A stretch of 64,000 nucleotides of DNA, taken from assembly GCA_903847975.1 (NCBI GenBank), contig CAINFC010000101.1, positions 1 to 64,000 on the forward strand, written 5' to 3'. Both the position numbers and the translations under genes were made by a program. Positions 1-64,000 of the stretch are shown in pieces. This stretch comes from an uncultured Acidobacteriota bacterium. Lineage in GTDB: Bacteria > Acidobacteriota > UBA6911 > CAINFC01. Numbering within the stretch: position 1 is the first letter of the stretch; each line of letters begins with the position of its first letter. The notes beneath the pieces are model-generated. The model made no database searches. It was not told the origin of the DNA and saw only the letters and a program-made list of their open reading frames with translations.

Positions 1-1048
1 CTCCGTGCAGGTGATGGAGCCGCAGGGCCCCGAAAAAGAATCCGTTTTCGGACTCGTCGAATCCCTGGTTGGAAACCCAAATCCTGGCATTGGGATGGAG
101 GGCCAGCAGGTTCGCCCGGGTGTTGGCATCCAGCCAGGGGAGCAGCCGGTCGGGAGAATTATCCCCGGGATCCCCGCCGGGGATGGAGAGGTGGTCAATG
201 ACCGGCGAGGCGCGGAAGAGAGCCGCCTGCCGTTCCGCTTCCTGATTGGCCCGGGCCTGTGTTTCGGGATGGTCCGACAGCGCCGTCTGCACCGGCAGCC
301 AGATCCACACATCCAGCCCGTAGGAGGAGACCAGGCGGCTGAGCTGCCGGTTCATCTCCCAGGGATCGGCGGGCATGAGCGGCGTCTTGCGCCCGGGTGC
401 CGGGGGAGGAATCAGCTCGATGCTGTTGGCGCCAAAGACGACTAGGTCGCGGATATACTGCTCGAACTGCGCCAGGGTCCAGGCGTCGTAGCTGTTGGCG
501 GTGGCGCGGAAGCCCAGCTGGTGGCCGCGGATGGCCTTGGCCGGAGAAGAGGAAAGGCGGGTGGAGGACGGCAGGCGGATTGCTCCGGGACTCATCTCCA
601 GGAGGCGCAGCAGCCGTCCCGCGCCGAACAGTGCTCCGCGCGGATCTCGCCCCAGGACGTAGAGGCGAGGAGGTCTATGCGCCGGGAGGTCCACCCAAAG
701 AGCATAGCTTTCCTGCTTTTCCGGCAGAGGTACGCTTCCTGCCAGGATGGACTGCCGGTCCGGCAGCCCGAAGGGCGGCCCTTCCGGAAACGACAGGAGG
801 GTTCCCACCACCAGGGCGGGGTTTTCATGGTCCGCCGCGGCCCGTTCCAGCTGCACTCCGGTGCGCGACCGGATCTCCTCCTGCAGCATCTGGCAGGCTT
901 TATCGAGGACCGGTCCTCCCGGGGACACGATGTGCGCCCGGGACAAATCGATGAATCCGGCGGGACTTTTTTCGGAAGAGGAAAAAGAGGATAGGACAAC
1001 GGCGCAGGCAGCCGGGACCACGAAGCAGAGCATCCGCATTCGCATCAT
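1..1048 (-). CDS. Secreted glycoside-hydrolase-like protein (GH67/GH20-type N-terminal domain), 3' end off window
   Basis: An open frame runs from a tandem ATG at 1048 leftwards off the window, giving about 349 residues. The N-terminus (MMRMRMLCFVVPAACAVVL) is a plausible signal peptide, so the product is probably exported. Residues about 30-160 resemble the alpha/beta domain that precedes the catalytic barrel in GH67 and GH20 enzymes (stretches such as DKACQMLQEEIRSRTGVQLE and LYVLGRDPRGALFGAGRLL). After it a barrel-like region begins (FGANSIELIPP, YGLDVWIWLPV). The catalytic residues lie beyond the edge, so substrate cannot be assigned. It lies downstream of, and on the same strand as, a metallophosphoesterase, with about 119 bases between them. 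The family call rests on domain style, not on an alignment. Confidence 0.72.
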   Translation of the reverse strand, partial: MMRMRMLCFVVPAACAVVLSSFSSSEKSPAGFIDLSRAHIVSPGGPVLDKACQMLQEEIRSRTGVQLERAAADHENPALVVGTLLSFPEGPPFGLPDRQSILAGSVPLPEKQESYALWVDLPAHRPPRLYVLGRDPRGALFGAGRLLRLLEMSPGAIRLPSSTRLSSSPAKAIRGHQLGFRATANSYDAWTLAQFEQYIRDLVVFGANSIELIPPPAPGRKTPLMPADPWEMNRQLSRLVSSYGLDVWIWLPVQTALSDHPETQARANQEAERQAALFRASPVIDHLSIPGGDPGDNSPDRLLPWLDANTRANLLALHPNARIWVSNQGFDESENGFFFGALRLHHLHG

Positions 1049-1167
1049 TTATGTAGCCCCAGGGCGCGGAAAAGCCGCAAGGGGTGATCCGTCCGGATCA
1101 GATCGATGCCCCACTCCATGCGATTCCTTGCGGCAGCTCCTCAGGCGGAAAAGAGGATCGGTTGGTT

Positions 1168-2052
1168 TCATGGCAGATCCGCCGGTGCCAACAGGCCATC
1201 CAGCTTCAAAATAGCGACGCCGGGCTCGCCCGTCGAAAGGCTCACCCAGCCGATCTGGTCGAATTCGCCGGGCTTTCGCTCCTTGCTCCACCCGGCGCCG
1301 GTGGTGGAGAGCCCGAAATAATCCCTTCCCTTTCGTTTGCTGTGCCGGTATTCGTGGGTGTGGCCGGAAAATACGGTGTAGGGACGCCCGTCCAGCAGCT
1401 TTTCCACGGTGTCCCAGCCCTTGGTGTCGGGAATATCCCAGAGCGGCTTGTGCACGAAAACAAAAGTCCAGCGCGGTTTGGCCTGCTCCCGGAGAGCGTT
1501 TTGCACATAGCGGAGCTGCGGTTCCCCGATCTGTCCCGGCTGGCCGTCGTCGGAGTTCAGGCACAGGAAAAGGGCCCCTCGAAAAACAAAATGATAGTAA
1601 AGCGGGCCGTAGCGCTTCTGCCAGGTCTCCGTGCTGAAAGGAGTTTTGGAGACATCATGATTTCCCGGCACATAAAAGAAACGGGCCGGCAGACGGGAGA
1701 CGATTCCATCCAGTTCTTCCCACTGGGCCTGCAGCTCGGCGGGGGATGCGGCGGCGCCATCGATCAGGTCTCCGATGGACAGCACCAGGTCGGGCTGCAG
1801 GAGCCGTATCCGCTCCACGGCTCTTTCGAAAATGCCGGGACGCGTCCCGCCGCTGCGGTCGCAAAGAACCGCAAAACGAAGGACGGGAGCGCTCTCTCCC
1901 AAAGCCTGGCGGGTCCAGGGTTGCCGGCCGGTAACGGGAGGCTTGGCCGCCGCCGGGCTACGGCTCTCGCCCGTCCCAAGCAGAGCTGCCAGGCACCATG
2001 CGCAGACCATCCCGGCGATCCGCAGCCGCCGGCTGCTTCCGATTCCTCCCAT
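1168..2052 (-). CDS. Exported calcineurin-like metallophosphoesterase
   Basis: A 294-residue protein with an N-terminal signal-like segment (residues 9-30). Metallophosphoesterase motifs appear in order: GDLIDG near residue 93, GNHD near 130, HKPLW near 200 and GHTHEY near 230. These are the binuclear metal-site motifs. The usual first motif, D-x-H, is replaced by CDRSGG, so one metal ligand is altered; subfamilies with this variant exist. The start is supported by a GGGGGAG Shine-Dalgarno six bases before ATG. It is divergent from purU and upstream of the partial hydrolase gene on the same strand. The likely role is a periplasmic phosphomonoesterase or phosphodiesterase; substrate unknown. 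Confidence 0.85.
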   Translation of the reverse strand: MGGIGSSRRLRIAGMVCAWCLAALLGTGESRSPAAAKPPVTGRQPWTRQALGESAPVLRFAVLCDRSGGTRPGIFERAVERIRLLQPDLVLSIGDLIDGAAASPAELQAQWEELDGIVSRLPARFFYVPGNHDVSKTPFSTETWQKRYGPLYYHFVFRGALFLCLNSDDGQPGQIGEPQLRYVQNALREQAKPRWTFVFVHKPLWDIPDTKGWDTVEKLLDGRPYTVFSGHTHEYRHSKRKGRDYFGLSTTGAGWSKERKPGEFDQIGWVSLSTGEPGVAILKLDGLLAPADLP

Positions 2053-2140
2053 AGGCTCCCCCTTTTCTCTGATCGTCGTTGCGGTTATAGTTTGCTGATC
2101 CGGAAAACAGATACATTATTTTCACGTAATTTGGGGATTT

Positions 2141-2995
2141 ATGAAAGACAATGCCATCCTATTGATTTCCTGCCCCGACCAGCGCGGGATTGTCGCTGCC
2201 GTCACCGCCTTTATCCGAGAACACAGCGGCAATATTGAAGACCTCGAGCAGCATGTGGACGCCGAAGCCGGTGCCTTTTTCATGCGCCTGGAGTGGAGCA
2301 TGGAAGGATTCCGGATTCCCCGCGAAGAAATCGGATCCCGCTTCGAACCGGTGGCCCGCTCCTTTCAGATGAAATGGGATTTGCACTTTTCCTCCCGGCA
2401 GCAGCGGGTGGCCATTTTTGTCACCCGGGAGCCTCACTGCCTTTTCGACCTGCTGGCCCGGGCCGAATCCGGGGAGTGGAACGGCCAGATACCGCTGATC
2501 ATCAGCAACCGTACCGACCTGCAGTCGGCCGCCGAGAGATTCGGCATTCCGTTTTACGTTTTCCCGATCACCACGGAGAACAAGCAGGAGCAGGAGCGCG
2601 CCGAGCTGGCTCTGCTGGAGGAGTTCCGGATCGACCTGGTGGTTCTGGCGCGCTACATGCAGATCGTGACTTCCCGGCTGATCGAGCCCTATCGGAACCG
2701 GATCATCAATATTCACCACTCCTTCCTGCCCGCCTTTGCCGGGGCCCGTCCGTACCACGCTGCCTATGAGCGCGGGGTGAAGATCATCGGGGCCACCAGC
2801 CACTATGTCACCGAAACGCTCGACGAAGGGCCCATTATCGAACAGGATGTGGTGCGGGTTTCCCACCGTGAATCGGCGGAAAAGCTGATCCGCCACGGCA
2901 AGGACGTGGAAAAAATCGTGCTGGCCCGTGCGGTGGCCGCACACCTGGAGCACCGGATTCTGGTCTACGGACACCGAACGGTCGTTTTCCGGTAA
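2141..2995 (+). CDS. purU: Formyltetrahydrofolate deformylase
   Basis: The 284-residue product has the two-domain layout of PurU. An N-terminal ACT domain (residues about 5-80, opening with LISCPDQRGIVAAVTAFI) is followed by a formyltransferase fold. The catalytic region shows NIHHSFLPAFAGARPYH (Asn and His of the active site, about 190-207) and the Asp in ETLDEGPIIEQD (about 226). The enzyme hydrolyses 10-formyl-THF to formate and THF, balancing the one-carbon pool and feeding formate to PurT. Length matches the family. It starts 88 bases from the divergent metallophosphoesterase gene and is followed by a heparinase-like gene 25 bases downstream. Confidence 0.95.
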   Translation: MKDNAILLISCPDQRGIVAAVTAFIREHSGNIEDLEQHVDAEAGAFFMRLEWSMEGFRIPREEIGSRFEPVARSFQMKWDLHFSSRQQRVAIFVTREPHCLFDLLARAESGEWNGQIPLIISNRTDLQSAAERFGIPFYVFPITTENKQEQERAELALLEEFRIDLVVLARYMQIVTSRLIEPYRNRIINIHHSFLPAFAGARPYHAAYERGVKIIGATSHYVTETLDEGPIIEQDVVRVSHRESAEKLIRHGKDVEKIVLARAVAAHLEHRILVYGHRTVVFR

Positions 2996-3020
2996 CCTTT
3001 TACATTGGGAGGACTCTACG

Positions 3021-4901
3021 ATGATGCGACGGTTGGCTGCTTTTCTGCTGCTCTGCTCCTGGGTTTTCCCGGTTTTTCCCGCAGCGAAGACCGGGCTGGA
3101 GAAATGGACACGGCTGCCGGAACACCCGCGCCTGCTGCTGTTGCGGGGAGAAGAAGAAGCCGTCCACCGCGCCGTCACGTCGAATGCTTCCTGGGCCGGG
3201 CTCCATCGGGCCATCCTGTCGGAGTGCGACCGCATTCTTCCCCTGCCGCCGGTGAAGCGCATCCAGACCGGCCGCCGGCTGCTGGATAAATCCCGGGAGT
3301 GCCTGCGGCGGGTGTTTTACCTTTCTTATGCCTGGCGCATGACCCGGGAGGCCCGCTATCTGGAGAGAGCCGAAAAGGAGCTGCTGGCGGTATCCGCGTT
3401 CTCCGATTGGAATCCGTCGCATTTTCTGGATGTAGCGGAAATGACCATGGCCGTCTCGATCGGCTACGACTGGCTTTATGGGGAACTTTCCGAGCCGTCC
3501 CGGCGCATCCTCCGCGAAGCGATTCTCCGCAAAGGAATCGAGCCCAGCCTGGATGCCCGCCACAACGGCTGGCTGCAGGCTTCCCACAACTGGAACCAGG
3601 TGTGCAATGCCGGGATGACCTACGGGGCGCTGGCCATTTTCGAGGAGCGGCCGGAACTGGCCCGGCAGATCATCGGGCGAGCCATCGATTCGATCGCCCT
3701 GCCGGCTAAAGACTATTTTCCGGATGGCGCCTATCCGGAGGGCTACGGTTATTGGGGGTACGGAACCAGCTTTCATGTCCTTTTCCTGAGTGCGGTGGAA
3801 AAAGTTTTTCGACAGGATTTCGGCCTGGTCCGATCTTCGGGATTTCTGAAAACAGCCGGATACCTGGAAAACATGACCGGACCGACCGGGGACTGCTTCA
3901 ACTACTCCGACAGCGGCAGCGGCAGCGGGCTTCAGCCGGCGATGTTCTGGCTGGCCGCCCGGAGCAAGGACCCTTCCCTGCTCTGGGTGGAAAAACAGCA
4001 CCTGGCGGCCCTCGATGCCGAGGAGCGCCGCAGCAACCGGCTGCTGCCGGCCCTGCTGCTCTGGGGGGTCGGCATGGACCTGGGAAAGATCAGGGAACCG
4101 GGCTCCCGGCTGTGGCTGGGCCATGGGAAAAATCCGGTAGCGCTGATGCGCACCTCCTGGAGGGATCCGGGGGCCATCTTCGTCGGTGTCAAGGGGGGGT
4201 CCCCATCGATTAACCATGGGCACATGGATGCCGGCTCGTTCGTCATGGAGTCCGGAGGGGTGCGCTGGGCCATGGACTTCGGCGCCGAGAATTACAATAC
4301 CATGGAAACCAACGGAGTGAACCTCTGGGACCGGGGGCAGAATTCCGACCGCTGGCAGGTGTTTCGATATAGCAACCGGGTGCACAATACCCTTACGGTG
4401 GACGATGCCCTGCAAAAAGTCGAAGGCAGCGCCGCAATCACCCGGGTCTCCCGGCGGTCCTCATTCCTGAATGCGGTCCTGGACCTGTCGTCCGTTTACC
4501 GCGGCCTGCTGGCCTCGGCGCAGCGCGGAATCGGCATTGCCGACAGCCGTTACGTGGTGGTGCGCGACGAAGTGGAAACCGCTGCGGCCGGAAAAGATAC
4601 CGTGGTGCGGTGGACCATGCTGACTTCGGCTGAGGTAAACCTCGGCGGTCCGGGTATTGCGGAATTGAGCCGGGAAGGCAGGCGGCTGAGGGTCGAAATT
4701 GTCGAGCCCTCCGGAGCCGCATTCCGGACCTGGCCGACCGCTCCGTCCCGACCGTTTGAAAATCCCAATCGGGGGACCACTCTGCTGGGCTTCGAGGTAC
4801 GGCTGCCGTCTGCGACCCGATCCGTGCTCACCGTGCTGCTGGTTCCCTCGGAGGTCGATCGCGGCTCCGTCAGGAAAGTTCCGCCCCTGCGCCAGTGGTG
4901 A
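3021..4901 (+). CDS. Heparinase II/III family protein (secreted polysaccharide lyase-like)
   Basis: The start at ATG 3021 is preferred because of GGGAGGA eight bases upstream and because the signal peptide (MMRRLAAFLLLCSWVFPVFP) begins there. The 626-residue product has an N-terminal alpha/alpha toroid (residues 60-370, with SHNWNQVCNAGMTYGALAIF and the YPEGYGYWGYGTSFH stretch). A C-terminal beta-sandwich typical of heparinase II/III-like proteins follows (GGSPSINHGHMDAGSFVME, then DRWQVFRYSNRVHNTLTVD). The His in NHGHMD and the Asn/Tyr region of the toroid fit the lyase active site. It probably acts in the periplasm on uronic-acid-containing polysaccharides. Exact substrate unknown. Confidence 0.85.
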   Translation: MMRRLAAFLLLCSWVFPVFPAAKTGLEKWTRLPEHPRLLLLRGEEEAVHRAVTSNASWAGLHRAILSECDRILPLPPVKRIQTGRRLLDKSRECLRRVFYLSYAWRMTREARYLERAEKELLAVSAFSDWNPSHFLDVAEMTMAVSIGYDWLYGELSEPSRRILREAILRKGIEPSLDARHNGWLQASHNWNQVCNAGMTYGALAIFEERPELARQIIGRAIDSIALPAKDYFPDGAYPEGYGYWGYGTSFHVLFLSAVEKVFRQDFGLVRSSGFLKTAGYLENMTGPTGDCFNYSDSGSGSGLQPAMFWLAARSKDPSLLWVEKQHLAALDAEERRSNRLLPALLLWGVGMDLGKIREPGSRLWLGHGKNPVALMRTSWRDPGAIFVGVKGGSPSINHGHMDAGSFVMESGGVRWAMDFGAENYNTMETNGVNLWDRGQNSDRWQVFRYSNRVHNTLTVDDALQKVEGSAAITRVSRRSSFLNAVLDLSSVYRGLLASAQRGIGIADSRYVVVRDEVETAAAGKDTVVRWTMLTSAEVNLGGPGIAELSREGRRLRVEIVEPSGAAFRTWPTAPSRPFENPNRGTTLLGFEVRLPSATRSVLTVLLVPSEVDRGSVRKVPPLRQW

Positions 4902-4955
4902 GCGCTCCGGGTCAGCGATCCGGCTGGAGCCCGAAATAGGATGGAGAGGTAGTAA

Positions 4956-5009
4956 CCCTCTGTGCTCTCTGTGGCGGAACTTTTTTTTGGCCACAGAGGG
5001 CACAGAGAG
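4956..5009. terminator. Imperfect inverted repeat between convergent genes (candidate bidirectional terminator)
   Basis: The arms 4956-4975 and 4990-5009 are complementary over about 20 bases with two mismatches, and the loop contains a run of eight T. It lies between the ends of the heparinase-like gene (+) and the first TonB-dependent receptor gene (-). The CTCTGTG/CACAGAG words resemble a dispersed repeat, so it may be a mobile palindrome acting as a terminator. Confidence 0.55.
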
Positions 5010-5050
5010 CGCAGAGCCAGGCTGCCCCTTTTTTCCCACAACCCGGACGG

Positions 5051-8000
5051 CTACCAGCTGATCCGGAAGGCCATCTGCATGGTCCGGCTTTGATTGACAG
5101 CGCTGGTGACCTGATAGGAGTCGGATACGCTGCCGACATAACTCACCGGATTGAAATTCACATTGTTGAATATGTTGAAGATCTGAAGCTGACCTTCCAG
5201 TACCAGTTTTTCCGTCACCCGGATTTGCTTGATAAAATTGAAGTCAAACCGCACGACGCTCGGACCGGTAACGATGAGGCTGCGCACGCCACACTCGCCA
5301 AAGCCCCCGGCCGTGTTCCAGCTGTTGGTGGACGTGACCGCCGATTCCAGGCAGGACGGGGAATTGGCCGGCGCAAAATAGCGCCCCTGAGGGGCTTCGC
5401 CGGCGTACCCGGTAGAGTTGACACTGTAGGCTTTGATGGTGTTGTCGATCATATCCTGGGGAAGAATATAGACCAGCGTCCGGTACTGGTTGGCCGGATC
5501 GGTTATCTTGCGGATCTTGAATGACTGGCGCAATTCTTCCGCCGTCATTCCCATCAGCCGCACATTGCCGAAATCGAGCATGCGCCCGCTCTGCAGCCGG
5601 GCAACTCCCTGAAAACTCCATCTTCCTACAATCCGATCCAGCAGACCGCCCGCCCCGGTAAGATAGCGCTGGCCTCGCCCGAAGGGCAGGTCATACATCC
5701 AGTTGCCCACAAAGGTATGCCGCACGTTGCCGGTGGCGCTGCCGCCCTGGTTGGTGTAAATGTTCGTGTAATTCATTTCCGTGGCCTTGTAGGGCTTATG
5801 AAAAGAGTAGAACTGATTCATCCAGCCCTTGCCATAGGTATAGTTCAGCTGGTACAGAAGTCCTCGGGCGAAGCGGCGATTCAGCGACAACTGGATTCCG
5901 TTGTAGCTGGTCTTGGGGCCGTTGGTAGCCACGTAGGCGCCTCCCACATTGGGATTGGCTACCCAGAAATTCGACGGATAGCCAGCGGCAATCCCGTTGG
6001 CCCGGTACGTTGAATTGGACCAGATGTTATTTGCGGCGGTAAAAGGATTCGGATTCAACGGATACATGGATTGAACCAGAGTGGTGTCTCTCCAGCTGTT
6101 GCCGGTGTATTTGGCGGTGTCTCCGGCCACATTCGATCCGTTCAGGTAGGCCAGAAATATCGGCAGGGGGACGGTACCGGTACCAGGACCGACATAAGCA
6201 AAGGAGGCACCGCGGTTGGCGGAAATATTGGCCTGGAGATTGGCTTGCGCCAGCCGGAATTCGTTGATGAACTTGTTTTCTACGATATTGAGCTCATTAT
6301 AGTTCATTAAGGGGATCTGGCCGCCGGCCGTCCAGGTGTCATAGCTGTTGGTGTGAATGAACCTGGCCTCCACGGCGGTATTTTTCGAGACTTTCCGCTG
6401 CCAGCTGAATGAATAGGACAAAGCTTTGGGAGTTTTAATGTTGGGGTCGAAAGCGAAAACACTGGATGTAGCGGTCGGCACAGCCATCGGGTAGGCTCTC
6501 TTCAGGTTGGCCGCAGGGGGGCCCAAATCGCTGCTGCTCAACAGAACCGGTAACGGGCCGAGGTTTCCGTTGGTCTGATTGCGCGAAACATCGATGGCAA
6601 CGCCGGGATTCGAACCGTATACTCCGGTGAAGTCGCTCATTCCTCCCCGCTGGTAGGCGATGCTCCAGGCCCCGCGGAGTACGGAGTCTCCCGCGGACCC
6701 CAGCAGCGCATGAAGAAGGCCTTTATCGGATCCGGTCGTCCAGGCCGCACCGATGCTTGGAGCGATATTTCCCCAGTCCACATTGTAAGCGTTCTTGTTC
6801 TTTTCCAGCATTTTAAATGTGGTCACGGAACCCTCCAGTGTGCCGGGCTTAAACAGGTTCCCCAAGCCGGTTACAGTCGACCCGGGCTGGAAGTTGCTGC
6901 CGACTCCGGACACTCCGAAAATATCGGCGATCGTGGCCGTCGAGTAGCTGTTATTCCGGGCATAAAAGGGCAGCTGGACATCGTAGCGCAGACCGGCATT
7001 GATGGTCAGGTTCGACTTCCACCGCCAGGAGTCGCTGAAAAAAGTCCCCCACTGCGGCAGGGTGCCGAGCTGATTGCTTTCGCCAAGGATTTCGTATGTG
7101 GTGCCGTCGGCCTGAATGCGGGCATTGCGGGTAATGGCTGTGACCCGGCCGGTCAGTACGGCGTAGAGTGCCTTGGCGTTGTTGATATCGGTCGTGGATG
7201 CACGGGGAAAATTGGCGGTGTTGAACATGCCGTCGGCTGGATCACCCGAAACCATACCCAGCGTGACGGCGGGCACCTTCTGGTTGTTGTACTGCCACAC
7301 ATCGGCTTTCGTATACGATACCCCCAGGCTTATGGCGTGGCGGCCGCGGACCAAGCTTAAGGTATCCTCAAAAACCATGGTCTTCCCTTCGCGGGAACTG
7401 TTGGAATAACCGCTGGCAGAATTGTAATACGTGGTGGAGATGCTCTTGAAGTTCGACCAGTTTATGGCATATCCGTTCATTCCGCCGTATCCGGTACCCT
7501 GAAACATTTCCTTGCTGAGGTCAGGCGAGAATTTGGTGGCTCCTCCGGTCTTTCCGAAGCGAAATTCATTGACCAGGGTACTGGATAACATCCAGCGCCA
7601 GGAACCCTGACCGGAATAACGCAGGGAATCCTGCATTCCATGAACCGGGAATTCCGGGAAATAACGCTGCATGTTGTTGGTGGTGTCCGGATCGGAAACC
7701 AGGTAATTCCGGGTCAGCGAGAAGGTGATGCGGTTACGGGCGGTCAGGTTATAATCCAGGCGGACGGTGGGATAGGTCGTTTTGCTTGTTACCGGTTGCT
7801 GCCACACGAAGGATTGGGTCAGCGGATCGGTAGTGGCATTGACCGTTCCGGTCTTCCGGGTGGAGGCGCGCACGTCGGCCAGGAGCCTGGCAATCAGCGG
7901 GTCGATTCTTGCCGTCTGGCCGTTTTTTGCGGCCAGGGTCATCAGATCCACTGTGCTTCCCCCGGTGTACTGGAACTTTCCCTCTTCGGACAGCGGGCTC

Positions 8001-9007
8001 ATTATAGTTCGGGTCGCATTGTTGGTACCCGGAGAACTGACCCACTCGTAGTTCACAAAAAAGAAAAGCTTGTCTCGTCCGTCCCACAGTCCCGGGATTC
8101 TCACCGGACCGCCAATGCGCCCGCCCGGCTGGAACAGCGACAGAGCCGGTTTAGTGGTGGGCACGCCCTGGGCATTCACATTTCGGTGGGTGTTGAACCA
8201 GGTATTGGTGTTCATCCAGTCGCGGCGCAGGTAGTAGTAAATGCTGCCATGGTACTCATTGGTTCCGGAGCGGGTGATAAATTTCACCTGCACACCTCCC
8301 TGGCCGGCCATTTCCGCACCCTGCGCCGCCGTAGAAATGGTCACCTCTTCCACGGCATCCAGGCGCGGGCTTACGCGGGTATACATCCCATCCCAGGTCT
8401 TGGCGTAATTGTCCTGAATGTTCATTCCATCCAGGGTAATGTTCACTGTGCTGGTGGGCAGACCATTCACCATGGCGCCGCGGGAGCTGCCGTCCGAGGT
8501 GGTAATTCCCGGCATGAAGGTCACCAGTTCAAAAGCCCCGCGGCCAGCCAGCGGCAGGCTGGTGATCTGCTTTTGAGTCAGAGTGACGGTTACCGCCGTC
8601 TTTTGCGTTTGGACGACGTCCGTCGCTCCCTCGACGACAATGGTTTCGGACAGCTCCCCCAGCTGCAAGACGGCTTTGATATTGGCCGGTACGCCCGCAT
8701 TGAGCCGGACGTCCTGAAGGACGGCGGTCTTAAAACCCTGGAGAGCGACCGTTACCGTATAGTTGCCGGGCTCGAGTGCCGGAATGGTAAAAAGTCCTTC
8801 CGGGCCCGATAGGGCGGAAGTGACGGCTGCTGTGGCGTTGTTCTTAACCGTAACGCTCGCCCCCGGAACGACGGCCGACGAAGCATCGACAACCATTCCC
8901 GATAAGGTAGCGGTGACCGAACCCTGGGCCAACAAAGTTTTGGAATTCATGACCGGCCCGGCGGCCAGAGACAGGAAAGCGGCCCATGTTACGAAATAGT
9001 TTCGCAT
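5051..9007 (-). CDS. TonB-dependent receptor, Oar-like with carboxypeptidase regulatory-like domain (receptor 1)
   Basis: The start at 9007 has a strong GGAGGAGAA immediately upstream and yields a signal peptide ending near LLAQ (residue 28); the frame is also open further upstream. The product is 1318 residues. A CarboxypepD_reg-like domain (about 32-115: SGMVVDASSAVVPGASVTVKN, GNYTVTVALQGFK) is followed by a plug (about 120-270, with NGLPTSTVNITLDGMNIQDN) and a large beta-barrel ending in the aromatic residue of AFRISW. This is the acidobacterial Oar-type outer-membrane receptor. It probably imports oligosaccharides or peptides with TonB/ExbBD. No SusD-like partner is adjacent. Confidence 0.92.
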   Translation of the reverse strand: MRNYFVTWAAFLSLAAGPVMNSKTLLAQGSVTATLSGMVVDASSAVVPGASVTVKNNATAAVTSALSGPEGLFTIPALEPGNYTVTVALQGFKTAVLQDVRLNAGVPANIKAVLQLGELSETIVVEGATDVVQTQKTAVTVTLTQKQITSLPLAGRGAFELVTFMPGITTSDGSSRGAMVNGLPTSTVNITLDGMNIQDNYAKTWDGMYTRVSPRLDAVEEVTISTAAQGAEMAGQGGVQVKFITRSGTNEYHGSIYYYLRRDWMNTNTWFNTHRNVNAQGVPTTKPALSLFQPGGRIGGPVRIPGLWDGRDKLFFFVNYEWVSSPGTNNATRTIMSPLSEEGKFQYTGGSTVDLMTLAAKNGQTARIDPLIARLLADVRASTRKTGTVNATTDPLTQSFVWQQPVTSKTTYPTVRLDYNLTARNRITFSLTRNYLVSDPDTTNNMQRYFPEFPVHGMQDSLRYSGQGSWRWMLSSTLVNEFRFGKTGGATKFSPDLSKEMFQGTGYGGMNGYAINWSNFKSISTTYYNSASGYSNSSREGKTMVFEDTLSLVRGRHAISLGVSYTKADVWQYNNQKVPAVTLGMVSGDPADGMFNTANFPRASTTDINNAKALYAVLTGRVTAITRNARIQADGTTYEILGESNQLGTLPQWGTFFSDSWRWKSNLTINAGLRYDVQLPFYARNNSYSTATIADIFGVSGVGSNFQPGSTVTGLGNLFKPGTLEGSVTTFKMLEKNKNAYNVDWGNIAPSIGAAWTTGSDKGLLHALLGSAGDSVLRGAWSIAYQRGGMSDFTGVYGSNPGVAIDVSRNQTNGNLGPLPVLLSSSDLGPPAANLKRAYPMAVPTATSSVFAFDPNIKTPKALSYSFSWQRKVSKNTAVEARFIHTNSYDTWTAGGQIPLMNYNELNIVENKFINEFRLAQANLQANISANRGASFAYVGPGTGTVPLPIFLAYLNGSNVAGDTAKYTGNSWRDTTLVQSMYPLNPNPFTAANNIWSNSTYRANGIAAGYPSNFWVANPNVGGAYVATNGPKTSYNGIQLSLNRRFARGLLYQLNYTYGKGWMNQFYSFHKPYKATEMNYTNIYTNQGGSATGNVRHTFVGNWMYDLPFGRGQRYLTGAGGLLDRIVGRWSFQGVARLQSGRMLDFGNVRLMGMTAEELRQSFKIRKITDPANQYRTLVYILPQDMIDNTIKAYSVNSTGYAGEAPQGRYFAPANSPSCLESAVTSTNSWNTAGGFGECGVRSLIVTGPSVVRFDFNFIKQIRVTEKLVLEGQLQIFNIFNNVNFNPVSYVGSVSDSYQVTSAVNQSRTMQMAFRISW

Positions 9008-9324
9008 TTCTCCTCCAAAAACGGGTGATGAATCGGGAAGTCGTTTCCCACTCCGCGCTCTTCTGAGTGGAAGGGGAATCTTGCGGCCCTGATAATCTGG
9101 AATTGTAGAGCTCCTCAACAGGGAAATCAAGAGGAAAGCGGAAGTCGTGTTTGCCCGGGGAACCTGGAATACCGCCGGGTCCGAAGCCCACTCCGTGCTC
9201 TTCGATGACGGCAAGGCGCCGACCGCCCACGACAACTCGCTAACCGCTCTGCCGGTAACGGTCTAATCCGCCATCAGCAAACCGGGCTCTCCAAACGGGC
9301 GGGATAGCCTCGCTGGATTAAGGG

Positions 9325-12300
9325 CTAGAAGCTAATCTTGATGGTGAACTGGCCGGAGCGAGAACCGCCGGCAGCGTACTGCGGACTTACACTGCCTCCC
9401 TGGTTGCTGAAGAAGCTGCCGCTCAGGTAATCGTTCTGCGTCATGGTCGCGTATCCGAAGCCGCCGTAGACCGGGTGCCAATATACGTCATTGGCGCCGA
9501 GGGCCAGGTTCGGGTGATTGAATACATTAAAATATTCCACCCGCAAATCCATCTTGACCCGATCGGTCAGGTCGAACCGCCGGCGGAGCGCCAGGTCCGC
9601 CTGAAACAGCGGAAAGTTCCGGATGCTGTTCCGTATGAGGGTTCCCGGCCGATTGTCGGCCGGCATGGCGAAAGCCGCCGAATTCAAATGCCTGCCGCCG
9701 GGAGCGTTGGCGTCGGAAATCCATATGGGCTGGCCGGAAACCAGGTCCGGCCGGATCCTCTGATAAACGCCGTTCCACAGGACCGTCGATAGGGCAACCA
9801 CGTTAATGGGGAGACCCTGGCGCGCCATTACGATTCCGTCCAGCGCCCAGCCCTTCAGCAGGGTGCGGCCTGCCCTCCGGTTCCCGGGAGAGGGCAATTC
9901 CCAGGAGAATGCGCCCGCAAGGCTGTGGCGAACGTCGAAATCGGAATATCCCTCATTGATCCCGACGTCCGGAAGATCGCTCACCCTGGTTGCGCCGAGG
10001 TCCGGGGTGGTGCTTACATAATCGGTCGACCGGGTGTCGGTTCCCCTGGCCAGCGTGTAGGAGAGCAACATCTGCAGACCGCGCGATCTGCGCCGCTGGA
10101 AGGACACCTGCAAAGAATCGTACCGCGACCGGTCCGCGTTCCGGAACGCAGTTATATACCAGTTCACGCCGTTGTCGGCAGGCCGGAGGTTGTCGCCGCG
10201 GATGAGATCCTGCCCCTTGGATGCGATCCAGGCGACGCTAATGCTCTGGCTCGTGCTCAACTCGCGATCGAAGCTGACATTCCAATGGTACGACCGCGGC
10301 GTCTTCAGGCCGGGATCGAAGGCCTTTACAAACGGGGATGCATTCGCCGTGGGCTTCAGGGCGAATGCCGGCGCCTGGAATTGGGTCGGATCGCTGTAGG
10401 TAAACGGTACGTTCACCATGGTTTGCCGGGAACGCATCCACGGAAAAGTGGACGTTGCTGTCTCGCCCAACACGCTGGGAGTGCCGAGGTCGAAAAAAAC
10501 TCCGGTGCCTCCGCGCAGCACCGTCCTGGATGTTATCTGCCAGGCCGCACCGACCCGTGGCGCGAAATTGGCGTATTGTGTATGCCACAGAGGAGTGCCG
10601 GCGGGTGCGAGTCCGAGTGTTTGCGTATCGAAGACTCCCTGCATGGCATAGACGGGAGTCTCGGTCGCGGATGAGGGAGGCGGGTTGATCTCCCAGCGCA
10701 GGCCGTAGGTCATGGTCAGGCGGTTCGATAGCCTCCAGCTGTCCTGCACAAACGTGGAGTAGTTGCCCAATGCGAGGGTGTTGCCGCCCCCAGCGGCGCA
10801 AAAGCAAAATGCAATGGTGCCGGCCTGCAGGTCCGAGTAACTGGCATAGAGCGCAATGCTGTTCTTGGTAAAAGACGGGCTTGGCCTCAGGCCGCGCCAG
10901 TCGAAGCCGAATCGGATGCTGTGCCTCCCCGCCGTCCACGAGAAGGTATCCACGAAGTGGAGCTGCCTCTGCACATTGTCGGAAAATTGGCCCGCCCGGA
11001 TCATGAAGCCGGTTGCGGTCCCGAGGACATTCCCATATATTTGCGTGTCCTTCGAGCTGAAGCCCGCCGGGTAGAGGACGTTCTCCGGCGGAATCACCGC
11101 GCCATAGAACGGCACGGCATATTGGAATTGCCCGGCGATGTTGCGACTCCAGTTGGCACGAAAGTCATTGAGCCTGTTCCCGTCGATGGAATAGGTGGCC
11201 CCTATGGTCAGGGTTTCGATATCCGATGTATTCTTTTGCCGGCTCGCATCGGAAAAGCCGGAGATCGAGTTCGAAGGCGCGTGATTATAGCGCACAAACG
11301 TGTTGAGGCTTTGGGTCGGGCTGTGGTCCACGCGCAGGCTGATGGCATCCTGCGTTACCGGAAGGGAAGTGTTCATGGTCAATGGCGCGCTGAAACCGTC
11401 GGGATTCACCGGGCCGTCCGGAATAGGGCTCGAATTGACAAACGGTTTCCAGACCGATGCCATTTTCGCCCTGGCGGCTGCCGTAAAAAAGTTGGCCGTC
11501 TCCGTGTGCGGCTGGCGCAGGCGCAACCCCTCATAGGAGAAGAAGAAGAAGAGCTGGTCTTTCCGGATGGGGCCTCCCAGGGTGATGCCGAAATTGTTCT
11601 GGCGCAGCGCCGGCTTGGCCTCAGGCACCCGGTTGAAGTAATCCCTGGCATCGAAAATATCGTTCCGCAGGTAGTCGAAAACGCTGCCGTGAAAAGCCCG
11701 GGTGCCGGACCGGGTGACAATCGAAACCTGGGCGCCCGGCATGCGACCGAATTCGGGTGCGTAGGTCGATGTCTGGATGCGAAATTCCTGCATCGCATCC
11801 ACGGAAATGAGACCGTTGGTGCCTCCGGTAATAGACCACGCCGGCGTGGAACCGCTGGTCCCGGTGCCCATGCCGGACCCGGTGCCGGATCCGAAGTTGG
11901 CGCTGACGCCGTCAATCATGAAGTAGTTGGCGTTGGTACGCTGTCCGTTGACGCTGAACTGACCCTGGTTCCCGGGATTGGCGACCGCAAGCACGATTCC
12001 CGGGGTCATGGCAAGAAGCATCTGAAAACTGCGGCCGTTCAGCGGCGCATTGGCGACAAACTCACGGTCAATCACCAGGCCGATCGCGGGTGTGGTCTGC
12101 AGGAGCGGAGTTGTTTCGGACTCCACCGTCACTTCCGTGGAGATCGTGCCGACGTCCAGGATAATGTCGAGCGCCGCGCGATCGGCTGCATTCAGGACAA
12201 CTCCGGTTTTGGCCAGCGAATGAAAACCGGAGGCGCTGACCGTCACCCGGTAAAGCCCCGGATTCAGAACCGGAATCCAGTAGGCACCCCGGTCATTGGA

Positions 12301-12483
12301 AACGGTTTTCCGGACAATGCCCGTGTTCTCGTTGGCCACGGTCACGGCGGCGCCCTGAATAATGGCGCCGGTTTTGTCCTTGATGATTCCGGACAGGTCT
12401 GCCGTCTGACCCCTGGCTACCGGCGAGACAGTGGTCATTACAATGATGGTTGCAAGAACCACTTTTGCATTCAATAAGTTCAT
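9325..12483 (-). CDS. TonB-dependent receptor, Oar-like (receptor 2)
   Basis: A 1052-residue protein. A signal peptide (residues 1-26, ending PVARGQ) is followed by a carboxypeptidase regulatory-like domain (GIIKDKTGAIIQGAAVTVANE) and a plug with NGQRTNANYFMIDGVSANFG. The barrel carries the usual internal marks (GTRAFHGSVFDYLRND, FFFFSYEGLR, YNVFNHPN-type end) and finishes TIKISF. Lower sequence identity to receptor 1 at the plug suggests a different ligand. It is transcribed in the same direction as receptor 1, about 317 bases upstream of it, so it may be separately expressed. Confidence 0.92.
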   Translation of the reverse strand: MNLLNAKVVLATIIVMTTVSPVARGQTADLSGIIKDKTGAIIQGAAVTVANENTGIVRKTVSNDRGAYWIPVLNPGLYRVTVSASGFHSLAKTGVVLNAADRAALDIILDVGTISTEVTVESETTPLLQTTPAIGLVIDREFVANAPLNGRSFQMLLAMTPGIVLAVANPGNQGQFSVNGQRTNANYFMIDGVSANFGSGTGSGMGTGTSGSTPAWSITGGTNGLISVDAMQEFRIQTSTYAPEFGRMPGAQVSIVTRSGTRAFHGSVFDYLRNDIFDARDYFNRVPEAKPALRQNNFGITLGGPIRKDQLFFFFSYEGLRLRQPHTETANFFTAAARAKMASVWKPFVNSSPIPDGPVNPDGFSAPLTMNTSLPVTQDAISLRVDHSPTQSLNTFVRYNHAPSNSISGFSDASRQKNTSDIETLTIGATYSIDGNRLNDFRANWSRNIAGQFQYAVPFYGAVIPPENVLYPAGFSSKDTQIYGNVLGTATGFMIRAGQFSDNVQRQLHFVDTFSWTAGRHSIRFGFDWRGLRPSPSFTKNSIALYASYSDLQAGTIAFCFCAAGGGNTLALGNYSTFVQDSWRLSNRLTMTYGLRWEINPPPSSATETPVYAMQGVFDTQTLGLAPAGTPLWHTQYANFAPRVGAAWQITSRTVLRGGTGVFFDLGTPSVLGETATSTFPWMRSRQTMVNVPFTYSDPTQFQAPAFALKPTANASPFVKAFDPGLKTPRSYHWNVSFDRELSTSQSISVAWIASKGQDLIRGDNLRPADNGVNWYITAFRNADRSRYDSLQVSFQRRRSRGLQMLLSYTLARGTDTRSTDYVSTTPDLGATRVSDLPDVGINEGYSDFDVRHSLAGAFSWELPSPGNRRAGRTLLKGWALDGIVMARQGLPINVVALSTVLWNGVYQRIRPDLVSGQPIWISDANAPGGRHLNSAAFAMPADNRPGTLIRNSIRNFPLFQADLALRRRFDLTDRVKMDLRVEYFNVFNHPNLALGANDVYWHPVYGGFGYATMTQNDYLSGSFFSNQGGSVSPQYAAGGSRSGQFTIKISF

Positions 12484-12707
12484 TTGGAATAGGTATTTTA
12501 ACCCAGATTGGAATGCCGCGCATGAGTACTATGCCAGCGGCAAAGGCGTGCACCGGCGGTTATTTGCGGGATAGAATGCGCCGGGGCGGTCACTTCCGGC
12601 AAAGGAACCCTTCCTCCGGAGGTCGGTACCGCGGAAGACCTGCCGGTCGCAGGCTTCCGGGACAGAGGAATCGGGAAATCAGACGCTACGCCCTGATTAT
12701 TCCATCA

Positions 12708-14714
12708 TTATTCCATCGGGGTGAGGAATGCATCCGCGATCCGTGATTCCAGACCGGGCAGCTGTTTTTCCAGGAATTGGAGCAGGAAAAGCAAATCCGC
12801 CGCATGGTCCTCGGTTGATTTTATATGCAGCGGGCTCTTTCCGGGCGGAGAAGCCGGAAGCCCGGATGGGAACCCGGCACCGGCGAAGAGGCCATTGGTG
12901 ACACGGTCGGCGTAGTCCACGAGATCGAATAGGGAATGGGCGAAATCGGGCCAGCCGGAGTTCAGGTTTCCCGCCATGTTCCGCATATCCGTACCGGCCC
13001 CTGCCGCACGAGGGATCGACGCCAGCAAGGGCGTGAGGAGGGTCTGGTTTTGGGCTAAAGGCTGCCTGAGTGCGCTGATTTCGTCCCGAATCATGGTCTC
13101 CAACGCTCCGCGCGCTTTCGGTGAGAGCTTCCCGAGTTCCTTCGGTGTGTATCTCTTCGCCAGGCGCTGAAGCGCCCAGGCCTGGGCCATCGCCCGTTCG
13201 GAGTTCGTGATTGCCTGCCTGGAGAAATGCTGGATGTCAGACTGGATGGAAGCGATAGGGTCCGCGCCGGATTGGGCCAGGCGTGATTCCCTTGCGTATC
13301 CTGCCGCAAAATAGCTGTTCAGGTAATCCTGTAACGGCAGTTTAATGGCAACCATGGCGGTGTGTGATGGGTCCGCAGAGCCCGATTCAGGCCCCGGGCG
13401 AGGCGCCCCTCCCGAGTGTGTAGCCTTGCCATTTACGTCCGGGGACGAGCTTGCTTCGGCAATGGTACGGATCCCGAAAGTCAGGTTGGGAATTCCCTTC
13501 AAGGCAGCGGTCAGCTGGGCTTTGCGTTCATCCGTGTCAGCAAGTCCGCGGGCTTCGATATGGTCGCGGGTGCGGACAATCTCCACCGGTTCGCCCAGGT
13601 CTGCGCCGATACCGTGCAGGGCGGTGAGCGCCTGAACCTCGGCTTCGGCCAATTCCGCCTCGCTCGGGGCGGAACGGAAGAATCCGCTGGCAGCCGGTGC
13701 AGGAGCGGGCGCGGGATCCATAGCGTCGGTCGCCGGCTCAGCCGGAAAAACTTCGGATATCCTGTCGTCCGGCACTACCCGATATTCAATTTCGGTAATT
13801 TCAATTTCCCGGTTGTCCCGCATCCTGACCGATTCGGCTACGGGATGGAAGTCGCGCTCACGGACCCGCAGGCTGGCTTCCGCGATCGGGCCCTCCGGGG
13901 TGGACGTCGTTAATTGGAGTTCTTCCCGGATGGAGGTCACATCCACTTTTTTTTGCGCCAGGCCATCATGCCAGGTCTGATAAGCCGGGACCGAAAGCGG
14001 TTCCGCCCAGTCGAGGTTTGCCGCGATGAATTCCTGCTCGAGAGCACTTTGAACCTGCCTGAGATTCGCCGCCACATCCACCGTACCGGAGGATGCCGGG
14101 GTGAGGGACGCAGTTGCATCCAGGTCCAGCTGTTCTTTCCTGCGGAGGGAGGCCCGATCTTTATAGATGGCGCGAGTCACCGTGTGACCCGCGGCGCGGA
14201 TTTTGAACTTTCGGAATACGACAGGCCGGGATGCGCCTGTCAGATACTGGGTTTCCGCCGACCGCGCGCGCTTTAAAAACTCCGCCGCGGAAACCGGGGG
14301 AGGTTTCAGCCAGAGCATCCACACTGTGAGGATGAAAAATGTGCCGATGGCCGCGCGGGCCCAGGTCGGATGAACGCCAAGCCCGCTGAGGGGACGGATC
14401 AGGGCGAGAGCCCGGCGCCACCAGGGTTCGGAGGATTCCCGGGCCGCCATCTGATCGAGCTGCGCCAGGAACATCGACCTTCCACCGGCGGACGGAGGCA
14501 GATAAGGCTTCAACTGCCGGTCCTGGTATTGAACGATGTCGGATATGGCCTGCTCGATCCGATCGCGACGCGTCCGGCAGCTCCAGCAATATTTAAGGTG
14601 GTCGTTGATCCGGTTGATTTCGTGCTGCGGCAGTTCACCATCGGCATGCCGTACAAGCATATCGTCGGAAACATGGCTTGCGGGCCCTGCCATTTTGTCG
14701 GATAAAATTCTCAT
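12708..14714 (-). CDS. Membrane-anchored zinc-finger anti-sigma factor with large C-terminal domain
   Basis: The 668-residue product begins with a cytoplasmic anti-sigma zinc-finger: H39, C43 and C46 form the H-x3-C-x2-C part of HLKYCWSCR, preceded by HADGELPQHEIN. A single transmembrane helix lies near residues 120-137 (AAIGTFFILTVWMLWL). The remaining 500 residues would be periplasmic and are not recognised. The start at 14714 has GAGG five bases upstream and is seven bases after the stop of the ECF sigma gene, so the pair is co-translated. The likely role is to hold the sigma factor at the membrane until a periplasmic signal is sensed. Confidence 0.82.
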   Translation of the reverse strand: MRILSDKMAGPASHVSDDMLVRHADGELPQHEINRINDHLKYCWSCRTRRDRIEQAISDIVQYQDRQLKPYLPPSAGGRSMFLAQLDQMAARESSEPWWRRALALIRPLSGLGVHPTWARAAIGTFFILTVWMLWLKPPPVSAAEFLKRARSAETQYLTGASRPVVFRKFKIRAAGHTVTRAIYKDRASLRRKEQLDLDATASLTPASSGTVDVAANLRQVQSALEQEFIAANLDWAEPLSVPAYQTWHDGLAQKKVDVTSIREELQLTTSTPEGPIAEASLRVRERDFHPVAESVRMRDNREIEITEIEYRVVPDDRISEVFPAEPATDAMDPAPAPAPAASGFFRSAPSEAELAEAEVQALTALHGIGADLGEPVEIVRTRDHIEARGLADTDERKAQLTAALKGIPNLTFGIRTIAEASSSPDVNGKATHSGGAPRPGPESGSADPSHTAMVAIKLPLQDYLNSYFAAGYARESRLAQSGADPIASIQSDIQHFSRQAITNSERAMAQAWALQRLAKRYTPKELGKLSPKARGALETMIRDEISALRQPLAQNQTLLTPLLASIPRAAGAGTDMRNMAGNLNSGWPDFAHSLFDLVDYADRVTNGLFAGAGFPSGLPASPPGKSPLHIKSTEDHAADLLFLLQFLEKQLPGLESRIADAFLTPME

Positions 14715-14721
14715 GGTATCC

Positions 14722-15318
14722 TCAACGGTCTTCCTGCGTGGGTTCGCCTGTCAGTTTGACCAAGGCTCGCCTGAGCGACTCGGCTACCGTAGAAACAGTT
14801 ACCCCCAGAATCTCTGCGATCTCCCGGTATCGAAGTCCCTCCACCCGGAGGGACAGGCACTCTTTCTGCTGGAGGGAAAGCGAGTCCACCGCCAGGTGCA
14901 CGCGGATCATTTTTTCCTTCCGCAACAGAAGTTCTTCGGGATTCGGCGCCGTGGCAATTCTGGACTCCTCGAATTCGTCCCACTCCGACGGGCTCGGCAA
15001 TACCAGACGGCGTCGCTGCTGCTGCTTGGTGATGGCCAGGTTGTGGGCCACGCGGAATATCCAGCCGCGCAGATTGTCCTCCCGGCCTTTCTTGCGAAGG
15101 TGCTGATAGAGCCGCAAAAAAGTCTCCTGGGTTATCTCTTCCGCTTCCTCCGGACATTTCGCGAGGTTGAGGAGGTAGCGATAAACCCTCTCCCGGTGTT
15201 CGTCGAAAAGCCGGACAACTGCTTCCTCCAGCCTGCCGGGGTCGGAAGCCTCCTTGCTGCGGCCGTCAGGATACGCGGAAAGCTTCAGGAAATCCTCCGC
15301 TTTCCCGGCGGCACTCAT
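14722..15318 (-). CDS. ECF-type RNA polymerase sigma factor
   Basis: The frame contains sigma region 2 (RLFDEHRERVYRYLLNLAKCPEEAEEITQETFLRLYQHL, shown here in part; W/R of RGWIFRVAHNLA follows) and region 4 (LSLQQKECLSLRVEGLRYREIAEILGVTVSTVAESLRRAL). The frame is open to 15477, but its only upstream start there is TTG, and no ATG has a convincing Shine-Dalgarno. ATG 15318 (198 residues) fits the family length best. It is followed directly by its anti-sigma gene and preceded, after about 140 bases, by a response regulator gene on the same strand. Confidence 0.85.
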   Translation of the reverse strand: MSAAGKAEDFLKLSAYPDGRSKEASDPGRLEEAVVRLFDEHRERVYRYLLNLAKCPEEAEEITQETFLRLYQHLRKKGREDNLRGWIFRVAHNLAITKQQQRRRLVLPSPSEWDEFEESRIATAPNPEELLLRKEKMIRVHLAVDSLSLQQKECLSLRVEGLRYREIAEILGVTVSTVAESLRRALVKLTGEPTQEDR

Positions 15319-15460
15319 CCAAAAAAAGGAAATGGCCCTGGCCGGCAGCCGGTTAAAAGATGCCGGCCAATCCAGGTTCATCGTGTTAAAAACTGGAACG
15401 AGCATGGAAGATTGCGCCACTCCAACCGTTTCTCCGAACGGATCCGATTTCGTAAACTCC

Positions 15461-15955
15461 TCAAGACACCCGGGCAAGAAGATGTCTCAGGTCCGAATTC
15501 CCTGGTTCCACAGCCGACGGCATCGGGTCATCAGGCTTAAAGGCGGGAGAAGCCGGCCGGAGTTTTCCATTTTGGGAGGCCGCATGTCTCTCCAGAGCCA
15601 TCTGAACGGCTCGCAACAGTTTATCTTCCTCAACGGGTTTGGTCAGAAAACCGTCGGTTTCCTTAATCCACGGGTCCAGGCTCTCCTGTGGGTTGGTGCT
15701 TCCGGTCAGAAAAATAACCGGAAGGTCGATATGTCTTTGGGCCATCATGCCGCAAAGTTCCGGTCCCATCATCCCCGGCATGCATACATCCAGAATCAGG
15801 CAGCTGGACCCCGAAAAAGCAGGCAGCGAGAGAAACTCGTGGGCCGAGGAAAATGCTTCCCCGTGCCAGCCGCTGGCTCGGAGCAGCCTCAACAGGCTCT
15901 TCCGTACCGATGGATCGTCATCCACAATGAATACTTTAGTATAAGAAGGGATCAT
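15461..15955 (-). CDS. Single-domain response regulator (receiver only)
   Basis: The 164-residue product is one CheY/FixJ-type receiver domain. It has acidic residues D12-D14, phospho-acceptor D56 in LILDVCMPG, T84 in FLTGS and K106 in TKPVEE. The last 40 residues are a Pro/Ser-rich tail with no DNA-binding domain. The start codon overlaps the stop of the upstream histidine kinase gene by four bases (ATGA), so the two are translationally coupled and almost certainly a cognate pair. Output may be through protein-protein contact, possibly with the sigma/anti-sigma pair encoded next. Confidence 0.88.
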   Translation of the reverse strand: MIPSYTKVFIVDDDPSVRKSLLRLLRASGWHGEAFSSAHEFLSLPAFSGSSCLILDVCMPGMMGPELCGMMAQRHIDLPVIFLTGSTNPQESLDPWIKETDGFLTKPVEEDKLLRAVQMALERHAASQNGKLRPASPAFKPDDPMPSAVEPGNSDLRHLLARVS

Positions 15956-16770
15956 GGGTCCACCTCCTTCAGGGCGGAAGAGTGAATCGTTCCTTTTTCC
16001 GACGCAACGGGAGGCGGATCGGATTTCAGCGGGAGAGCAAAATAGAAAGTGGCACCCCGGTCCGGATTGTTCGAAAACCAGAGGCGGCCCTGGTGAGATT
16101 CGATGATCGAACGCGAAATCGCCAGACCGATCCCCAAACCGTCTTGCTTGCTAGTCCAGAAGGGTTCGAACACCTTCTCCAGGTAATTCTCCGGAATGCC
16201 GGCACCCGCGTCCCGGACGGCCACCACGGCCTCCCCGTTGCTTTTGCGCTGCAGGCTCAGTTCCAGCCTCCGCTGCGCGATTGGCTGGGTCTGCATCGCC
16301 TCGAGGGCGTTCATCACCAGGTTGAGGATTACCTGTTGGATTTGAGGCGCATCCGCCAGGACCGGAGAATCGGGCTCCAGTTCCAGGCTGAGCTGTACCT
16401 GCTTTTGATGCATTTCCCCGTGCAGCAATGCAAGGGTCTGCCGGATCGTTTCCGCAAGGTCGATTTTCTCCCGAACGGTTTCCTTATTGCGAAGCAGGTT
16501 CCGCAACCCGCCCACTACCGATCCCGCCCGTTTTCCATCGGCGACTATGTCCGAAAAAATCTCGCGGATTTCCTCCAGATCGGGATTGGCTGCCGCCATC
16601 AACCTCATGCCGGCCTGGGCATTGGAGAGGATGGCGGTGAGCGGCCGGCACAACTCGTGTGCCAGGGATGCGGTGATGGTAACCGCCTGTGCTACCCGGT
16701 CTGCGTGCCAGACCAGTTGACGGAGATGCATCCGCTCATCTTCCTGGTTCGCGGGCGCCTTGCCGCTCAT
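15952..16770 (-). CDS. Soluble sensor histidine kinase
   Basis: HisKA and HATPase_c domains are clear. The H box is ASLAHELCRPLTAILSNAQAG (Cys replaces the usual Asn after HEL). The N box is QQVILNLVMNALEAM, followed by G1 VRDAGAGIP, F box FEPFWTSK and G2 GLGIGLAISRSIIE. No sensor or membrane segment is present in the 272 residues counted here. The start is uncertain. The frame is open to ATG 17046, but that extra stretch looks non-coding. ATG 16731 has the best Shine-Dalgarno (AGGAAG). The stop overlaps the receiver gene start by four bases. Confidence 0.83.
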   Translation of the reverse strand: MSGKAPANQEDERMHLRQLVWHADRVAQAVTITASLAHELCRPLTAILSNAQAGMRLMAAANPDLEEIREIFSDIVADGKRAGSVVGGLRNLLRNKETVREKIDLAETIRQTLALLHGEMHQKQVQLSLELEPDSPVLADAPQIQQVILNLVMNALEAMQTQPIAQRRLELSLQRKSNGEAVVAVRDAGAGIPENYLEKVFEPFWTSKQDGLGIGLAISRSIIESHQGRLWFSNNPDRGATFYFALPLKSDPPPVASEKGTIHSSALKEVDP

Positions 16771-17051
16771 TGTCGCAGAAATGTCAGGACGGACCAAACA
16801 TGAATGGGGATCGTTGCCCGTCCGAACCTTCCCATTTCCTTGTTCCTGATCCTGACCGTGAGCGGTATTGTCCTCGATCCTTCCTGGCAGGCCCACCGGG
16901 CCGCGCGCGGGGCTGAACCCGAAGGCGCGTGTTCTACGTTTGAACGACTCCGAGCGCCGCCGTGGATGTTGATTTGTATTCTTTTCTGCCGCTCTTATCG
17001 GAACTTGCATTTCGTCGGTCACCTGTGGACTGGCGATAAATACCATCTCTA

Positions 17052-17644
17052 ATAAAATGGAACTTAGCCGCTTTTGCCTTGTTCCATTATAAATAACTCA
17101 GAAAGCGGGCTTTTTATGACGCGAAGCTGGAAAAAAACCAGTACCACGTAGCGTGGGGGACTCCAGGATGAGACGACAGCCGGCCTCTTTTCTTTCCGCT
17201 CTTCCCGTCTTCCTTTGAAAACAATGAACTTACGGGAAGAAAAAAACAGCAGGAAGAAAAGCGGAATGGCCTGTCGCCAGTAGAGGGGTACTTTTTTACA
17301 GCTTCATCCGGAAAGATGGCCCGGCAAAAAGTCTGGAACCCCGAAAGGGGCTCCGGATCACAGCCCGGGGTTGCGCCGCATAGGCGCTACCCCGGGTAAG
17401 CGGATTTGATTAAAACCCAGCCCGGAAAGGGCTGCGCAAACACCTGGTATGGCTGGATTTTGCGCAACCCTTTCCGGGTTGTTGCCTACGGGTATCCCAA
17501 CCCGGGGTAGGCGCGAAGCGCGCCAACCCCGGGCTGTGTTACGAAGCCCTAAAAGGGCTATCCCCAACGGAAATAAGAAGATGTGGGACTTTTTGCCGCG
17601 CCATCAGGAAAGTTATGCCCCTGCGCTCAGGGGAGCGCTCCCGC
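17052..17644. repeat. Gene-free stretch with clustered palindromic (REP-like) repeats
   Basis: Nothing protein-like was recognised here. From about 17360 to 17540 several GC-rich inverted repeats are packed together. One is at 17363-17397 (CCCGGGGT ... ACCCCGGG arms around GCGCC/GGCGC). Another is near 17420-17437 (AGCCCGGAAAGGGCT). A further one is near 17500-17535 (CCCGGGGTAGGCGCG-AAG-CGCGCC.ACCCCGGG). The AACCCGGAAAGGGTT-type word recurs on both strands. This has the look of a dispersed bacterial interspersed mosaic element, not of a terminator for one gene. Confidence 0.6.
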
Positions 17645-18799
17645 TCAACGATCCGTCTTGAGCCCGTAGCGCTCCAGGCGGTAGAGCCGGCGCGCATTCT
17701 CCCAGTAAAGCTTGTGAAGCACCGGCGGCTCCAGGGCGACGGCATCGATTTTCCAGTCGCCCTGAATCGGGGTGGGGTGGTCGAACTGTTTCCGGGAAGT
17801 CTGAAAATAGGTCCAGTGAGCGCCATAGAAGCGGGCATTCTCTTCCGCGGAAAACCTCTTTTGGGGACCTGCGCCCTGGACTTCCCCGTCAGGATAAAAC
17901 ATATGGTCGGTCCCGAACATCAGCCGGTCCTGGTATTTCGTGAAGAAGCGGTGCCCTTCTTCCGAAGAGTGTCGTCCCAGCTCGCCGAGCCGCGCGGCCA
18001 CGTCCATGGAAAAGTTCGGGAAGGCGTCCAGGCGGCGGGCGGCGGCGGCGAGATCTTCCGAATTGTTGCCGACGTGGCAGCCATGGAACCGCAGGCCCGG
18101 ATATCGGCGGATGACGTTGTCCCTTTGAAGAAGGATCGCGTCCCGCTCCGGAAACCGCTGCCGATCGGCAAAGGACCACTCCGGGTGCAATTCCAGCTCC
18201 TTCCAGCGCTCATTGGCGGGATTCCACGGAGCAAAAAAGGCCACCGGGTCGGTGGTGTGAAAGGCCACGATGGTGCCCAGCTTTTCGGCTCTTTCCCAGA
18301 TCGGAAAGAGCCGCGGATCGTCGATGGCCAGCAGCCTTCCCTCCCGGTCCCGCACGGTGAGGCCCAGATCCTTGAAGCACTTCAGCCCCAGGGCGCCCGC
18401 TTCGACGGCCTTTTCCAGCAGATCCGGAGCCTTGCGGAAAAAGTCCGGATCGCTGCGGATCTGCTTCCAGTCCAGGGCATACAGACTGCCCAGCCGGCCG
18501 GAGTAAGGCTGCAGAATCCTGCTCTGTTCGTAAAAAGCCCGGTCGCCGGTAATGCCGATATTGATCGAGTATCGGATCTGCTGCTCTTCCTGCAGGCGCA
18601 GATAGCGCTCGATCACCTCCGGTCCCCCCTTCTCTCCCCTGGCCGGGGAAGGGCGAAGATGCATGTGGGTGTCAATCGCCCTGCCGCCATACGGGCCAGG
18701 GGCCGGAGAACCGGAAGGGGGAGCGGAAGCCCGGGCGTTTCCCCAAAGGGAGCCGATGGCGGTGCCGGTCAAAGTCATGGCGAAGGTGCGTCTTTTCAT
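17645..18799 (-). CDS. Exported amidohydrolase family protein (amidohydrolase 2 type)
   Basis: ATG 18799 is chosen because it opens a Tat/Sec-like signal (MKRRTFAMTLTGTAIGS); the frame extends upstream without a better start. The 384-residue product has amidohydrolase metal motifs: DTHMHL near residue 43, HTTDP near 195, GCHVGNN near 255 and GTDHMFYPDG near 310. These fit the TIM-barrel metal-dependent hydrolases related to 4-oxalomesaconate hydratase and ACMSD (PF04909). Substrate is unknown. The gene stands alone between two gene-free stretches. Confidence 0.8.
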   Translation of the reverse strand: MKRRTFAMTLTGTAIGSLWGNARASAPPSGSPAPGPYGGRAIDTHMHLRPSPARGEKGGPEVIERYLRLQEEQQIRYSINIGITGDRAFYEQSRILQPYSGRLGSLYALDWKQIRSDPDFFRKAPDLLEKAVEAGALGLKCFKDLGLTVRDREGRLLAIDDPRLFPIWERAEKLGTIVAFHTTDPVAFFAPWNPANERWKELELHPEWSFADRQRFPERDAILLQRDNVIRRYPGLRFHGCHVGNNSEDLAAAARRLDAFPNFSMDVAARLGELGRHSSEEGHRFFTKYQDRLMFGTDHMFYPDGEVQGAGPQKRFSAEENARFYGAHWTYFQTSRKQFDHPTPIQGDWKIDAVALEPPVLHKLYWENARRLYRLERYGLKTDR

Positions 18800-19542
18800 G
18801 AAGGGATTATACCTTTGACGGCCGGTTCGGAGGCAGAGGGCACCGGCCCGGATTCCACTTCTTCCCTCGGGGCGGCAGAACCGGCGCTGCCTTGATTTCA
18901 CCTGGGACGTACCCTAAAACTGAGCTGTGGCAAGAAATCAATGAAGCGCATCGACCTGCTATCCGCTGCCGATAGGAGAACGTTGCGCTATGACCGATAA
19001 AATCACGGCGCGGGACGGCAACGGCGGAGCGCATACACCCGAAAAATAAGCGCCATTCGGTGCGTAGGCAATCCTTTCGGACGGAGCTTGAACAGGATGG
19101 AGGTGCAATCAGTGGTTGACGGGTGTGGTTCTGCCGTCTCTGACGGGACTTGTTGCCTCGGAATAACAGTCCTGTGCCGGATTACGCGGGGCCTCCCAAA
19201 GCCTTGGCGGAGCACAACGGTACGATCTCCGCTATTTCGCCTCATGTGGCACACACGCAAGTCCCGCAAGGAACTACAGATTGTGACCCGGTACGTGAGT
19301 GCCGGGTTGGGTCGCAGGTAACCCAATCCCCATCGGGACGGCAGTACATAACAATACATGCTTACTACGGCACCATCTTTGCGAACCATCGCCAACGGCA
19401 TGGTTTGGCACATGTTGCATACCGTTACTTGCCGTTCGATACGCCGGTTGTGTCTACTCAATTCCAGGAAGGATTCACTAAAATTTCAGAAGCGGCGAAC
19501 GATCCACAAGCAGATAGAGTGTTTAACGGAGGGAGGAAAGGC
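18800..19542. other. About 740 bases with no recognised gene
   Basis: Short open frames exist on both strands, but their products are Arg/Cys-rich and resemble no family known to me. A local hairpin, ACCCGGTACGTGAGTGCCGGGT, lies near 19286. I tested the region by eye for a group II intron domain V and did not find an acceptable one. The last 15 bases carry the Shine-Dalgarno of receptor 3 (GGGAGGAAAG). It may be the remains of an inserted element. Confidence 0.4.
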
Positions 19543-22500
19543 ATGAGGATTTTTTCTGTTATAGCGGTTTTTACTTTGGTATGTGTCCTTCCGATTCAGG
19601 CACAGGTAGAGAACGGGGCCATCACGGGCATTGTTACCGATGCCAGCGAGGCGCGTATGCCCGGCGTACCGATCACCTTGAGGAACATGGAATCGGGCGT
19701 GCAGACCGTCACCGAAACGAATGGGGAGGGATACTACACGCTCCCGTACCTTAAGCCGGGCACTTATGAGATTACTGCGGCTCAGACCGGATTCAAGAAG
19801 TCGGTGGTCAGCAACATAAGGATCCTGGTCGGCCTGACGGCGACTATCCACATCCGACTCGAAGTAGGAGAGCTGACCGGGGAAACGGTGATGGTGGAGG
19901 AAGCCGCCGTGCAGCTGGAGCGGCAGTCGGCTTCCCTCGGCAATGTCGTCGGGAGAACCCAGCTGACCGAATTGCCGCTGCTGGGGCGAAGCCCCTACGC
20001 ACTGGTGACGCTGGCGCCAGGCGTCATGCCGGCCGGCAACGAAGGCACCGGCCCGATCATCAACGGCGGGCGCTCGAATACCAGCGATATCCTTCTGGAC
20101 GGCGCCACGACCCGCAACACCACCACGAATGACAACACTTACCGGCCCCCGCTCGAGGCGGTAGCGGAGTTCAAGGTGATTACCAACAATTTCTCCGCGG
20201 AATACGGGCGTTCCGGTGGCGGGGTGCTTACGGCGGCGACGCGCAGCGGCACCAATGCGCTGCACGGCAGTCTTTTTGAGTTTGTCCGCAACGATATTCT
20301 CAACGCCAACGGCTGGACCCGAAACCGAAACGGCCAGTCGCGGCCGCGGGTGCGCCACAACGAGTACGGCTTTTCCCTCGGCGGTCCGGTTTACATCCCC
20401 AAGGCCTACGACGGGCGCAATAAAACGCATTTCTTCGTGACCCTGGAGAAAGTCCCGGAAGTCAATCCGGATGACATGATCTACACCGTGCCGACCGCTC
20501 TGCAAAAGACCGGCGATTTTTCGCAGAACTTCGATCGCAGCGGCAACCTGATCCGGATCTATGACCCGGCAACCACGCGGACGGATCCGGCCAATCCCTC
20601 CAAATACATACGCGACCCGTTTCCGGGCAACAGGATTCCTGCCTCGCGGCTCAACCCGGTGGCCCTGAAGCTGCTGTCGTTCTACCCGAATCCGACCAAC
20701 ACGGATATCACCAACAACTTTATCCAGAACGCGCGACAGGCCAACAACAATACGCGCTGGTTTCTGCGATTGGATCACGCCATCGGCGCCCGGCAGTCGC
20801 TCTTTTTCACCTACGGGCATTCGCGGAACGACCGGTCCACGCCGGGCATCAATGAAGCGTTTCCCGGCGAAGGAGTCAACGGAGAGAAGGGGGTGCGGAC
20901 CACGGAGCCGCAGACCTTCATGCTGAGCGACAGCGTCGTATTTCGGCCCAACCTGATCGGAGAGTTCCGCGTGGGGCTGACCCGCCAGGTCACCCGAACC
21001 AGCCCGCGCAGCCAAGGCTACGACTGGACTCAGCTGGGCTTTTCCCCATCGCTGAAGGCGATTTCCGGCCAGCTCCACTTCCCCCGCATCACGGTCCAGG
21101 ATTTCGCACCCCTCGGACCGGACCGCGCTTCGGATTATTACGATGCGGAACATGCCACCGAGTCCATCGCCCACCTTACCTGGATTCACGGCGCCCATAC
21201 CCTCAAGACCGGATTCGAATTTTCCTTCATGGCCTTCAATGTCTTTCGCCCGGAAACTCCGTCGGGCCGCTACGATTTCAACCGCAACTTTACCTACGGC
21301 CCCGATCCCAATGCCACCGTGGGCGGCAACGGGGTGGCGACTTTGCTGCTCGGCGCGCCCACCGGCGGGCAGTGGTCCTTCGATCCGGCCATTGCCGCCT
21401 CTCAAAAGTATTGGAGCTTTTATGTCAACGATGACTGGAAATTGAGGCGCAACCTGACCCTGAATCTGGGAATGCGCTGGGAATACAACGAGCCCTGGAC
21501 CGAGCGCTTCAACCGGCTGGGCTATTTCGATCCGGAGGTCACCGATCCGCAAAGCGGGCTTAGGGGCCGCCTGGTCTTTACCGGGGATGGCGGCAATCCG
21601 CGCACCCAATTCAATCCCGACAAGAACAACTTCGCACCGCGCATCGGGCTGGCCTGGGAATTCGCCACAAACACCCTGGTCCGCGCCGGCTACGCCATGC
21701 AGTTTTTTCCGGGCAACGGCGGCATTGGCGCCGCCCCCAGCGACCTGGGCAGCGGATTTGTGGTGACCACCGCCACCTCGCTGCTCCCGCTCCAGGCGGC
21801 ACCGAACACCCCGCCGCCCAATGCCACCCTGACCAACGCCTTCCAGTCGGGATTGTTCTATCCGCCGTCCGATGGCGTGGGAGGCAGCATCAGTACGGCG
21901 TTTCGCGATTACGTGGTTCCCGTGAACCAGACCTGGAACCTGAACATTCAGCGCATGCTGCCGTTCGACATCATCCTGGAGGCGGCCTATGTCGGCGGAC
22001 GCGGCATGCATTACTGGATCAACCGCGAGCGGAATGCCGTAAGCGCCAGCCAAATCAGCCTGGGGTCGAAGCTGGACTCCGTGGTCGCCAACCCCTATTA
22101 CGGAAAAATCAAAACCGGCGGCCTGAGCGCGGCCACGGTCCGCTACAGCCAGTTACTGAGGCCCTGGCCCCACTACCAGAGCATCAGCCGGTTCCGCGAC
22201 GCGGTGGGCGACTCGATTTACCACGGCTTCACCCTTTCCGCGCAGAAGAGGATGAGCCGCGGGCTGCTGCTGCAGGCCAACTATACGATCAGCAAGCAGC
22301 TGGACAATGCGCCGGAGAGATTTGCGGGCGGAGGCAATTTTGCCGACCCGAACAATCTGGGCCTTTACCGAGCCATTGTCGCTTTCGATCGTCCCCACTA
22401 TCTGGTCATGAACTACGTGTACGAACTGCCGTTCGGGCAGGGCAAAACCTGGGGAAAAAGCGGCTGGTTCTCGCACATTCTGGGCAACTGGCAGCTAAGC

Positions 22501-22935
22501 GGCATTACTACCCTGGCTAAAGGGGTTCCCCTGATCATTTCGAACAATTCCGCCAACAACACGGGGCTTCCGGGTGTCAACGGAAATATACCCAACCGGT
22601 CCGGCGATCCGGTGATTCCTTCCGACCAGCGGACGCTGGACAAATATTTCAATACCGGCGTATTTTCCACCCCTGCCGCCTATACCCTCGGGAACGGTTC
22701 CCGAACCGAGCCACGGCTTCGGGGACCGGGCACAGCCCGCTTCGATCTGGGTCTTTCCCGGTCTCAAAAGCTCTGGGAGGGGGCTGCCCTGCAATTCCGC
22801 CTGGAGGCCTTCAACGCCTTTAACCGCGTGAATTTCAGCGGACCCAATACCGCGGTCGGCAATGTCGATTTCGGAAGGATCACCTCGGCGGCCGGCGGCC
22901 GGGAAATTCAGATGGGGGTCCGTCTCTCCTTTTAG
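19543..22935 (+). CDS. TonB-dependent receptor, Oar-like (receptor 3)
   Basis: ATG 19543 follows GGGAGGAAAG and opens a signal peptide (MRIFSVIAVFTLVCVLPIQAQ). The 1130-residue product has a carboxypeptidase regulatory-like domain (about 25-105: GIVTDASEARMPGVPITLRN), a plug (NGGRSNTSDILLDGATTRNT) and a barrel with GTNALHGSLFEFVRNDILNANGW and the terminal GVRLSF. The frame is accidentally open for 390 bases upstream, so a longer call would be wrong. A degraded copy of the C-terminal part of a close relative lies at 25.6-25.8 kb. Confidence 0.92.
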   Translation: MRIFSVIAVFTLVCVLPIQAQVENGAITGIVTDASEARMPGVPITLRNMESGVQTVTETNGEGYYTLPYLKPGTYEITAAQTGFKKSVVSNIRILVGLTATIHIRLEVGELTGETVMVEEAAVQLERQSASLGNVVGRTQLTELPLLGRSPYALVTLAPGVMPAGNEGTGPIINGGRSNTSDILLDGATTRNTTTNDNTYRPPLEAVAEFKVITNNFSAEYGRSGGGVLTAATRSGTNALHGSLFEFVRNDILNANGWTRNRNGQSRPRVRHNEYGFSLGGPVYIPKAYDGRNKTHFFVTLEKVPEVNPDDMIYTVPTALQKTGDFSQNFDRSGNLIRIYDPATTRTDPANPSKYIRDPFPGNRIPASRLNPVALKLLSFYPNPTNTDITNNFIQNARQANNNTRWFLRLDHAIGARQSLFFTYGHSRNDRSTPGINEAFPGEGVNGEKGVRTTEPQTFMLSDSVVFRPNLIGEFRVGLTRQVTRTSPRSQGYDWTQLGFSPSLKAISGQLHFPRITVQDFAPLGPDRASDYYDAEHATESIAHLTWIHGAHTLKTGFEFSFMAFNVFRPETPSGRYDFNRNFTYGPDPNATVGGNGVATLLLGAPTGGQWSFDPAIAASQKYWSFYVNDDWKLRRNLTLNLGMRWEYNEPWTERFNRLGYFDPEVTDPQSGLRGRLVFTGDGGNPRTQFNPDKNNFAPRIGLAWEFATNTLVRAGYAMQFFPGNGGIGAAPSDLGSGFVVTTATSLLPLQAAPNTPPPNATLTNAFQSGLFYPPSDGVGGSISTAFRDYVVPVNQTWNLNIQRMLPFDIILEAAYVGGRGMHYWINRERNAVSASQISLGSKLDSVVANPYYGKIKTGGLSAATVRYSQLLRPWPHYQSISRFRDAVGDSIYHGFTLSAQKRMSRGLLLQANYTISKQLDNAPERFAGGGNFADPNNLGLYRAIVAFDRPHYLVMNYVYELPFGQGKTWGKSGWFSHILGNWQLSGITTLAKGVPLIISNNSANNTGLPGVNGNIPNRSGDPVIPSDQRTLDKYFNTGVFSTPAAYTLGNGSRTEPRLRGPGTARFDLGLSRSQKLWEGAALQFRLEAFNAFNRVNFSGPNTAVGNVDFGRITSAAGGREIQMGVRLSF

Positions 22936-22945
22936 TTTGATAATA

Positions 22946-22989
22946 TGGGGCGGAACAAAGGAGCGGGGCCGCTCCTGCCCCCCCCATAA
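22946..22989. terminator. GC-rich hairpin between convergent genes
   Basis: A perfect palindrome GGAGCGGGGCCGCTCC (22960-22975) is nested within outer complementary arms ATGGGG/CCCCAT. It lies between receptor 3 (+) and the esterase/lactamase fusion gene (-). There is no clear U-tract on either side, so termination efficiency is uncertain. Confidence 0.45.
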
Positions 22990-23069
22990 ATTCAGGACTT
23001 TGCTCCGGCTGACTTCCCAATACCTTGACCCTTTCCCAATTCGGCCCTATGTTCCGGGGGAAAGGTGTT

Positions 23070-25349
23070 TCACTTTTTGACCAGCATCGCCATGCTTTCT
23101 CGAATAGCTTCCGTCAGGTCGCGGGCGGGCTTTTCCTTGATGACGCCCGGCAGGTCGGGATAGGTACGCGGGCTGCCCATGGCCGCGGAGCGCATTACGG
23201 CATCCCGTTTAGCGTCCATCATTATTCTGCTGTAAGCCGTTTTGAAAGCATTGAAGGAGATGGGGGTATACTCCTCCGGTTTGGCTGTATCCGCACTATG
23301 GATGGCCTCCCGCAATGCCTGAACGCTTTCGTCGCTGGCGCCGAAAGCGAAGGCCAGGTTGTAGCTGATGCTCGACAGGTTGTAGGTGGCGTACGTGGTT
23401 TCCCTGCGGGTAAAGGGGCGGGTGAGGATAGATCCATCGATGGCCCCCTCCACGCAGGCGAGCATGTCGTGAACATATCCATCCTGGTGGAGATCCTTGT
23501 ATTCCAGGTGGCCGGGATACAGGGTGATCGTTTTATAGTCGCGCTCCTTCTTGTAGCGCTCCATGTTTGATACAAACCGTCTCATGGAGCGGCGGAACTC
23601 CTGGAGGCTGGCGTTGAGGAAAATGTCGCCGGAGCCGATGGCATCACCCGGGAAAAACAAGTCGCGATAAAACATCACGCCGCAGCGGATGGTGTGGCCC
23701 GGTACGGAGAAAAATGTCAGCTCGTCGCTGCCGAACGGGATTTTCTGACCGTCCTGCACGTACTCGATTTTTTCCCTGGGGATGAAGCGCAGCGTCCCGG
23801 CATCCTCTCCGGGAAAGAGGTAGACCTTCTTCAGCTGGGCGCTTTGGCGGAACCACTGCATCCCCAGGAAATGGTCGGCGTTGTCATGGGTGATGAAGAC
23901 ATAGAGGTCGCAGTCTTTGTTTTTCAGCACGCTTTCGCGAAGGTAGTCCAGGAGGTTGCCGTTGCCCATGGCGGAGTCGACCAGGAACGCCCTGTCCCCC
24001 TTGTCGATGACAAAGAGCTGGTCCATTTCATAGTCCGTGACGCTGGTGATTTCCGGGGTCACTTTTCGGCTGGTATAGGTCATGCCGCCGTGAACGGTTA
24101 AATTCCTGGTGCGTTCCCGGGACTGGGTCATCATCCAGTGGTAAGGTGTGCCGATGTAAAAGACGCGCTCCCAGCAGGCATGCACCGGAAGGCAGGAGTT
24201 GGCAGTCCACATCTCGAACTTGATGCCGGTGGTCCGTTCCCGCTCCCGGCCTTTCACGGTAAGCCGCTCCACGGCCTTTCGGGTGCCTTCCACGGTCTTC
24301 GGGTCGTCATTGGCTACCACAAAGGTCCAGACAGGCATATTCTTAACTGCGTCGAAGGCGCTGCCGCTGTTTTGATACCAGCGTTCCGGAGCGTAGCCGC
24401 ACATGGGCATGGCGGCGGCAAATCGTTCCGGGTGCGCGAGAATCATGTTCCAGGTGCCGACGCCACCCATGGAATAGCCATGCACGTATATGCGGCCCGG
24501 GTCCACGTTATGGCCGGCGATGAATGTATCCAGCAGTTTCATGACCAGGGCGTCATTCGCTGCGTCGGTCCATTCCCCTTCCACCTGGGGAGCCAAAACA
24601 TAGCAGGGATTCCTGGCTGCCAGCTCCACCCATAGGGAGGCGCCCTTGCTGGTGATCACCGGAAGCTCATTGTCCGTTCCCCGCTCCTCTTCGCCATGCA
24701 GGAACAGCACCAACGGATACCCCTTGGGGGGTGCCGCATAAGCGCTCCTGGGATCGAAATACCGATATCCCATTTTTCGGGGGCCGATGTTCACTTCCGC
24801 CCTGGCAAAGTCATCGGCCAGGAGGTTTCGGATTCCGGTCTGCGCCTTGGGATCGCCCTTGCCGAAAGCGACCGTATAAGAAAGCGTCAGCTTTTTGCCC
24901 TTGGCGTAGGTTTCCGAACCTTCCTCATCGGTCGAACCGTCCGGGTTGCGCTTTTTGGGGCAGGCAAGTTCCAGAAGGATGTAGCGTCCTTCCGCCACCC
25001 TATGCCCCGGAATTCCATCCGGGCTGGCATAAATGGCGGTAACCTTCCGCCTGCCTTTATAATGCACGGTGCCGTCCGGAACCCTCGTTTCCGCACTCAC
25101 TTCAAAAAGGTCCGGAAGAAACTCTCTGCCTTTATAGGTTTTACCTTCGCCGAGGTCGATCCGCAGGGCATTGACCCTCTGGCCGATATCGTAAATTGTC
25201 GTGACCACCTCCAGGGCCGCGGCTTTGGCAAAGAGCGGGGCAAAGGCGTCCCGCATGCGCTCATATTCGATTTGCGCTCCGACCGGCGCGGCCGGGCAGA
25301 GCAGGAACAGCGGGGTGACAATTCTAAATACTTTTTTACGGAAGTTCAT
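23070..25349 (-). CDS. Exported fusion of PHB-depolymerase-like esterase and metallo-beta-lactamase-fold domain
   Basis: A strong AAGGAGG precedes ATG 25349, and a signal peptide ends near PVGAQ (residue 25). Residues about 200-400 form an alpha/beta hydrolase of the predicted-peptidase/PHB-depolymerase type (LVLFLHGEEERG, then the nucleophile elbow GYSMGGVGTWNM). Residues about 450-660 form a metallo-beta-lactamase fold (FLVDSAMGNGNLLDYL; THDNADHFLG; VPGHTIRCG; FFPGDAIG; YPGHLEY). In the first metal motif H-x-H-x-D-H the second His is Asn (H-D-N-A-D-H), so the metal site is altered. The combination would couple ester hydrolysis to a second hydrolytic step; substrate unknown. Confidence 0.8.
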   Translation of the reverse strand: MNFRKKVFRIVTPLFLLCPAAPVGAQIEYERMRDAFAPLFAKAAALEVVTTIYDIGQRVNALRIDLGEGKTYKGREFLPDLFEVSAETRVPDGTVHYKGRRKVTAIYASPDGIPGHRVAEGRYILLELACPKKRNPDGSTDEEGSETYAKGKKLTLSYTVAFGKGDPKAQTGIRNLLADDFARAEVNIGPRKMGYRYFDPRSAYAAPPKGYPLVLFLHGEEERGTDNELPVITSKGASLWVELAARNPCYVLAPQVEGEWTDAANDALVMKLLDTFIAGHNVDPGRIYVHGYSMGGVGTWNMILAHPERFAAAMPMCGYAPERWYQNSGSAFDAVKNMPVWTFVVANDDPKTVEGTRKAVERLTVKGRERERTTGIKFEMWTANSCLPVHACWERVFYIGTPYHWMMTQSRERTRNLTVHGGMTYTSRKVTPEITSVTDYEMDQLFVIDKGDRAFLVDSAMGNGNLLDYLRESVLKNKDCDLYVFITHDNADHFLGMQWFRQSAQLKKVYLFPGEDAGTLRFIPREKIEYVQDGQKIPFGSDELTFFSVPGHTIRCGVMFYRDLFFPGDAIGSGDIFLNASLQEFRRSMRRFVSNMERYKKERDYKTITLYPGHLEYKDLHQDGYVHDMLACVEGAIDGSILTRPFTRRETTYATYNLSSISYNLAFAFGASDESVQALREAIHSADTAKPEEYTPISFNAFKTAYSRIMMDAKRDAVMRSAAMGSPRTYPDLPGVIKEKPARDLTEAIRESMAMLVKK

Positions 25350-25620
25350 GGGCCTCCTTGATCGGTGCAGACGTATGAGAGCCTGTTATGGAGGAAACCG
25401 AACCATGAATCACTGCCTGGCTTCGGGTGATTTCCTTGCCGAGCCGGAGCGGCTGACACCAAGCCCTGAATCCGGAGCCTGCACTCCAGGTGTTCTCTGC
25501 ACGCCGGAAATCATAGAGGAAGGAGTGCGCGAAATCAAGGCCATAAATTGTGGAAGGGGAACGCCTAATCCGCGCACGACAGGGAAAGCCGGCAGTTTTT
25601 CCTGTCGATGGTGTTGAGAA

Positions 25621-25805
25621 TCCCCAGGGACAGATCCTCTTCGATCGGAGCCGGCAGCTTGGGAATCAGGAAATATTTCAAGACCGGTGCATTTTCCGCT
25701 CCCGCCGTACATGCCCTCGGGAACGGTTCCGTAACGGGCCCTCTGCTTCGGGAACCCGGCGCAGCCCGCTTCGATCCGGGCCATTCCCGGCCTCACGTTG
25801 CCGCC
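25621..25805 (+). pseudogene. Remnant of a TonB-dependent receptor C-terminus
   Basis: Read in the plus direction, this stretch gives KYFKTGAFSAPAVHALGNGS followed by LREPGAARFDPGHSRP. It lines up with KYFNTGVFSTPAAYTLGNGS and LRGPGTARFDLGLSRS of receptor 3 (around 22640-22765), and the similarity is also evident in the bases. There is no start, no complete domain, and the frame runs into unrelated sequence. It fills most of the gap between the esterase fusion gene and the next metallophosphoesterase gene. It is therefore a decayed fragment of another receptor copy. Confidence 0.7.
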
Positions 25806-25867
25806 GCGGAAGAAATCCGGCACACCGGTTCCGCCCGGCGATACTGCGGTGCGTACCACGCAGCCGT

Positions 25868-27682
25868 TTACCGGTCCATCGGCGATCCGCAGCTGGCGAC
25901 GACCGCCTGCATGGCGGGGGTCAACTGCTTCACCAGTTCGGCGTTGTAAGCCTGGGAAGCGGTATTCGAGAGGGGATAGGTGCCGTCAACCCGCGCGGCG
26001 CCGATGGCATACCCCCGCGATTTTTCCGCCGGCGACCCGGCGACGACCGCCGTATCCACATTGGTGATGAGGATGGAAATACTATTGTCGCTGTTGCGGC
26101 GGATATCGAAGGTCCGGAACTGTTGGGGAAAATCCCGAAGCGAGGCCGTCTCCACCACCCAGAAGCTGTTCTGGGGGCCATGGCCGGCTACGGTCGGATC
26201 GTACGGCTGGGCGCTGACGGTGTTCAGGTGACGATGGCCCGAGAGCCAGAGGAGGAGATTCGGATAATTATGAAGGATGGCGATCAACTCGCTATCTGTC
26301 GGGGTGCTGAATACGCGCATGCGCGTTCCGTCATCGATGAGGTTGGTTTGCGGGTGGACCGGGATGTGGGCGGCGATAATCATCAGCTGGTTTTCGTCCT
26401 GGCCCTGCTGGAGTTCGTTCTGAAGCCAGTCGAGACGGGCCTGGTCGAGGCAGCCGCGGGCATAATTGGGAAATGGCTGGTCCCCTCCCCTGCAGGTATC
26501 ATCGAGAGCGATGACCTTGAGCGGGATACCCGGTTTGGGCTGGAAGCTGTAGGATGGAAAATCGTTGTCCACGCTGGCCTGGGTGAAACCGTGACCGACA
26601 GGGCTCGAGGTCGTGGTAAAAAATTCGCTCATCCAATTCCGGCTGGAGGAGGAGGCAGTGGCGAGTGAGCGGCGGTTGGGGTCGGCGGCGACCGTCGGCG
26701 GGCTGGAAAAGCTGGCTTCGGGCCCGGACTTGATGATATCCCCGTAGGGTGTCGAGCCGTCGACTACGCCCATATAGAAACCGGTCTCGTTTACGGAAGC
26801 AATGACATTGGGATTCAGGCTTATGTTGAGGACGGTATCTCCCACATGGGCCTGGAGGAGCTTGGGGTTCTCAAAGGCCGAGCCCATCCAGAACTGATCG
26901 TGGTTGCCGATAACCTGATACCAGGGGATCGATTTGTCGAGCCCCACCGCCTGGAACGGTTTCTGATAATCGATGGTGGCGGCCCCGGCATGCGCGCCGG
27001 AGCTGGGGGTAATGGGCTTGCCGTCCAGGACATCGATATACCATCTCAGCTCGTTGTACTGGGTGTTGTTGATCGCATCCCCCAGAGAAATGCCGAAATC
27101 GAAAGGGTTTTTCTTATGTAACGCATTGATCGTCTGGACGGCGGCATCCAGGACGTGGGGCGTAGAATTGGTCACCGGCGACCAGGCCGACGAATTGGCC
27201 TTGCCAAAAGGTGCGCTCCAGGCGACGTAATTCACCGAAGCCGGGGATTCCTTGTCGGTAATATGGATGTCGGACATGGTGAAAAAGGTCGCCAGACGGG
27301 CTGCCGGGACTGCGTTCGTGGAGCCGGGCGCCAGTTCCGCCCGCTTGACGTGAAGCAGGCCGTTCCCAACGTACCAGGCGCTGTAGCCGTATTGCGCGTA
27401 AAGCGGCACGTCGGCCGGGGCAATCTGCGGCGTTTCTGCAGACAATCCAAGCGGGTGGACCTGCTGTTCCGCCGTGGTGAACACCTGGGCGGCGATTGGC
27501 CAGGAGAAGGTCCAGGGACTGACGATCAGAGGAAAATAGGTCTTCACGGGCAACAAGGGGGGGGTGGCCTGGGCCGTGTTCATTCCCGGGGGTGCAAACG
27601 GCAGCCAGAGGCCGGATAAAAACACGCATAAGACCAGAAAAGAAAGTTTGTTTAACCGTTTTTTATGTCGACCGACTTTCAT
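25868..27682 (-). CDS. Large exported metallophosphoesterase
   Basis: The 604-residue product starts at ATG 27682, preceded by GGAGTG. It has a membrane-type signal (residues 12-30) and metallophosphoesterase motifs in order: SDIHITD near 140, SLGDAINN near 198, IGNHDQFW near 262, AAHIPVH near 425 and SGHRHLN near 465. Long inserts between motifs and the overall length match the RPA4764-type family of large metallophosphoesterases. It is probably periplasmic. The gene is monocistronic as far as the sequence shows. Confidence 0.82.
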   Translation of the reverse strand: MKVGRHKKRLNKLSFLVLCVFLSGLWLPFAPPGMNTAQATPPLLPVKTYFPLIVSPWTFSWPIAAQVFTTAEQQVHPLGLSAETPQIAPADVPLYAQYGYSAWYVGNGLLHVKRAELAPGSTNAVPAARLATFFTMSDIHITDKESPASVNYVAWSAPFGKANSSAWSPVTNSTPHVLDAAVQTINALHKKNPFDFGISLGDAINNTQYNELRWYIDVLDGKPITPSSGAHAGAATIDYQKPFQAVGLDKSIPWYQVIGNHDQFWMGSAFENPKLLQAHVGDTVLNISLNPNVIASVNETGFYMGVVDGSTPYGDIIKSGPEASFSSPPTVAADPNRRSLATASSSSRNWMSEFFTTTSSPVGHGFTQASVDNDFPSYSFQPKPGIPLKVIALDDTCRGGDQPFPNYARGCLDQARLDWLQNELQQGQDENQLMIIAAHIPVHPQTNLIDDGTRMRVFSTPTDSELIAILHNYPNLLLWLSGHRHLNTVSAQPYDPTVAGHGPQNSFWVVETASLRDFPQQFRTFDIRRNSDNSISILITNVDTAVVAGSPAEKSRGYAIGAARVDGTYPLSNTASQAYNAELVKQLTPAMQAVVASCGSPMDR

Positions 27683-28003
27683 AACACTCCTTTAACCGTT
27701 TATCCGGGAACCGGGCCAATATTTTAACCTAATTAAGTCCTATCGACAGATTCTTGAAAACAGGCTCTCATACAGATATTTGTTGACCTTTCGAATCATT
27801 TCCCATCCATGACCTAAAGACAATCGGGAGGACTGTGCTCTGGACATACATACGGTCGCCTCATGGAAGGGTTTCTTATTGCCTTATGGAGGAAAAACCA
27901 CTATCTTATAGGATTATAAATGCGGTTTTCAGCCTGTGATCATCCCCTGGACGGCTGATCGATTCGACTGCGGCTGCCTGAGTATTCGAAATCAAGGGAG
28001 GCA
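27683..28003. other. Divergent intergenic region, AT-richer, no gene seen
   Basis: This separates divergently transcribed genes and so should hold both promoters. On the plus strand a weak candidate is TTGCCT (27876), 17 bases, then TATCTT. A good Shine-Dalgarno (AGGGAGG) sits before ATG 28004. No protein-coding or RNA signature was recognised. Confidence 0.35.
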
Positions 28004-28996
28004 ATGATGACGAAAGCATTGTTTGAATCTCCGATTGACACCAGGGAACGTTGGATATGCCTGGCCGCCAATCTGAGCATTGGTATGGTTTTGGTGAATA
28101 CCCTGCTTTTCATGCTCGTGCTTAAATTATCAGGGCTCGGCAAATTATCCGGGAGTACTCTGTCCTGGATGGAAGCCTTGCATAGGTCGTTCCTGTTTTC
28201 TTCCACCTTCGCTTTGACCGCTACCATCACCATTCTGGTGGTGACTTTTGTGAAGGATACCTATACCTATCGAAGGTTACAGCCCGTCGTGGCAATCTTT
28301 CCGGATCGTCTCTCGGTTCGTTTCCCTGGAGAGGAAGTTGCCATTCTTTTCGAAAATCTGATTAACACTGCTTTTTGGAGTGTCGGATTTTTCGGTTTAA
28401 GAAAGATCGACTTTCCCTCCGAAGACCTGGCGGATAAGAGGAATGGAAAGTCCGGTGTCGGCTCCCCCAAGGACAAAAAAGGGAGATCCTTAATGTTTAT
28501 AGGATCGGCACGGTCGCTTTTTTCCGACCCGTCGGATTCAGGCGATACTCGGGGACGCGGAAAGGATTCAATCGTTCTGCTCCGATCGAATTCTTCCAAA
28601 CGCCGGATCTTTATCCAATATCAACCCACGGAGCGAAGCAGGTTCTGGGCAGATAATTGGGAAATGATAACCACCGTGGCAGGTGCGCTCCTTCTATTCC
28701 TTATTGCCTTGAAACTATGCTCGGTTTTTTTAATTGGTCCCTTGTGGTTTAAAGCCTTTCAGGACAACACCTGGACATCGAAGTGGATGTCCTCGGCAAC
28801 CCTGTTCGGCCTGTTGTTCGGTTGCTTTTTATTGCCGTTCACCCTGCTTTGGTGCGTGCTGGTTCGCCCTCGGTTCGCATCGATCCTGGCAAGGAAACTC
28901 CGTACCGGTACCGTCCTGGCGATCTCTCCGACGGATCCGGATGGCTTCTATGCCGTTTTGACGGCGGCCATCCGTAAATACCGAAACCCTGTCTGA
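28004..28996 (+). CDS. Unrecognised membrane protein
   Basis: A 330-residue protein with a good Shine-Dalgarno (AGGGAGG, five bases upstream). Four hydrophobic segments are apparent: about 22-45, 67-87, 220-240 and 260-290. Between the pairs lies a soluble domain of about 130 residues (YRRLQPVVAIFPDRLSVRFPGEE to RRIFIQYQPTERSRFW) rich in Lys, Ser and Asp. A short basic tail follows the last helix. I do not recognise the family. The plan (two helices, soluble domain, two helices) would suit a membrane sensor or scaffold, but no function is claimed. Confidence 0.7.
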   Translation: MMTKALFESPIDTRERWICLAANLSIGMVLVNTLLFMLVLKLSGLGKLSGSTLSWMEALHRSFLFSSTFALTATITILVVTFVKDTYTYRRLQPVVAIFPDRLSVRFPGEEVAILFENLINTAFWSVGFFGLRKIDFPSEDLADKRNGKSGVGSPKDKKGRSLMFIGSARSLFSDPSDSGDTRGRGKDSIVLLRSNSSKRRIFIQYQPTERSRFWADNWEMITTVAGALLLFLIALKLCSVFLIGPLWFKAFQDNTWTSKWMSSATLFGLLFGCFLLPFTLLWCVLVRPRFASILARKLRTGTVLAISPTDPDGFYAVLTAAIRKYRNPV

Positions 28997-29010
28997 AGTT
29001 CTCCCGGCCG

Positions 29011-30226
29011 CTATCTGCGGCCAGGTCCGGGATTGCGGGGCATTTCCGCGGACGGGGGGATTTCCCCATGAAACATCCGGGTAATCTCCCCGGCCAGCCG
29101 CAAATACCAGTCGCTGGGCAGATCCCGCCCGTCGGCATCCAGGGTGAGCCAATAGCCCTGGTCGGGGGCATCCTTGCGGTGCGCCGCCAGATTGAACATC
29201 GCCGTGCTTTCATTCACTTCGTCGAACATGGCAATCTTTAGCGCTACGGCGCCCGCTGGTTTGGCATTGTACGCCTGACGCCAGAGGAACTCGCCTCCGT
29301 TTCTCGGAATGGAATCCTTCTGCGACTCCCGCTTCAGGTTATGCCAGGAGAACCCCGGAAAAGGACCGGCATGTACATGATTCCGTTCTCGGCGGTCCAA
29401 GCCAGGTCGGGGCTGAGCATATCGGTTTTCCACTGGTCGGCGGCGCCATCATTGCGATACCGACCGATGGTCCAGGGCTGAATGACGTCCATGTTCCGGT
29501 AGGCCTCTGTCCAGCCGGGATCGGTCTGCGCGTCATTGCTGAGGGTTCGCCAGCGGGAGGGAGTACCGCCCATATAAAATACCCGGCAATTCTCGGGGGC
29601 CGTGGTTTTGAACCACTCGATGATCTGTCGGGCAGTCCGGGGATCGCGCGGTACGCGGCGCTCCTCCTGCAGGCCCATGCCCCAGACGGACAGAACCGGC
29701 TTCCCCTGGTGGTGCAGGTAATTCGGATGAGATGTCACCTTTAAGTCGTTGACCAGGTACTGCCAATCCTCCTGCAGAGTCTGAAAGAATGTCTCGGCAT
29801 TGCCACCGGTAATGACATATTCGATGGCAAAGGCCCGCCCGTATTTTTCCGCGCCCGCCATGGCATTCTTCAACACCACATCGCCGCCCTCCCTCTTGAT
29901 GCGAATGCTCCCCACAAAGCGCTGGATCAGAACGCCGTCCAGCCCGTAATCCTTCATCCACTGGAAATGTCGAAGGACCGTTTTCCGGTTGTTCGCGGAG
30001 AAAAAGCAGGCCTGCTTGCCGCCGAGGGTCATCTGGGGGACCGGGTAAAGTTCATCCGGCTCCAGCTCGCTCAGGTCGGGGTACATGTCAAAAGTACTTT
30101 CCCCTTTAAGGTCGAGGGATCGACCGCCGGCTGAGCGCAAACGGGGGAGCTTACAAAACGAAGAGCCAGCAAAATCCAGGCGGATGCCCAAAGAATATTC
30201 CTTGTGTGGGAGGGACGGTATCGCAT
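29011..30226 (-). pseudogene. Broken GH99/GH71-like glycoside hydrolase gene
   Basis: ATG 30226 with GGAGG upstream opens a normal signal peptide (MRYRPSHTRNILWASAWILL, then VCAQPAVDPSTLKGKV). Immediately afterwards, near 30100, the expected first barrel strands are missing and the frame changes to STFDMYPDLSELEPDELYP. That frame continues (QWMKDYGLDGVLIQRF, WGMGLQEERRVP, FYMGGTPSRWRT) until about 29345. There the frame shifts a second time to PGFSWHNLKRESQKDS, ending with IAMFDEVNESTAMFNL and a stop at 29011. An internal deletion plus a frameshift mean the enzyme cannot be made. The intact relative would be a secreted endo-acting or xylosidase/arabinosidase-like hydrolase. Confidence 0.75.
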
Positions 30227-30289
30227 TAAAGCCTCCAGGGTTTTTCAAAATCGAATCTTGGATTTAGGATCGACACATGTGAGATCAAG

Positions 30290-30415
30290 AATATGCCGCA
30301 CGGACAGCTAAAACCTATACATCCAAACGGCGGGGAAAGGTAGTCAAAACCTATGTAGGGAACGATGCGTAACAGTATGTAACCGCCGTGCCGCCTCCGG
30401 TGACGCGGCGCTTCC
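30290..30415 (+). pseudogene. Remnant of a small conserved Lys/Arg-rich ORF
   Basis: The plus frame reads KTYTSKRRGKVVKTYVGNDA, then a TAA, then QYVTAV. The RRGKVVKTYVG pattern resembles a short, widely scattered bacterial ORF type often seen near mobile DNA (recalled family pattern, not searched). With a stop in the middle and no start it is not functional. The rest of the 30227-30594 gap holds only the upstream region of receptor 4. Confidence 0.4.
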
Positions 30416-30594
30416 GGGGGGGGGTCGAGAAAAGATGATTTTACGTTTTGTTCCGCCGTCCCCTGCCATCAATGGCCGGACTGCAATCTTGCCGTCCCTT
30501 CGGGACTCCTTGCCCCGGAGGAACGATTTTTCCGGTTTCCGGTATTCGGCCCCGAGCCGCCCAAGCCAAGGAAGGAATCGGATAAAATAGAAGC

Positions 30595-33192
30595 ATGAAA
30601 AAGAATTATCTGATCCCCCTTTTTGCAATGGTGTTGATCGCCCTGCCGTCCTCTGTCACCCGAGCCGCCGACCAGGCCCGGATACAAGGAACGGTGCGCG
30701 ATGCCTCCGGAGCCATCATTCCCGGTGCTGCGGTTACGGCCCGCCAAAAAGAAACAGGCTTTTCACGGAGCGCTACCTCGGATGACGAAGGATATTTCAT
30801 TCTCCATTCTCTCCCTACGGGAACGTACGACGTTACAGCGGAAAACCGCGGTTTTGCCGGCCAGACCCAAGCCGGAATACAGCTGGTTCTCGGGCAGCAG
30901 CTCACCCTCCCTTTCGTTCTGCAGATAGCTGCCGTCTCCAGTTCCGTCGAGGTTCAGGCCAGCACGCTCGAGGTCTCGCTGAACCAGTCGCAAATCGGCG
31001 GCAATGTAACGCCTCAGGTGGTAACCTCCATGCCGCTGGACGGCCGCAATTTTGTGGACCTCGCTTCGCTGGTGCCCGGGGTGACGGTCGCCGGGAGCGG
31101 TCCGACCAGTTCGGGAATTCCGGTATCCGGAGGACAGCAGCTGCGCAGCAAAAACCTGGTCATGGACGGGGCCAGTGAGAAGGAGGATTATGGAGGAGGA
31201 TTCCGGGGCAATTATTCCCTGGAAGCGGTCCGCGAATTCCAGGTGATTACCAACCGCTTCAGCCCGGAATTCGGCCGGTCCAGTGGCGGGATTATCAATG
31301 TAATTACCAAATCCGGAACCAATGACCTGCACGGGAGCCTGTACGGCTTTTTCCGCACGGACAACCTGGATGCCCGAAATCCGGTTGCGGTTAGGAAGCC
31401 GCCCTTTCACCGCTACCAGTACGGGGCCTCCGCCGGCGGCCCTCTGGTCAAGGACCGCACGCATTTCTTCGGCTCCTATGAGCGACAGGACCTGGACTCT
31501 CCCCGTATCGTGGTTACTCCCGTTTTCAAGGATAACGTTCCCGGCCCGCGCCAGGGGAATCTGGCGCTCGTCAAGATCGATCACCAGTACCTGTCCAGTC
31601 AAAGGCTTTCGGTTCGCTACAACCTGGGGAACTCCGATGAAAAGAATCTCTTTGTCGGCGAGACCGTGCTTCCCTCCGCCGGAGTCAGCTCGAAGAATCA
31701 CACCCAGTCGGTGGTGGCCAACAACCTCTACTCCATTTCCCCTACCCGGCTCAACGAGACTACGGTTCAGTTTGCCCGGTCAAGCCGGATCTACACCCCC
31801 AACGATCCGGTCGGGCCCATGCTGATGCGGCCCAGCTGGATTTCCGGCCGGATGGCCATTGCGGCTTTGACCAGTCGCCGGGAGGACCGGGTCCAGGTGG
31901 TCGATAATTTTTCCTGGTTCCGAGGAAAGCATAGCGTCAAGTTCGGCGCGGACATCAATTTTGTGAAAGTGGACGGGACGACGGACTACAACTTCGGAGG
32001 AACGTATATGTGGGTTTCGGATGTTCCCTCCGCTCCCCCGTTCTCCTATACGCAGAATATGGGCGATCCCCGGGTTGTGGTCGACAACTCCGTGCTGGCC
32101 TTTTATTTCCTGGATGACTGGCGGGTCAACAAAAGGCTGACCTTTAATCTGGGCGTTCGCTGGGATGGCGAGACCAACGCCGGCGGGTCCAGCCACGACT
32201 GGAACAACTTCGCCCCCCGGGTCGGATTTGCCTGGGATTTTCTGGGTGACGGCAAAGGCGCGATCCGGGGCGGATTCGGCATGTTCTATGACCAGGTTTC
32301 CCTGATCGCCACCAATGATGCCGAGCTGTACAACGGCAGCCGGATTACCGGGATTCGGATCAGCAATCCCAACTACCCGGATCCGTTTTCCGGAAAAACG
32401 CCCGTGCCGGTCATTCCCCAGAAGCGGCTGCTGGATCCCGACCTGCGCGCTCCCTACAGCCATCAGAGCAGCATCGGGCTGGAGCGGGAGATTGCCGATC
32501 GATGGGTCCTGATGGCGGACTACGTCTTCGTTCGCGGAGCCGGCCTGCTACGCACCCGCAACCTGAATCCTCTGGTCGGAGGCAAGCGCCCCAATCCGGC
32601 ATTTGCCGATATCCGCAACGTCGAAAACTCCGGCAATTCCTTCTACCACGGTCTGCTTATGGGCGTTCGCAAGCCGATGAACCGCTATTTTGAGGTGATG
32701 GCATCCTATACCCTGTCGCGGGCTCAGGACGAAAACCAGGATTACAACACGTTGCCGCAAAACAATTTCAACCTGCGATCCGACCGGGGCTACAACCTTA
32801 CCAATGCCCGGCACAATTTTGTCGCCAACGCGCTGGTGAGATTGCCCGGCGGTTTCGATTTCAGCACCATCACTGCCGTGCGCAGCGGAACCCGCTACAA
32901 TATCACCACCGGGAAAGACGACAATGGAGACGGAAATGTCTACGATCGGCCCTCCGGCTATCCACGGAACAGCGGAATCGGTCCCGGATTTGTTACGGTG
33001 AACGTCCGCCTGAACAAGCGGCTGAAGGTCGGAGAGCGATGTTCCCTGGAGGGCATTCTGGAAACCTTCAACCTGTTCAACCGGGCCAATTACGCTCCGC
33101 CCGAAGGGAATATGTCCTCCACCAACTATGGCCGCAGTCTCTCGGCCTCCGATCCGCGGCAGCTGCAGCTGGCCTTTCGGTTTAACTTTTAA
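30595..33192 (+). CDS. TonB-dependent receptor, Oar-like (receptor 4)
   Basis: An 865-residue receptor, the shortest of the four. The signal peptide (MKKNYLIPLFAMVLIALPSS) is followed by a carboxypeptidase regulatory-like domain (about 28-110: GTVRDASGAIIPGAAVTARQ), a plug (GGQQLRSKNLVMDGASEKED) and a barrel (GTNDLHGSLYGFFRTDNLDA ... LAFRFNF). The N-terminal start is not supported by a good Shine-Dalgarno, but the signal peptide begins exactly at this ATG. Receptors of this plan transport bulky nutrients across the outer membrane with TonB energy. It is followed by an unrelated minus-strand operon. Confidence 0.92.
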   Translation: MKKNYLIPLFAMVLIALPSSVTRAADQARIQGTVRDASGAIIPGAAVTARQKETGFSRSATSDDEGYFILHSLPTGTYDVTAENRGFAGQTQAGIQLVLGQQLTLPFVLQIAAVSSSVEVQASTLEVSLNQSQIGGNVTPQVVTSMPLDGRNFVDLASLVPGVTVAGSGPTSSGIPVSGGQQLRSKNLVMDGASEKEDYGGGFRGNYSLEAVREFQVITNRFSPEFGRSSGGIINVITKSGTNDLHGSLYGFFRTDNLDARNPVAVRKPPFHRYQYGASAGGPLVKDRTHFFGSYERQDLDSPRIVVTPVFKDNVPGPRQGNLALVKIDHQYLSSQRLSVRYNLGNSDEKNLFVGETVLPSAGVSSKNHTQSVVANNLYSISPTRLNETTVQFARSSRIYTPNDPVGPMLMRPSWISGRMAIAALTSRREDRVQVVDNFSWFRGKHSVKFGADINFVKVDGTTDYNFGGTYMWVSDVPSAPPFSYTQNMGDPRVVVDNSVLAFYFLDDWRVNKRLTFNLGVRWDGETNAGGSSHDWNNFAPRVGFAWDFLGDGKGAIRGGFGMFYDQVSLIATNDAELYNGSRITGIRISNPNYPDPFSGKTPVPVIPQKRLLDPDLRAPYSHQSSIGLEREIADRWVLMADYVFVRGAGLLRTRNLNPLVGGKRPNPAFADIRNVENSGNSFYHGLLMGVRKPMNRYFEVMASYTLSRAQDENQDYNTLPQNNFNLRSDRGYNLTNARHNFVANALVRLPGGFDFSTITAVRSGTRYNITTGKDDNGDGNVYDRPSGYPRNSGIGPGFVTVNVRLNKRLKVGERCSLEGILETFNLFNRANYAPPEGNMSSTNYGRSLSASDPRQLQLAFRFNF

Positions 33193-33217
33193 TTATCCCG
33201 GCCCTGTCGCCTGCCTT

Positions 33218-34018
33218 CTAGGGTTCCGAAGTCGTGACCAGGGAAAAAGGAAAGGGCCTGTTTTTTCCAGGCGTTTCAGCGTCATAAAGCACTGTAATCA
33301 GGCTGCCCGCCGCCGGGGGTTTTTCCACCGGGCCGGCACTTCCCTGTACCAGGGTTCCGCAGAGGACCGGAAACTCGAAAAAGTACTTCATGCCCTGCTT
33401 TTGGCTGCGTCCTGCCACTTTTTCCAGCCGGAGGACCCGGGCCGGCGCCGTCCGCCCATCCTCCAGCAGCTTTTTCTGTTGCCGGATTGCCGCCAGCGGC
33501 AGGAAGCCTCCGGCCAGCAGGACCGCTGAGGCCAGAAAAGGGATCGGTTCCGGCATCACTTCCCATCGGGTTTCCCGGGGAAGGTTGATTTCCGGCCGGC
33601 CGGGAACATAGCGGACCGGGATCCGGTCTCCGGCATGGAGCCTCCGCCACAGGGACAGCGGAACCTGGATGCGCTGTTCCAGGATGAAGGAACCGTTGCC
33701 GAAGCGGTAGGAAATCCAGGTCTTCTTTCCCTTGTCGCCAGCCCGCCACAGCCTCTGCACCACGCCTTCCGCGACGGCTCCTTCGGCTTCCAGCAGGCGC
33801 GCTTCCTCGGCCTGGCGTACCCGCATCCACCCGAGAAAAGATCCGAGGATCGGAGATCCCAGGAGGAGGAGGATCGACAGCAGGAGGAGGCCGCGGCCGG
33901 CGGCCGTCAGCCGGACCGGGCGCGGCCGGGATCGATGCAGTCCGCCGGGCGGCGTCCAGTGGCGCCCCATCTCAACCAGTTCCTTTTCCGAAATCATCTC
34001 GCTTCTCTCCGTCCTCAT
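33218..34018 (-). CDS. DUF3592-type membrane protein
   Basis: A 266-residue protein with two hydrophobic helices (about 40-65 and 160-182). Between and after them are two similar beta-rich segments: EGVVQRLWRAGDKGKKTWISYRF ... GDRIPVRYVPGRPEINLP, then APARVLRLEKVAG ... GSLITVLYDAETPGKNRPFP. This duplicated DUF3592 pattern (G-x-I-x-V-x-Y-x-P-x-x-P) is typical of small uncharacterised envelope proteins. The start overlaps the stop of the upstream ribbon-helix-helix gene by four bases (ATGA), so it is part of that operon. An alternative ATG lies seven codons in. Confidence 0.72.
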   Translation of the reverse strand: MRTERSEMISEKELVEMGRHWTPPGGLHRSRPRPVRLTAAGRGLLLLSILLLLGSPILGSFLGWMRVRQAEEARLLEAEGAVAEGVVQRLWRAGDKGKKTWISYRFGNGSFILEQRIQVPLSLWRRLHAGDRIPVRYVPGRPEINLPRETRWEVMPEPIPFLASAVLLAGGFLPLAAIRQQKKLLEDGRTAPARVLRLEKVAGRSQKQGMKYFFEFPVLCGTLVQGSAGPVEKPPAAGSLITVLYDAETPGKNRPFPFSLVTTSEP

Positions 34019-34212
34019 TTTTTCAGGGAAGGTTCATGGCCGGAAGAGGACTGCCCTTCCGGCACGCCAAGCCGGCCGTTTTCGCGCAGCGCCTTGCGCA
34101 GCAGGAATTCGATCTGGGCATTCAGGCTGCGCAGTTCGGCATCCGCCCAGCGCTGCAGGGCTTCATGGGTCGTCGGATCGAGCCGCAGGAGAAACGGTTT
34201 TCGCTCAGGCAT
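34015..34212 (-). CDS. Ribbon-helix-helix (Arc/MetJ-type) DNA-binding protein
   Basis: A 65-residue protein. Residues 4-45 (KPFLLRLDPTTHEALQRWAD, then LRSLNAQIEFLLRKAL) match the Arc-type ribbon-helix-helix fold: one beta-strand and two helices with a conserved hydrophobic pattern. The remaining 20 residues are a polar tail. It is encoded 25 bases after the SPFH gene and overlaps the DUF3592 gene by four bases. A small Arc-like protein in this position may autoregulate the operon. No toxin gene is apparent, so antitoxin status is not claimed. Confidence 0.75.
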   Translation of the reverse strand: MPERKPFLLRLDPTTHEALQRWADAELRSLNAQIEFLLRKALRENGRLGVPEGQSSSGHEPSLKK

Positions 34213-34237
34213 ACTCGTTCAGGGAAACGGACCTGGG

Positions 34238-35107
34238 TTATTGATACAGCGTTCCGGTATTGACCACCGGCTGGGCATCGCGGTCGCTGCAAAGAACGAC
34301 CAGCAGGTTGCTGACCATGGTGGCTTTGCGCTCTTCGTCCAGCTGCACGACCTGCTTGCGGCTGAGCTGATCCAAGGCCATCTCCACCATGCCGACCGCG
34401 CCCTCGACGATCTTCTGCCGGGCGGCAATCACCGCGCTGGCCTGCTGGCGGCGAAGCATGGCGCCGGCGATTTCCGGGGCGTAGGCCAGGTGGCTGATGC
34501 GCGCCTCGATCACCTCCACCCCCGCCTTGGTCAGCCGGTCCTGGATCTCCTGCTGCAGCCGGTGGGCGATCTCGCCGGCGGACATGCGCAGGGAGATCTG
34601 TCCCTCCTGGTGAGCGTCATAGGGATAAGAGGTGGCCAGGTTCCGAAGCGCGGATTCGCTCTGCACGTGCACGAAATGCTCGTAGTCATGGACTTCAAAG
34701 GCAGCTTCTGCCGTTTCCACCACCCGCCAGACCACCACCGCGGCGATCTCGATCGGATTTCCCTCGAAGTCGTTGACTTTCAGCTTGTTGCTTTCGAAAT
34801 TCCGCACCCGCAAAGAGAGCTTGCGGCGGTTGGTGAGGGGATTGACCCACCAGAACCCCTGCTCCTTCAGCGACCCCTTGTAGCGGCCGAACAGCTGGAC
34901 CACCTGGGCTTCGTTGGGATTGACCACAGTCAACCCCAGCAGGCAGACGGCGGTCAGAATCAGAATCACAATGGAGGCGATCGCCAGGGGAACCTCCCGT
35001 TCCTTTACCGCGGAGATAAGCATCCAGATTGTGGACCCGAAGACAACGACAAGAATCAGCAACATGGCCCACCCGGACCATCCATTCATTTCCTTTTCCC
35101 GTAACAT
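34238..35107 (-). CDS. SPFH/Band 7 domain protein (slipin/stomatin-like)
   Basis: ATG 35107 is preferred over the TTG at 35113 because GGGAGG lies at the right distance. Two N-terminal membrane helices (about 12-32 and 40-60) are followed by the SPFH domain, beginning [20 protein letters not shown]. It continues with [20 protein letters not shown], then [16 protein letters not shown] and the helical [23 protein letters not shown] end. Such proteins oligomerise in membrane microdomains. The product is 289 residues, a normal length. It is the first gene of a three-gene operon with a ribbon-helix-helix protein and a DUF3592 protein. Confidence 0.9.
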
Positions 35108-35170
35108 AATCAAACCTCCCGTTTAATATCCAAGTGATATCACAATGATTTCATTTTGTCAAGAAATATT

Positions 35171-36613
35171 TTAACGGGGGGTCAGAGCAACCGCACCGAG
35201 GGCCAGATCAAAGCCTCGCGAAAGCGGGGATTTGCCCAGGCACTGAAGTCGCAGCCGGTATTTGCGCGGAGACAAGGGATAGGTGCCTATAACCCGCGCG
35301 GCCGGCGAGTAGGCGGCTGCCGAATAAAGCATGCGCGGTGTTCCCTGGGGCTCTCCGTTGAGGTAAACCTGGTAGTTGCCGAATTCCGGGCCCATCGGCA
35401 GAAAGACGGCAAGCTGGTAGGTCCCCTCTTTTTTTACCGTGAACTCCACCTCGAGAAGAGAGCCGGGCCCGTCGGCGGCAAAATAGACGGAATTGCCGCT
35501 CATGCGCGCCTGTCCTGCCTGCTGGCTGAGAACCGAAGCCAGGTTCAGCTCCTGCACATTGTCCAGGGAGTAGTACAGCCGGTCTTCCACGGGGGGCATG
35601 GCGCCGAACGGCTTATGCGGCTCGGTCTGATACCAGAAAGCCACACTGGCATAGTCATCCTGCCTTTCCACGTAACCTCCGGCCACGTTCGAGAAAGGCC
35701 CGGTGTGCTCGAGCTCGAAACGCAGCGATTGCCGGAAAACGATCGGGTCCGGGATGTGCCAGCGATAATAGGTTGTCAGGCAGCCCGCTTCGGCGGACCC
35801 TTCCCAGACGGGCACTCCGTAGTAGGGGCCGTCGAAGCGCCGGAAACCCCAGGCATCGCCCACATAGTCTTCCGTGCCGGTTCCGCGCAGCGAGGGCTCC
35901 GCTTCCCCGTCGATGAAAAAGAAGTCATCCCCTTCGCCGATCCAGGAGCTGGCGTTGGCCCGCACCGAAAGGACCGTGCCGACATAGTGCCCTTTTCCGG
36001 CTGCGTCCAGCACCAGATACCGTCCGGCCTTCAGCGCATTTTCCTGGCGGTATCGGGCGTGAAAGTAGGGCGCGTCGGCGGCCAGGGAATTCCCTTTCTG
36101 CCAGTCGATCTGATAGTAGAGGGAGCGGATGGGCTCTTTCCCGTCGTTGGTGAAGGTGATCCGGGCCGACTTCCGGAAGGGCATCGGCCAGTAGCAGTTG
36201 CGGGCCCGGCCTTCCGAGGTGATGCGCACCGGCATGGAGTTCAGTTCCACATCCATTCCATGGCCGATGGCGAAAAAATCGCCGAGAGGCGCTTCCACCG
36301 AAGGATCGCTCTCACCGTCCCAGTACATGCGGAGGGTGGACCGGCGCGGGTAATTCCGCTCTCCGGCGGCGATGGTGAACCAGATATGGGCAATACGGCC
36401 CGGCCCGGCAGCGTCCAGCAGGGTCACGGTCTGGCCGGGAGCGACCGGAATCCGGTCGTCGTTGGACTTCTGCCAGTCCGCGGCGCTGCTGGAAGCGCGC
36501 TGGGAACGGTAGTCGCGGGCCTGGTCCAGCAGGGAAAGCGGCGCGAGGTCCTGCGCGGATAGGGCGGCGGCAAAGCCGGCCCAAAGAAGAAGGGAGGTCA
36601 GCATTTTGTTCAT
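35171..36613 (-). CDS. Exported DUF2961 (GH172-type) protein
   Basis: The 480-residue product has AAGGAGAG upstream of ATG 36613 and a signal peptide ending near ALSAQ. The DUF2961 core is clear: GPGRIAHIWFTIA, LRMYWDGESDPSVEAPLGDFF, NCYWPMPFRKSARI, GTGTEDYVGDAWGF and FELEHTGPFSN. Members of this family were reassigned to glycoside hydrolase family 172 (fructan or arabinan-type exo-enzymes). The invariant Glu residues in DGESDPS and GTEDY are present and may be catalytic. A C-terminal galactose-binding-like domain is likely (TYQLAVFLPMGPEFGNYQVYLNG, shown in part by its start). Exact substrate unknown. Confidence 0.85.
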   Translation of the reverse strand: MNKMLTSLLLWAGFAAALSAQDLAPLSLLDQARDYRSQRASSSAADWQKSNDDRIPVAPGQTVTLLDAAGPGRIAHIWFTIAAGERNYPRRSTLRMYWDGESDPSVEAPLGDFFAIGHGMDVELNSMPVRITSEGRARNCYWPMPFRKSARITFTNDGKEPIRSLYYQIDWQKGNSLAADAPYFHARYRQENALKAGRYLVLDAAGKGHYVGTVLSVRANASSWIGEGDDFFFIDGEAEPSLRGTGTEDYVGDAWGFRRFDGPYYGVPVWEGSAEAGCLTTYYRWHIPDPIVFRQSLRFELEHTGPFSNVAGGYVERQDDYASVAFWYQTEPHKPFGAMPPVEDRLYYSLDNVQELNLASVLSQQAGQARMSGNSVYFAADGPGSLLEVEFTVKKEGTYQLAVFLPMGPEFGNYQVYLNGEPQGTPRMLYSAAAYSPAARVIGTYPLSPRKYRLRLQCLGKSPLSRGFDLALGAVALTPR

Positions 36614-36856
36614 TTCGGTTCTCTCCTTGATGCAAACATGGTGGGGGTGCAGCCAGAAACAATCACCAGGGCATGCGGCCTGTCGAGGTCGGATTCCATG
36701 GGAAAATTTTAGTGAGCGGCCGCCCGGTTGTCAATCGACCGGTGGGACAGGCAGGCATTTCCCCTCGGCAGGCTCCCGGTTCCCGCTTTCGGGGTATATT
36801 CCATAGATGGATTCCTGCAGCCTTCTGCAGAGGGTCTGTGGGACAGGAGGGCTACT

Positions 36857-37549
36857 ATGAAAAAGAAGCTTTTGTTAGGTTTTTTTCTGGCGTCGGCCGC
36901 CATGCTTTGGACCCGGACACTGCCGGCCCAGAATTTCGTTCGAGCCTCGGGCTACGCTGCCGTCTCGGTCAAGCCGGATCAGCTGAAGCTCACCGTTGGC
37001 GTCATTACCCAGGCAGCGACGGCGCAAAGGTCTTCCGAGGACAATGCGGCGCAGATGGAGAAGGTGCTGGCCAAACTGCAGCAGGTCATCGGCAGCACGG
37101 GGGACATCAAAACCGTGAGCTATTCCGTCGCCCCGGTGTACAAATACAATTCTTCGGATGGAACTTCCACACTCATCGGCTACAAGACGACCAACCTGGC
37201 GGAAATCACCACCTCGGATCTCAGCCTGGGCGGACCCCTGGCGGATGCCGCCACCGCCGCCGGCGCCAATACCGTACAAAGCCTGCGTTTCAGCCTGAAG
37301 GACTCCGAACCGGTCCGCAATGAGGCGCTGCGCCAGGCAGCGCGGCGCGCCCGGGAGCACGCCGAGGCAATGGCTTCCGGACTGGGGATGAGGACCGGAC
37401 AGGTCGTTTCAGCGGAGGAAAGCTCGGCGGTCAAATCGACGGTTAATTCCAGCAACCGCGATACGACAATCGCGGTTTCCACACCGATTGAAACCGGGAT
37501 GATCGAAGTCAGCGCCACGGTGATTGTGGAAATGGCGCTTATTCCCTGA
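36857..37549 (+). CDS. Periplasmic SIMPL (DUF541) domain protein
   Basis: GGAGG precedes ATG 36857, which opens a signal peptide (MKKKLLLGFFLASAAMLW ... LPAQ). The 230-residue product shows the SIMPL pattern: GYAAVSVKPDQLKLTVGV, AQMEKVLAKLQQVIG, KTVSYSVAPVYKYN, IGYKTTNLAEITTSD, then EALRQAARRAREHAEAMASGLG and a terminal beta-strand. Relatives such as E. coli YggE are implicated in limiting oxidative stress, but biochemistry is poor. It is followed 27 bases later by a DUF2177 gene on the same strand, and probably co-transcribed. Confidence 0.88.
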   Translation: MKKKLLLGFFLASAAMLWTRTLPAQNFVRASGYAAVSVKPDQLKLTVGVITQAATAQRSSEDNAAQMEKVLAKLQQVIGSTGDIKTVSYSVAPVYKYNSSDGTSTLIGYKTTNLAEITTSDLSLGGPLADAATAAGANTVQSLRFSLKDSEPVRNEALRQAARRAREHAEAMASGLGMRTGQVVSAEESSAVKSTVNSSNRDTTIAVSTPIETGMIEVSATVIVEMALIP

Positions 37550-37576
37550 GGAGGTCAGGAGAGGTTGGGAGGCTCT

Positions 37577-37999
37577 ATGAATATCGGTATGGCCGGAACG
37601 CTGGCCGTGTATCTTCTGACAGCTACGCTTTTTTTGTGTGTCGATTTTCTGTACCTGAGGTGGTTTGCCAGGGATTTTCTTCAGCAGCAGCTGGGGCCGC
37701 TGCTGAGACCGCAGGTCAACCTGGCGGCCGCACTGGGGGTTTACCTGCTGTTTGCGGCCGGCCTGGTCTTTTTCGCTATCCGACCCGCGATCGCGGAGGA
37801 AAGCGCAGCCCGGGCTCTGCTGTACGGAGCCCTTTTCGGCTTTTTTACCTACGCCACCTACGATCTGACCAACCTGGCGACCCTGAAAGGCTGGCCGACG
37901 GCTGTCGCTCTGGTAGACATTGCCTGGGGAACGGCGCTGAGCGCTGCGGTTTCCTGGATCACCTTTCTGCTCACGAGCCGGTGGATCCTGGGCAGGTAA
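37577..37999 (+). CDS. DUF2177 family membrane protein
   Basis: ATG 37577 is chosen over the in-frame ATG at 37565 because GGGAGG sits eight bases before it. The 140-residue product has four transmembrane helices: about 4-24, 45-67, 76-98 and 107-130. The family pattern is present: DFLYLRWFARDF, FGFFTYATYDLTNLATLKGWP and VDIAWGTALSAAVSW. Function is unknown. Genes of this type often sit beside DUF1848 genes or lipid/isoprenoid genes; here a DUF1848 gene follows 18 bases downstream. Confidence 0.85.
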   Translation: MNIGMAGTLAVYLLTATLFLCVDFLYLRWFARDFLQQQLGPLLRPQVNLAAALGVYLLFAAGLVFFAIRPAIAEESAARALLYGALFGFFTYATYDLTNLATLKGWPTAVALVDIAWGTALSAAVSWITFLLTSRWILGR

Positions 38000-38017
38000 T
38001 CGGCGGGGCTCTCCGCA

Positions 38018-38956
38018 ATGAACATAATCAGCGCATCGCGCCGCACCGATATTCCGCATTACTATGCCCGGTGGTTTCGGGAGCGGCGCAAGGCGGGATT
38101 TGCGGAATACCGCACCGTTTTTGGCGGCGGAAGAAACGGCCGCTTCTCCGTATCTCTGAAGCCGGAGGATGTTCTTGCCTACCTTTTCTGGACCAAGTAC
38201 GCCGGGCCGTTCCAGGAAGAGCTGGCGGAATTGCGCGCTGCCGGCGTACCTTATGCTTTCCAGTACACCCTTACGGGCTACGGCCCGGGCTATGAGCCGG
38301 ATATCCCCGCGGCGGAAGACACCATCCGGGATTTTCTGTCCACCGCCGCGCACCTGCCGGCAGCCGACTGCATCCAGTGGCGCTACGATCCGATTGTGCT
38401 TTCCTCCGCCTGTCCGCCGGATTGGCACCGGCGGAATTTTGAAAGAATCGCCGATGCACTGTGCGGCTCCACCCGAGTCGTCAACGTAAGCTTTGTGGAG
38501 CCCTACCTCAAAGCAATTTCCAAGGCGCCGGCCGGGGAGTCGATCCGCTGGCGCCGGCCCGATCCCGGGCGTCACAAGGCGGTCTTTAAAAAATATCCCC
38601 ATTTGCCGTCGGCCGGGGCCGAGGCGGAACTTCTTTTGCAGGACCTTTCGGACCTGGCCCGGAGCCGGGGCATGGAACTGCGCATCTGCTGCAATGAAGA
38701 ATGGAGCGGCCGGTTTCCCGGGGCCTCCTGCTGCGGGTTGGATCTGTTCCTGCCGTTCGGGAAGGAAATGAGCGGTTCCGTTTCCCGGCTGGCCGCAGGG
38801 CCATCCCGGACGGGTTGCGGCTGCCGGAAGGTCGTGGATATCGGCATGGATACGACCTGCCCCGGCGGATGCTTCTACTGCTATGTAACCACGACCCGGG
38901 AACAGGCCCGCATGAATTACCACCGCCACGATCCCGCGGCCGCCTGGCTGCGCTGA
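38018..38956 (+). CDS. DUF1848 family protein with C-terminal cysteine cluster
   Basis: A 312-residue protein that opens with IISASRRTDIPHYYARWFRERR, the hallmark of DUF1848. It contains FWTKYAGPFQEELAEL and YAFQYTLTGYGPGYEPDIP, and ends with CGCRKVVDIGMDTTCPGGCFYCYV. That CxC ... C-x3-C-x2-C cluster resembles an iron-sulfur site. The fold is related to radical SAM TIM barrels, though the canonical N-terminal motif is absent. Function is unknown. It is directly followed by a genuine radical SAM gene, and the two may share an operon and a pathway. Confidence 0.85.
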   Translation: MNIISASRRTDIPHYYARWFRERRKAGFAEYRTVFGGGRNGRFSVSLKPEDVLAYLFWTKYAGPFQEELAELRAAGVPYAFQYTLTGYGPGYEPDIPAAEDTIRDFLSTAAHLPAADCIQWRYDPIVLSSACPPDWHRRNFERIADALCGSTRVVNVSFVEPYLKAISKAPAGESIRWRRPDPGRHKAVFKKYPHLPSAGAEAELLLQDLSDLARSRGMELRICCNEEWSGRFPGASCCGLDLFLPFGKEMSGSVSRLAAGPSRTGCGCRKVVDIGMDTTCPGGCFYCYVTTTREQARMNYHRHDPAAAWLR

Positions 38957-38984
38957 ACGGCGGTTCTCCGGGAGAATCGAGGGT

Positions 38985-40412
38985 ATGGATTGGTTGGGCC
39001 CAGGAATTCCTGACCGGCTGACCGCTGCCAGGCCGACGGTCCTATGGGTGGAGCTGACCTCCCGCTGTGTCCTGGATTGCCTTTTCTGCACGCGAAGGGA
39101 GCGATGGGGAAGCGGCCGTGACATGGACCTGGCCCTCTACCGGCGATTGATGCAGGATCTGGATCAGCCGGAAATGATCCGCCTCAATTATTCCGGCGAA
39201 TCTCTTCTCTATCCGCAGCTGGCAGCTGCCATTGAGCTGGCTGCAGAGACCGGAGCCTGTACCGAACTGGTAACGGCACTGCCCCGGGTCAGCGACGAGA
39301 CGATCCGTCAGCTGGCGCGGAGCCGGCTGCAGCGCCTGACGGTATCGCTGCACACCCTGGATTCCGCGCAATATGCCCGGGTCTACGGCACGGGGCAACT
39401 TGCCTCGGCGCTGAATCAGCTGCAACGGCTGATCCGCCTGCGCGCCGCACAGAAAGGGGGTGGGCCGAATCTGGATCTATGCATGGTGGCCATGCGCGAA
39501 AACCTGTCCCAGATGGAACCGCTGGCCGCTTTTGCCGTGCAGGCAGGAATATCCCGGCTGAACGTACTCCCGGTCATTGCCCGGGGCCGGCAGCGGGCGG
39601 ACTTTGCGTGGGAGCACCGGGACTCCTGCCCCACGCCTCCATTCCGGGAGGAACTTCTGGCCCGGGCGGCACAGGCGGCGGCCGGCCACCCGGAAACCGA
39701 GCTCACCGTCGATCTGCCCGCCGGGGCAGAGGCAGCGGACGCCACGGAACAGAATGCACTCCGGGAGGGAATGCGGATTGCCTCCTGTCCGCAGAACCCC
39801 TGGAATACCACCCATGTTCTGGCCAATGGAGACCTTGTTCCGTGTGAGGTGCAGGACGACCGGCCTATGGGCAGTCTGGCCGGGGGGAGCCTGGAAGAAG
39901 CCTGGCACAGCAGGGAGTACCGCCGGTTCCGAAAGGATTACTGGCTGGCCCGGGATCCACGCTGCCGGGCCTGTCCATGGAAAACGGTCTATGATCCGGG
40001 AGCCGGCCGGGCAGGCATTTCGGCTCCCGCCGGCCGGGCCCAGCTGCTGCACGGATGGTATACCGAGGAAAAGGGCCAAGCGGTCTGGAGCCGGCCCAAG
40101 GCTCTTCTGGTGCTTGCCGGAAACCGGCACCGCCCCGTTTTGCGCCTGGCCGGCATTCTTCCTTTTGTGTCCGGCCCGGAGGCCAACCGGCTGAGCATCC
40201 TCTGCAATGGACATTGTGTCGGAGAAGTCCGCCAGCCCGACCCGGAGCAGCCCGGATTTGAGCGCCGCTTTCCGCTGCCCCGGTCCCGGCGCAGCGAATG
40301 GCTGTTGGAGTTTTCCGTGCGGCACCGCTTTCGGCCCAGCCGGTACGGGCCGAGCAAGGATCACCGCGATCTGGGCTTCGCGCTGATTCAGGCTTCCCTG
40401 ACGGAAAGGTGA
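38985..40412 (+). CDS. Radical SAM/SPASM protein with extra C-terminal domain
   Basis: The 475-residue product has the radical SAM motif C-x3-C-x2-C (SRCVLDCLFC, residues about 26-35) on a TIM-barrel-like region, with NYSGESLLYPQ as the GGE-type segment. A SPASM-like auxiliary cluster follows (SCPQNPWNTTHVLANGDLVPCEVQD ... DPRCRACPWK). Residues about 345-475 form a separate beta-rich domain (RPKALLVLAGNRHRPVLRLAG). It is seven bases upstream of a glycosyltransferase gene. Together with the following genes it probably modifies a glycan or a glycan precursor; a peptide substrate cannot be excluded. Confidence 0.82.
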   Translation: MDWLGPGIPDRLTAARPTVLWVELTSRCVLDCLFCTRRERWGSGRDMDLALYRRLMQDLDQPEMIRLNYSGESLLYPQLAAAIELAAETGACTELVTALPRVSDETIRQLARSRLQRLTVSLHTLDSAQYARVYGTGQLASALNQLQRLIRLRAAQKGGGPNLDLCMVAMRENLSQMEPLAAFAVQAGISRLNVLPVIARGRQRADFAWEHRDSCPTPPFREELLARAAQAAAGHPETELTVDLPAGAEAADATEQNALREGMRIASCPQNPWNTTHVLANGDLVPCEVQDDRPMGSLAGGSLEEAWHSREYRRFRKDYWLARDPRCRACPWKTVYDPGAGRAGISAPAGRAQLLHGWYTEEKGQAVWSRPKALLVLAGNRHRPVLRLAGILPFVSGPEANRLSILCNGHCVGEVRQPDPEQPGFERRFPLPRSRRSEWLLEFSVRHRFRPSRYGPSKDHRDLGFALIQASLTER

Positions 40413-40419
40413 ATACGAT

Positions 40420-42636
40420 ATGAGCTCCATATCCTGGCGCCGCCGCCGGATGCTCTCCCTGCTGATCTCTGCGGCGGCCTGGGGAAGCCTCGCGGGAAGG
40501 CTGCTGGGGGTCCTGCTGCCGCGCGGTTGGGGCCCGGAGCGGCACGCCGCCCGAAAGCGATGGTCCCCGGGGATTTCGGTGCTGATCCCGGAAAGGGACC
40601 ACCCCGAAGTCCTGCAGGCCTGCCTGGAAAGCCTGGCGGCGGCCATGGCGAGGCTTGCGGAGCCGGTGGAGATTCTTGTGGTGGCCAGCGGATGCGGGCC
40701 GGAAAAATACGAATCCCTCCGGAACCTGGTGCCCGCGGCGCGCTGGGTTTTTTATCCGAAGCCCCTTCGATTTCACGCGGCGGTGCGACGGGGCCTGCGC
40801 CGGGCGCGCTACGACTGGGTCTACCTGCTGAACAGCGACATGCAGCTTGAAGCCGATTCTCTGGCCGCTTTGCTTCCCTGGCGGAGCGGGAGCGTTTTCT
40901 CCATCGCCTCCCAGATTTTTTTTCGGGATTCCAGGCGGCGCCGGGAGGAGACCGGCTGGACGGAATACGGCTTTCGGGAAGGCCGGCTGGAAATATGGGA
41001 TGCCGAGCCCGAAAAGGACGGCATGGTTCGCGGCCATCTCTATAGCGGAGGCGGAGCGTCCCTGTTTCAAAAATCCCTGCTGGCAAGGGTGATGGCCTGT
41101 CCCAATCCGTATGATCCTTTTTACTGGGAGGATGTCGAGTGGGGCGTGCGCGCCTGGCGCCTGGGGTTCGAATCGCTCTTTTGCCCCGAAAGCCGGGTTG
41201 TACACGGACATCGCTGCACCAACCGGAAGTTCTTTGGCGAGGAGGAGATTGATCGGATTTTCCGCCGCAACCGTTTTCTTTTCCAGCTGCGCAACGAAAT
41301 TCCCGGAGGGTCGGAGGAGGCCGTCCGGGAGACGGTGCAGTGGCAGGATCAGAAGACGGTCCGGGAGCTGGTCACCTTGTGGCGCATGGCCGGCATATTC
41401 TTTTCCCGGCTGCGTGGCCGCCTTTATCCCCATTTTCCCTTTCCCCTGGAAACCGTCCGGCAGAAATATTACCCCTGGCCGGACGAGCGGGATTCTTCCA
41501 AACCCCGGATCGTCCTGGTGACGCCTTTCGCCATTTATCCGCCGGCGCATGGCGGGGCGGTGCGATTGCACCGGCTCATCGGGCATCTGGCGGCAGCCTA
41601 CCGGGTGGACCTGCTGTCCGACGAGGCGTCCGGGTACGGTGAGGAGAGCAGGCCCTATTTTAAGGCGTGCCGGTCGATCCACCTGGTCAGCGGGAGAAGG
41701 GACTCACAGGCATCGGAGATGTCCCGCCGAAGCCGCATGGAAAGCCACTGCCATCCGCACCTCCGGAACAGCCTTCGATGGCTGATCGATGCCGGCGCTC
41801 CCCGCCTGGTGCAGATCGAATATGCCGAACTGCTGAAGCTGGCCGAGATCCGCAGGCGCCGGGATCCGCCCTGGGTGGTCACCATGCATGATGTCCCCTG
41901 GCCGCCGGAGAAGGCCGGATGGTCCAGGCAGGATGGCCGGGAATATCGCCTGGCCAAACGATACGACCGGGTCCTGGTCTGCTGTCAGGAAGATGCAGCG
42001 CTGGCCCGGTTGAAGAACGTAGAGGTCGTGCCCAACGGAGCGGATTCCATCGACAGGGAATCGTACGTCTCCTCGGCCGGATCCCGGGACCTCCTGTTTA
42101 TGGGGCCGTTCCGGTATCGGCCCAACCTGGAAGGAATCGTCCGCTTCCTGGAGAGCGTATATCCGGCGCTGAAGGGTCGCTTGCCGGGGGTGCGCCTGCA
42201 GATCCTGGGCGGACGGAATTACCAGGAGTATGCGGCCGGCCGGGACTGCTTTCAGCAGGAAGGAATTTGTTTGTGCGAATGGACCGCCGATACAATGGGG
42301 TATTTGCAGCGCTGCGCCCTGACGATCAATCCCCTGCACGGCATCCGCGGCAGCTCGCTCAAGCTGGCGGAGTCTCTGGCTGCGGGCCGGGTCTGCGTTT
42401 CCACCCGGGAGGGTGCCCGGGGCTTTCTGGAATGCGGAATTCCCGGTCTGGTGGTTGTGGATCGCATCGCGGATTTTCTCGATCCTCTGGTGCGATTGCT
42501 GTCGGAGGAAGCCGACCGCCTCCGGCTGGAACAGGGAGCCCTGCGCCTGGTGTCCGCGCTGAGCTGGGAGCATGGCGCCCGGAAGCAGGCCCGGGTTTAC
42601 CGGCAACTGCTGGCCCCGGCCGGCCGGGCGAGGTAA
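40420..42636 (+). CDS. Bifunctional glycosyltransferase (GT2-like + GT4-like)
   Basis: A 738-residue fusion. Residues about 48-290 are a GT2 fold: ISVLIPERDHPEVLQACLES, the nucleotide/metal site LLNSDMQLEADS, and the acceptor region YWEDVEWGVRAWRLGFES followed by HGHRC. Residues about 365-735 are a GT-B fold: VTPFAIYPPAHGGAVRLHRL, MHDVPWPPEK, LVCCQEDAAL, MGPFRYRPNLEGIVRFLESV, and the nucleotide-sugar site SSLKLAESLAAGRVCVSTREG. The N-terminal 25 residues are amphipathic or weakly hydrophobic. The enzyme probably adds two sugars in succession to a surface polysaccharide or glycolipid. It lies between the radical SAM gene and a methyltransferase gene with minimal spacing. Confidence 0.85.
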   Translation: MSSISWRRRRMLSLLISAAAWGSLAGRLLGVLLPRGWGPERHAARKRWSPGISVLIPERDHPEVLQACLESLAAAMARLAEPVEILVVASGCGPEKYESLRNLVPAARWVFYPKPLRFHAAVRRGLRRARYDWVYLLNSDMQLEADSLAALLPWRSGSVFSIASQIFFRDSRRRREETGWTEYGFREGRLEIWDAEPEKDGMVRGHLYSGGGASLFQKSLLARVMACPNPYDPFYWEDVEWGVRAWRLGFESLFCPESRVVHGHRCTNRKFFGEEEIDRIFRRNRFLFQLRNEIPGGSEEAVRETVQWQDQKTVRELVTLWRMAGIFFSRLRGRLYPHFPFPLETVRQKYYPWPDERDSSKPRIVLVTPFAIYPPAHGGAVRLHRLIGHLAAAYRVDLLSDEASGYGEESRPYFKACRSIHLVSGRRDSQASEMSRRSRMESHCHPHLRNSLRWLIDAGAPRLVQIEYAELLKLAEIRRRRDPPWVVTMHDVPWPPEKAGWSRQDGREYRLAKRYDRVLVCCQEDAALARLKNVEVVPNGADSIDRESYVSSAGSRDLLFMGPFRYRPNLEGIVRFLESVYPALKGRLPGVRLQILGGRNYQEYAAGRDCFQQEGICLCEWTADTMGYLQRCALTINPLHGIRGSSLKLAESLAAGRVCVSTREGARGFLECGIPGLVVVDRIADFLDPLVRLLSEEADRLRLEQGALRLVSALSWEHGARKQARVYRQLLAPAGRAR

Positions 42637-42639
42637 GCG

Positions 42640-43431
42640 GTGCAAAGCTACGATACCATCGCCGGGTTTTACGACTGGGATATGGGACAGAACAATTCCG
42701 GGGAGGACGTGGCTTTTTACGTTCGGGAATGCCGGGCGGCCGCGGGCCCTGTCCTGGAGCTGGGGTGCGGGACCGGGCGTATCACCGTGCCTCTGGTGCA
42801 GGCCGGCTTGCGGGTGGTAGCGGCAGATTCGTCGCTGCCCATGCTGCGCCGGCTGCAGGAGAGGCGCGGCCGGATGCTTTCCCCGGCGGAAAGCGGCCGC
42901 TTGCAGATCGTCGCCATGGATATGCGCCGCATTGGTTTCGCGGAGCGGTTTTCCAGGATTCTATGCCCTTTTTCGCTCCTGACCTACCTGGTGAAGGAGA
43001 AGGAGCGCCGCATCTTCCTGCAGGAGGTCAAGGAGCACCTGGCTCCCGGCGGGCGGATGCTTCTGGATGTTTTTACTCCGGACGAAGAGCTGCACGCTCT
43101 GCCGGATGACCGCTGCGTCCTGGACTACCGCCGGGAAATTCCCGGAGGATGGGTTCTGGAGAGGCGGAAGCAGATCCGTAAAAAAAATCGGCCGGATCAG
43201 GTTCATTCCATTTTCCGGTTTTACCGTTTCTACCGCCCGGATGGAATTCTGGAAAAAGAAATTCGCACCGAGGAGGACATCCGCTATTTTCGCCGGGCGG
43301 ACCTTCACGCCTGGCTGGAAAGCCAGGGATTTCTGGTGGCGGCGGAGTATGGGGATTTTGTCTGGGGTCCTCCGGTTCCTTCCTCCAAGGTAATCGTCAT
43401 GGCGTGCGCCGTCGGAGGAACCAGCGAATGA
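42640..43431 (+). CDS. Class I SAM-dependent methyltransferase
   Basis: The start is GTG at 42640, three bases after the glycosyltransferase stop. The 263-residue product shows YDTIAGFYDWDM at the N-terminus and motif I VLELGCGTGRITVPL. The motif II acid is VVAADSSLPML, with later motifs at QIVAMDMRRIGF, FSLLTYLVKEKE and LAPGGRMLLDVF. The size and N-terminus fit the family of small-molecule and glycan O-/C-methyltransferases (PF13649 type). Its stop overlaps the next start by four bases, so the two are co-translated. Likely role: capping or decorating the glycan assembled by its neighbour. Confidence 0.88.
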   Translation: MQSYDTIAGFYDWDMGQNNSGEDVAFYVRECRAAAGPVLELGCGTGRITVPLVQAGLRVVAADSSLPMLRRLQERRGRMLSPAESGRLQIVAMDMRRIGFAERFSRILCPFSLLTYLVKEKERRIFLQEVKEHLAPGGRMLLDVFTPDEELHALPDDRCVLDYRREIPGGWVLERRKQIRKKNRPDQVHSIFRFYRFYRPDGILEKEIRTEEDIRYFRRADLHAWLESQGFLVAAEYGDFVWGPPVPSSKVIVMACAVGGTSE

Positions 43432-44567
43432 CCTGCCGAAGCGAACCGCGGCCTGCACCGGCAGAAAGAGCCGATTGCCTGGCGGGGCGCATCCAGGGCT
43501 GGCTGATGAGTTCCGGCATACAGATCCGACAGGGAGAGCATGCCGGTGCCGTCTGCGGATGGCTGGATGAACAGGGCCGAACGGATTTTTTTTACCCCGA
43601 GGCGGCCGGTTATTTCCTGACCTTCTGCGCCTTTCTGGCAGAAGCCGACAGGGAAATGGCGGCCGCAATCCGGCCGCGTGCGGACCTTACCGTGCGATGG
43701 CTTGCCGGGCTGCTGGACCGGGATCGCCCCCCGCCATCCCGCCTTTATGTTTTGGACGGACAGGCCGACTGGCGGGCCCGTACCGTCTTTTCCTTTGACC
43801 TGGCCATGGTTTTCCGCGGATTGCAGACGGCCCGGACCCTGACCGCCGGTTCGGCGTGCGGAACGGCCCTGGGGGCGCTGTCCGCTCTTCTTGCCGGATT
43901 CTGCCAGGAAAGCGGATTGGTGCCCTGCCGGCCGGTCCAAAACGCTTTTCCCGTAATCATTCCGGACCGCTGGTCCACGCGCCGCGGAGCCTACCAGCAG
44001 AAAGCCATATCCGCCCTGCGGCTTTCGGGTCTTTTTTCCTTTACGCGGGAAGCGGCACACCCCGCGGAGCGGACCGGGCAGGCTATGCTTCCGGAGATAC
44101 CGGGCACCTTTCCCAGCGGATTGCTTCACCCGGATTTCTACTTCATGGAAGGGCTGGCGCTATCCGCAATCGCCGGCCGGGACTCCCGCCTTTGGAACCG
44201 GGCCGACGAGGCGTATCGAGAAAGAATGGTTCTCCTGTCAGAGAAAGGCGCAGGAGGTATCGCCTCGGCCGGCGAGGAAAACCGCCGGTCGGATGTACTT
44301 GCCCAGGCTCTGCGACTGGGCTGCCTGCTGCGCAGCAAGGGTTTCCTGAAGGAGCGGGAATGGGGGCATCGCCTGGCCTTCGTGGCGCAACAGCTGGCAT
44401 GCATGGTGGATCCGAATGGAGCGGTACGCTTCGCCCCGGAGGAATCCGGCCGGCCGGCTCACTGGAATTCCTGGTGCGCCATGTTCGCCTGCCAGGCCTT
44501 CCGTTATTATGCGCAGTCCCTCTCAGGCCGGGAGATCCCGGCGGGCTGGATGGAAAGGCTCGTGTAA
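43428..44567 (+). CDS. Unrecognised, probably alpha-helical toroid protein in a glycan gene cluster
   Basis: ATG 43428 overlaps the methyltransferase stop (ATGA) and has GGAGGAA upstream. The 379-residue product is Ala/Arg/Leu rich and largely helical. Repeated Trp/Phe/Gly-containing stretches (PEAAGYFLTFCAFL, FSFDLAMVFRGLQT, HPDFYFMEGLALSAI, WNSWCAMFACQAFRYYAQ) suggest an alpha/alpha toroid like those of epimerases, cyclases or GH-like enzymes. I do not recognise the family. Position in the operon implies polysaccharide or glycolipid work. Its 3' end overlaps the convergent wecB-like gene by 45 bases. Confidence 0.72.
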   Translation: MTCRSEPRPAPAERADCLAGRIQGWLMSSGIQIRQGEHAGAVCGWLDEQGRTDFFYPEAAGYFLTFCAFLAEADREMAAAIRPRADLTVRWLAGLLDRDRPPPSRLYVLDGQADWRARTVFSFDLAMVFRGLQTARTLTAGSACGTALGALSALLAGFCQESGLVPCRPVQNAFPVIIPDRWSTRRGAYQQKAISALRLSGLFSFTREAAHPAERTGQAMLPEIPGTFPSGLLHPDFYFMEGLALSAIAGRDSRLWNRADEAYRERMVLLSEKGAGGIASAGEENRRSDVLAQALRLGCLLRSKGFLKEREWGHRLAFVAQQLACMVDPNGAVRFAPEESGRPAHWNSWCAMFACQAFRYYAQSLSGREIPAGWMERLV

Positions 44568-45698
44568 CCGGGCGCTTTCCTCGAGCAGGGCGGCCACAAT
44601 CCGCTCTGCGGCATGCCCGTCGCCGTAGGGATGAGCGGCGGCCGTCATCGCCGCGCGGGCTTCGGGATCATCCAGCAGCCGGCAGGCCTCGGAAAGGATC
44701 CGCGCCGGATCGGTGCCCACCAGGCGGGCTTTTCCGGCCAGGACACCTTCCGGCCGCTCCGTGATTTCCCGCAGAACCAGCATCGGCACTCCCAGGGCGC
44801 AGGCCGCCTCCTGCAAGCCTCCGGAGTCGGAAAGCAGCAGTGCGGCCCGCTTCATCAGGTGGATCATGGAAAGGTAATCCAGAGGAGGCAGCAAAAGGAT
44901 ATTCTCGGTTCCTCCCAGGAAACGGCGTGCCGGTTCCTGCACGTGGGGGTTCAGGTGCATGGGAAAAACCAGCCGGATCCGCGATCGGTAGGCTTCCGCC
45001 AGGCATCGCAGGGAGCGGCAGATGCTTTCCAGCGGCAGCCCGAAATGCTCGCGGCGATGGACTGTCGCCAGGACCAGCAGCCGGCCCTCCTCGAGCAAGC
45101 CGCAGCGGTTCAGCCATTCGGTTTCCTCGGCAGAGGCCGGTTGGCCGGCCACCAGGCGCAGGGTGTCGATTTCCGTGCTGCCGGTAACCAAGATGCGCGA
45201 TTCCGGGATATGTTCGTGCAACAGATTCTGCCGGGCGCCTTCCGTCGGAGCGAAATGCAGATCGGCCACCAGGCCTGCCATCCGGCGATGCGCTTCTTCG
45301 GGAAAAGGATTCCACTTGTCCCCGGTTCGCAGTCCCGCCTCCACGTGGCCGAATCGGATGCGATGATAATAGGAGGACAAGGCCGCCACCAGAACCGTGG
45401 AAGTATCCCCCTGCGCCAGAATCCAGTCCGGGCGTGGATCCTGAAGCACGGCCTCCAGGCCGGAAAAAAGGGTTGCGGCCAGCTGTCCGAGCGACTGGCC
45501 CGGCCGCATGGCGTCGAGGTCGATATCCGGTGCAAGGCCGAATCGATTCAGAATCTGGTCGAGCATCTGTCGATGCTGGGCTGTAGCGCACACCCTGGAT
45601 TCGATTCCTGCATTTCGGGACAAACAGAGAAGGACCGGGGCCATCTTTACCGCTTCCGGACGCGTACCGATAATGGAAAGAACACGGATCGGATTCAT
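44523..45698 (-). CDS. wecB: UDP-N-acetylglucosamine 2-epimerase (non-hydrolysing)
   Basis: The product from ATG 45698 has 391 residues and begins NPIRVLSIIGTRPEAVKMAP, the WecB signature. Other family marks are AQHRQMLDQILNRFG, QGDTSTVLVAALSSYY, HVEAGLRTGDKWNPFPEEAHRR, TVHRREHFG and LLSDSGGLQEAACALGVPMLVLREITERPEG. It interconverts UDP-GlcNAc and UDP-ManNAc for surface polysaccharide synthesis. A perfect TATAAT (45708-45713 on the minus strand) lies only nine bases before this ATG, hinting at a very short or absent leader. The frame extends to 45731. The gene end overlaps the convergent neighbour by 45 bases. Confidence 0.92.
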   Translation of the reverse strand: MNPIRVLSIIGTRPEAVKMAPVLLCLSRNAGIESRVCATAQHRQMLDQILNRFGLAPDIDLDAMRPGQSLGQLAATLFSGLEAVLQDPRPDWILAQGDTSTVLVAALSSYYHRIRFGHVEAGLRTGDKWNPFPEEAHRRMAGLVADLHFAPTEGARQNLLHEHIPESRILVTGSTEIDTLRLVAGQPASAEETEWLNRCGLLEEGRLLVLATVHRREHFGLPLESICRSLRCLAEAYRSRIRLVFPMHLNPHVQEPARRFLGGTENILLLPPLDYLSMIHLMKRAALLLSDSGGLQEAACALGVPMLVLREITERPEGVLAGKARLVGTDPARILSEACRLLDDPEARAAMTAAAHPYGDGHAAERIVAALLEESARLHEPFHPARRDLPA

Positions 45699-45785
45699 CG
45701 CAAGATGATTATACTTTTTCCTCGTATGCACTCGGCTGTAAATCGAAATGATAGAATTAACGAAAACGAATGGAGGATGGATCCA

Positions 45786-46751
45786 ATGTCAACGACGCGT
45801 CGCGATTTTCTTTTATCCCTGGCTGCCGCGGCGGCCATAACGGAGGTGGATGCCCAGACGGGGATGCCGATGCGGCTGCTGGGCAGTACGGGGCAGAAAG
45901 TATCCCTGCTGGCCTTTGGAGCCGGCAGCCGGTGGCTTGCCTACAAAGATCGAGATAAAGGACTGGAAGCCCTGGACCGGGCCCTGAAAGCCGGCATTAA
46001 CTACATCGATAGCGCTGCATCCTATGGCAACGGCCTGAGCGAACAGTGGGTTGGGGAGTATCTCAAAACCCACAAGAAGGACTTTTTCCTGGTGACCAAG
46101 ATAGGCGGCAACCGGACCTATGACGATGCCATGAAAATCATCGAGCAGTCGCTGAAGAACCTTGGCGTCAGCCAGGTAGACCTGATGCACATTCATGCTC
46201 TGGAAAATGAGAGCGACCTGGCCAAGATCGAGGCGGCCAACGGACAGCTCAAGGCCATGCAGAAAGCCAAGGAGCAGAAGATGACCCGCTTTATCGGGGT
46301 TACCTCCCACACCAATCCGCAGGTTCTGAAAACGCTGCTGGAAAGGCACGATCTTGACTCCACGCAGATGGCATTGAATATCGCCCAGATCGGCAATGCT
46401 CCGCCCTCCAACCGGGCCGGACAGGGGCAGACCGGCGCCGCCGGGTTCGAAATGACGGCCATGCAGGCGGCGCTGAAGAAGAAAATGGGAATTACGGCCA
46501 TGAAGGTTTTCGCCCAGGAAAAGCTGCTGGGCAAGGCCTCACCCGAAATCCTGATCCGCTATGCCATGTCCCTTCCGATTGCGGCCGCGACCATAGGGAT
46601 GCCGCAGCTGGCGCACATCGACTTCAATGTGTCCGTAGCCAAGAATTTCAAGCCGCTGACCCCGGAGGAGATGAAGCAGCTGCCGGCCACGGTGACCCCG
46701 CAGCTGCGCGCGGCCATCGATCATTTTTTCCGGGACCATGTCGATTGCTGA
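45786..46751 (+). CDS. Exported (Tat-type) aldo/keto reductase
   Basis: ATG 45786 has GGAGG nine bases upstream; an in-frame ATG three codons earlier is less well placed. The 321-residue product has a twin-arginine signal (TTRRDFLLSLAAAAAI). An AKR barrel follows: the catalytic Asp/Tyr in YIDSAASYGNGLSEQWVG, the Lys in FFLVTKIGG, and LMHIHALENESDL with the active-site His. It probably reduces or oxidises a sugar or aldehyde in the periplasm. It overlaps the next gene by 14 bases, so the two act together or are co-translated. Confidence 0.88.
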   Translation: MSTTRRDFLLSLAAAAAITEVDAQTGMPMRLLGSTGQKVSLLAFGAGSRWLAYKDRDKGLEALDRALKAGINYIDSAASYGNGLSEQWVGEYLKTHKKDFFLVTKIGGNRTYDDAMKIIEQSLKNLGVSQVDLMHIHALENESDLAKIEAANGQLKAMQKAKEQKMTRFIGVTSHTNPQVLKTLLERHDLDSTQMALNIAQIGNAPPSNRAGQGQTGAAGFEMTAMQAALKKKMGITAMKVFAQEKLLGKASPEILIRYAMSLPIAAATIGMPQLAHIDFNVSVAKNFKPLTPEEMKQLPATVTPQLRAAIDHFFRDHVDC

Positions 46752-47679
46752 CGAGCCTGGAATGGCAGACAAGCCGCTTTACCCTTTGTTCGGCATCGTC
46801 TCGGTTCTGAACACGCCGTACCGGTCCTCCGGCGAGATCGATTACCCCGCCCTCCGGGGGCACGTGCGCGAGGCCCTGAGGGCCGGGGTGGCCGGATTTC
46901 TGGTTCCCGCACTGGCGGCAGAGGTATCCCGGCTTTCCGAAGGCGAGCGGCTTGCCATGGTGGAAGCGGTACTGGAAGAAACGGACGGAAGCGTCCCGGT
47001 GATTGCCGGGACCGGCGGGGCCGAGGTGGCTACCGCCAGAAAGCTGACAGAAAAATACCTGCGGTCGGGCTGTCGGAATATTCTTTTTCAGATTCCCTTT
47101 CAGGGGGAAGAGCAGTTCCGGCGCGATTTTTTCGAACTGGCCTCCACGGGCCCGGAGATGATCATGCTCCAGGACTGGGATGCACGCGGGTATGGCCTGC
47201 CCGACGACCTTATCCAGGAGCTGTTCGAATCGGTGGAGGCTTTCCGCTGCCTGAAAGTGGAGACCGTTCCGGCGGGAGTGAAATATTCGCGGATTCTGGA
47301 GCGCACCGGGGGACGGCTGAACGTGAGCGGCGGCTGGGCGGTGACCCAAATGATGGAAGGGCTGACCCGGGGAGTCCATGCCTTTCTGCCGACCGGGATG
47401 TACTGGATCTACACGGAAATTTACCGCCGCTGGTGCGCCGGGCAAAGGGAAAAAGCGGCGGAGCTGTTTCACGCCATCCTGCCGGTGCTCTGTTTTTCCA
47501 ACCAGCACCTGGATATCTCCCTACATTTTTTCAAGCACCTTTTTCATCGCCAGGGAATCTATCCCACCGCCATGGTGCGCGAGCCGGTGCTGCCGTTCGA
47601 CGACACCCACCGGCGGATTGCCGAAGGTCATATCGAAACGGTTCTCCGTCTGGAACAAGCGGTGCAGGCCGCGCGGTGA
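46738..47679 (+). CDS. Dihydrodipicolinate synthase/N-acetylneuraminate lyase family protein
   Basis: A 313-residue class I aldolase. Family marks are GIVSVLNTPYRSSGEIDYPAL at the N-terminus, VPVIAGTGGAEVATARKL, the tyrosine-equivalent region QDWDARGYGLPDDL, and the Schiff-base Lys in FRCLKVETVP (about residue 181). The usual GTTGE motif is replaced by PALAAEVSRLS, which points away from true DapA and towards the sugar-acid or sialic-acid aldolase branch. The start lies inside the end of the aldo/keto reductase gene. The pair may degrade a sugar acid; the exact substrate is not known. Confidence 0.85.
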   Translation: MSIADEPGMADKPLYPLFGIVSVLNTPYRSSGEIDYPALRGHVREALRAGVAGFLVPALAAEVSRLSEGERLAMVEAVLEETDGSVPVIAGTGGAEVATARKLTEKYLRSGCRNILFQIPFQGEEQFRRDFFELASTGPEMIMLQDWDARGYGLPDDLIQELFESVEAFRCLKVETVPAGVKYSRILERTGGRLNVSGGWAVTQMMEGLTRGVHAFLPTGMYWIYTEIYRRWCAGQREKAAELFHAILPVLCFSNQHLDISLHFFKHLFHRQGIYPTAMVREPVLPFDDTHRRIAEGHIETVLRLEQAVQAAR

Positions 47680-47700
47680 CTCTCCTTTAAGACCGGGCCA

Positions 47701-49989
47701 TCAGGTGAGGATTTCGCGGACTTTGGCCCGCAGAGTTTTCATGGTGAAGGGTTTGGAAATAAAGTGAACTCCTTCCTCCAGCACTCCGTGATGGGTGATG
47801 ATGTCGGCCGTATATCCCGACATGAAGAGGCAGCGGATGTCCGGCTTGAGAGAACGGATCCGGTTGGCCAGCTGCTGGCCGTTCATTTCCGGAAGGATGA
47901 CATCGGTCACCAGCAGGTTGATATCCTGCCAGTGCTGGGCAGCGACGCGGAGAGCGTCGAATGGACTTTTGGCCGTCAGCACCCGGAAGCCCATTTTGCT
48001 TAAGATGAGATGGGCCATGTTCAGCAGGGCCACCTCGTCTTCTACCAGAAGGATGGTCTGGTTCGAGCCGGCCGGAGCTTCCTCCCGTTCCGCAGGAGCC
48101 GTCTGTACCGGGTCGCCGAATGCCCGCGGCAGGTAAATTTGAAACGTGGTTCCCTGGCCTTTGCTGCTGTGTACAAAAACATAGCCGCTGTTCTGCTTGA
48201 CGATGCCGTACAGGGTTGCCAGGCCAAGGCCTGTGCCGCACCCCAGACTCTTGGTGGTAAAAAAAGGTTCGAAGATGTGGTCCAGGATTTCCTTGTCCAT
48301 GCCGCAACCGTCGTCGGCCACGGAAAGCAGCACATATTCGCCGGGTGGGATGGCCAGTCTGCTGAAAAGACCCTGATCCGCAATCACATTATCGGTGGTG
48401 ATGGTGATGCTGCCGATACCGGAGATGGCATCGCGGGCATTGACTAACAAATTGGCGAGAATCTGGTCTACCTGAGACGGATCGATTTTTACGGGCCACA
48501 GCTTCTCATTCGGCTTCCAGGAAAGACGGATATCCTCGCCGATCAGGCGCTGCAGCATTTTGAGCATTCCCAGGATGGTCTCATTAAGCCGGAGGATTTT
48601 GGGCGCCACAGTCTGTTTTCGGGCAAAGGCCAGCAGCTGGCCGGTGAGGTCCACAGATCGCTGCGCCGCTTTTTGAATTTCTTTCAGGTCGCCAAAGAGC
48701 GGATGAGCTGCTTCCACGGTTTCAAAGGCCAGGTCCAGATGGCCCAGGATGACGCCCAGCATATTATTAAAGTCATGAGCCACCCCTCCTGCCAGTTGTC
48801 CGACCGACTCCATTTTTTGTGCCTGGAGAAGCTGCCTCTGCAGTTTTTCCCTTTCCTGCTCCACTCTTCGATGCTCGGTGACGTCCTGTCCGATGATGAC
48901 GAAGCGCACTACCTCCCCTTGGCTGTCGATGACCGGATATACCGTGTTGTACAGGAGCCTGTCTCCCCACTGGTCTTCAAAATGGGCCATGCTGCGGGTG
49001 GAAAGCACGTTTTCCAGCCATTTTTGCCGGCTCTGCGCCAGGTCGGAATGAATCAGTTCCCAGTAGCTGGCGCCGGTCGTCTTGCCGCCGTTAAATCCCA
49101 GGCGGGACGCCAGGCTTTCGTTCATGGCCAAAACAAGGCCGTCCCGGGAAAGGATCAGAATGTCATCGTGTGGAGCATTGAGAAGTGCCTGAAAGTTTTC
49201 GTGGCTTTCCTGCAGGGCCTGCTCCTTGTTCGCGATTGTTTCGGTCAAGCGATCAAAGGCGGAGGCGATGGTACCCAGCTCGTCTCCTCCCGCCAGGTTG
49301 GCCTTGGCGGTGGCCTCGCCCGCCGAAAACCTTTGTACCGCGGATAACAATCGGGATACGCGGCGGGTGACCGCAAAATGGAAGAAAACCGCCAGGACCA
49401 GGAAAGTCCCGGTGATAAACAGGCCGGCAGAAAGCAGCCGGCGGCGGATATCGTAATACCTTTGCGCCTTGGAGTCCTTTAAGCCATATCGCAGGTAAAA
49501 AACCCCGGTCCGATGATGCTTGAGATCGGCCAGCTGGGAGGCCAGGGCCACCGGGTAATAGCCGCATATGGCATCGTCGTTCCGGGAATGGCGGATAAAA
49601 CCGGCATCTGTCATCCGCACCTGCCGGAGGATTCCCGCCTCGATTTCCGGGAACACGGTTATGGCGGGCTTGGAAATGTCCTGGCGGTCGCTGCCGGCCA
49701 GGATCCGATCGGCCTCATCGAGCAGGACCGCCGCCTGGGTATTGGGGTTCGAACCCAGATTGGCAATGGTGCTGCGGATCCCTTCGATATCCTCTTTTCG
49801 GAGCAGGTTATTGAGAATTCCCTGCAGCAGGGACATCTCCTGGGTTACGAAGCTGAGTCCGGAGCTTTCCACATCCTTTTCTATGGCCCGAAGGCTGCTC
49901 CAGAAATCCAACCCTATGGCCAGAAGTGCCATAAAAACCAGGATGGCCGGAAGGGAGATTCGCAGGGGGGGAAGGTATCTGTTTATCAT
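47701..49989 (-). CDS. Hybrid sensor histidine kinase (HAMP-PAS-HisKA-HATPase-receiver)
   Basis: The 762-residue product from ATG 49989 has two membrane helices (about 10-32 and 185-208) enclosing a periplasmic sensor of about 150 residues. Then come a HAMP domain ([20 protein letters not shown]), a PAS domain ([20 protein letters not shown]) and a HisKA domain with the phospho-acceptor in [20 protein letters not shown]. The HATPase motifs are [21 protein letters not shown] and [13 protein letters not shown]. The C-terminal receiver has the phospho-acceptor Asp in [13 protein letters not shown]. The start overlaps the stop of the solute-binding protein gene by four bases (ATGA). Confidence 0.9.
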
Positions 49990-50960
49990 GGAACGACCTT
50001 GGATACCCAATTGCCATCAAGCACGAAAGCCAGGTCGACTTTTCCGGAAATCAGGTTGTGCTCCGACATGTTTTCCACCAGGCGCCGGGCGGCAGGAAGC
50101 AGACCGGGGTGGGTTCCGCTCAAAAGGTATCGGTTCTCGCCGAGCCCGGGAAATTGCAGGCCCAACAGGGAGGCGCGGCTTTCCGCTTCGGAAATTCCCT
50201 CTCTTCCGGCAATAAAGCGGCAGACCGCCTGATCCTCCTTTTGCAGGACTTGCAGCGCGGCGAACCAGCCTTTCAACAGCATCTCTACTTCCTTTCCGCC
50301 TTCCTGAAGGAATTCCGTTTTCACCACGAGAACATCCACGATTTCCATAGGAATTCGGCTGCTGTCAAAGAGGTTGCGGGCTCCGGTGGCCAGCAGCTTG
50401 GTCCGAACGGGTTCGTAGGTCACCACCGCATCCACCCGCCCTTCCTTGAATGCCCGCTCCTGCTCAGAGTTGTCCAGCGGAACCAGTTGAACTTCGGCCA
50501 GTCGCATGCCGGCTGTTTCCAGGGCCCGGATCAGCATGTAGTCTCCCAGGGAGGTGGCTTCCAGTCCGATTTTCTTACCCGCCAGGTCCCGGATGCCGCT
50601 CATCTCCGGGTGCCCCAGCAGAACATCTCCCCCGTTGGAGAAATCAATCACCAGAACGACCTTGATGTCCATGCCATGATAGGCCAGCTTGGCGGCCTCG
50701 TCGAGCGTCAGGGCAGCGGCATCCAGCGCGCCGTTTCGGAACGCCCGTGAGGATTCTGTGTTGGAGGTGTAATCCACAAGTTTGATGCGGGTCTGGTCGA
50801 ATAACCTCCTTTCCCGGGCGATAAAAAAGGGTTCATAGCCGGTCCAGGGGCTGATTCCAATGCGCATGCTTTTGCTGGGCGGCGAAAGGCATCCGAAAAA
50901 GCACACCAGAAGCAATGTGCCGGTAAGCGCCTGAGGCAGCAGTCGGCTTCTCATCGTCAT
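49986..50960 (-). CDS. NitT/TauT-type solute-binding lipoprotein
   Basis: A 324-residue protein with a lipoprotein signal (LLVCFFGC, Cys about 24). A periplasmic binding fold of the SsuA/TauA/NMT1 type follows: RIGISPWTGYEPFFIARERRLF, AALTLDEAAKLAYHG, LAGKKIGLEATSLGDYMLIRAL and VDAVVTYEPVRTKLL. No ABC permease or ATPase genes are nearby. Instead its stop overlaps the start of a hybrid sensor kinase gene, so it most likely captures a ligand for the kinase. The ligand is not evident. Confidence 0.85.
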   Translation of the reverse strand: MTMRSRLLPQALTGTLLLVCFFGCLSPPSKSMRIGISPWTGYEPFFIARERRLFDQTRIKLVDYTSNTESSRAFRNGALDAAALTLDEAAKLAYHGMDIKVVLVIDFSNGGDVLLGHPEMSGIRDLAGKKIGLEATSLGDYMLIRALETAGMRLAEVQLVPLDNSEQERAFKEGRVDAVVTYEPVRTKLLATGARNLFDSSRIPMEIVDVLVVKTEFLQEGGKEVEMLLKGWFAALQVLQKEDQAVCRFIAGREGISEAESRASLLGLQFPGLGENRYLLSGTHPGLLPAARRLVENMSEHNLISGKVDLAFVLDGNWVSKVVP

Positions 50961-51048
50961 TTAAAAATGGACAATCCAAAATCAAAGGGTAAGTATTGAA
51001 CAACCATCTGTGTAGACCCATTTTATTGCGTCGTCAGGAAAAGGAAAA

Positions 51049-51078
51049 GCGCAAAAAAGCGCAAAAAAGCGCAAATAT
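51049..51078. repeat. Three short tandem copies of a GCGCAAAAAA word
   Basis: The word GCGCAAAAAA is repeated without gaps in the AT-rich region before the solute-binding protein gene, with the last copy cut short. It may be a regulatory repeat or a simple slippage product. Confidence 0.5.
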
Positions 51079-51211
51079 AGGAAATCTACGGGGAAACCTC
51101 CTCGTGAGGAGGGCGGAGAAAGGTATTGACGTCTGTCCGGCGCAGTCGCTAGAATAGGCGAATGCCGCAGTAACATTTTTTGGCCGTGTCCTTCGAAGTT
51201 CCCGGACCCGC

Positions 51212-51454
51212 ATGATTGCCGGTATGTCCCGCGGTCGGCCTCCCGGAAATCAACTCCTGCTTGTCGCGGATAAATGGTCCGCTCTTATTCAGCCGATCGC
51301 TCTGTTTTTTTTCAGCGGCGGAGCCTCCCTAATCCTGGAGGTGGTCTGGCTCCAGATGCTGGAACAAGGAAACCATGCTTTCACGCGGTTGCGTCGATAC
51401 CTATTGTTCCTGGTTGTTTCGATTTCGGCGATGCTGTCGGAATTGAAAGCATGA
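51212..51454 (+). pseudogene. N-terminal fragment of a spermidine-synthase-like membrane protein
   Basis: The plus frame encodes ALFFFSGGASLILEVVWLQML (shown here as a membrane segment with the S-G-G-A-S-L-x-x-E-V-V-W pattern). This is the first-helix signature of membrane proteins fused to a spermidine-synthase-like domain. After this stretch the similarity ends, and the frame stops within about 80 codons. A fragment of the other end of such a protein lies on the same strand at 60.9-61.5 kb. The lasso peptide cluster sits between the two. Confidence 0.45.
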
Positions 51455-51721
51455 TCGTATCCTGTCCTGGTTACGGTGGATTTCCAGGCCTGCCTGCTCC
51501 GACAAGCGATAATGGTGCGAACTGCCGGAGTTTTAATTCAGCTGGTCAATCCAGGCCGTCGGGTATTGTCAGGACATAAATCAGCGTCGGGCAGTGCTTT
51601 AATTGCGGAATCCGGCTCGAGTCCAGTTTGATTTGATGGCGAGTAAGAGATCGGGGATAGTTTACGCCTCCTCTGGATTTCGATTATTTCCAGGTGGCAG
51701 GAAATCGCCACCGTCAAGCCC

Positions 51722-52030
51722 ATGACCACCGATGAAACCGTGCTCCAGGCTTCGGCGTTGTTCCTCCATACCTTTCTCCTCCAGTTGCGAGTCCTCTCCC
51801 AAGCTATTACCGGGTTGGATCAGAAAACCCAGGAGGTAACCCAGCGCCAAACCTGATGACGGAAGTAACCGCAGGTTCAACGGAGCCGGTGTCGTCCTGG
51901 CCCCGCGCCTCCAGGCCATCCTCGGAGACAATCGTCAACGCATTACTTCCGCGCGGCAACGGGTCGACTATCCCAGCATTGCTCCCGTCTTAGACCGCCG
52001 CGGTAACCCTTTCCATACCCGCCGCCTGTC
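51722..52030 (+). pseudogene. IS110-family transposase remnant
   Basis: Two adjacent plus frames together read like the C-terminal half of an IS110 transposase. The first (51722 onward) gives the helical DETVLQASALFLHTFLLQLR and LSQAITGLDQKTQEVTQ, then a stop. The second, shifted by one base, gives GAGVVLAPRLQAILGDNRQR, then ITSARQRVDYPSIAPVLDRR. This is the transposase_20 pattern (L-P-G-x-G-x-V-L-A-x-R-L ... Y-x-G-I-A-P-V). It lacks the N-terminal DEDD nuclease half and has stops and a frameshift, so it is dead. It lies at the edge of the lasso cluster. Confidence 0.65.
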
Positions 52031-53279
52031 AAAACGACAGAAGGGTGCGGAAGTCCACAGAACGGCAGAAGGCGATCCTATTAAGACAGAGATCCCGGAA
52101 CGCAGTTTCTCCCAAGGGAAGATCGTGGGGCTTCTGCATCGTTTCACCATCCCAGACCGTGTTGGCTTCCAGGATCGCCGGCCCCTGTTCGGTAATCGCC
52201 ACACCCCAGCCTAATGAAAAATAACCGGCATAATGCGTATGGGCCCGCATTGCGGTCTCCAGCGCCTCCTTCCAGAAGGTAAGAATTCTCCCGGCGATCG
52301 GCGCGCCGGTATCGGGGTGGCGGACATATTCCGCTCCGGTCCATCCGCACGGAACCGCTCTTCCCGGCACACCGGAAATCCCGTCCACCGGAGCAAGCAC
52401 AAAGTCGGGTCTTAACGTCTTCTTCCCGATCGGGAGGATCGGCACACTCATCAGATGCCGTATCATATCGGCTTCCGCACAAAGGGTGACGATTCGGAGG
52501 AGGACCAGGGCATGCTCCCCAATGGGCTCCGGCGTAGGATGGTTTTTGACTCTCCGCTGCGCGATGATCGCCCCCTTCTCTTGGGTGGCATTCCTCCGGA
52601 TATGTCGGATCAGGCCGGCCGAATCAAGCAGGAAATCCTGATACAAGTATTTCCCTTGGCTGTATATCCATTGTTCCACGCCTCTGTCTCTGGATCCGTT
52701 TGCCGGCTTGAGAATTAAATCCTCCGACGGCAGGGAATCGGCCTGCGGTCAATCACCGGCCATCATTGCGTGGTTCCCCTGCTCGCTCATACCGGCATAA
52801 ACCGCAGGCACCGGAACGGAAAATTGCCGACAGGTTTCGTAAAACCTTCGCTTGTCGTTCACTCTATCCCCGCAGCTGTGATTCAGGGCGGGCAGCAAAA
52901 TCCGAGCCTCATGGCCGAAGAGATATTTTTCCGTCCGGTCCTTATTGGTTCCGACAAAAAGTTGGTACCGGTAATGGTTCAGCGGTGTCGCGTTTTTAGA
53001 CAAAGAAAGGGCAAAGCATTCCAGCGCCAATCCCAACGCGCTGCCGGGCTTCCTGGTTTTCACCGTTTTTCCGAATCGACCGGCAAAGTAGAACGAAAGA
53101 ACCAAGGCCAGAATCGGCCAGGAAAGAAAAATCATGGCCCGGACCGTCTTGATCCAGCCATCTCTCTCCGCCAAACCTTTCCGCAAAATGTAGAGCCGAA
53201 GCCGGTAGCCGGGCTTGGCCCTGTTCCGGAATTCCGAACAGAAATACGGCAGGCTTTCGCTCTGGTACCGGCACAGCAT
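52029..53279 (-). pseudogene. Sugar-transfer-associated ATP-grasp-like gene with in-frame TGA
   Basis: One frame runs from ATG 53279 to a stop at 52029 (about 417 codons) with a single TGA at 52749-52751. The upstream part has a membrane-proximal N-terminus, then LNHYRYQLFVGTNKDRTEKY and CGDRVNDKRRFYETCRQFSV. The downstream part continues without loss (LPSEDLILKPANGSRDRGVE, GAIIAQRRVKNHP, FVLAPVDGISGVPGRAVPCG, GWGVAITEQGPAILEANTVWDG). The pattern is that of the ATP-grasp family linked with sugar transfer (PF14397 type), with the ATP-binding Lys in LILKPANGS. It starts 57 bases after the cyclase gene and looks like the last gene of the lasso operon. Confidence 0.72.
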
Positions 53280-53335
53280 TCTTCCCCAATAGTCAACAAG
53301 TTAAACCGCTTTGGGCATCTTTTCCTGGCGGCCCG

Positions 53336-55147
53336 TTACGGAATCCGGGCCGATCGGGATCGTTCGATTGCCTCCTGCAAGTCCCAGCAGTAGCCGAGGA
53401 TTCTCCGCAGGTTGCCTCTCCGGTTCGGATCCTTCGAACGCAGCGCTTTTTCGACTTCAGAAAAATTCAAATAGGCTGAAAATAGCCCTCGGTCCAATTT
53501 CCCCATCCTTTGAGCCAATGCTTCGCATTCGGCGTCCGCACTCTTCTCCCCGAATTCCATTCTGGCGGGGTCGTCCTTATGCGCATAATCGCAAATCTCT
53601 TTCGGCAGGATTCCGGCAAAGGCTTTTCGGTACACATACCGGTTGATACCCCTTTTCAGGAATATCGGCGTCGGCATGGATACGGCCAGGTCAACGACTC
53701 GAAAGTCCAATAGCGGAAACACATAGCGGATATCGCTTTCCGCGCCCTTTTGGGCGCTGAGTTCCGTTCGGGTCTGGATATTTCCGGACTCGATATGTTT
53801 CCGGAGATCGATGTTGAAATAGAGCCGTTTCTTCGGGTGACTTTTTTTCATCGCCTTGACCCCAGGCTTCCGGACGACATCCCAATGATTCCGGGGGAGG
53901 TCGCCGGTAAAATTCCGGCGCCTGACAGAGGAAAAGACCGTGCTGCCCAGAAGAACTCTCAGGAACTTTAGAGGAGAGCCGCCGGCCGCTGCGGCTGCCT
54001 CCTGCAGAAATGCCGAGAAATAGCCGTTGACCCAAAGTTCGTACAGATTGGCTCTATGGCTGATGCCCTGATCTCCCCCCCACCCGGAAAGGACATAGCG
54101 CACCCCCTGCCGGACCATCCACCTTTGTTCCTGCTCCAGCGGATACAGAGGGCCTTCTTCCCCCGGCAGGAACGGATCGAAATACCGGCAGCTCAGCCCC
54201 TCCTGCCGGCAAGGCAGCTCCACCAGCCTTCTTTCGTCCCGCTCCAGCATGGCCACCGCTTCGAAATCGGGAGACCAGGAAAAAAGGGGCATTCGGTAAT
54301 TTATCTTCTGCAGCTCCCGGTTGGCTAAAGCAACCACAACAGAGGAGTCCAGCCCGCCGCTGAGCTGCGCCCCGGCGCCGTCGCCGATGGCCTCCAGCCG
54401 GATGCGGACGGCATCCCGGACGATTTCGAAGACCTCCTGGCTATATTGCTCCTCGGTTTTGTCTTTTCCCTTTTTGGCACAGAACGACCAGTAACGGTAT
54501 TTTGTCAACTGTCCCCCGGCCACTTCGAGGATATGAGCCTGCTCCAGCTTTTTCACCTGCGCAAAGCCGGTATGCACCGGATCCAAAACAATTTCATTGC
54601 ACAGGACGGCATAAAGCTTTCCTTCATCCGGCGTTTTTGGCACGTAAGGCAGGGCGAGAATGGCATCCAGGTCCGACGCGAAAACAAACACCGCAGGTCT
54701 GTGAAAAAAGAAAAGCGGTCTTACCCCCAGGTGATCGCGGGCGAGGATCAGCCTTTGCGAAGCCTTCTCCCATAGCACAAATGCGAAGTCGCCATTGATA
54801 TGGCGGGGGCAGTTCTTGCCCCATTTGCGGTAGGCACCCAGGATCAGTTCCGGATCCGATGGATTTCTGCCCCCGGCCGGGTGCAGCTCCCGGAGAAGCG
54901 ATTCGCGATTATAAACCAATGCATCCGCCGCGATCACGCGGTCCGCTTCCCGATCGACAAATACCGCCTGCTCCGCTTGGGTGTGCCTGCTCAGCCCATC
55001 GAGGCAGCAACCTAAAGCCAGGCTCCCATCCGCATGAATTCGCTGCGCACGTCTTCCGTAAGGACGCAAGCGGTCCATCATCAGACGGATGTGGCTTAAA
55101 TCCACCGGCAGGCCGTCCAGCTGCCAGATACCGAAAACCGCACTCAT
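53336..55147 (-). CDS. Lasso peptide macrolactam synthetase (C protein, asparagine-synthetase-like)
   Basis: A 603-residue AsnB-like protein. The glutaminase-like N-terminal domain begins MSAVFGIWQLDG, so residue 2 is Ser and the ammonia-releasing Cys is missing, as expected for lasso cyclases. It then shows HINGDFAFVLWEKASQRLIL and ARDHLGVRPLFFF. The synthetase domain has the ATP pyrophosphatase loop QLSGGLDSSVVVALAN, then GWGGDQGIS and the C-terminal RYVFPLLDFRVVDLAVSMPT. It is predicted to adenylate the Glu9 side chain of the core peptide and close the ring onto Gly1. It lies downstream of the precursor gene and its terminator, on the same strand. Confidence 0.9.
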   Translation of the reverse strand: MSAVFGIWQLDGLPVDLSHIRLMMDRLRPYGRRAQRIHADGSLALGCCLDGLSRHTQAEQAVFVDREADRVIAADALVYNRESLLRELHPAGGRNPSDPELILGAYRKWGKNCPRHINGDFAFVLWEKASQRLILARDHLGVRPLFFFHRPAVFVFASDLDAILALPYVPKTPDEGKLYAVLCNEIVLDPVHTGFAQVKKLEQAHILEVAGGQLTKYRYWSFCAKKGKDKTEEQYSQEVFEIVRDAVRIRLEAIGDGAGAQLSGGLDSSVVVALANRELQKINYRMPLFSWSPDFEAVAMLERDERRLVELPCRQEGLSCRYFDPFLPGEEGPLYPLEQEQRWMVRQGVRYVLSGWGGDQGISHRANLYELWVNGYFSAFLQEAAAAAGGSPLKFLRVLLGSTVFSSVRRRNFTGDLPRNHWDVVRKPGVKAMKKSHPKKRLYFNIDLRKHIESGNIQTRTELSAQKGAESDIRYVFPLLDFRVVDLAVSMPTPIFLKRGINRYVYRKAFAGILPKEICDYAHKDDPARMEFGEKSADAECEALAQRMGKLDRGLFSAYLNFSEVEKALRSKDPNRRGNLRRILGYCWDLQEAIERSRSARIP

Positions 55148-55451
55148 GGATTCAGCCTGTGAGGATCATCCGACCCGTTATGCCGAAGCGGCGCTCCGGG
55201 CGCGAATGCTCCGGATAAGGTCGGTCGAAAGAAGGAATCTGGCCTGACTCCACCCGCAGGAGCCTCTCGATGGGACCGGGAGCATGGCGGGGGGATCCGG
55301 ACCGTTGGAAGGGGGCCGATGAAGAAGGGGCAGGCTTGGCTGCATAACCGGAGGGAATTGCCGAGTCAATGAAAAAATCGGTCGCGACCCGGAACGTGTC
55401 ATCCTTCCAGGCTGTGCCCGGATAAGTGCCGGCGCTCCAGGAGCAAGGATC
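55148..55451 (-). other. Gap between terminator and cyclase gene; an open frame without a start
   Basis: No gene is confidently seen. One minus frame is open from the precursor region to a TGA 14 bases before the cyclase ATG. It reads plausibly (KDDTFRVATDFFIDSAIPSG, then IERLLRVESGQIPSFDRPYP) but has no start codon and no family match known to me. Another frame gives a 100-codon ORF rich in Pro/Arg/Ser that looks random. It could be the tail of a lost gene, or leader sequence for the cyclase mRNA. Confidence 0.3.
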
Positions 55452-55493
55452 AAAAAAGCGCAGAGCGTCAGGTTTGTCAAACCTGTCGCTCTG
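55452..55493 (-). terminator. Strong hairpin plus U-tract after the lasso precursor gene
   Basis: The arms 55461-55475 and 55479-55493 (CAGAGCG-T-CAGGTTT and AAACCTG-T-CGCTCTG) pair with one mismatch around a three-base loop. On the minus strand the hairpin is followed by CGCTTTTTTGA, with six T at 55452-55457. It lies 29 bases after the precursor stop. This is a textbook intrinsic terminator. Partial read-through would give more precursor than enzyme mRNA, as in other lasso operons. Confidence 0.85.
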
Positions 55494-55522
55494 AAACGCT
55501 TGTGGGCTTTGCCGCGGACGTA

Positions 55523-55687
55523 TTAGCTGCCTGATTTCACATACCCAAAAAAAGCATTCTCATACGTCTTTGGTATTTTGCCGCCTTCCGTTTTGCCAAG
55601 CGGCAGTTCCTGCACCGTCGGAGAGGTCCATTCTTTTTTCCGTTTTTTGTTTCCATTTTCCTGCGCAGCAGTCCATTCGCTATTCAT
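55523..55687 (-). CDS. Lasso peptide precursor (A), 54 residues
   Basis: ATG 55687 is preceded by GAGGAGA at nine bases. The leader is about 34 residues, Lys-rich (KKRKKEW). Counting back from the core, it carries Trp at -15, Pro at -12, Val at -10 and Thr at -2, the spacing of paeninodin-type leaders (Y/W-x2-P-x-L ... T-x). The predicted core starts at Gly35: ring GGKIPKTYE, then tail NAFFGYVKSGS. Glu9 allows a Gly1-Glu9 macrolactam. Phe12, Phe13 and Tyr15 are candidate plugs. The C-terminal Ser20 is the residue phosphorylated by HPr-kinase-like enzymes in paeninodin-type systems. It lies between the B1 gene and the cyclase gene, and is followed by a terminator. The only alternative is a chance ORF, which the combined motifs make unlikely. 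Confidence 0.88.
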   Translation of the reverse strand: MNSEWTAAQENGNKKRKKEWTSPTVQELPLGKTEGGKIPKTYENAFFGYVKSGS

Positions 55688-56000
55688 TTTGGTGTCTCCT
55701 CAATTTCTTCGTTATTCGTATACTGAATTTGCGAAAAAAACTATTTCGGCCGGTCGGCTCCCGGTTTTCAAGGCCTAAATTTTTTCCCGGAACAGTCGAA
55801 ACCGGCGATCCGGGCGAAGAAAAAGAAGCCGATTCTCGGCCGGCGTGCAGGAATGCGAGCCGCTATTCCGCTGTCGTGCCACCGCACACACCGAACCGGT
55901 CGTGTCTGCCGGTCGACGGAAATATTACCATGCAATTCTCTTTTTCCGATTTCTTTTCGAGCTAGCAGGTAAAATCGACCGCTGGCATATGCGGCCGGAT
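55688..56000 (-). promoter_or_regulatory. Intergenic region upstream of the lasso precursor gene
   Basis: About 310 bases with no convincing gene. A 78-codon minus frame here has random-looking Arg/Phe composition. Close to the precursor the sequence becomes AT-rich (TTTTTTTCGCAAATTCAGTATACGAATAACG on the minus strand, cited in parts). It has a TATACG-type -10 candidate about 35 bases before the start, so a dedicated precursor promoter is plausible. I searched for a B2 peptidase (Cys-His-Asp transglutaminase fold) here and did not find one. Confidence 0.3.
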
Positions 56001-56288
56001 TCAAACCTCCTGCTCCACCAGGCCCTGGTCGTAGATCTCATTCAAAAACGTCAGCGTTTCCTGCAGGCAACGCTCTTCCCCCACCTCATATTGGTCCGTC
56101 AGGCTTTTGACGATCGCCCGCACTGTTACCGGCTTCTCTATCAGGGACCATATGGCTCCGCCAGTCGGCCCCAGATGGTAATACTTTTCCGTGGAAATAC
56201 TCATTACTACCGTATCTCCGTCCAAATCCGCGGAGACGATCTCCTGGTTTCGCCGCACAATGGAGTCTGCTTTTATTCCTTCTCTCAT
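56001..56288 (-). CDS. PqqD-like leader-binding protein (lasso B1/RRE)
   Basis: The 95-residue product from ATG 56288 has the PqqD/RiPP recognition element pattern. It begins IKADSIVRRNQEIVSADLDG, continues TVVMSISTEKYYHLGPTGGA, IWSLIEKPVTVRAIVKSLTD and VGEERCLQETLTFLNEIYDQ, and ends GLVEQEV. Such proteins bind the leader through a winged helix-turn-helix and deliver the precursor to the processing enzymes. AGAAAGGA lies just before this ATG; in-frame ATGs at 56294 and 56321 are alternatives. It follows the sulfotransferase gene with a short gap. The protease partner (B2), often encoded next, is not seen. Confidence 0.9.
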   Translation of the reverse strand: MREGIKADSIVRRNQEIVSADLDGDTVVMSISTEKYYHLGPTGGAIWSLIEKPVTVRAIVKSLTDQYEVGEERCLQETLTFLNEIYDQGLVEQEV

Positions 56289-56324
56289 TTGCATCCTTTC
56301 TCGTTTTCCGGTTCTTTCCATTAT

Positions 56325-57182
56325 TTAAAATACAATTTCACCCCGGCGATCGAGGTACCCGAATTTCTCCATAACCTCTCTATGCGCCCGGACCAGCTGC
56401 CCCACTTGCCGCTCCGTCAGATGGAGGCGCCAGTCACCCACCTCACCCCGGCGGAAAAAGGCCTGGACCATGTAAGGCTTCTCGTGGAAGCCCTCCTTTT
56501 TTTCCGCCTCCTGCAGCTTGGCGAAAACGGACGCATCTACCGCCCGGCGGACGGTCTCCGCGTCATAATCCAGTTCCATAAAGTTTGCTGCCGCCGTAAA
56601 AGTTTCCAAAGGATTGAGCTTCATGTCCTCAAAGCGGATGGTATGAACCGGCAGCTCCCCTGCGCCGGTCCAGCTTTGCACATGTCCACTCCAGGTCAGC
56701 AGCTTCTGCCGCAACTGATTTGCCAGTCTTCTTTCGTTCCGGCAGAAAACATATTCCGGGTCTCCCATGTTGTTGATGGTGGTGTCCAAATCGCATGAGG
56801 AATGGTTCGAAAAGGAAACCGCCACATCCAGGGGATTTCGCAGGAAGTAAATGGCTTTTGCGTTCCGCGTACCCAGAAGCGGACTCCCGTCATCCAGATA
56901 GGTGAAGGCATCGCGGACCTTGATGTAAAGATTGCCGGGTAGCCCTTCGGCAAGATGGTTATAGGCCGCCGGCCTCAGCCGGTCGATTTCCTCCGGTGTC
57001 AGGTTGGAAGCCTCGATGCCGGTCATGCTGTCCAAAATGATTCTGGAACTGAAAATGCCGTCGGTATGTAGATGGTTGATGCTGACCGTTTCCTCTTTTT
57101 CCTTCAGAAGGTTGGATAGAAAGGTACGAAACCAGGTGTTCCCTGATTTAGGATAAGAGGCCAGCCATATTATCTTAGCCAC
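56325..57182 (-). CDS. Sulfotransferase in the lasso peptide cluster
   Basis: A 285-residue cytosolic-type sulfotransferase starting at GTG 57182. The 5'-phosphosulfate loop is WLASYPKSGNTWFRTFLSNL (Lys12/Ser13), and the 3'-phosphate region is AIYFLRNPLDVAVSFSNHSS. The dimer/KTVE-like end appears as VQAFFRRGEVGDWRLHLTER. PAPS-dependent sulfation of a hydroxyl (Ser, Thr or Tyr) is the family reaction. The core peptide offers Tyr8, Tyr15, Thr7, Ser18 and Ser20. It overlaps the end of the second HPr-kinase-like gene by eight bases, so it belongs to the lasso operon. Confidence 0.88.
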   Translation of the reverse strand: MAKIIWLASYPKSGNTWFRTFLSNLLKEKEETVSINHLHTDGIFSSRIILDSMTGIEASNLTPEEIDRLRPAAYNHLAEGLPGNLYIKVRDAFTYLDDGSPLLGTRNAKAIYFLRNPLDVAVSFSNHSSCDLDTTINNMGDPEYVFCRNERRLANQLRQKLLTWSGHVQSWTGAGELPVHTIRFEDMKLNPLETFTAAANFMELDYDAETVRRAVDASVFAKLQEAEKKEGFHEKPYMVQAFFRRGEVGDWRLHLTERQVGQLVRAHREVMEKFGYLDRRGEIVF

Positions 57183-58076
57183 GCCTGGCCATCTCCTCGA
57201 ACAGGCAATCTACTGTTTCTCCCACCGGCAGCGCTTCGGTATTGATTCTGCATGCGGCAAGCTTCGCCTGGCCGCCGGCGACCGCCCAATTTTTAAAATG
57301 CTCGATCTTGGCCGGCGTGCCTTCCGTCAGGGAAATGTTGCGTCCGTATTGATACATCTCCTTCAATTTATTCGCTCCTGAAACCGTATGGATTTCTACG
57401 CTTGCCCGGTTGGAGCTCTTCAGAAAGAAAATATGGGCTAAAGGCACCGGCTGCCGGCAAAACCGGTCCGCCACCGGGAACGCATATTTTTTTAACCCTT
57501 TTCGGATCGGGCGGTACGCCGCGGTATCTTTCTGCGCGGCAGTCAGGCCATCGTGCCATACGCCCAGCTGGGGCACCCCGGGCAATGCCACCGCCGCCCC
57601 TGTCCGGTCAAGGCTTACCGCACAGCTGTCATCGGCCAGCAGACGAAGGCCTCTGTCGTAGAGCTCCAGGGCAATGGCCGTTTTCCCCGCTCCGGAAAAA
57701 CCGCAGAAGAGCACGGCGCGGCCGCCGATTTCCGCCGCCGAGGCGTGAAAAACGGCGATCCCCCGCTGCTGAACGGCACAGGCCATTACGGAATCGAGGA
57801 GAAAAACGCGGATATCCTCTTCCGTGGCACCCGGAAAAGGCTCAATCGTCAACCGGGTTCCGCACTGCAGGTATACCTTGCGATCCCGTCCACGCGGAGA
57901 AGAATCTCCCGGTTGCCGGCCTGGCACCAGGGATTTTTTTGCTTCACCGTTTCGAGATTTTCCGGTGTTTTTCCCACTCGAATGGTAATGTCGGCTTCCT
58001 GGCCCCGGTCCTCCGCGCCGAAAAGCTCAGGCAGCCTAATTTCCGAATGGAGTCTTAGTCCGAAAAGACTATACAT
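57175..58076 (-). pseudogene. HPr-kinase-like lasso tailoring kinase, frameshifted (copy nearer the precursor)
   Basis: The start is ATG 58076 with GGGAAA upstream. The N-terminal part (MYSLFGLRLHSEIRLPELFG ... LLRVDGIARY) is in one frame, which stops near 57849. From about 57870 the next frame carries on (YLQCGTRLTIEPFPGATEED, AVFHASAAEIGGRAVLFCGF). It has Walker A GFSGAGKTA, LADDSCAVSLDRTG and the C-terminal region. Together they make about 300 residues, the normal length of HprK-like RiPP kinases. No homopolymer run sits at the break. The intact enzyme would use ATP to phosphorylate a Ser hydroxyl, by precedent the C-terminal Ser of the precursor. Confidence 0.75.
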
Positions 58077-58105
58077 TTTTCCCATTTAGCGGTTGGTGTT
58101 TCGTC

Positions 58106-59296
58106 TTATTTCCGTACCGGCTCTAACAGCCCGAGAAACGCAGCTACATGCGTCAATTCAAAGAGACGGTATTTTTCGAGCACAGCGCCAAGCGGGACAG
58201 CAAAACCATATCCATGTGCGGTCACCCTGCAAAGGCTGAAAAAAAGCCGGCCGGTCTCGACGGAATCCACCCTCCCGGAATGCAGTTCCATTCCCCAAAG
58301 AATGGTTCGAATCATCGCATACTTGACGATCAGACCGAGGATCATGGGGACATAGCGGTCTTGACGGCGATGGTAGAAACCATTGTAAAGATCGCTGACC
58401 AGGTAGTTTTCGATGTGGATGCGATAGGGTTGGCACAGCAAATCTGCCGGTCTGCAGCGTCCCAGGTTGTTATTGTTCTGGAGCGCATGCAGCCCAATGA
58501 CGGCTTGGCGAAGAAAATCCTGACAGAGAATGTCGAGTTTCCCCAGGAGCCATTTTACGACCTCTTCCAGGACACGGATTTGAATCAGATGCCCCACCCC
58601 GGCGGGAATAAAACCGGAACCCTCCTCCGAAGAAAGGATTCCGGGCAAACGATCATATTCTTTTCCTGCCAGCACTTTTTCCAGCCGTCCGGATTTGTAC
58701 AATAGAGTGATCAGCCTTTGCTCGATCATCAACTCCTCCGTCTGCAGGACTTCTATAAAGCGTTGCTCGATAGTGATGACATCATAGGGGAACGCTTTTT
58801 CCTCGGTCCGGGAATCAGGAATATCCTCGGCGGCGGGCAGGGCGACGATGGCAATTTTCCGGGCCGTCAGCAGATATCGGGCCACTTCGGGGCAGGAATT
58901 CCGCAACACGGCCTCCCGGACCCCGTTGATTTGCCGATAAGTTCTGGGAAAGGAACGACAGATGGCGGCAAGGCAGTGGTCGCCGTATTTTTTATGAATG
59001 AAGCACAATCGATCCTCGTCGAGAAAAGGACAAAAGCCCGTTTCTCCAAACCGGATCCAGGCATATTTCCAGGATGCAGTTTGCCCCTCCGGCAGCAGCT
59101 GAATACTTTTGAAACGCTCCGCAAAATCGACGTCCCGGATTTCCAGATATTACCGGTAAACCTCTTTCTCGATGAATACCTTCCAGGAGCGGCAGCAGTT
59201 GCTTTCGCACTGTGCAGCCGTGCACGAAAAATCCGGAAAATAATCGGCGCACCGCACCAGCAGGTTCCGGCTGCCATTATGGATTGCGTCGCTCAT
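58106..59296 (-). pseudogene. FliB-like lysine N-methylase gene with in-frame TAA, in the lasso operon
   Basis: One frame runs from ATG 59296 to 58106 (396 codons) with a single TAA at 59150-59152 (codon 49). Before it: FPDFSCTAAQCESNCCRSWK, the C-x4-C-x3-CC cluster of FliB. After it: FCPFLDEDRLCFIHKKYGDH, then CLAAICRSFPRTYRQINGVR and SCPEVARYLL. This is the C-x7-C-x9-C pattern typical of flagellin lysine N-methylases, which bind an Fe-S cluster and methylate Lys. The start lies within the end of the upstream kinase gene (20-base overlap). No flagellar gene is in the window, so the substrate may be the Lys-containing lasso precursor (inference). Confidence 0.75.
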
Positions 59297-60235
59297 CGGT
59301 CCCTGTCCACGGCTTGGATGCGCCTTCCCTCGGCTTGAAAAATTCCGGCAGGATAAGCGCGGCGATTTCATTTTCCTGATGACCATACTTCGGCCGCTCA
59401 ATCCGCAGCACCCGAACCTTTTCTGCGATACGGGTACATTGCTCAAAATGCCACTGTGCCGTTTTCAAACCTTGGGTCATGAACCGGCGGTAAGTATTCC
59501 GGTGAATCACGTGAATTTTTTCCACGCCGGTTATCTCTTTTCGCTGCAGTTCTTTCACCTCCTCGGGAACGAGGTCGCAAATGATTTTTAAAGGAACCGG
59601 CTCCGTTTGAAAGGAATCGATGTAGGCTACAGAAAATTTATCCCGATTTTTGGAAATGCTCTGCACGGAGCCGAGGCGGGTGTTCTCCGCCATGCGCTCC
59701 ACAGCGTCCCGACACAGCTTATTATGCGGGTATCCCGGGAAAGCAATCGGAAAACCCGTTTCATCCAGCCGGACAGGCAGTACGTCATCCGCAAGGATCC
59801 GGCAACCCTGCCGGAAAAAGGCCGCCGCCACGGTGGATTTGCCCGCACCGGACCTGCCGGTCAGCAGCAGGCCATTTCCGGCCAGGTTGATGCCGCTGCC
59901 GTGCATGGGAAGGATTTTCTTTTGATGAAGCAGGGCTCCCATGCAGGAGCCGAGAAGATACAACTTCACTTCCTCCAGGTTGGCCCCCTCATAGGGTTGG
60001 AACCGTACCTCCCGACCCTTTTCCACCCGGGAGCGGGAAATGCCTTCCTGATCGAGGTAAAAAAATCCGGCCCTATTTTCCGGTTGTGGATTTGAATGGC
60101 CTCCCCATCAAAAGCATCTGCTACCTCTCCCTTTTCGATCCGTACCTCCGGGTCGCCGGCAAAATCGTCCCGGATCAGTTCCGGAAAAAAGGTATCCGAC
60201 GCAATGGATAATCCGAACGCTTTATACCGATACAT
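59277..60235 (-). pseudogene. HPr-kinase-like gene, frameshifted at an A7 tract (upstream copy)
   Basis: The N-terminal frame starts at ATG 60235 (MYRYKAFGLSIASDTFFPEL ... QIHNRKIGPDFF). The continuation is in another frame (YLDQEGISRSRVEKGREVRF, HGSGINLAGNGLLLTGRSGA). It includes Walker A GRSGAGKST, LADDVLPVRLDETGFPIAFP and the C-terminal region. The break coincides with seven consecutive A at 60059-60065; six would keep the frame open. The combined length, about 319 residues, is normal. It is a paralogue of the kinase gene at 57.2-58.1 kb. It could be a true mutation, a phase-variable tract or a sequencing error. It overlaps the FliB-like gene start by 20 bases. Confidence 0.75.
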
Positions 60236-60317
60236 GGTTTCCTATAAACAAGAAGGCTTCACCGGGCGACACTTGGCTTCACCGTCACGCGCGTCGATCA
60301 TTTGTAGCGGCGGACAA

Positions 60318-60859
60318 TTAATCCAGCGGTCGAAAAGGGGCCTGGAAGAAGTACAGGTGATCCGGCTTGTAAGTCATTTTCATTCCCTTGGTTCCCAGTC
60401 GGCATTGTAAACCATCTTGACGCTCTCGGCGACCAAATTCATGTGTGCCTCTGGGTGCAGACAAGCCGGGGAATGGTCAACTGCGTCAGATCCAGCCGAA
60501 TAGCGGTGATCGCCGGTCCCGGGATCGCTCCCGGCGCTGACGATGCCGCGCTCCATCAGGTGGCATGCCTTTTCTGCCACCCGCTCATCATCGACTGCGA
60601 GCCAGCTGCCGATGCGGACCAGGTTGTCCTTCTCCTGGATAAAAAAGGCGTTTCCCGCCATGTGCGTGGCGTCCAGGCAGACCGGAATGCCGTAGCTGTC
60701 GCAAAGCGCGCGAAGCGCCCTAATTTTGGCCATGTTAACCGGATGCCCGCCGGCCAGTTTACTGAACATTCCCGTCAAAATCAAGGTATCGATCCTTAAG
60801 GGAAGATTCATGTAATCCCGGCTGTACCCCATGAACAGGCCCAAGGGTAACGCCGTCAC
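60318..60859 (-). pseudogene. Tryptophanase/tyrosine phenol-lyase remnant
   Basis: Pieces of a PLP-dependent beta-eliminating lyase are in order: LAGGHPVNMAKIRALRALCD, YGIPVCLDATHMAGNAFFIQ, KDNLVRIGSWLAVDDERVAE, MERGIVSAGSDPGTGDHRY, HMNLVAESVKMVYN. A shifted frame follows, MTYKPDHLYFFQAPFRPLD, matching the C-terminus of tryptophanase. The N-terminal third and two internal blocks, including the PLP-lysine surroundings, are missing. It cannot be active. It lies immediately upstream of the lasso cluster genes on the same strand and marks the island border. Confidence 0.7.
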
Positions 60860-60892
60860 CCCTGGTACCGCATACAGAAATGGCGGAACATA

Positions 60893-61505
60893 CTCGGTCC
60901 TGTTTTATTTTTCCTCAGGGGGCGGAGGGCAGCCGACACTCCCAGCAGCTGCGGCTGATCCTTTCCCTCGCTTCCGGGCTGCTGCTGGTTGCTCCCTATG
61001 GAATGGAAGAGGACGTCCTCTCCGCGAGACGATCCGGCGAGCCTGCCTTATGGTCTTCCTGGCTTTGGGGGGAATCGGATTGTCCCTTGCAATCCGGGAA
61101 CTTCCGCCCCGGCTGGTCGGTTTCGGCCGCCATGCCTCCCACTGGAAAAACCACCAGGGGGAGTTCCTGAACTGGGGCGAAGGAACCCATTCGTCCATGG
61201 CGGTGTCACGCCTTCCCAGCGGAGTGCTTCATTATCATAATGCGGGGAAAATACAGGCTTCCAGTGAGTCCAGGGGTTTGCTGCTGCAAAGAATGCTGGG
61301 GCATCTGGCCACCCTGTTGCCGATGCAGGCGTCGCAGTCCGTGCTGGTCATCGGTTGCGGGGCCGGGATCACCGCCGGGTCGGCAAGCATCGATTCACGG
61401 GTGGAACAGGTGCGCATCGGGGAAATTGAACCGCTGGTTCCCCAGGTAGTGGCCGGGTGTTTCGCCGGCCCCAATTTCCACGTGGTACGAAATCCGAAAG
61501 TGGCT
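60893..61505 (+). pseudogene. Remnant of a spermidine-synthase-like membrane protein (catalytic half)
   Basis: The plus frame contains WGEGTHSSMAVSRLPSGVLH, then YHNAGKIQASSESRGLLLQR and MLGHLATLLPMQASQSVLVI. These are followed by GCGAGITAGSASIDSRVEQV, then EIEPLVPQVV and the start of the next strand. It matches the first half of the Rossmann domain of fused membrane/spermidine-synthase-like proteins. The remaining active-site half is gone. The N-terminal membrane part is reduced to a poor hydrophobic stretch. Similarity ends precisely where a 17-base tandem repeat begins (61506). Confidence 0.65.
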
Positions 61506-61539
61506 GTTACCATTTGGGGACCGTTACCATTTGGGGACC
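61506..61539. repeat. Perfect 17-base tandem duplication at a gene breakpoint
   Basis: The 17-base word GTTACCATTTGGGGACC occurs twice back to back (61506-61522, 61523-61539). It coincides with the point where the spermidine-synthase-like remnant loses similarity. It may be a footprint of insertion or excision, or part of a repeat family. Confidence 0.6.
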
Positions 61540-61765
61540 TTTCTGGATGTTTTCCGGAAGGGCTGATCTTTGGTAATTCAGCAGGCCCGGCTTTTCGATG
61601 AGATTTTGAGCTTCCGGCGCATCCCCGCCGGATTGTTCCGGGCGACTCCGGAGCAGCCGGCAAGGTTCCGCAGGCCCAACCGGCAATGAAAGCCGCGCCC
61701 GCAACTTTCCGGGAGCCCCCTTGTTTTGACTTGATTCCGTTTCGGGCACAACGTAAACTTGCCGG

Positions 61766-62461
61766 ATGAAAGGAAAAGGAACCCAAGCGGGTTTTTTTCA
61801 GAGCCAGGGCTCGATCCGTAACCTGATCTTCGATCTGGACGGAACGCTGATCGATTCCAGGCTCGATATTGCCCGGTCCCAGGCTTTTGCCATGAAATCG
61901 CGCGGATTTTCCTCTTCAGAGGAAACATTCCTGCCCCTGGCCGGCCAGCCGCTGCATGTCGCCTTTCGCAATGCCCGGCCCGATCTGGATACCTTGGAGC
62001 TGGAGTGCCTGATTGGTGCCTACCGGGAGCATTACCGGGAACATGCGCTGGATACCACGGTTCCTTTTGCGGGCATTCGGGAAATGCTCCTGGAGCTGCA
62101 TGCTTCGGGAGTCGGGCTGGCGGTGGCCACGACGAAAGGTTCTGCCCAGGCCCGGCAAATCATCGCAGGGTTGAATCTGCTGGAAATGCTGGATGGCGTG
62201 TTTGGAACGGATCCCCCGTTGCGCTACAAGCCGGAGCCGGACCTCCTCCTTCACGTGTTGGAGCGCCAGAACTGGGACGCCGATACCGCCGTTGCCGTAG
62301 GCGATGCGCACACGGATATGGCTGCGGCCAGGGCCGCGCGGTGCCGATCCGGAGCCGCCCTCTGGGGAGCCCATGACCGGGGCCGGCTTCTGGCAGAAAG
62401 CCCGTCCTTTGACTTTGAGAGCCCGGCGGAAATCCTCGACCTGGTGATTTCCAGAAGGTAA
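61766..62461 (+). CDS. HAD-superfamily hydrolase, phosphoglycolate phosphatase-like
   Basis: The 231-residue product has HAD motif I LIFDLDGTLIDSR (nucleophile about D24). An alpha-helical cap (FLPLAGQPLHVAFRNARPDL) follows, then motif II VAVATTKGSA-type (VGLAVATTKGS), the motif III Lys in LRYKPEPDLL, and motif IV VGDAHTDMAAARAAR. This is the Gph/PGP-like subclass I arrangement, normally hydrolysing phosphoglycolate or similar small phosphates. The first 17 residues precede the fold, so a later start is possible, but no better Shine-Dalgarno was seen. It lies just outside the decayed region and is intact. Confidence 0.87.
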   Translation: MKGKGTQAGFFQSQGSIRNLIFDLDGTLIDSRLDIARSQAFAMKSRGFSSSEETFLPLAGQPLHVAFRNARPDLDTLELECLIGAYREHYREHALDTTVPFAGIREMLLELHASGVGLAVATTKGSAQARQIIAGLNLLEMLDGVFGTDPPLRYKPEPDLLLHVLERQNWDADTAVAVGDAHTDMAAARAARCRSGAALWGAHDRGRLLAESPSFDFESPAEILDLVISRR

Positions 62462-62557
62462 ATAGAAGCTGTAGCAGGCGGCCGGGTGGGACAGCTCCAT
62501 CTCCGCGTTCCTTATTTCTTGACTATATCTCTATCACCATCAGGGAGTCTGAATTTT

Positions 62558-64000
62558 ATGATGCATCGAAAACGGGAATACATTTTGGCGGCTCTGGTTT
62601 GGCTGGCGGTCAGCTTCTTCATGGTTCTGAATGCCCAGCCGGTCGGAAAAACCAAAGAGCAGAAGAAATTTGACAGCGGCTATGAGCTCAAAACCCTGTC
62701 TCCTGACACATTCCCGAATCTGCTGCCCTACAACCGCTGGATCGATCCCGCAGGGTCCCAGGTCTATTTCGGAAACCCGGAGCTGGAAAACCACGCCCTG
62801 GATGTCGCCCTGAGTCCTGACGGCAAATGGGTGGCCGTGGAAGGACGGTACGAAGTAGTCATCCTTTCTGTGGAAACCGGAAAGCTGGCGGCCCAGCTTC
62901 CGATGAAGGAGTTTACCAAAGATCCCGGCGCAATGAACACCTTTTCCGGGATAGCATGGCTGCAGGAGAACGGGGCTGCCACCAGCCTGTTCTGGGGCGC
63001 TGTCGGCAGCCGGCAAAGCTCCTATGTGATGGAAGCGGCCTGGGACGGCAAGGTTCTGACCTTTCGGGATTCCTGCTCCTTCGAGGCGGTTGCGCCGTCC
63101 AAAAGCGCATTGCCCAACGAGGTTCTGGTGCGAAGAGAGGAAGGGAAGAGGATCCTCTACGTTGCGCTGAACGGCAACAACACGGTGCTGAAAATGGAGC
63201 TGGACGAAAAGCGGGTGCTCTGGTCCACGCGGGTTGGAGTCGCTCCGTTCGGGCTCGCCATGGCCAACGGGAAAATTTATGTGACCAATTGGGCAGGATC
63301 GGTTCCCGACCAGGGAGATGCCGATGTGGCCGGGGTTCCGTGGGGCAGCGCCAAGGTGGACGCGAAGACAGGGGCCGTTCGGGAAGGAACCGTCTCTGTG
63401 CTGGATCCGAAAAGCGGTTTGCTGCGCAAGGAGTTGCCCGTGGGCCTGCACCCGAACGATATCATTTCCAGTGCCGACGGGAAATTCGTTTTCGTTGCCA
63501 ATGCCAACAGCGATACGGTCTGCTCCCTATCCACAGAGACCGACGATGTGGCCGAAACCATTTCGGTGAGGCTGCTGGCCGGAAAAAATCGCTTCTGGGG
63601 CGATTCCCCCAATGGCCTCGGACTGTCCAGGGACGGCAGGCGGCTCTTTGTCGCCAACGGCATGGATAATGCACTGGCGGTAGTTGTGCTGGGCCGGAAG
63701 TCCGGCGGCCGTTCCCCGGAAAGCAGCAGGCTCACAGGGTTCATTCCCACCGGGGCCTATCCGGGAGCCGTGATCGACGACGGGAGGAACCGTCTCTTCG
63801 TTGCCAATATCGAGGCGGAAGGAGCGAACCTTCCTTCTCTTTCCAAAGAGACAAACAGAAAATCCTATAATTCCCACAAGCAGAAGGCTTCTGTATCGAT
63901 CATTCCGATCCCGGATGATAAAAAGCTACGTTCGTTCACAAAAAAGGTGGAGGAATCCAACCAGCTTTTCCGGTTGGCCCTGCTGAAAAAACTCCCCAGG
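62558..64000 (+). CDS. Exported YncE-like beta-propeller protein, 3' end off window
   Basis: ATG 62558 is preceded by CAGGGAG and opens a signal peptide (MMHRKREYILAALVWLAVSF). At least 481 residues follow. Beta-propeller blades of the YVTN/YncE type are visible: DVALSPDGKWVAVEGRYEVV, RILYVALNGNNTVLKMELDE, PNDIISSADGKFVFVANANS, LGLSRDGRRLFVANGMDNAL and AVIDDGRNRLFVANIEAEG. The long propeller followed by a lysine-rich stretch resembles bifunctional YncE/alkaline-phosphatase-like proteins, whose phosphatase part would lie beyond the edge. That last point is inference. Confidence 0.8.
   Translation, partial: MMHRKREYILAALVWLAVSFFMVLNAQPVGKTKEQKKFDSGYELKTLSPDTFPNLLPYNRWIDPAGSQVYFGNPELENHALDVALSPDGKWVAVEGRYEVVILSVETGKLAAQLPMKEFTKDPGAMNTFSGIAWLQENGAATSLFWGAVGSRQSSYVMEAAWDGKVLTFRDSCSFEAVAPSKSALPNEVLVRREEGKRILYVALNGNNTVLKMELDEKRVLWSTRVGVAPFGLAMANGKIYVTNWAGSVPDQGDADVAGVPWGSAKVDAKTGAVREGTVSVLDPKSGLLRKELPVGLHPNDIISSADGKFVFVANANSDTVCSLSTETDDVAETISVRLLAGKNRFWGDSPNGLGLSRDGRRLFVANGMDNALAVVVLGRKSGGRSPESSRLTGFIPTGAYPGAVIDDGRNRLFVANIEAEGANLPSLSKETNRKSYNSHKQKASVSIIPIPDDKKLRSFTKKVEESNQLFRLALLKKLPR

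Follow-up and report, generated by a model that had tools for sequence, protein, structure and literature searches.

A previously undescribed lasso-type precursor gene in a partly damaged HprK/sulfotransferase cluster without a B2 protease in cis

Does the short minus-strand gene at 55523-55687 encode a lasso peptide precursor, and could the genes around it still turn that precursor into a product? In the window, by which we mean the whole 64 kb stretch of DNA that was analysed, the minus strand carries, in this order, HprK1, a FliB-like gene, HprK2, a sulfotransferase gene, B1, the precursor gene A, C and ATPgrasp_ST. Precursor A thus lies between B1 and C. The precursor, its signals and its open neighbours are:

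55523-55687, minus strand: precursor A, ATG, 54 aa, TAA (leader 55687-55586, core 55585-55526, stop 55525-55523)
55696-55701, minus strand: Shine-Dalgarno sequence GAGGAG, 8 nt upstream of the precursor A ATG
55452-55493, minus strand: terminator-like hairpin with T6, 14-bp (two 7-bp arms), z -2.2, directly 3' of the precursor and before C
56001-56321, minus strand: B1, PqqD-type RiPP recognition element, intact (NF033536 92.2 bits, cut-off 80)
53336-55147, minus strand: C, Cys-less asparagine-synthetase-like macrolactam synthetase, intact; it begins MSAVFG, so that Cys2 is absent, and SGGLDSS is kept
56325-57182, minus strand: sulfotransferase (ST), intact (PF00685 E 3e-27), with the PAPS-type motifs YPKSGNTW and RNPLDVAVS kept

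The leader of precursor A is the 34-residue MNSEWTAAQENGNKKRKKEWTSPTVQELPLGKTE and its core the 20-residue GGKIPKTYENAFFGYVKSGS. Numbered back from the Gly1 boundary, the leader carries W-15, P-12, V-10 and T-2, while the core starts with a small residue (Gly1), has Glu9 at the ring position and ends in Ser. These leader residues, the 54-codon gene with its good Shine-Dalgarno sequence and its place between a PqqD-like gene and a Cys-less AsnB-like gene had all been reported in a preliminary description of this DNA and are confirmed here. The core masses given there (about 2149.08 linear and 2131.07 cyclised) agree with our recomputed monoisotopic values of 2149.084 for the linear form and 2131.074 minus water. 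A strict lasso-precursor motif, which combines [WY]xxPx[LVIM] with a correctly spaced T-x-[GA] after it and an acidic residue (Asp/Glu) at one of ring positions 7-9, has a single match in the real 64 kb window. Of 60 dinucleotide shuffles of the full 64 kb, 2 contained such a match, and shuffling the 8.6 kb cluster region 400 times produced none. The hairpin and T6 behind the gene would fit a higher level of transcription for the precursor than for the cyclase gene that follows.

The neighbours point in the same direction. The best PDB match of B1 is 9x90_B (E 4.6e-17), whose entry names it a lasso PqqD family chaperone. A crystal structure has been reported for PbaB1, a lasso B1 protein, in which E75 and Q79 form bonds with W-15 of the leader (PMC13381572); W-15 of precursor A stands in the same register, and we infer that this structure is 9x90. 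The best-scoring NCBIfam model for C is the lasso cyclase model NF033535, at 277 bits and under the cut-off of 525. The sulfotransferase is 52% identical to that of a cluster in another genome of the same phylum, G312. No transporter gene was recognised beside the window cluster.

Precursors of the same plan exist beside related clusters. Within the phylum, G038 and G066 carry HprK-ST-B1-B2-C, and G312 has HprK, ST, B1, B2 and C, its B2 lying next to C on the opposite strand. The candidate precursor of G312 (L104:5925-6113) reads ...REWVAPQRTRISSARYTY and then the core GKQINLSIESENSPGCYPPS; that of the Hyphomicrobiales UR115 plasmid (CP131057, L077:5988-6164) reads ...KVWNKPLIRDQSIRSLTE and then the core GKAFANPTEASPATGS. 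Both have a WxxP leader, Gly1, Glu9 and a terminal Ser, and both lie beside HprK, ST, B1 and C. G312 and UR115 are independent clusters with the same Gly1...Glu9...Ser core plan which, together with the adjoining B1, uphold the earlier assignment of the gene to the lasso type. The G312 cluster nevertheless differs from that of the window in its B2 beside C, its intact kinase, its core sequence and the positions of W (-16) and P (-13). UR115 also shares ATPgrasp_ST and the missing cis B2 with the window, whereas every one of its genes is intact, its C and ATP-grasp genes lie on the opposite strand and a 2OG oxygenase gene is nearby.

In an alignment of eight precursors, W and P are invariant and all but one of the peptides end in Ser (7/8). 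The compared peptides were chosen by the WxxP motif, which in part explains why W and P are common to them, whereas the G1/E9 spacing and the terminal Ser lie outside that filter. The idea that homologous precursors should occur beside related clusters holds for the plan of the peptide but not for a full-length homologue: across 396 genomes of the phylum none that was convincing emerged, the best match (E 0.016) being interrupted by a stop. One contig scan for relatives with C as query gave only two weak matches. Precursor A scores 12.6 bits against the paeninodin precursor model NF033524 (cut-off 27), matches no PDB sequence and has a core that was not found in the literature. We conclude that 55523-55687 on the minus strand is a genuine, previously undescribed precursor of a known, lasso-type kind.

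Several further loci were seen alongside these clusters. ATPgrasp_ST is paired with a lasso-type cyclase gene in two phyla (L077 8395-11546 and window 52029-55147). The WxxP leader is certain outside Bacillota in annotated Alphaproteobacteria, and plasmids of Tistrella and Thalassobaculum (L094, L096, L081, L078) encode several unannotated or hypothetical Ser-terminated WxxP peptides near genes for HprK, sulfotransferase or PqqD; in some of these peptides the core has no Asp/Glu at positions 7-9. A Halopiger xanaduensis plasmid (L095 6995-9923) carries an archaeal B1-B2-C set with a YxxPxL peptide (9762-9923) that is missing from the gene table of the record. Directly behind HprK-ST-B1-B2-C of G038 (L033 9997-13405) lie, as judged by eye, a YcaO-like and a nitroreductase-like ORF. 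The genome of the window itself has a second RiPP-like locus on contig C123 (L012, 15-155 and 410-7789), with genes for a PqqD-TylF fusion, a glycosyltransferase, two HprK-like proteins, ST, B1 and an AsnB-like C. Its leader-like peptide KPWVKPEMTELGHEMTE shows the W-15/P-12/T-2/E-1 register of precursor A and is followed by the tail SSAPGGYSPG, which has no Asp/Glu at the ring positions. At this locus the reading frames of both HprK-like proteins, ST, B1 and C are uninterrupted, and B2 is absent nearby.

When comparing the window with paeninodin of Paenibacillus dendritiformis (PadeA/B1/B2/C/K), the two share a WxxP leader, T-2, the plan of a 9-residue ring, a C-terminal Ser, a discrete PqqD-type B1 and an HprK-like kinase. 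The paeninodin kinase modifies its precursor at the C-terminal Ser (PMC5067487, PMC9266682), PadeK phosphorylating this residue of PadeA (PMC9266682). However, in the window the precursor and cyclase score under their family cut-offs, B2 lies outside the cluster, the kinases are broken, and sulfotransferase, FliB-like and ATP-grasp genes are present. Sulfotransferase genes have been reported in Firmicutes lasso clusters, with a putative role there (PMC8498205). Paeninodins are described as restricted to Bacillota (PMC13381572), whereas the host of the window apparently lies outside that phylum. C123 encodes a TonB-type receptor that, judged by eye, resembles those of Acidobacteriota. The 16S gene of the genome contains GATCCTGGCTCAGAATC, which we take to be the ACIDO31 primer site. 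On these two grounds the host is likely a member of the Acidobacteriota.

Taken together, the gene probably encodes a class II-type lasso precursor of the HprK/sulfotransferase, paeninodin-like sort. B1 would bind the leader through W-15 and P-12 and, by analogy with paeninodin, would present the precursor to a B2 protease cutting after Glu-1. C would then activate Glu9 and join it to the amine of Gly1, closing a 9-residue ring through which the tail NAFFGYVKSGS is predicted to thread. The C-terminal Ser would be the site of the kinase and perhaps of the sulfotransferase too.

Whether this route can still run is a separate matter. The preliminary description missed the damage to the following genes:

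59277-60235, minus strand: HprK-like kinase 1, frameshifted N-terminally (frame change between 60,116 and 60,068)
57175-58085, minus strand: HprK-like kinase 2, frameshifted N-terminally (frame change near 57,861-57,873)
58106-59296, minus strand: FliB-like flagellin lysine-N-methylase between the two HprK-like genes, with an in-frame TAA at 59150-59152
52029-53279, minus strand: ATPgrasp_ST protein (PF14397), with an in-frame TGA at 52749-52751
60380-60859, minus strand: beta-eliminating lyase fragment, outside the pathway (PF01212, profile positions 138-180 of 288 only)

Searches by tblastn with intact HprK relatives split into two frames in each of the two kinase genes, although the catalytic motifs H/K/DD are kept in both bodies. 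The FliB-like gene scores 79.8 bits against NF038110 (cut-off 85), and the homology of the ATP-grasp gene to that of UR115 runs across the TGA (tblastn E 8e-34). Codon statistics agree with the damage, and the lyase fragment marks the upstream edge of the damaged stretch. We do not favour sequencing error as the cause of all lesions, as long ORFs elsewhere in the window are unbroken, and so are the cluster genes on two further contigs of the genome, C123 and C185. With four broken neighbour genes and no B2 in cis, the intact, tailored pathway assumed in the preliminary description is unsupported.

No B2 gene was found in the window cluster with NF033537 and PF13471. We also considered whether the gap between B1 and A (55688-56000) or that between A and C conceals a B2, and rejected this: six-frame searches that read through stops gave no Transglut_core3/B2 match, and a coding signal was also absent. 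As the cluster is internal to a 142 kb contig, the missing B2 is not a contig-end artefact. The sole B2 of the genome (PF13471, NF033537) lies at C185:9872-10348, adjoining an NTP_transf_5 gene, and among the nine compared its nearest relative is the B2 of the G312 cluster (39.6% identity). This single protein would then serve the window cluster in trans and supply the cut after Glu-1. The UR115 plasmid offers a parallel, with one lone B2 about 226 kb from its cluster, among unrelated genes. Since that cluster is intact, absence of B2 in cis is by itself no proof of decay. A pseudomycoidin study cited in PMC9266682, going by its title, reportedly describes synthesis with neither leader nor leader peptidase; loss of B2 thus need not abolish every lasso product. 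A literature search for sulfated or B2-less lasso peptides returned nothing relevant.

Three other explanations of the locus have to be weighed against a working lasso precursor. It is scarcely credible that 55523-55687, between B1 and C, is an open frame by accident: at its length codon statistics cannot identify it as coding, but the motif statistics, Shine-Dalgarno sequence, hairpin, position and the plan common to other precursors all argue against chance. It is also improbable, though less so, that the precursor yields a linear or otherwise tailored phospho/sulfo-peptide similar to the linear polyphosphorylated peptides (LPP) of Bacillota, with which the window shares a discrete RRE, an HprK-like kinase and a [W/Y]xxP leader. 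Such a product would be in line with the related WxxP peptides beside HprK/PqqD genes that have no Asp/Glu at positions 7-9, such as GPSTFSSGQAAHVS (L078) and the C123 peptide. However, LPP clusters are without a cyclase and use an SpI-like peptidase (PMC13381572), whereas C of the window is present and intact, and Glu9 recurs with Gly1 in two other clusters.

A far stronger contender, to which we give somewhat less than an even chance, is that precursor, B1, ST and C survive from a dead cluster that has lost B2, is otherwise decaying and yields no mature peptide. Such a relic is supported by the two frameshifts and the two in-frame stops that fall within 8 kb, while long ORFs elsewhere in the window are unbroken, by the lyase fragment that borders the damaged genes and by the lack of B2, which the nearest relatives G312, G038 and G066 have beside C. 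Against it, none of A, B1, ST and C is interrupted, the precursor keeps an intact Shine-Dalgarno sequence and terminator hairpin, the genome encodes a B2 of the right type at another locus and the intact UR115 cluster likewise has none in cis. The cluster is probably decaying or reliant on B2 in trans, and its product may no longer be made.

If the lasso precursor is still matured, decay of the cluster favours the plain 2131.07 Da peptide or its sulfo form, which are the likely products, over a phospho or methyl form. Phosphorylation is doubtful; any phosphate might come from the HprK-like kinases of C123. Methylation of the peptide by the FliB-like protein, and with it the +14.02 shift proposed previously, is unsupported, since a stop interrupts the gene and tblastn did not recover it from the related clusters fetched.

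More speculatively, and in our judgement rather unlikely, the window and UR115 could represent, in two phyla, a lasso-type subclass composed of HprK, sulfotransferase, B1, A, C and an ATP-grasp partner that has no protease of its own. Such clusters would borrow one stand-alone B2 from a distant locus of the same genome, which several clusters might share, and the ATP-grasp protein would catalyse an undescribed tailoring step.

The locus adds an undescribed core to the HprK/sulfotransferase-type lasso peptides, and the WxxP leader, described as almost invariant among paeninodins, also accompanies HprK/sulfotransferase clusters in phyla other than Bacillota. The damage in the window cluster is at the same time a warning against predicting product masses from a precursor alone. 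The chief interest lies in the supply of the protease in trans, rather than in the core itself: the missing cis B2, paralleled in an intact plasmid cluster, raises the question of whether one stand-alone B2 could serve lasso clusters elsewhere in a genome.

Follow-up and report, generated by a model that had tools for sequence, protein, structure and literature searches.

A broken FliB-family gene inside a probably decayed lasso peptide operon of an uncultured Acidobacteriota bacterium

Introduction

Linkage to flagellin genes is common, though not universal, in the FliB family. In Salmonella FliB, the [4Fe-4S] cluster on which methylation depends is bound by a CX4CX3CC motif, SAM is the source of the methyl group, and eight cysteines have been described as highly conserved (PMC8598068). 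Lasso peptide precursors are tailored as linear peptides, sometimes with the help of the B1 protein, and the modifications include phosphorylation of the C-terminal Ser (PMC9266682; PMC10368454), which is the target of PadeK-type kinases (PMC9266682). Some paeninodin-type clusters of Firmicutes are known to include a gene for a sulfotransferase (PMC8498205); the portions of the reviews available to us hold no description of the product of a lasso-cluster sulfotransferase. The lasso peptide albusnodin is acetylated on Lys (PMC8498205), and O-methylation is known in lassomycin-like and lihuanodin-like peptides (PMC8498205; PMC9266682).

Here we describe a FliB-like gene that lies within a lasso peptide operon, in a 64,000-nucleotide stretch of an uncultured Acidobacteriota genome (the window). 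The original prediction for this gene, made from the sequence, was lysine N-methylation of the lasso peptide, with the remark that such a modification is not established for this class of peptides. The literature that we searched agrees with the remark: it describes no case in which a FliB-type enzyme N-methylates a lysine of a lasso peptide, and contains no report that brings FliB together with lasso peptides or with RiPPs.

Results

The FliB-like gene is interrupted by a single stop codon

The features of the locus are collected in Table 1. The FliB frame (59296-58106) contains one internal stop, a TAA at codon 49 (bases 59152-59150), which falls after the CX4CX3CC motif and ahead of the remaining conserved cysteines. 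Aligned across the stop, the frame scored 143.9 bits (E 2.5e-41) against NF038110, the flagellin lysine-N-methylase model, whose cut-off is 85; the post-stop part alone scored 106.2 bits, and a genome-wide search with this profile returned no other match. The two FliB-type patterns named in the original prediction are present in the protein. C-x4-C-x3-CC corresponds to C25, C30, C34 and C35, and CPFLDEDRLC holds C89 and C98; together with C113 and C135 these make up a set of eight cysteines that is unchanged in all 16 aligned sequences, the window protein and 15 relatives. The PF03692 profile did not detect the gene. A YkgJ-type generic metal-binding protein was considered and rejected, since the FliB model was passed and PF03692 was unmatched.

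Table 1. Features of the FliB-containing lasso locus (window coordinates)
Feature	Position	Strand	Basis and state
HPrK-like lasso kinase 1	59277..60235	minus	profile; frameshifted near 60000; 20-bp FliB overlap
FliB-family gene, pseudogene	58106..59296	minus	396 codons, TAA at codon 49; NF038110 match
in-frame TAA within FliB frame	59150..59152	minus	read from frame
HPrK-like lasso kinase 2	57175..58085	minus	profile; frameshifted near 57900
sulfotransferase (PF00685)	56325..57182	minus	profile; frame intact
lasso B1, PqqD-like recognition element	56001..56321	minus	NF033536 above cut-off; frame intact
lasso precursor	55523..55687	minus	frame intact; proposed core GGKIPKTYENAFFGYVKSGS at 55526-55585
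asparagine-synthetase-like lasso cyclase	53336..55147	minus	profile; frame intact
sugar-transfer associated ATP-grasp gene (PF14397), in pieces	52029..53279	minus	downstream of cyclase

After the stop the frame stays open for 347 codons, a length for which composition alone gives a chance probability of about 3e-7. The codon bias before and after the stop is that of the host, and equals that of the sulfotransferase and cyclase genes, whose frames are intact. The long open stretch and the in-frame codon bias show the gene to have been real until recently. No intact frame from which the FliB enzyme could be made is present in the sequenced genome, where translation would end after 48 residues and the enzyme would not be made. 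Recoding of the TAA was also considered and rejected; nothing suggests it, and it would leave the frameshifts in the kinase genes unexplained. Judged by its family and motifs, the intact ancestor is predicted to have been a SAM-dependent lysine methyltransferase.

The gene lies within a lasso peptide operon

The genes are found on the same strand in the order kinase 1, FliB, kinase 2, sulfotransferase, B1, precursor, cyclase. Kinase 1 and the FliB-like gene overlap by 20 bp (59277-59296), in agreement with the overlap described originally, and a 20 bp spacer separates the FliB-like gene from kinase 2. From kinase 1 to B1, adjacent genes either overlap, by 20 or 8 bp, or are separated by 3 to 20 bp, a packing that appears typical of a single transcription unit. 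Close spacing on one strand and host-like codons speak for membership of the FliB-like gene in the lasso operon.

The lasso context had likewise been predicted and was borne out by the presence of a cyclase-like gene, a paeninodin-like precursor, two HPrK-like kinases, a sulfotransferase and a B1 gene whose product scored 92.2 bits against NF033536 (cut-off 80). The best model for the cyclase was NF033535, at 277 bits and below its cut-off of 525, and the match of the precursor to NF033524 was below the curated cut-off; for these two proteins the best or only matches were to lasso models, all of them sub-cut-off. No gene for a B2 leader peptidase (PF13471) was found in the FliB-containing cluster. 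The precursor can be divided into a leader, MNSEWTAAQENGNKKRKKEWTSPTVQELPLGKTE, and a core, GGKIPKTYENAFFGYVKSGS. This cut was placed by inspection from the Thr at position -2 and a putative Gly1-Glu9 ring: the junction, KTE/GGKIPKTYE, presents Thr(-2), Gly1 and an acidic residue within positions 7-9. Provided that the core is as proposed, it contains Lys3, Lys6 and Lys17, the three lysines on which the original prediction was built, and a C-terminal Ser. Whether the ATP-grasp gene downstream of the cyclase has a link to the lasso pathway is uncertain. At another acidobacterial locus (L114), ATP-grasp and cyclase homologues are likewise found side by side.

Three neighbouring genes of the operon are broken

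Comparison with the kinases of the genome's second lasso cluster and of Clostridium drakei revealed one frame change in each kinase gene of the window, and no intact HPrK-like kinase is encoded in the FliB-containing cluster. Neither these frameshifts nor the absence of B2 had been mentioned in the original prediction. Assembly or consensus errors might account for the stop and the frameshifts, in which case the operon would be intact and active in the organism. Three neighbouring genes (both kinases and FliB) carry just one lesion each, their frames and codon bias being otherwise kept, and the sequence comes from a single draft genome of 326 contigs, as such errors would have it. Further broken genes, however, flank the cluster on both sides, open-frame coverage, high across most of the remaining window, falls in parts of 50-61 kb, and the lesion in FliB is a nonsense codon rather than a change in homopolymer length. 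We consider sequencing artefacts distinctly improbable as an explanation and infer that the operon has genuinely, and recently, decayed. Since the FliB-like gene is broken, this organism offers no product for testing. Just upstream of the operon (60380-60859) lies a fragment of a beta-eliminating lyase gene (PF01212), apparently a pseudogene remnant.

The genome encodes a second lasso-type cluster (L070, G000:C123, 2629-7789) in the order kinase-kinase-sulfotransferase-B1-cyclase. It is similar to the window cluster in its kinases, sulfotransferase, B1 and cyclase and in having no B2; in contrast to the window kinases, which are frameshifted and flank FliB, its kinase frames are intact and adjacent, with no FliB between them. 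A small ORF at 15-155 of the same locus contains a leader-like W..P.M motif. The single PF13471 B2 of the genome is located on contig C185 (L258, G000:C185, 8693-10348), beside an NTP_transf_5 nucleotidyltransferase, and no other lasso proteins were detected near it. Although distant from both lasso clusters, this B2 may serve them in trans.

FliB and lasso genes do not recur together in the sampled genomes

The association was followed up from both sides. For the lasso side, we collected 40 stretches that surround B1-like genes in the phylum and added this genome's second cluster; a locus was counted as a lasso cluster if a cyclase-like gene occurred with B1, or with a kinase and a sulfotransferase, and 22 qualified by manual count. 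None of these 22 other acidobacterial clusters, which include the sister cluster and three other kinase-sulfotransferase clusters, contains a FliB gene. A sulfotransferase is encoded in four of the 22. Lasso clusters with both a kinase and a sulfotransferase occur repeatedly in the phylum, at loci L111, L116 and L118 besides the one in the window (56325-57182).

For the FliB side, 78 loci were taken from Acidobacteriota (all but the weakest matches of this phylum), from the phylum of C. drakei and from that of Azohydromonas, with reference-genome loci added; the flanks were mostly about 10 kb a side, some being ended by contig ends. A lasso B1 was found near FliB at none of the 78, nor at any of 30 further Clostridiales loci with 1.5-kb flanks. 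When reference genomes were scanned with an alignment of two FliB sequences, seven loci were recovered, and lasso genes were absent from all of them. FliB was found in no other sampled genome of the class (37 genomes). FliB matches in a plasmid search came from Enterobacteria and Selenomonas only, and neither the viral contigs nor the PDB sequences contained a relative. These samples amount to hundreds of genomes out of a larger number, leaving room for a rare co-occurrence of FliB and lasso genes elsewhere. The neighbourhood check that the original prediction had suggested thus yielded no co-occurrence, a result close to what it had named as its refutation (related clusters that lack FliB), and its notion of a new tailoring class has no support beyond one broken locus. 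The proposal of lysine N-methylation itself finds partial support, in FliB family membership and operon context.

What the FliB-like gene is doing in the operon can be read in other ways. It may have encoded a methylase for lysines of flagellin or another cell-surface protein that came into the lasso operon by chance and decayed after it had parted from its substrate gene. As originally claimed, a profile search detected no flagellin in the window; the argument from this absence fails genome-wide, because two typical flagellins, one of them adjoining a FliD-like gene, are encoded on other contigs, as are FlgL-like proteins, and the window gene is the sole FliB of the genome. Flagellin is also the commonest family among direct neighbours of FliB and is present in the fetched stretch at 16 of the 78 loci (manual count), and the other sampled lasso clusters are without FliB. 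Such a reading is harder to reconcile with the co-linear kinase overlap, the place between two kinases and the host-like codons, which point to a long residence in the operon, or with the distance of the window protein from flagellin-linked FliBs (at most 27% identity). We regard it as fairly unlikely.

The enzyme might, instead, have belonged to the lasso pathway or to the host and acted on some other protein or peptide, the substrates of FliB being wider than its name. At most of the 78 loci the retrieved sequence contains no flagellin, and only one of the 30 Clostridiales loci has a flagellin beside FliB (1.5-kb flanks). In the order of C. drakei, FliB-family genes are present in 114 of 225 genomes, with up to seven per genome (sampled copies L259-L288). 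The family probably calls for a broader name than flagellin lysine-N-methylase. The window protein is, moreover, highly divergent: it shares at most 27% identity with any sampled FliB, and in a quick tree its branch is long (2.08) and joins no supported kin. The FliBs of same-phylum genomes group with Edaphobacter in this tree, which points to Acidobacteriota as the phylum. The long branch could equally well reflect an ancient shift in role or rapid divergence. Yet a lysine-containing precursor encoded in the same cluster is the simplest substrate, and no gene for an alternative one was identified; action on another target is, in our view, unlikely.

Discussion

We propose that the gene at 58106..59296 is the inactivated FliB-family member of a five-gene unit, and that its intact ancestor modified lysines of the lasso precursor. 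We assign this reading a probability of roughly 45% and, mainly on account of the operon packing, rank it as the single most likely. Also in its favour are the host-like codons, the conserved cluster motif, the known tailoring of linear lasso precursors, the lysines and C-terminal Ser of the proposed core, and the rarity of FliB, which occurs once in this genome and in no other sampled genome of the class. The transcription unit would have comprised kinase 1, FliB, kinase 2, the sulfotransferase and B1, beside a paeninodin-type precursor and a cyclase. In the ancestor, a [4Fe-4S] cluster held by CX4CX3CC would have used SAM to methylate the epsilon-amino group of lysine, the presumed targets being Lys3, Lys6 or Lys17, singly or in combination, of the linear precursor as presented by B1. 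Phosphorylation of the C-terminal Ser, possibly sulfation, leader removal and ring closure might then have followed, in an order that we give as a conjecture along with substrate and site.

Against a lasso-modifying ancestor stand the lack of co-occurrence (0/22, 0/78 and 0/30), the flagellins of the genome, the broken gene and the cluster without B2. The case is a single, non-recurrent and broken instance, suggestive as a one-off lead. The more general idea, that [4Fe-4S] methyltransferases of the FliB family can be recruited into lasso (RiPP) operons for N-methylation of precursor lysines and that the window cluster is what decay has left of such a pathway, is possible and is put forward tentatively. 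Should an intact relative methylate its precursor, lysine N-methylation would be a new lasso modification, and a poorly understood family of [4Fe-4S]-SAM methyltransferases would gain a small, well-defined substrate other than flagellin. The present case depends on one broken gene.

The closest described systems each share some of these features. With Salmonella FliB and the NF038110 family, the window protein has in common CX4CX3CC, a CPFL-x4-LC segment, eight cysteines, a similar length and an above-cut-off profile match; it differs in having at most 27% identity to any sampled FliB, and in a gene that lies inside a lasso operon with no flagellin neighbour and stops at codon 49. The phosphorylated paeninodin-type clusters (PadeK, ThcoK, SyanK) resemble the window cluster in their HPrK-like kinases, separate B1, precursor with C-terminal Ser, and cyclase, whereas the window cluster has two frameshifted kinases, no B2 and an additional FliB-like gene. 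Albusnodin, in which AlbT acetylates Lys10, is a precedent for the tailoring of a lysine side chain, but AlbT is a GNAT acetyltransferase and not a [4Fe-4S] methyltransferase. StspM of the lassomycin-like peptides and LihM of lihuanodin establish methylation as a lasso modification; they are O-methyltransferases that act on carboxylates, an enzyme type unlike FliB.
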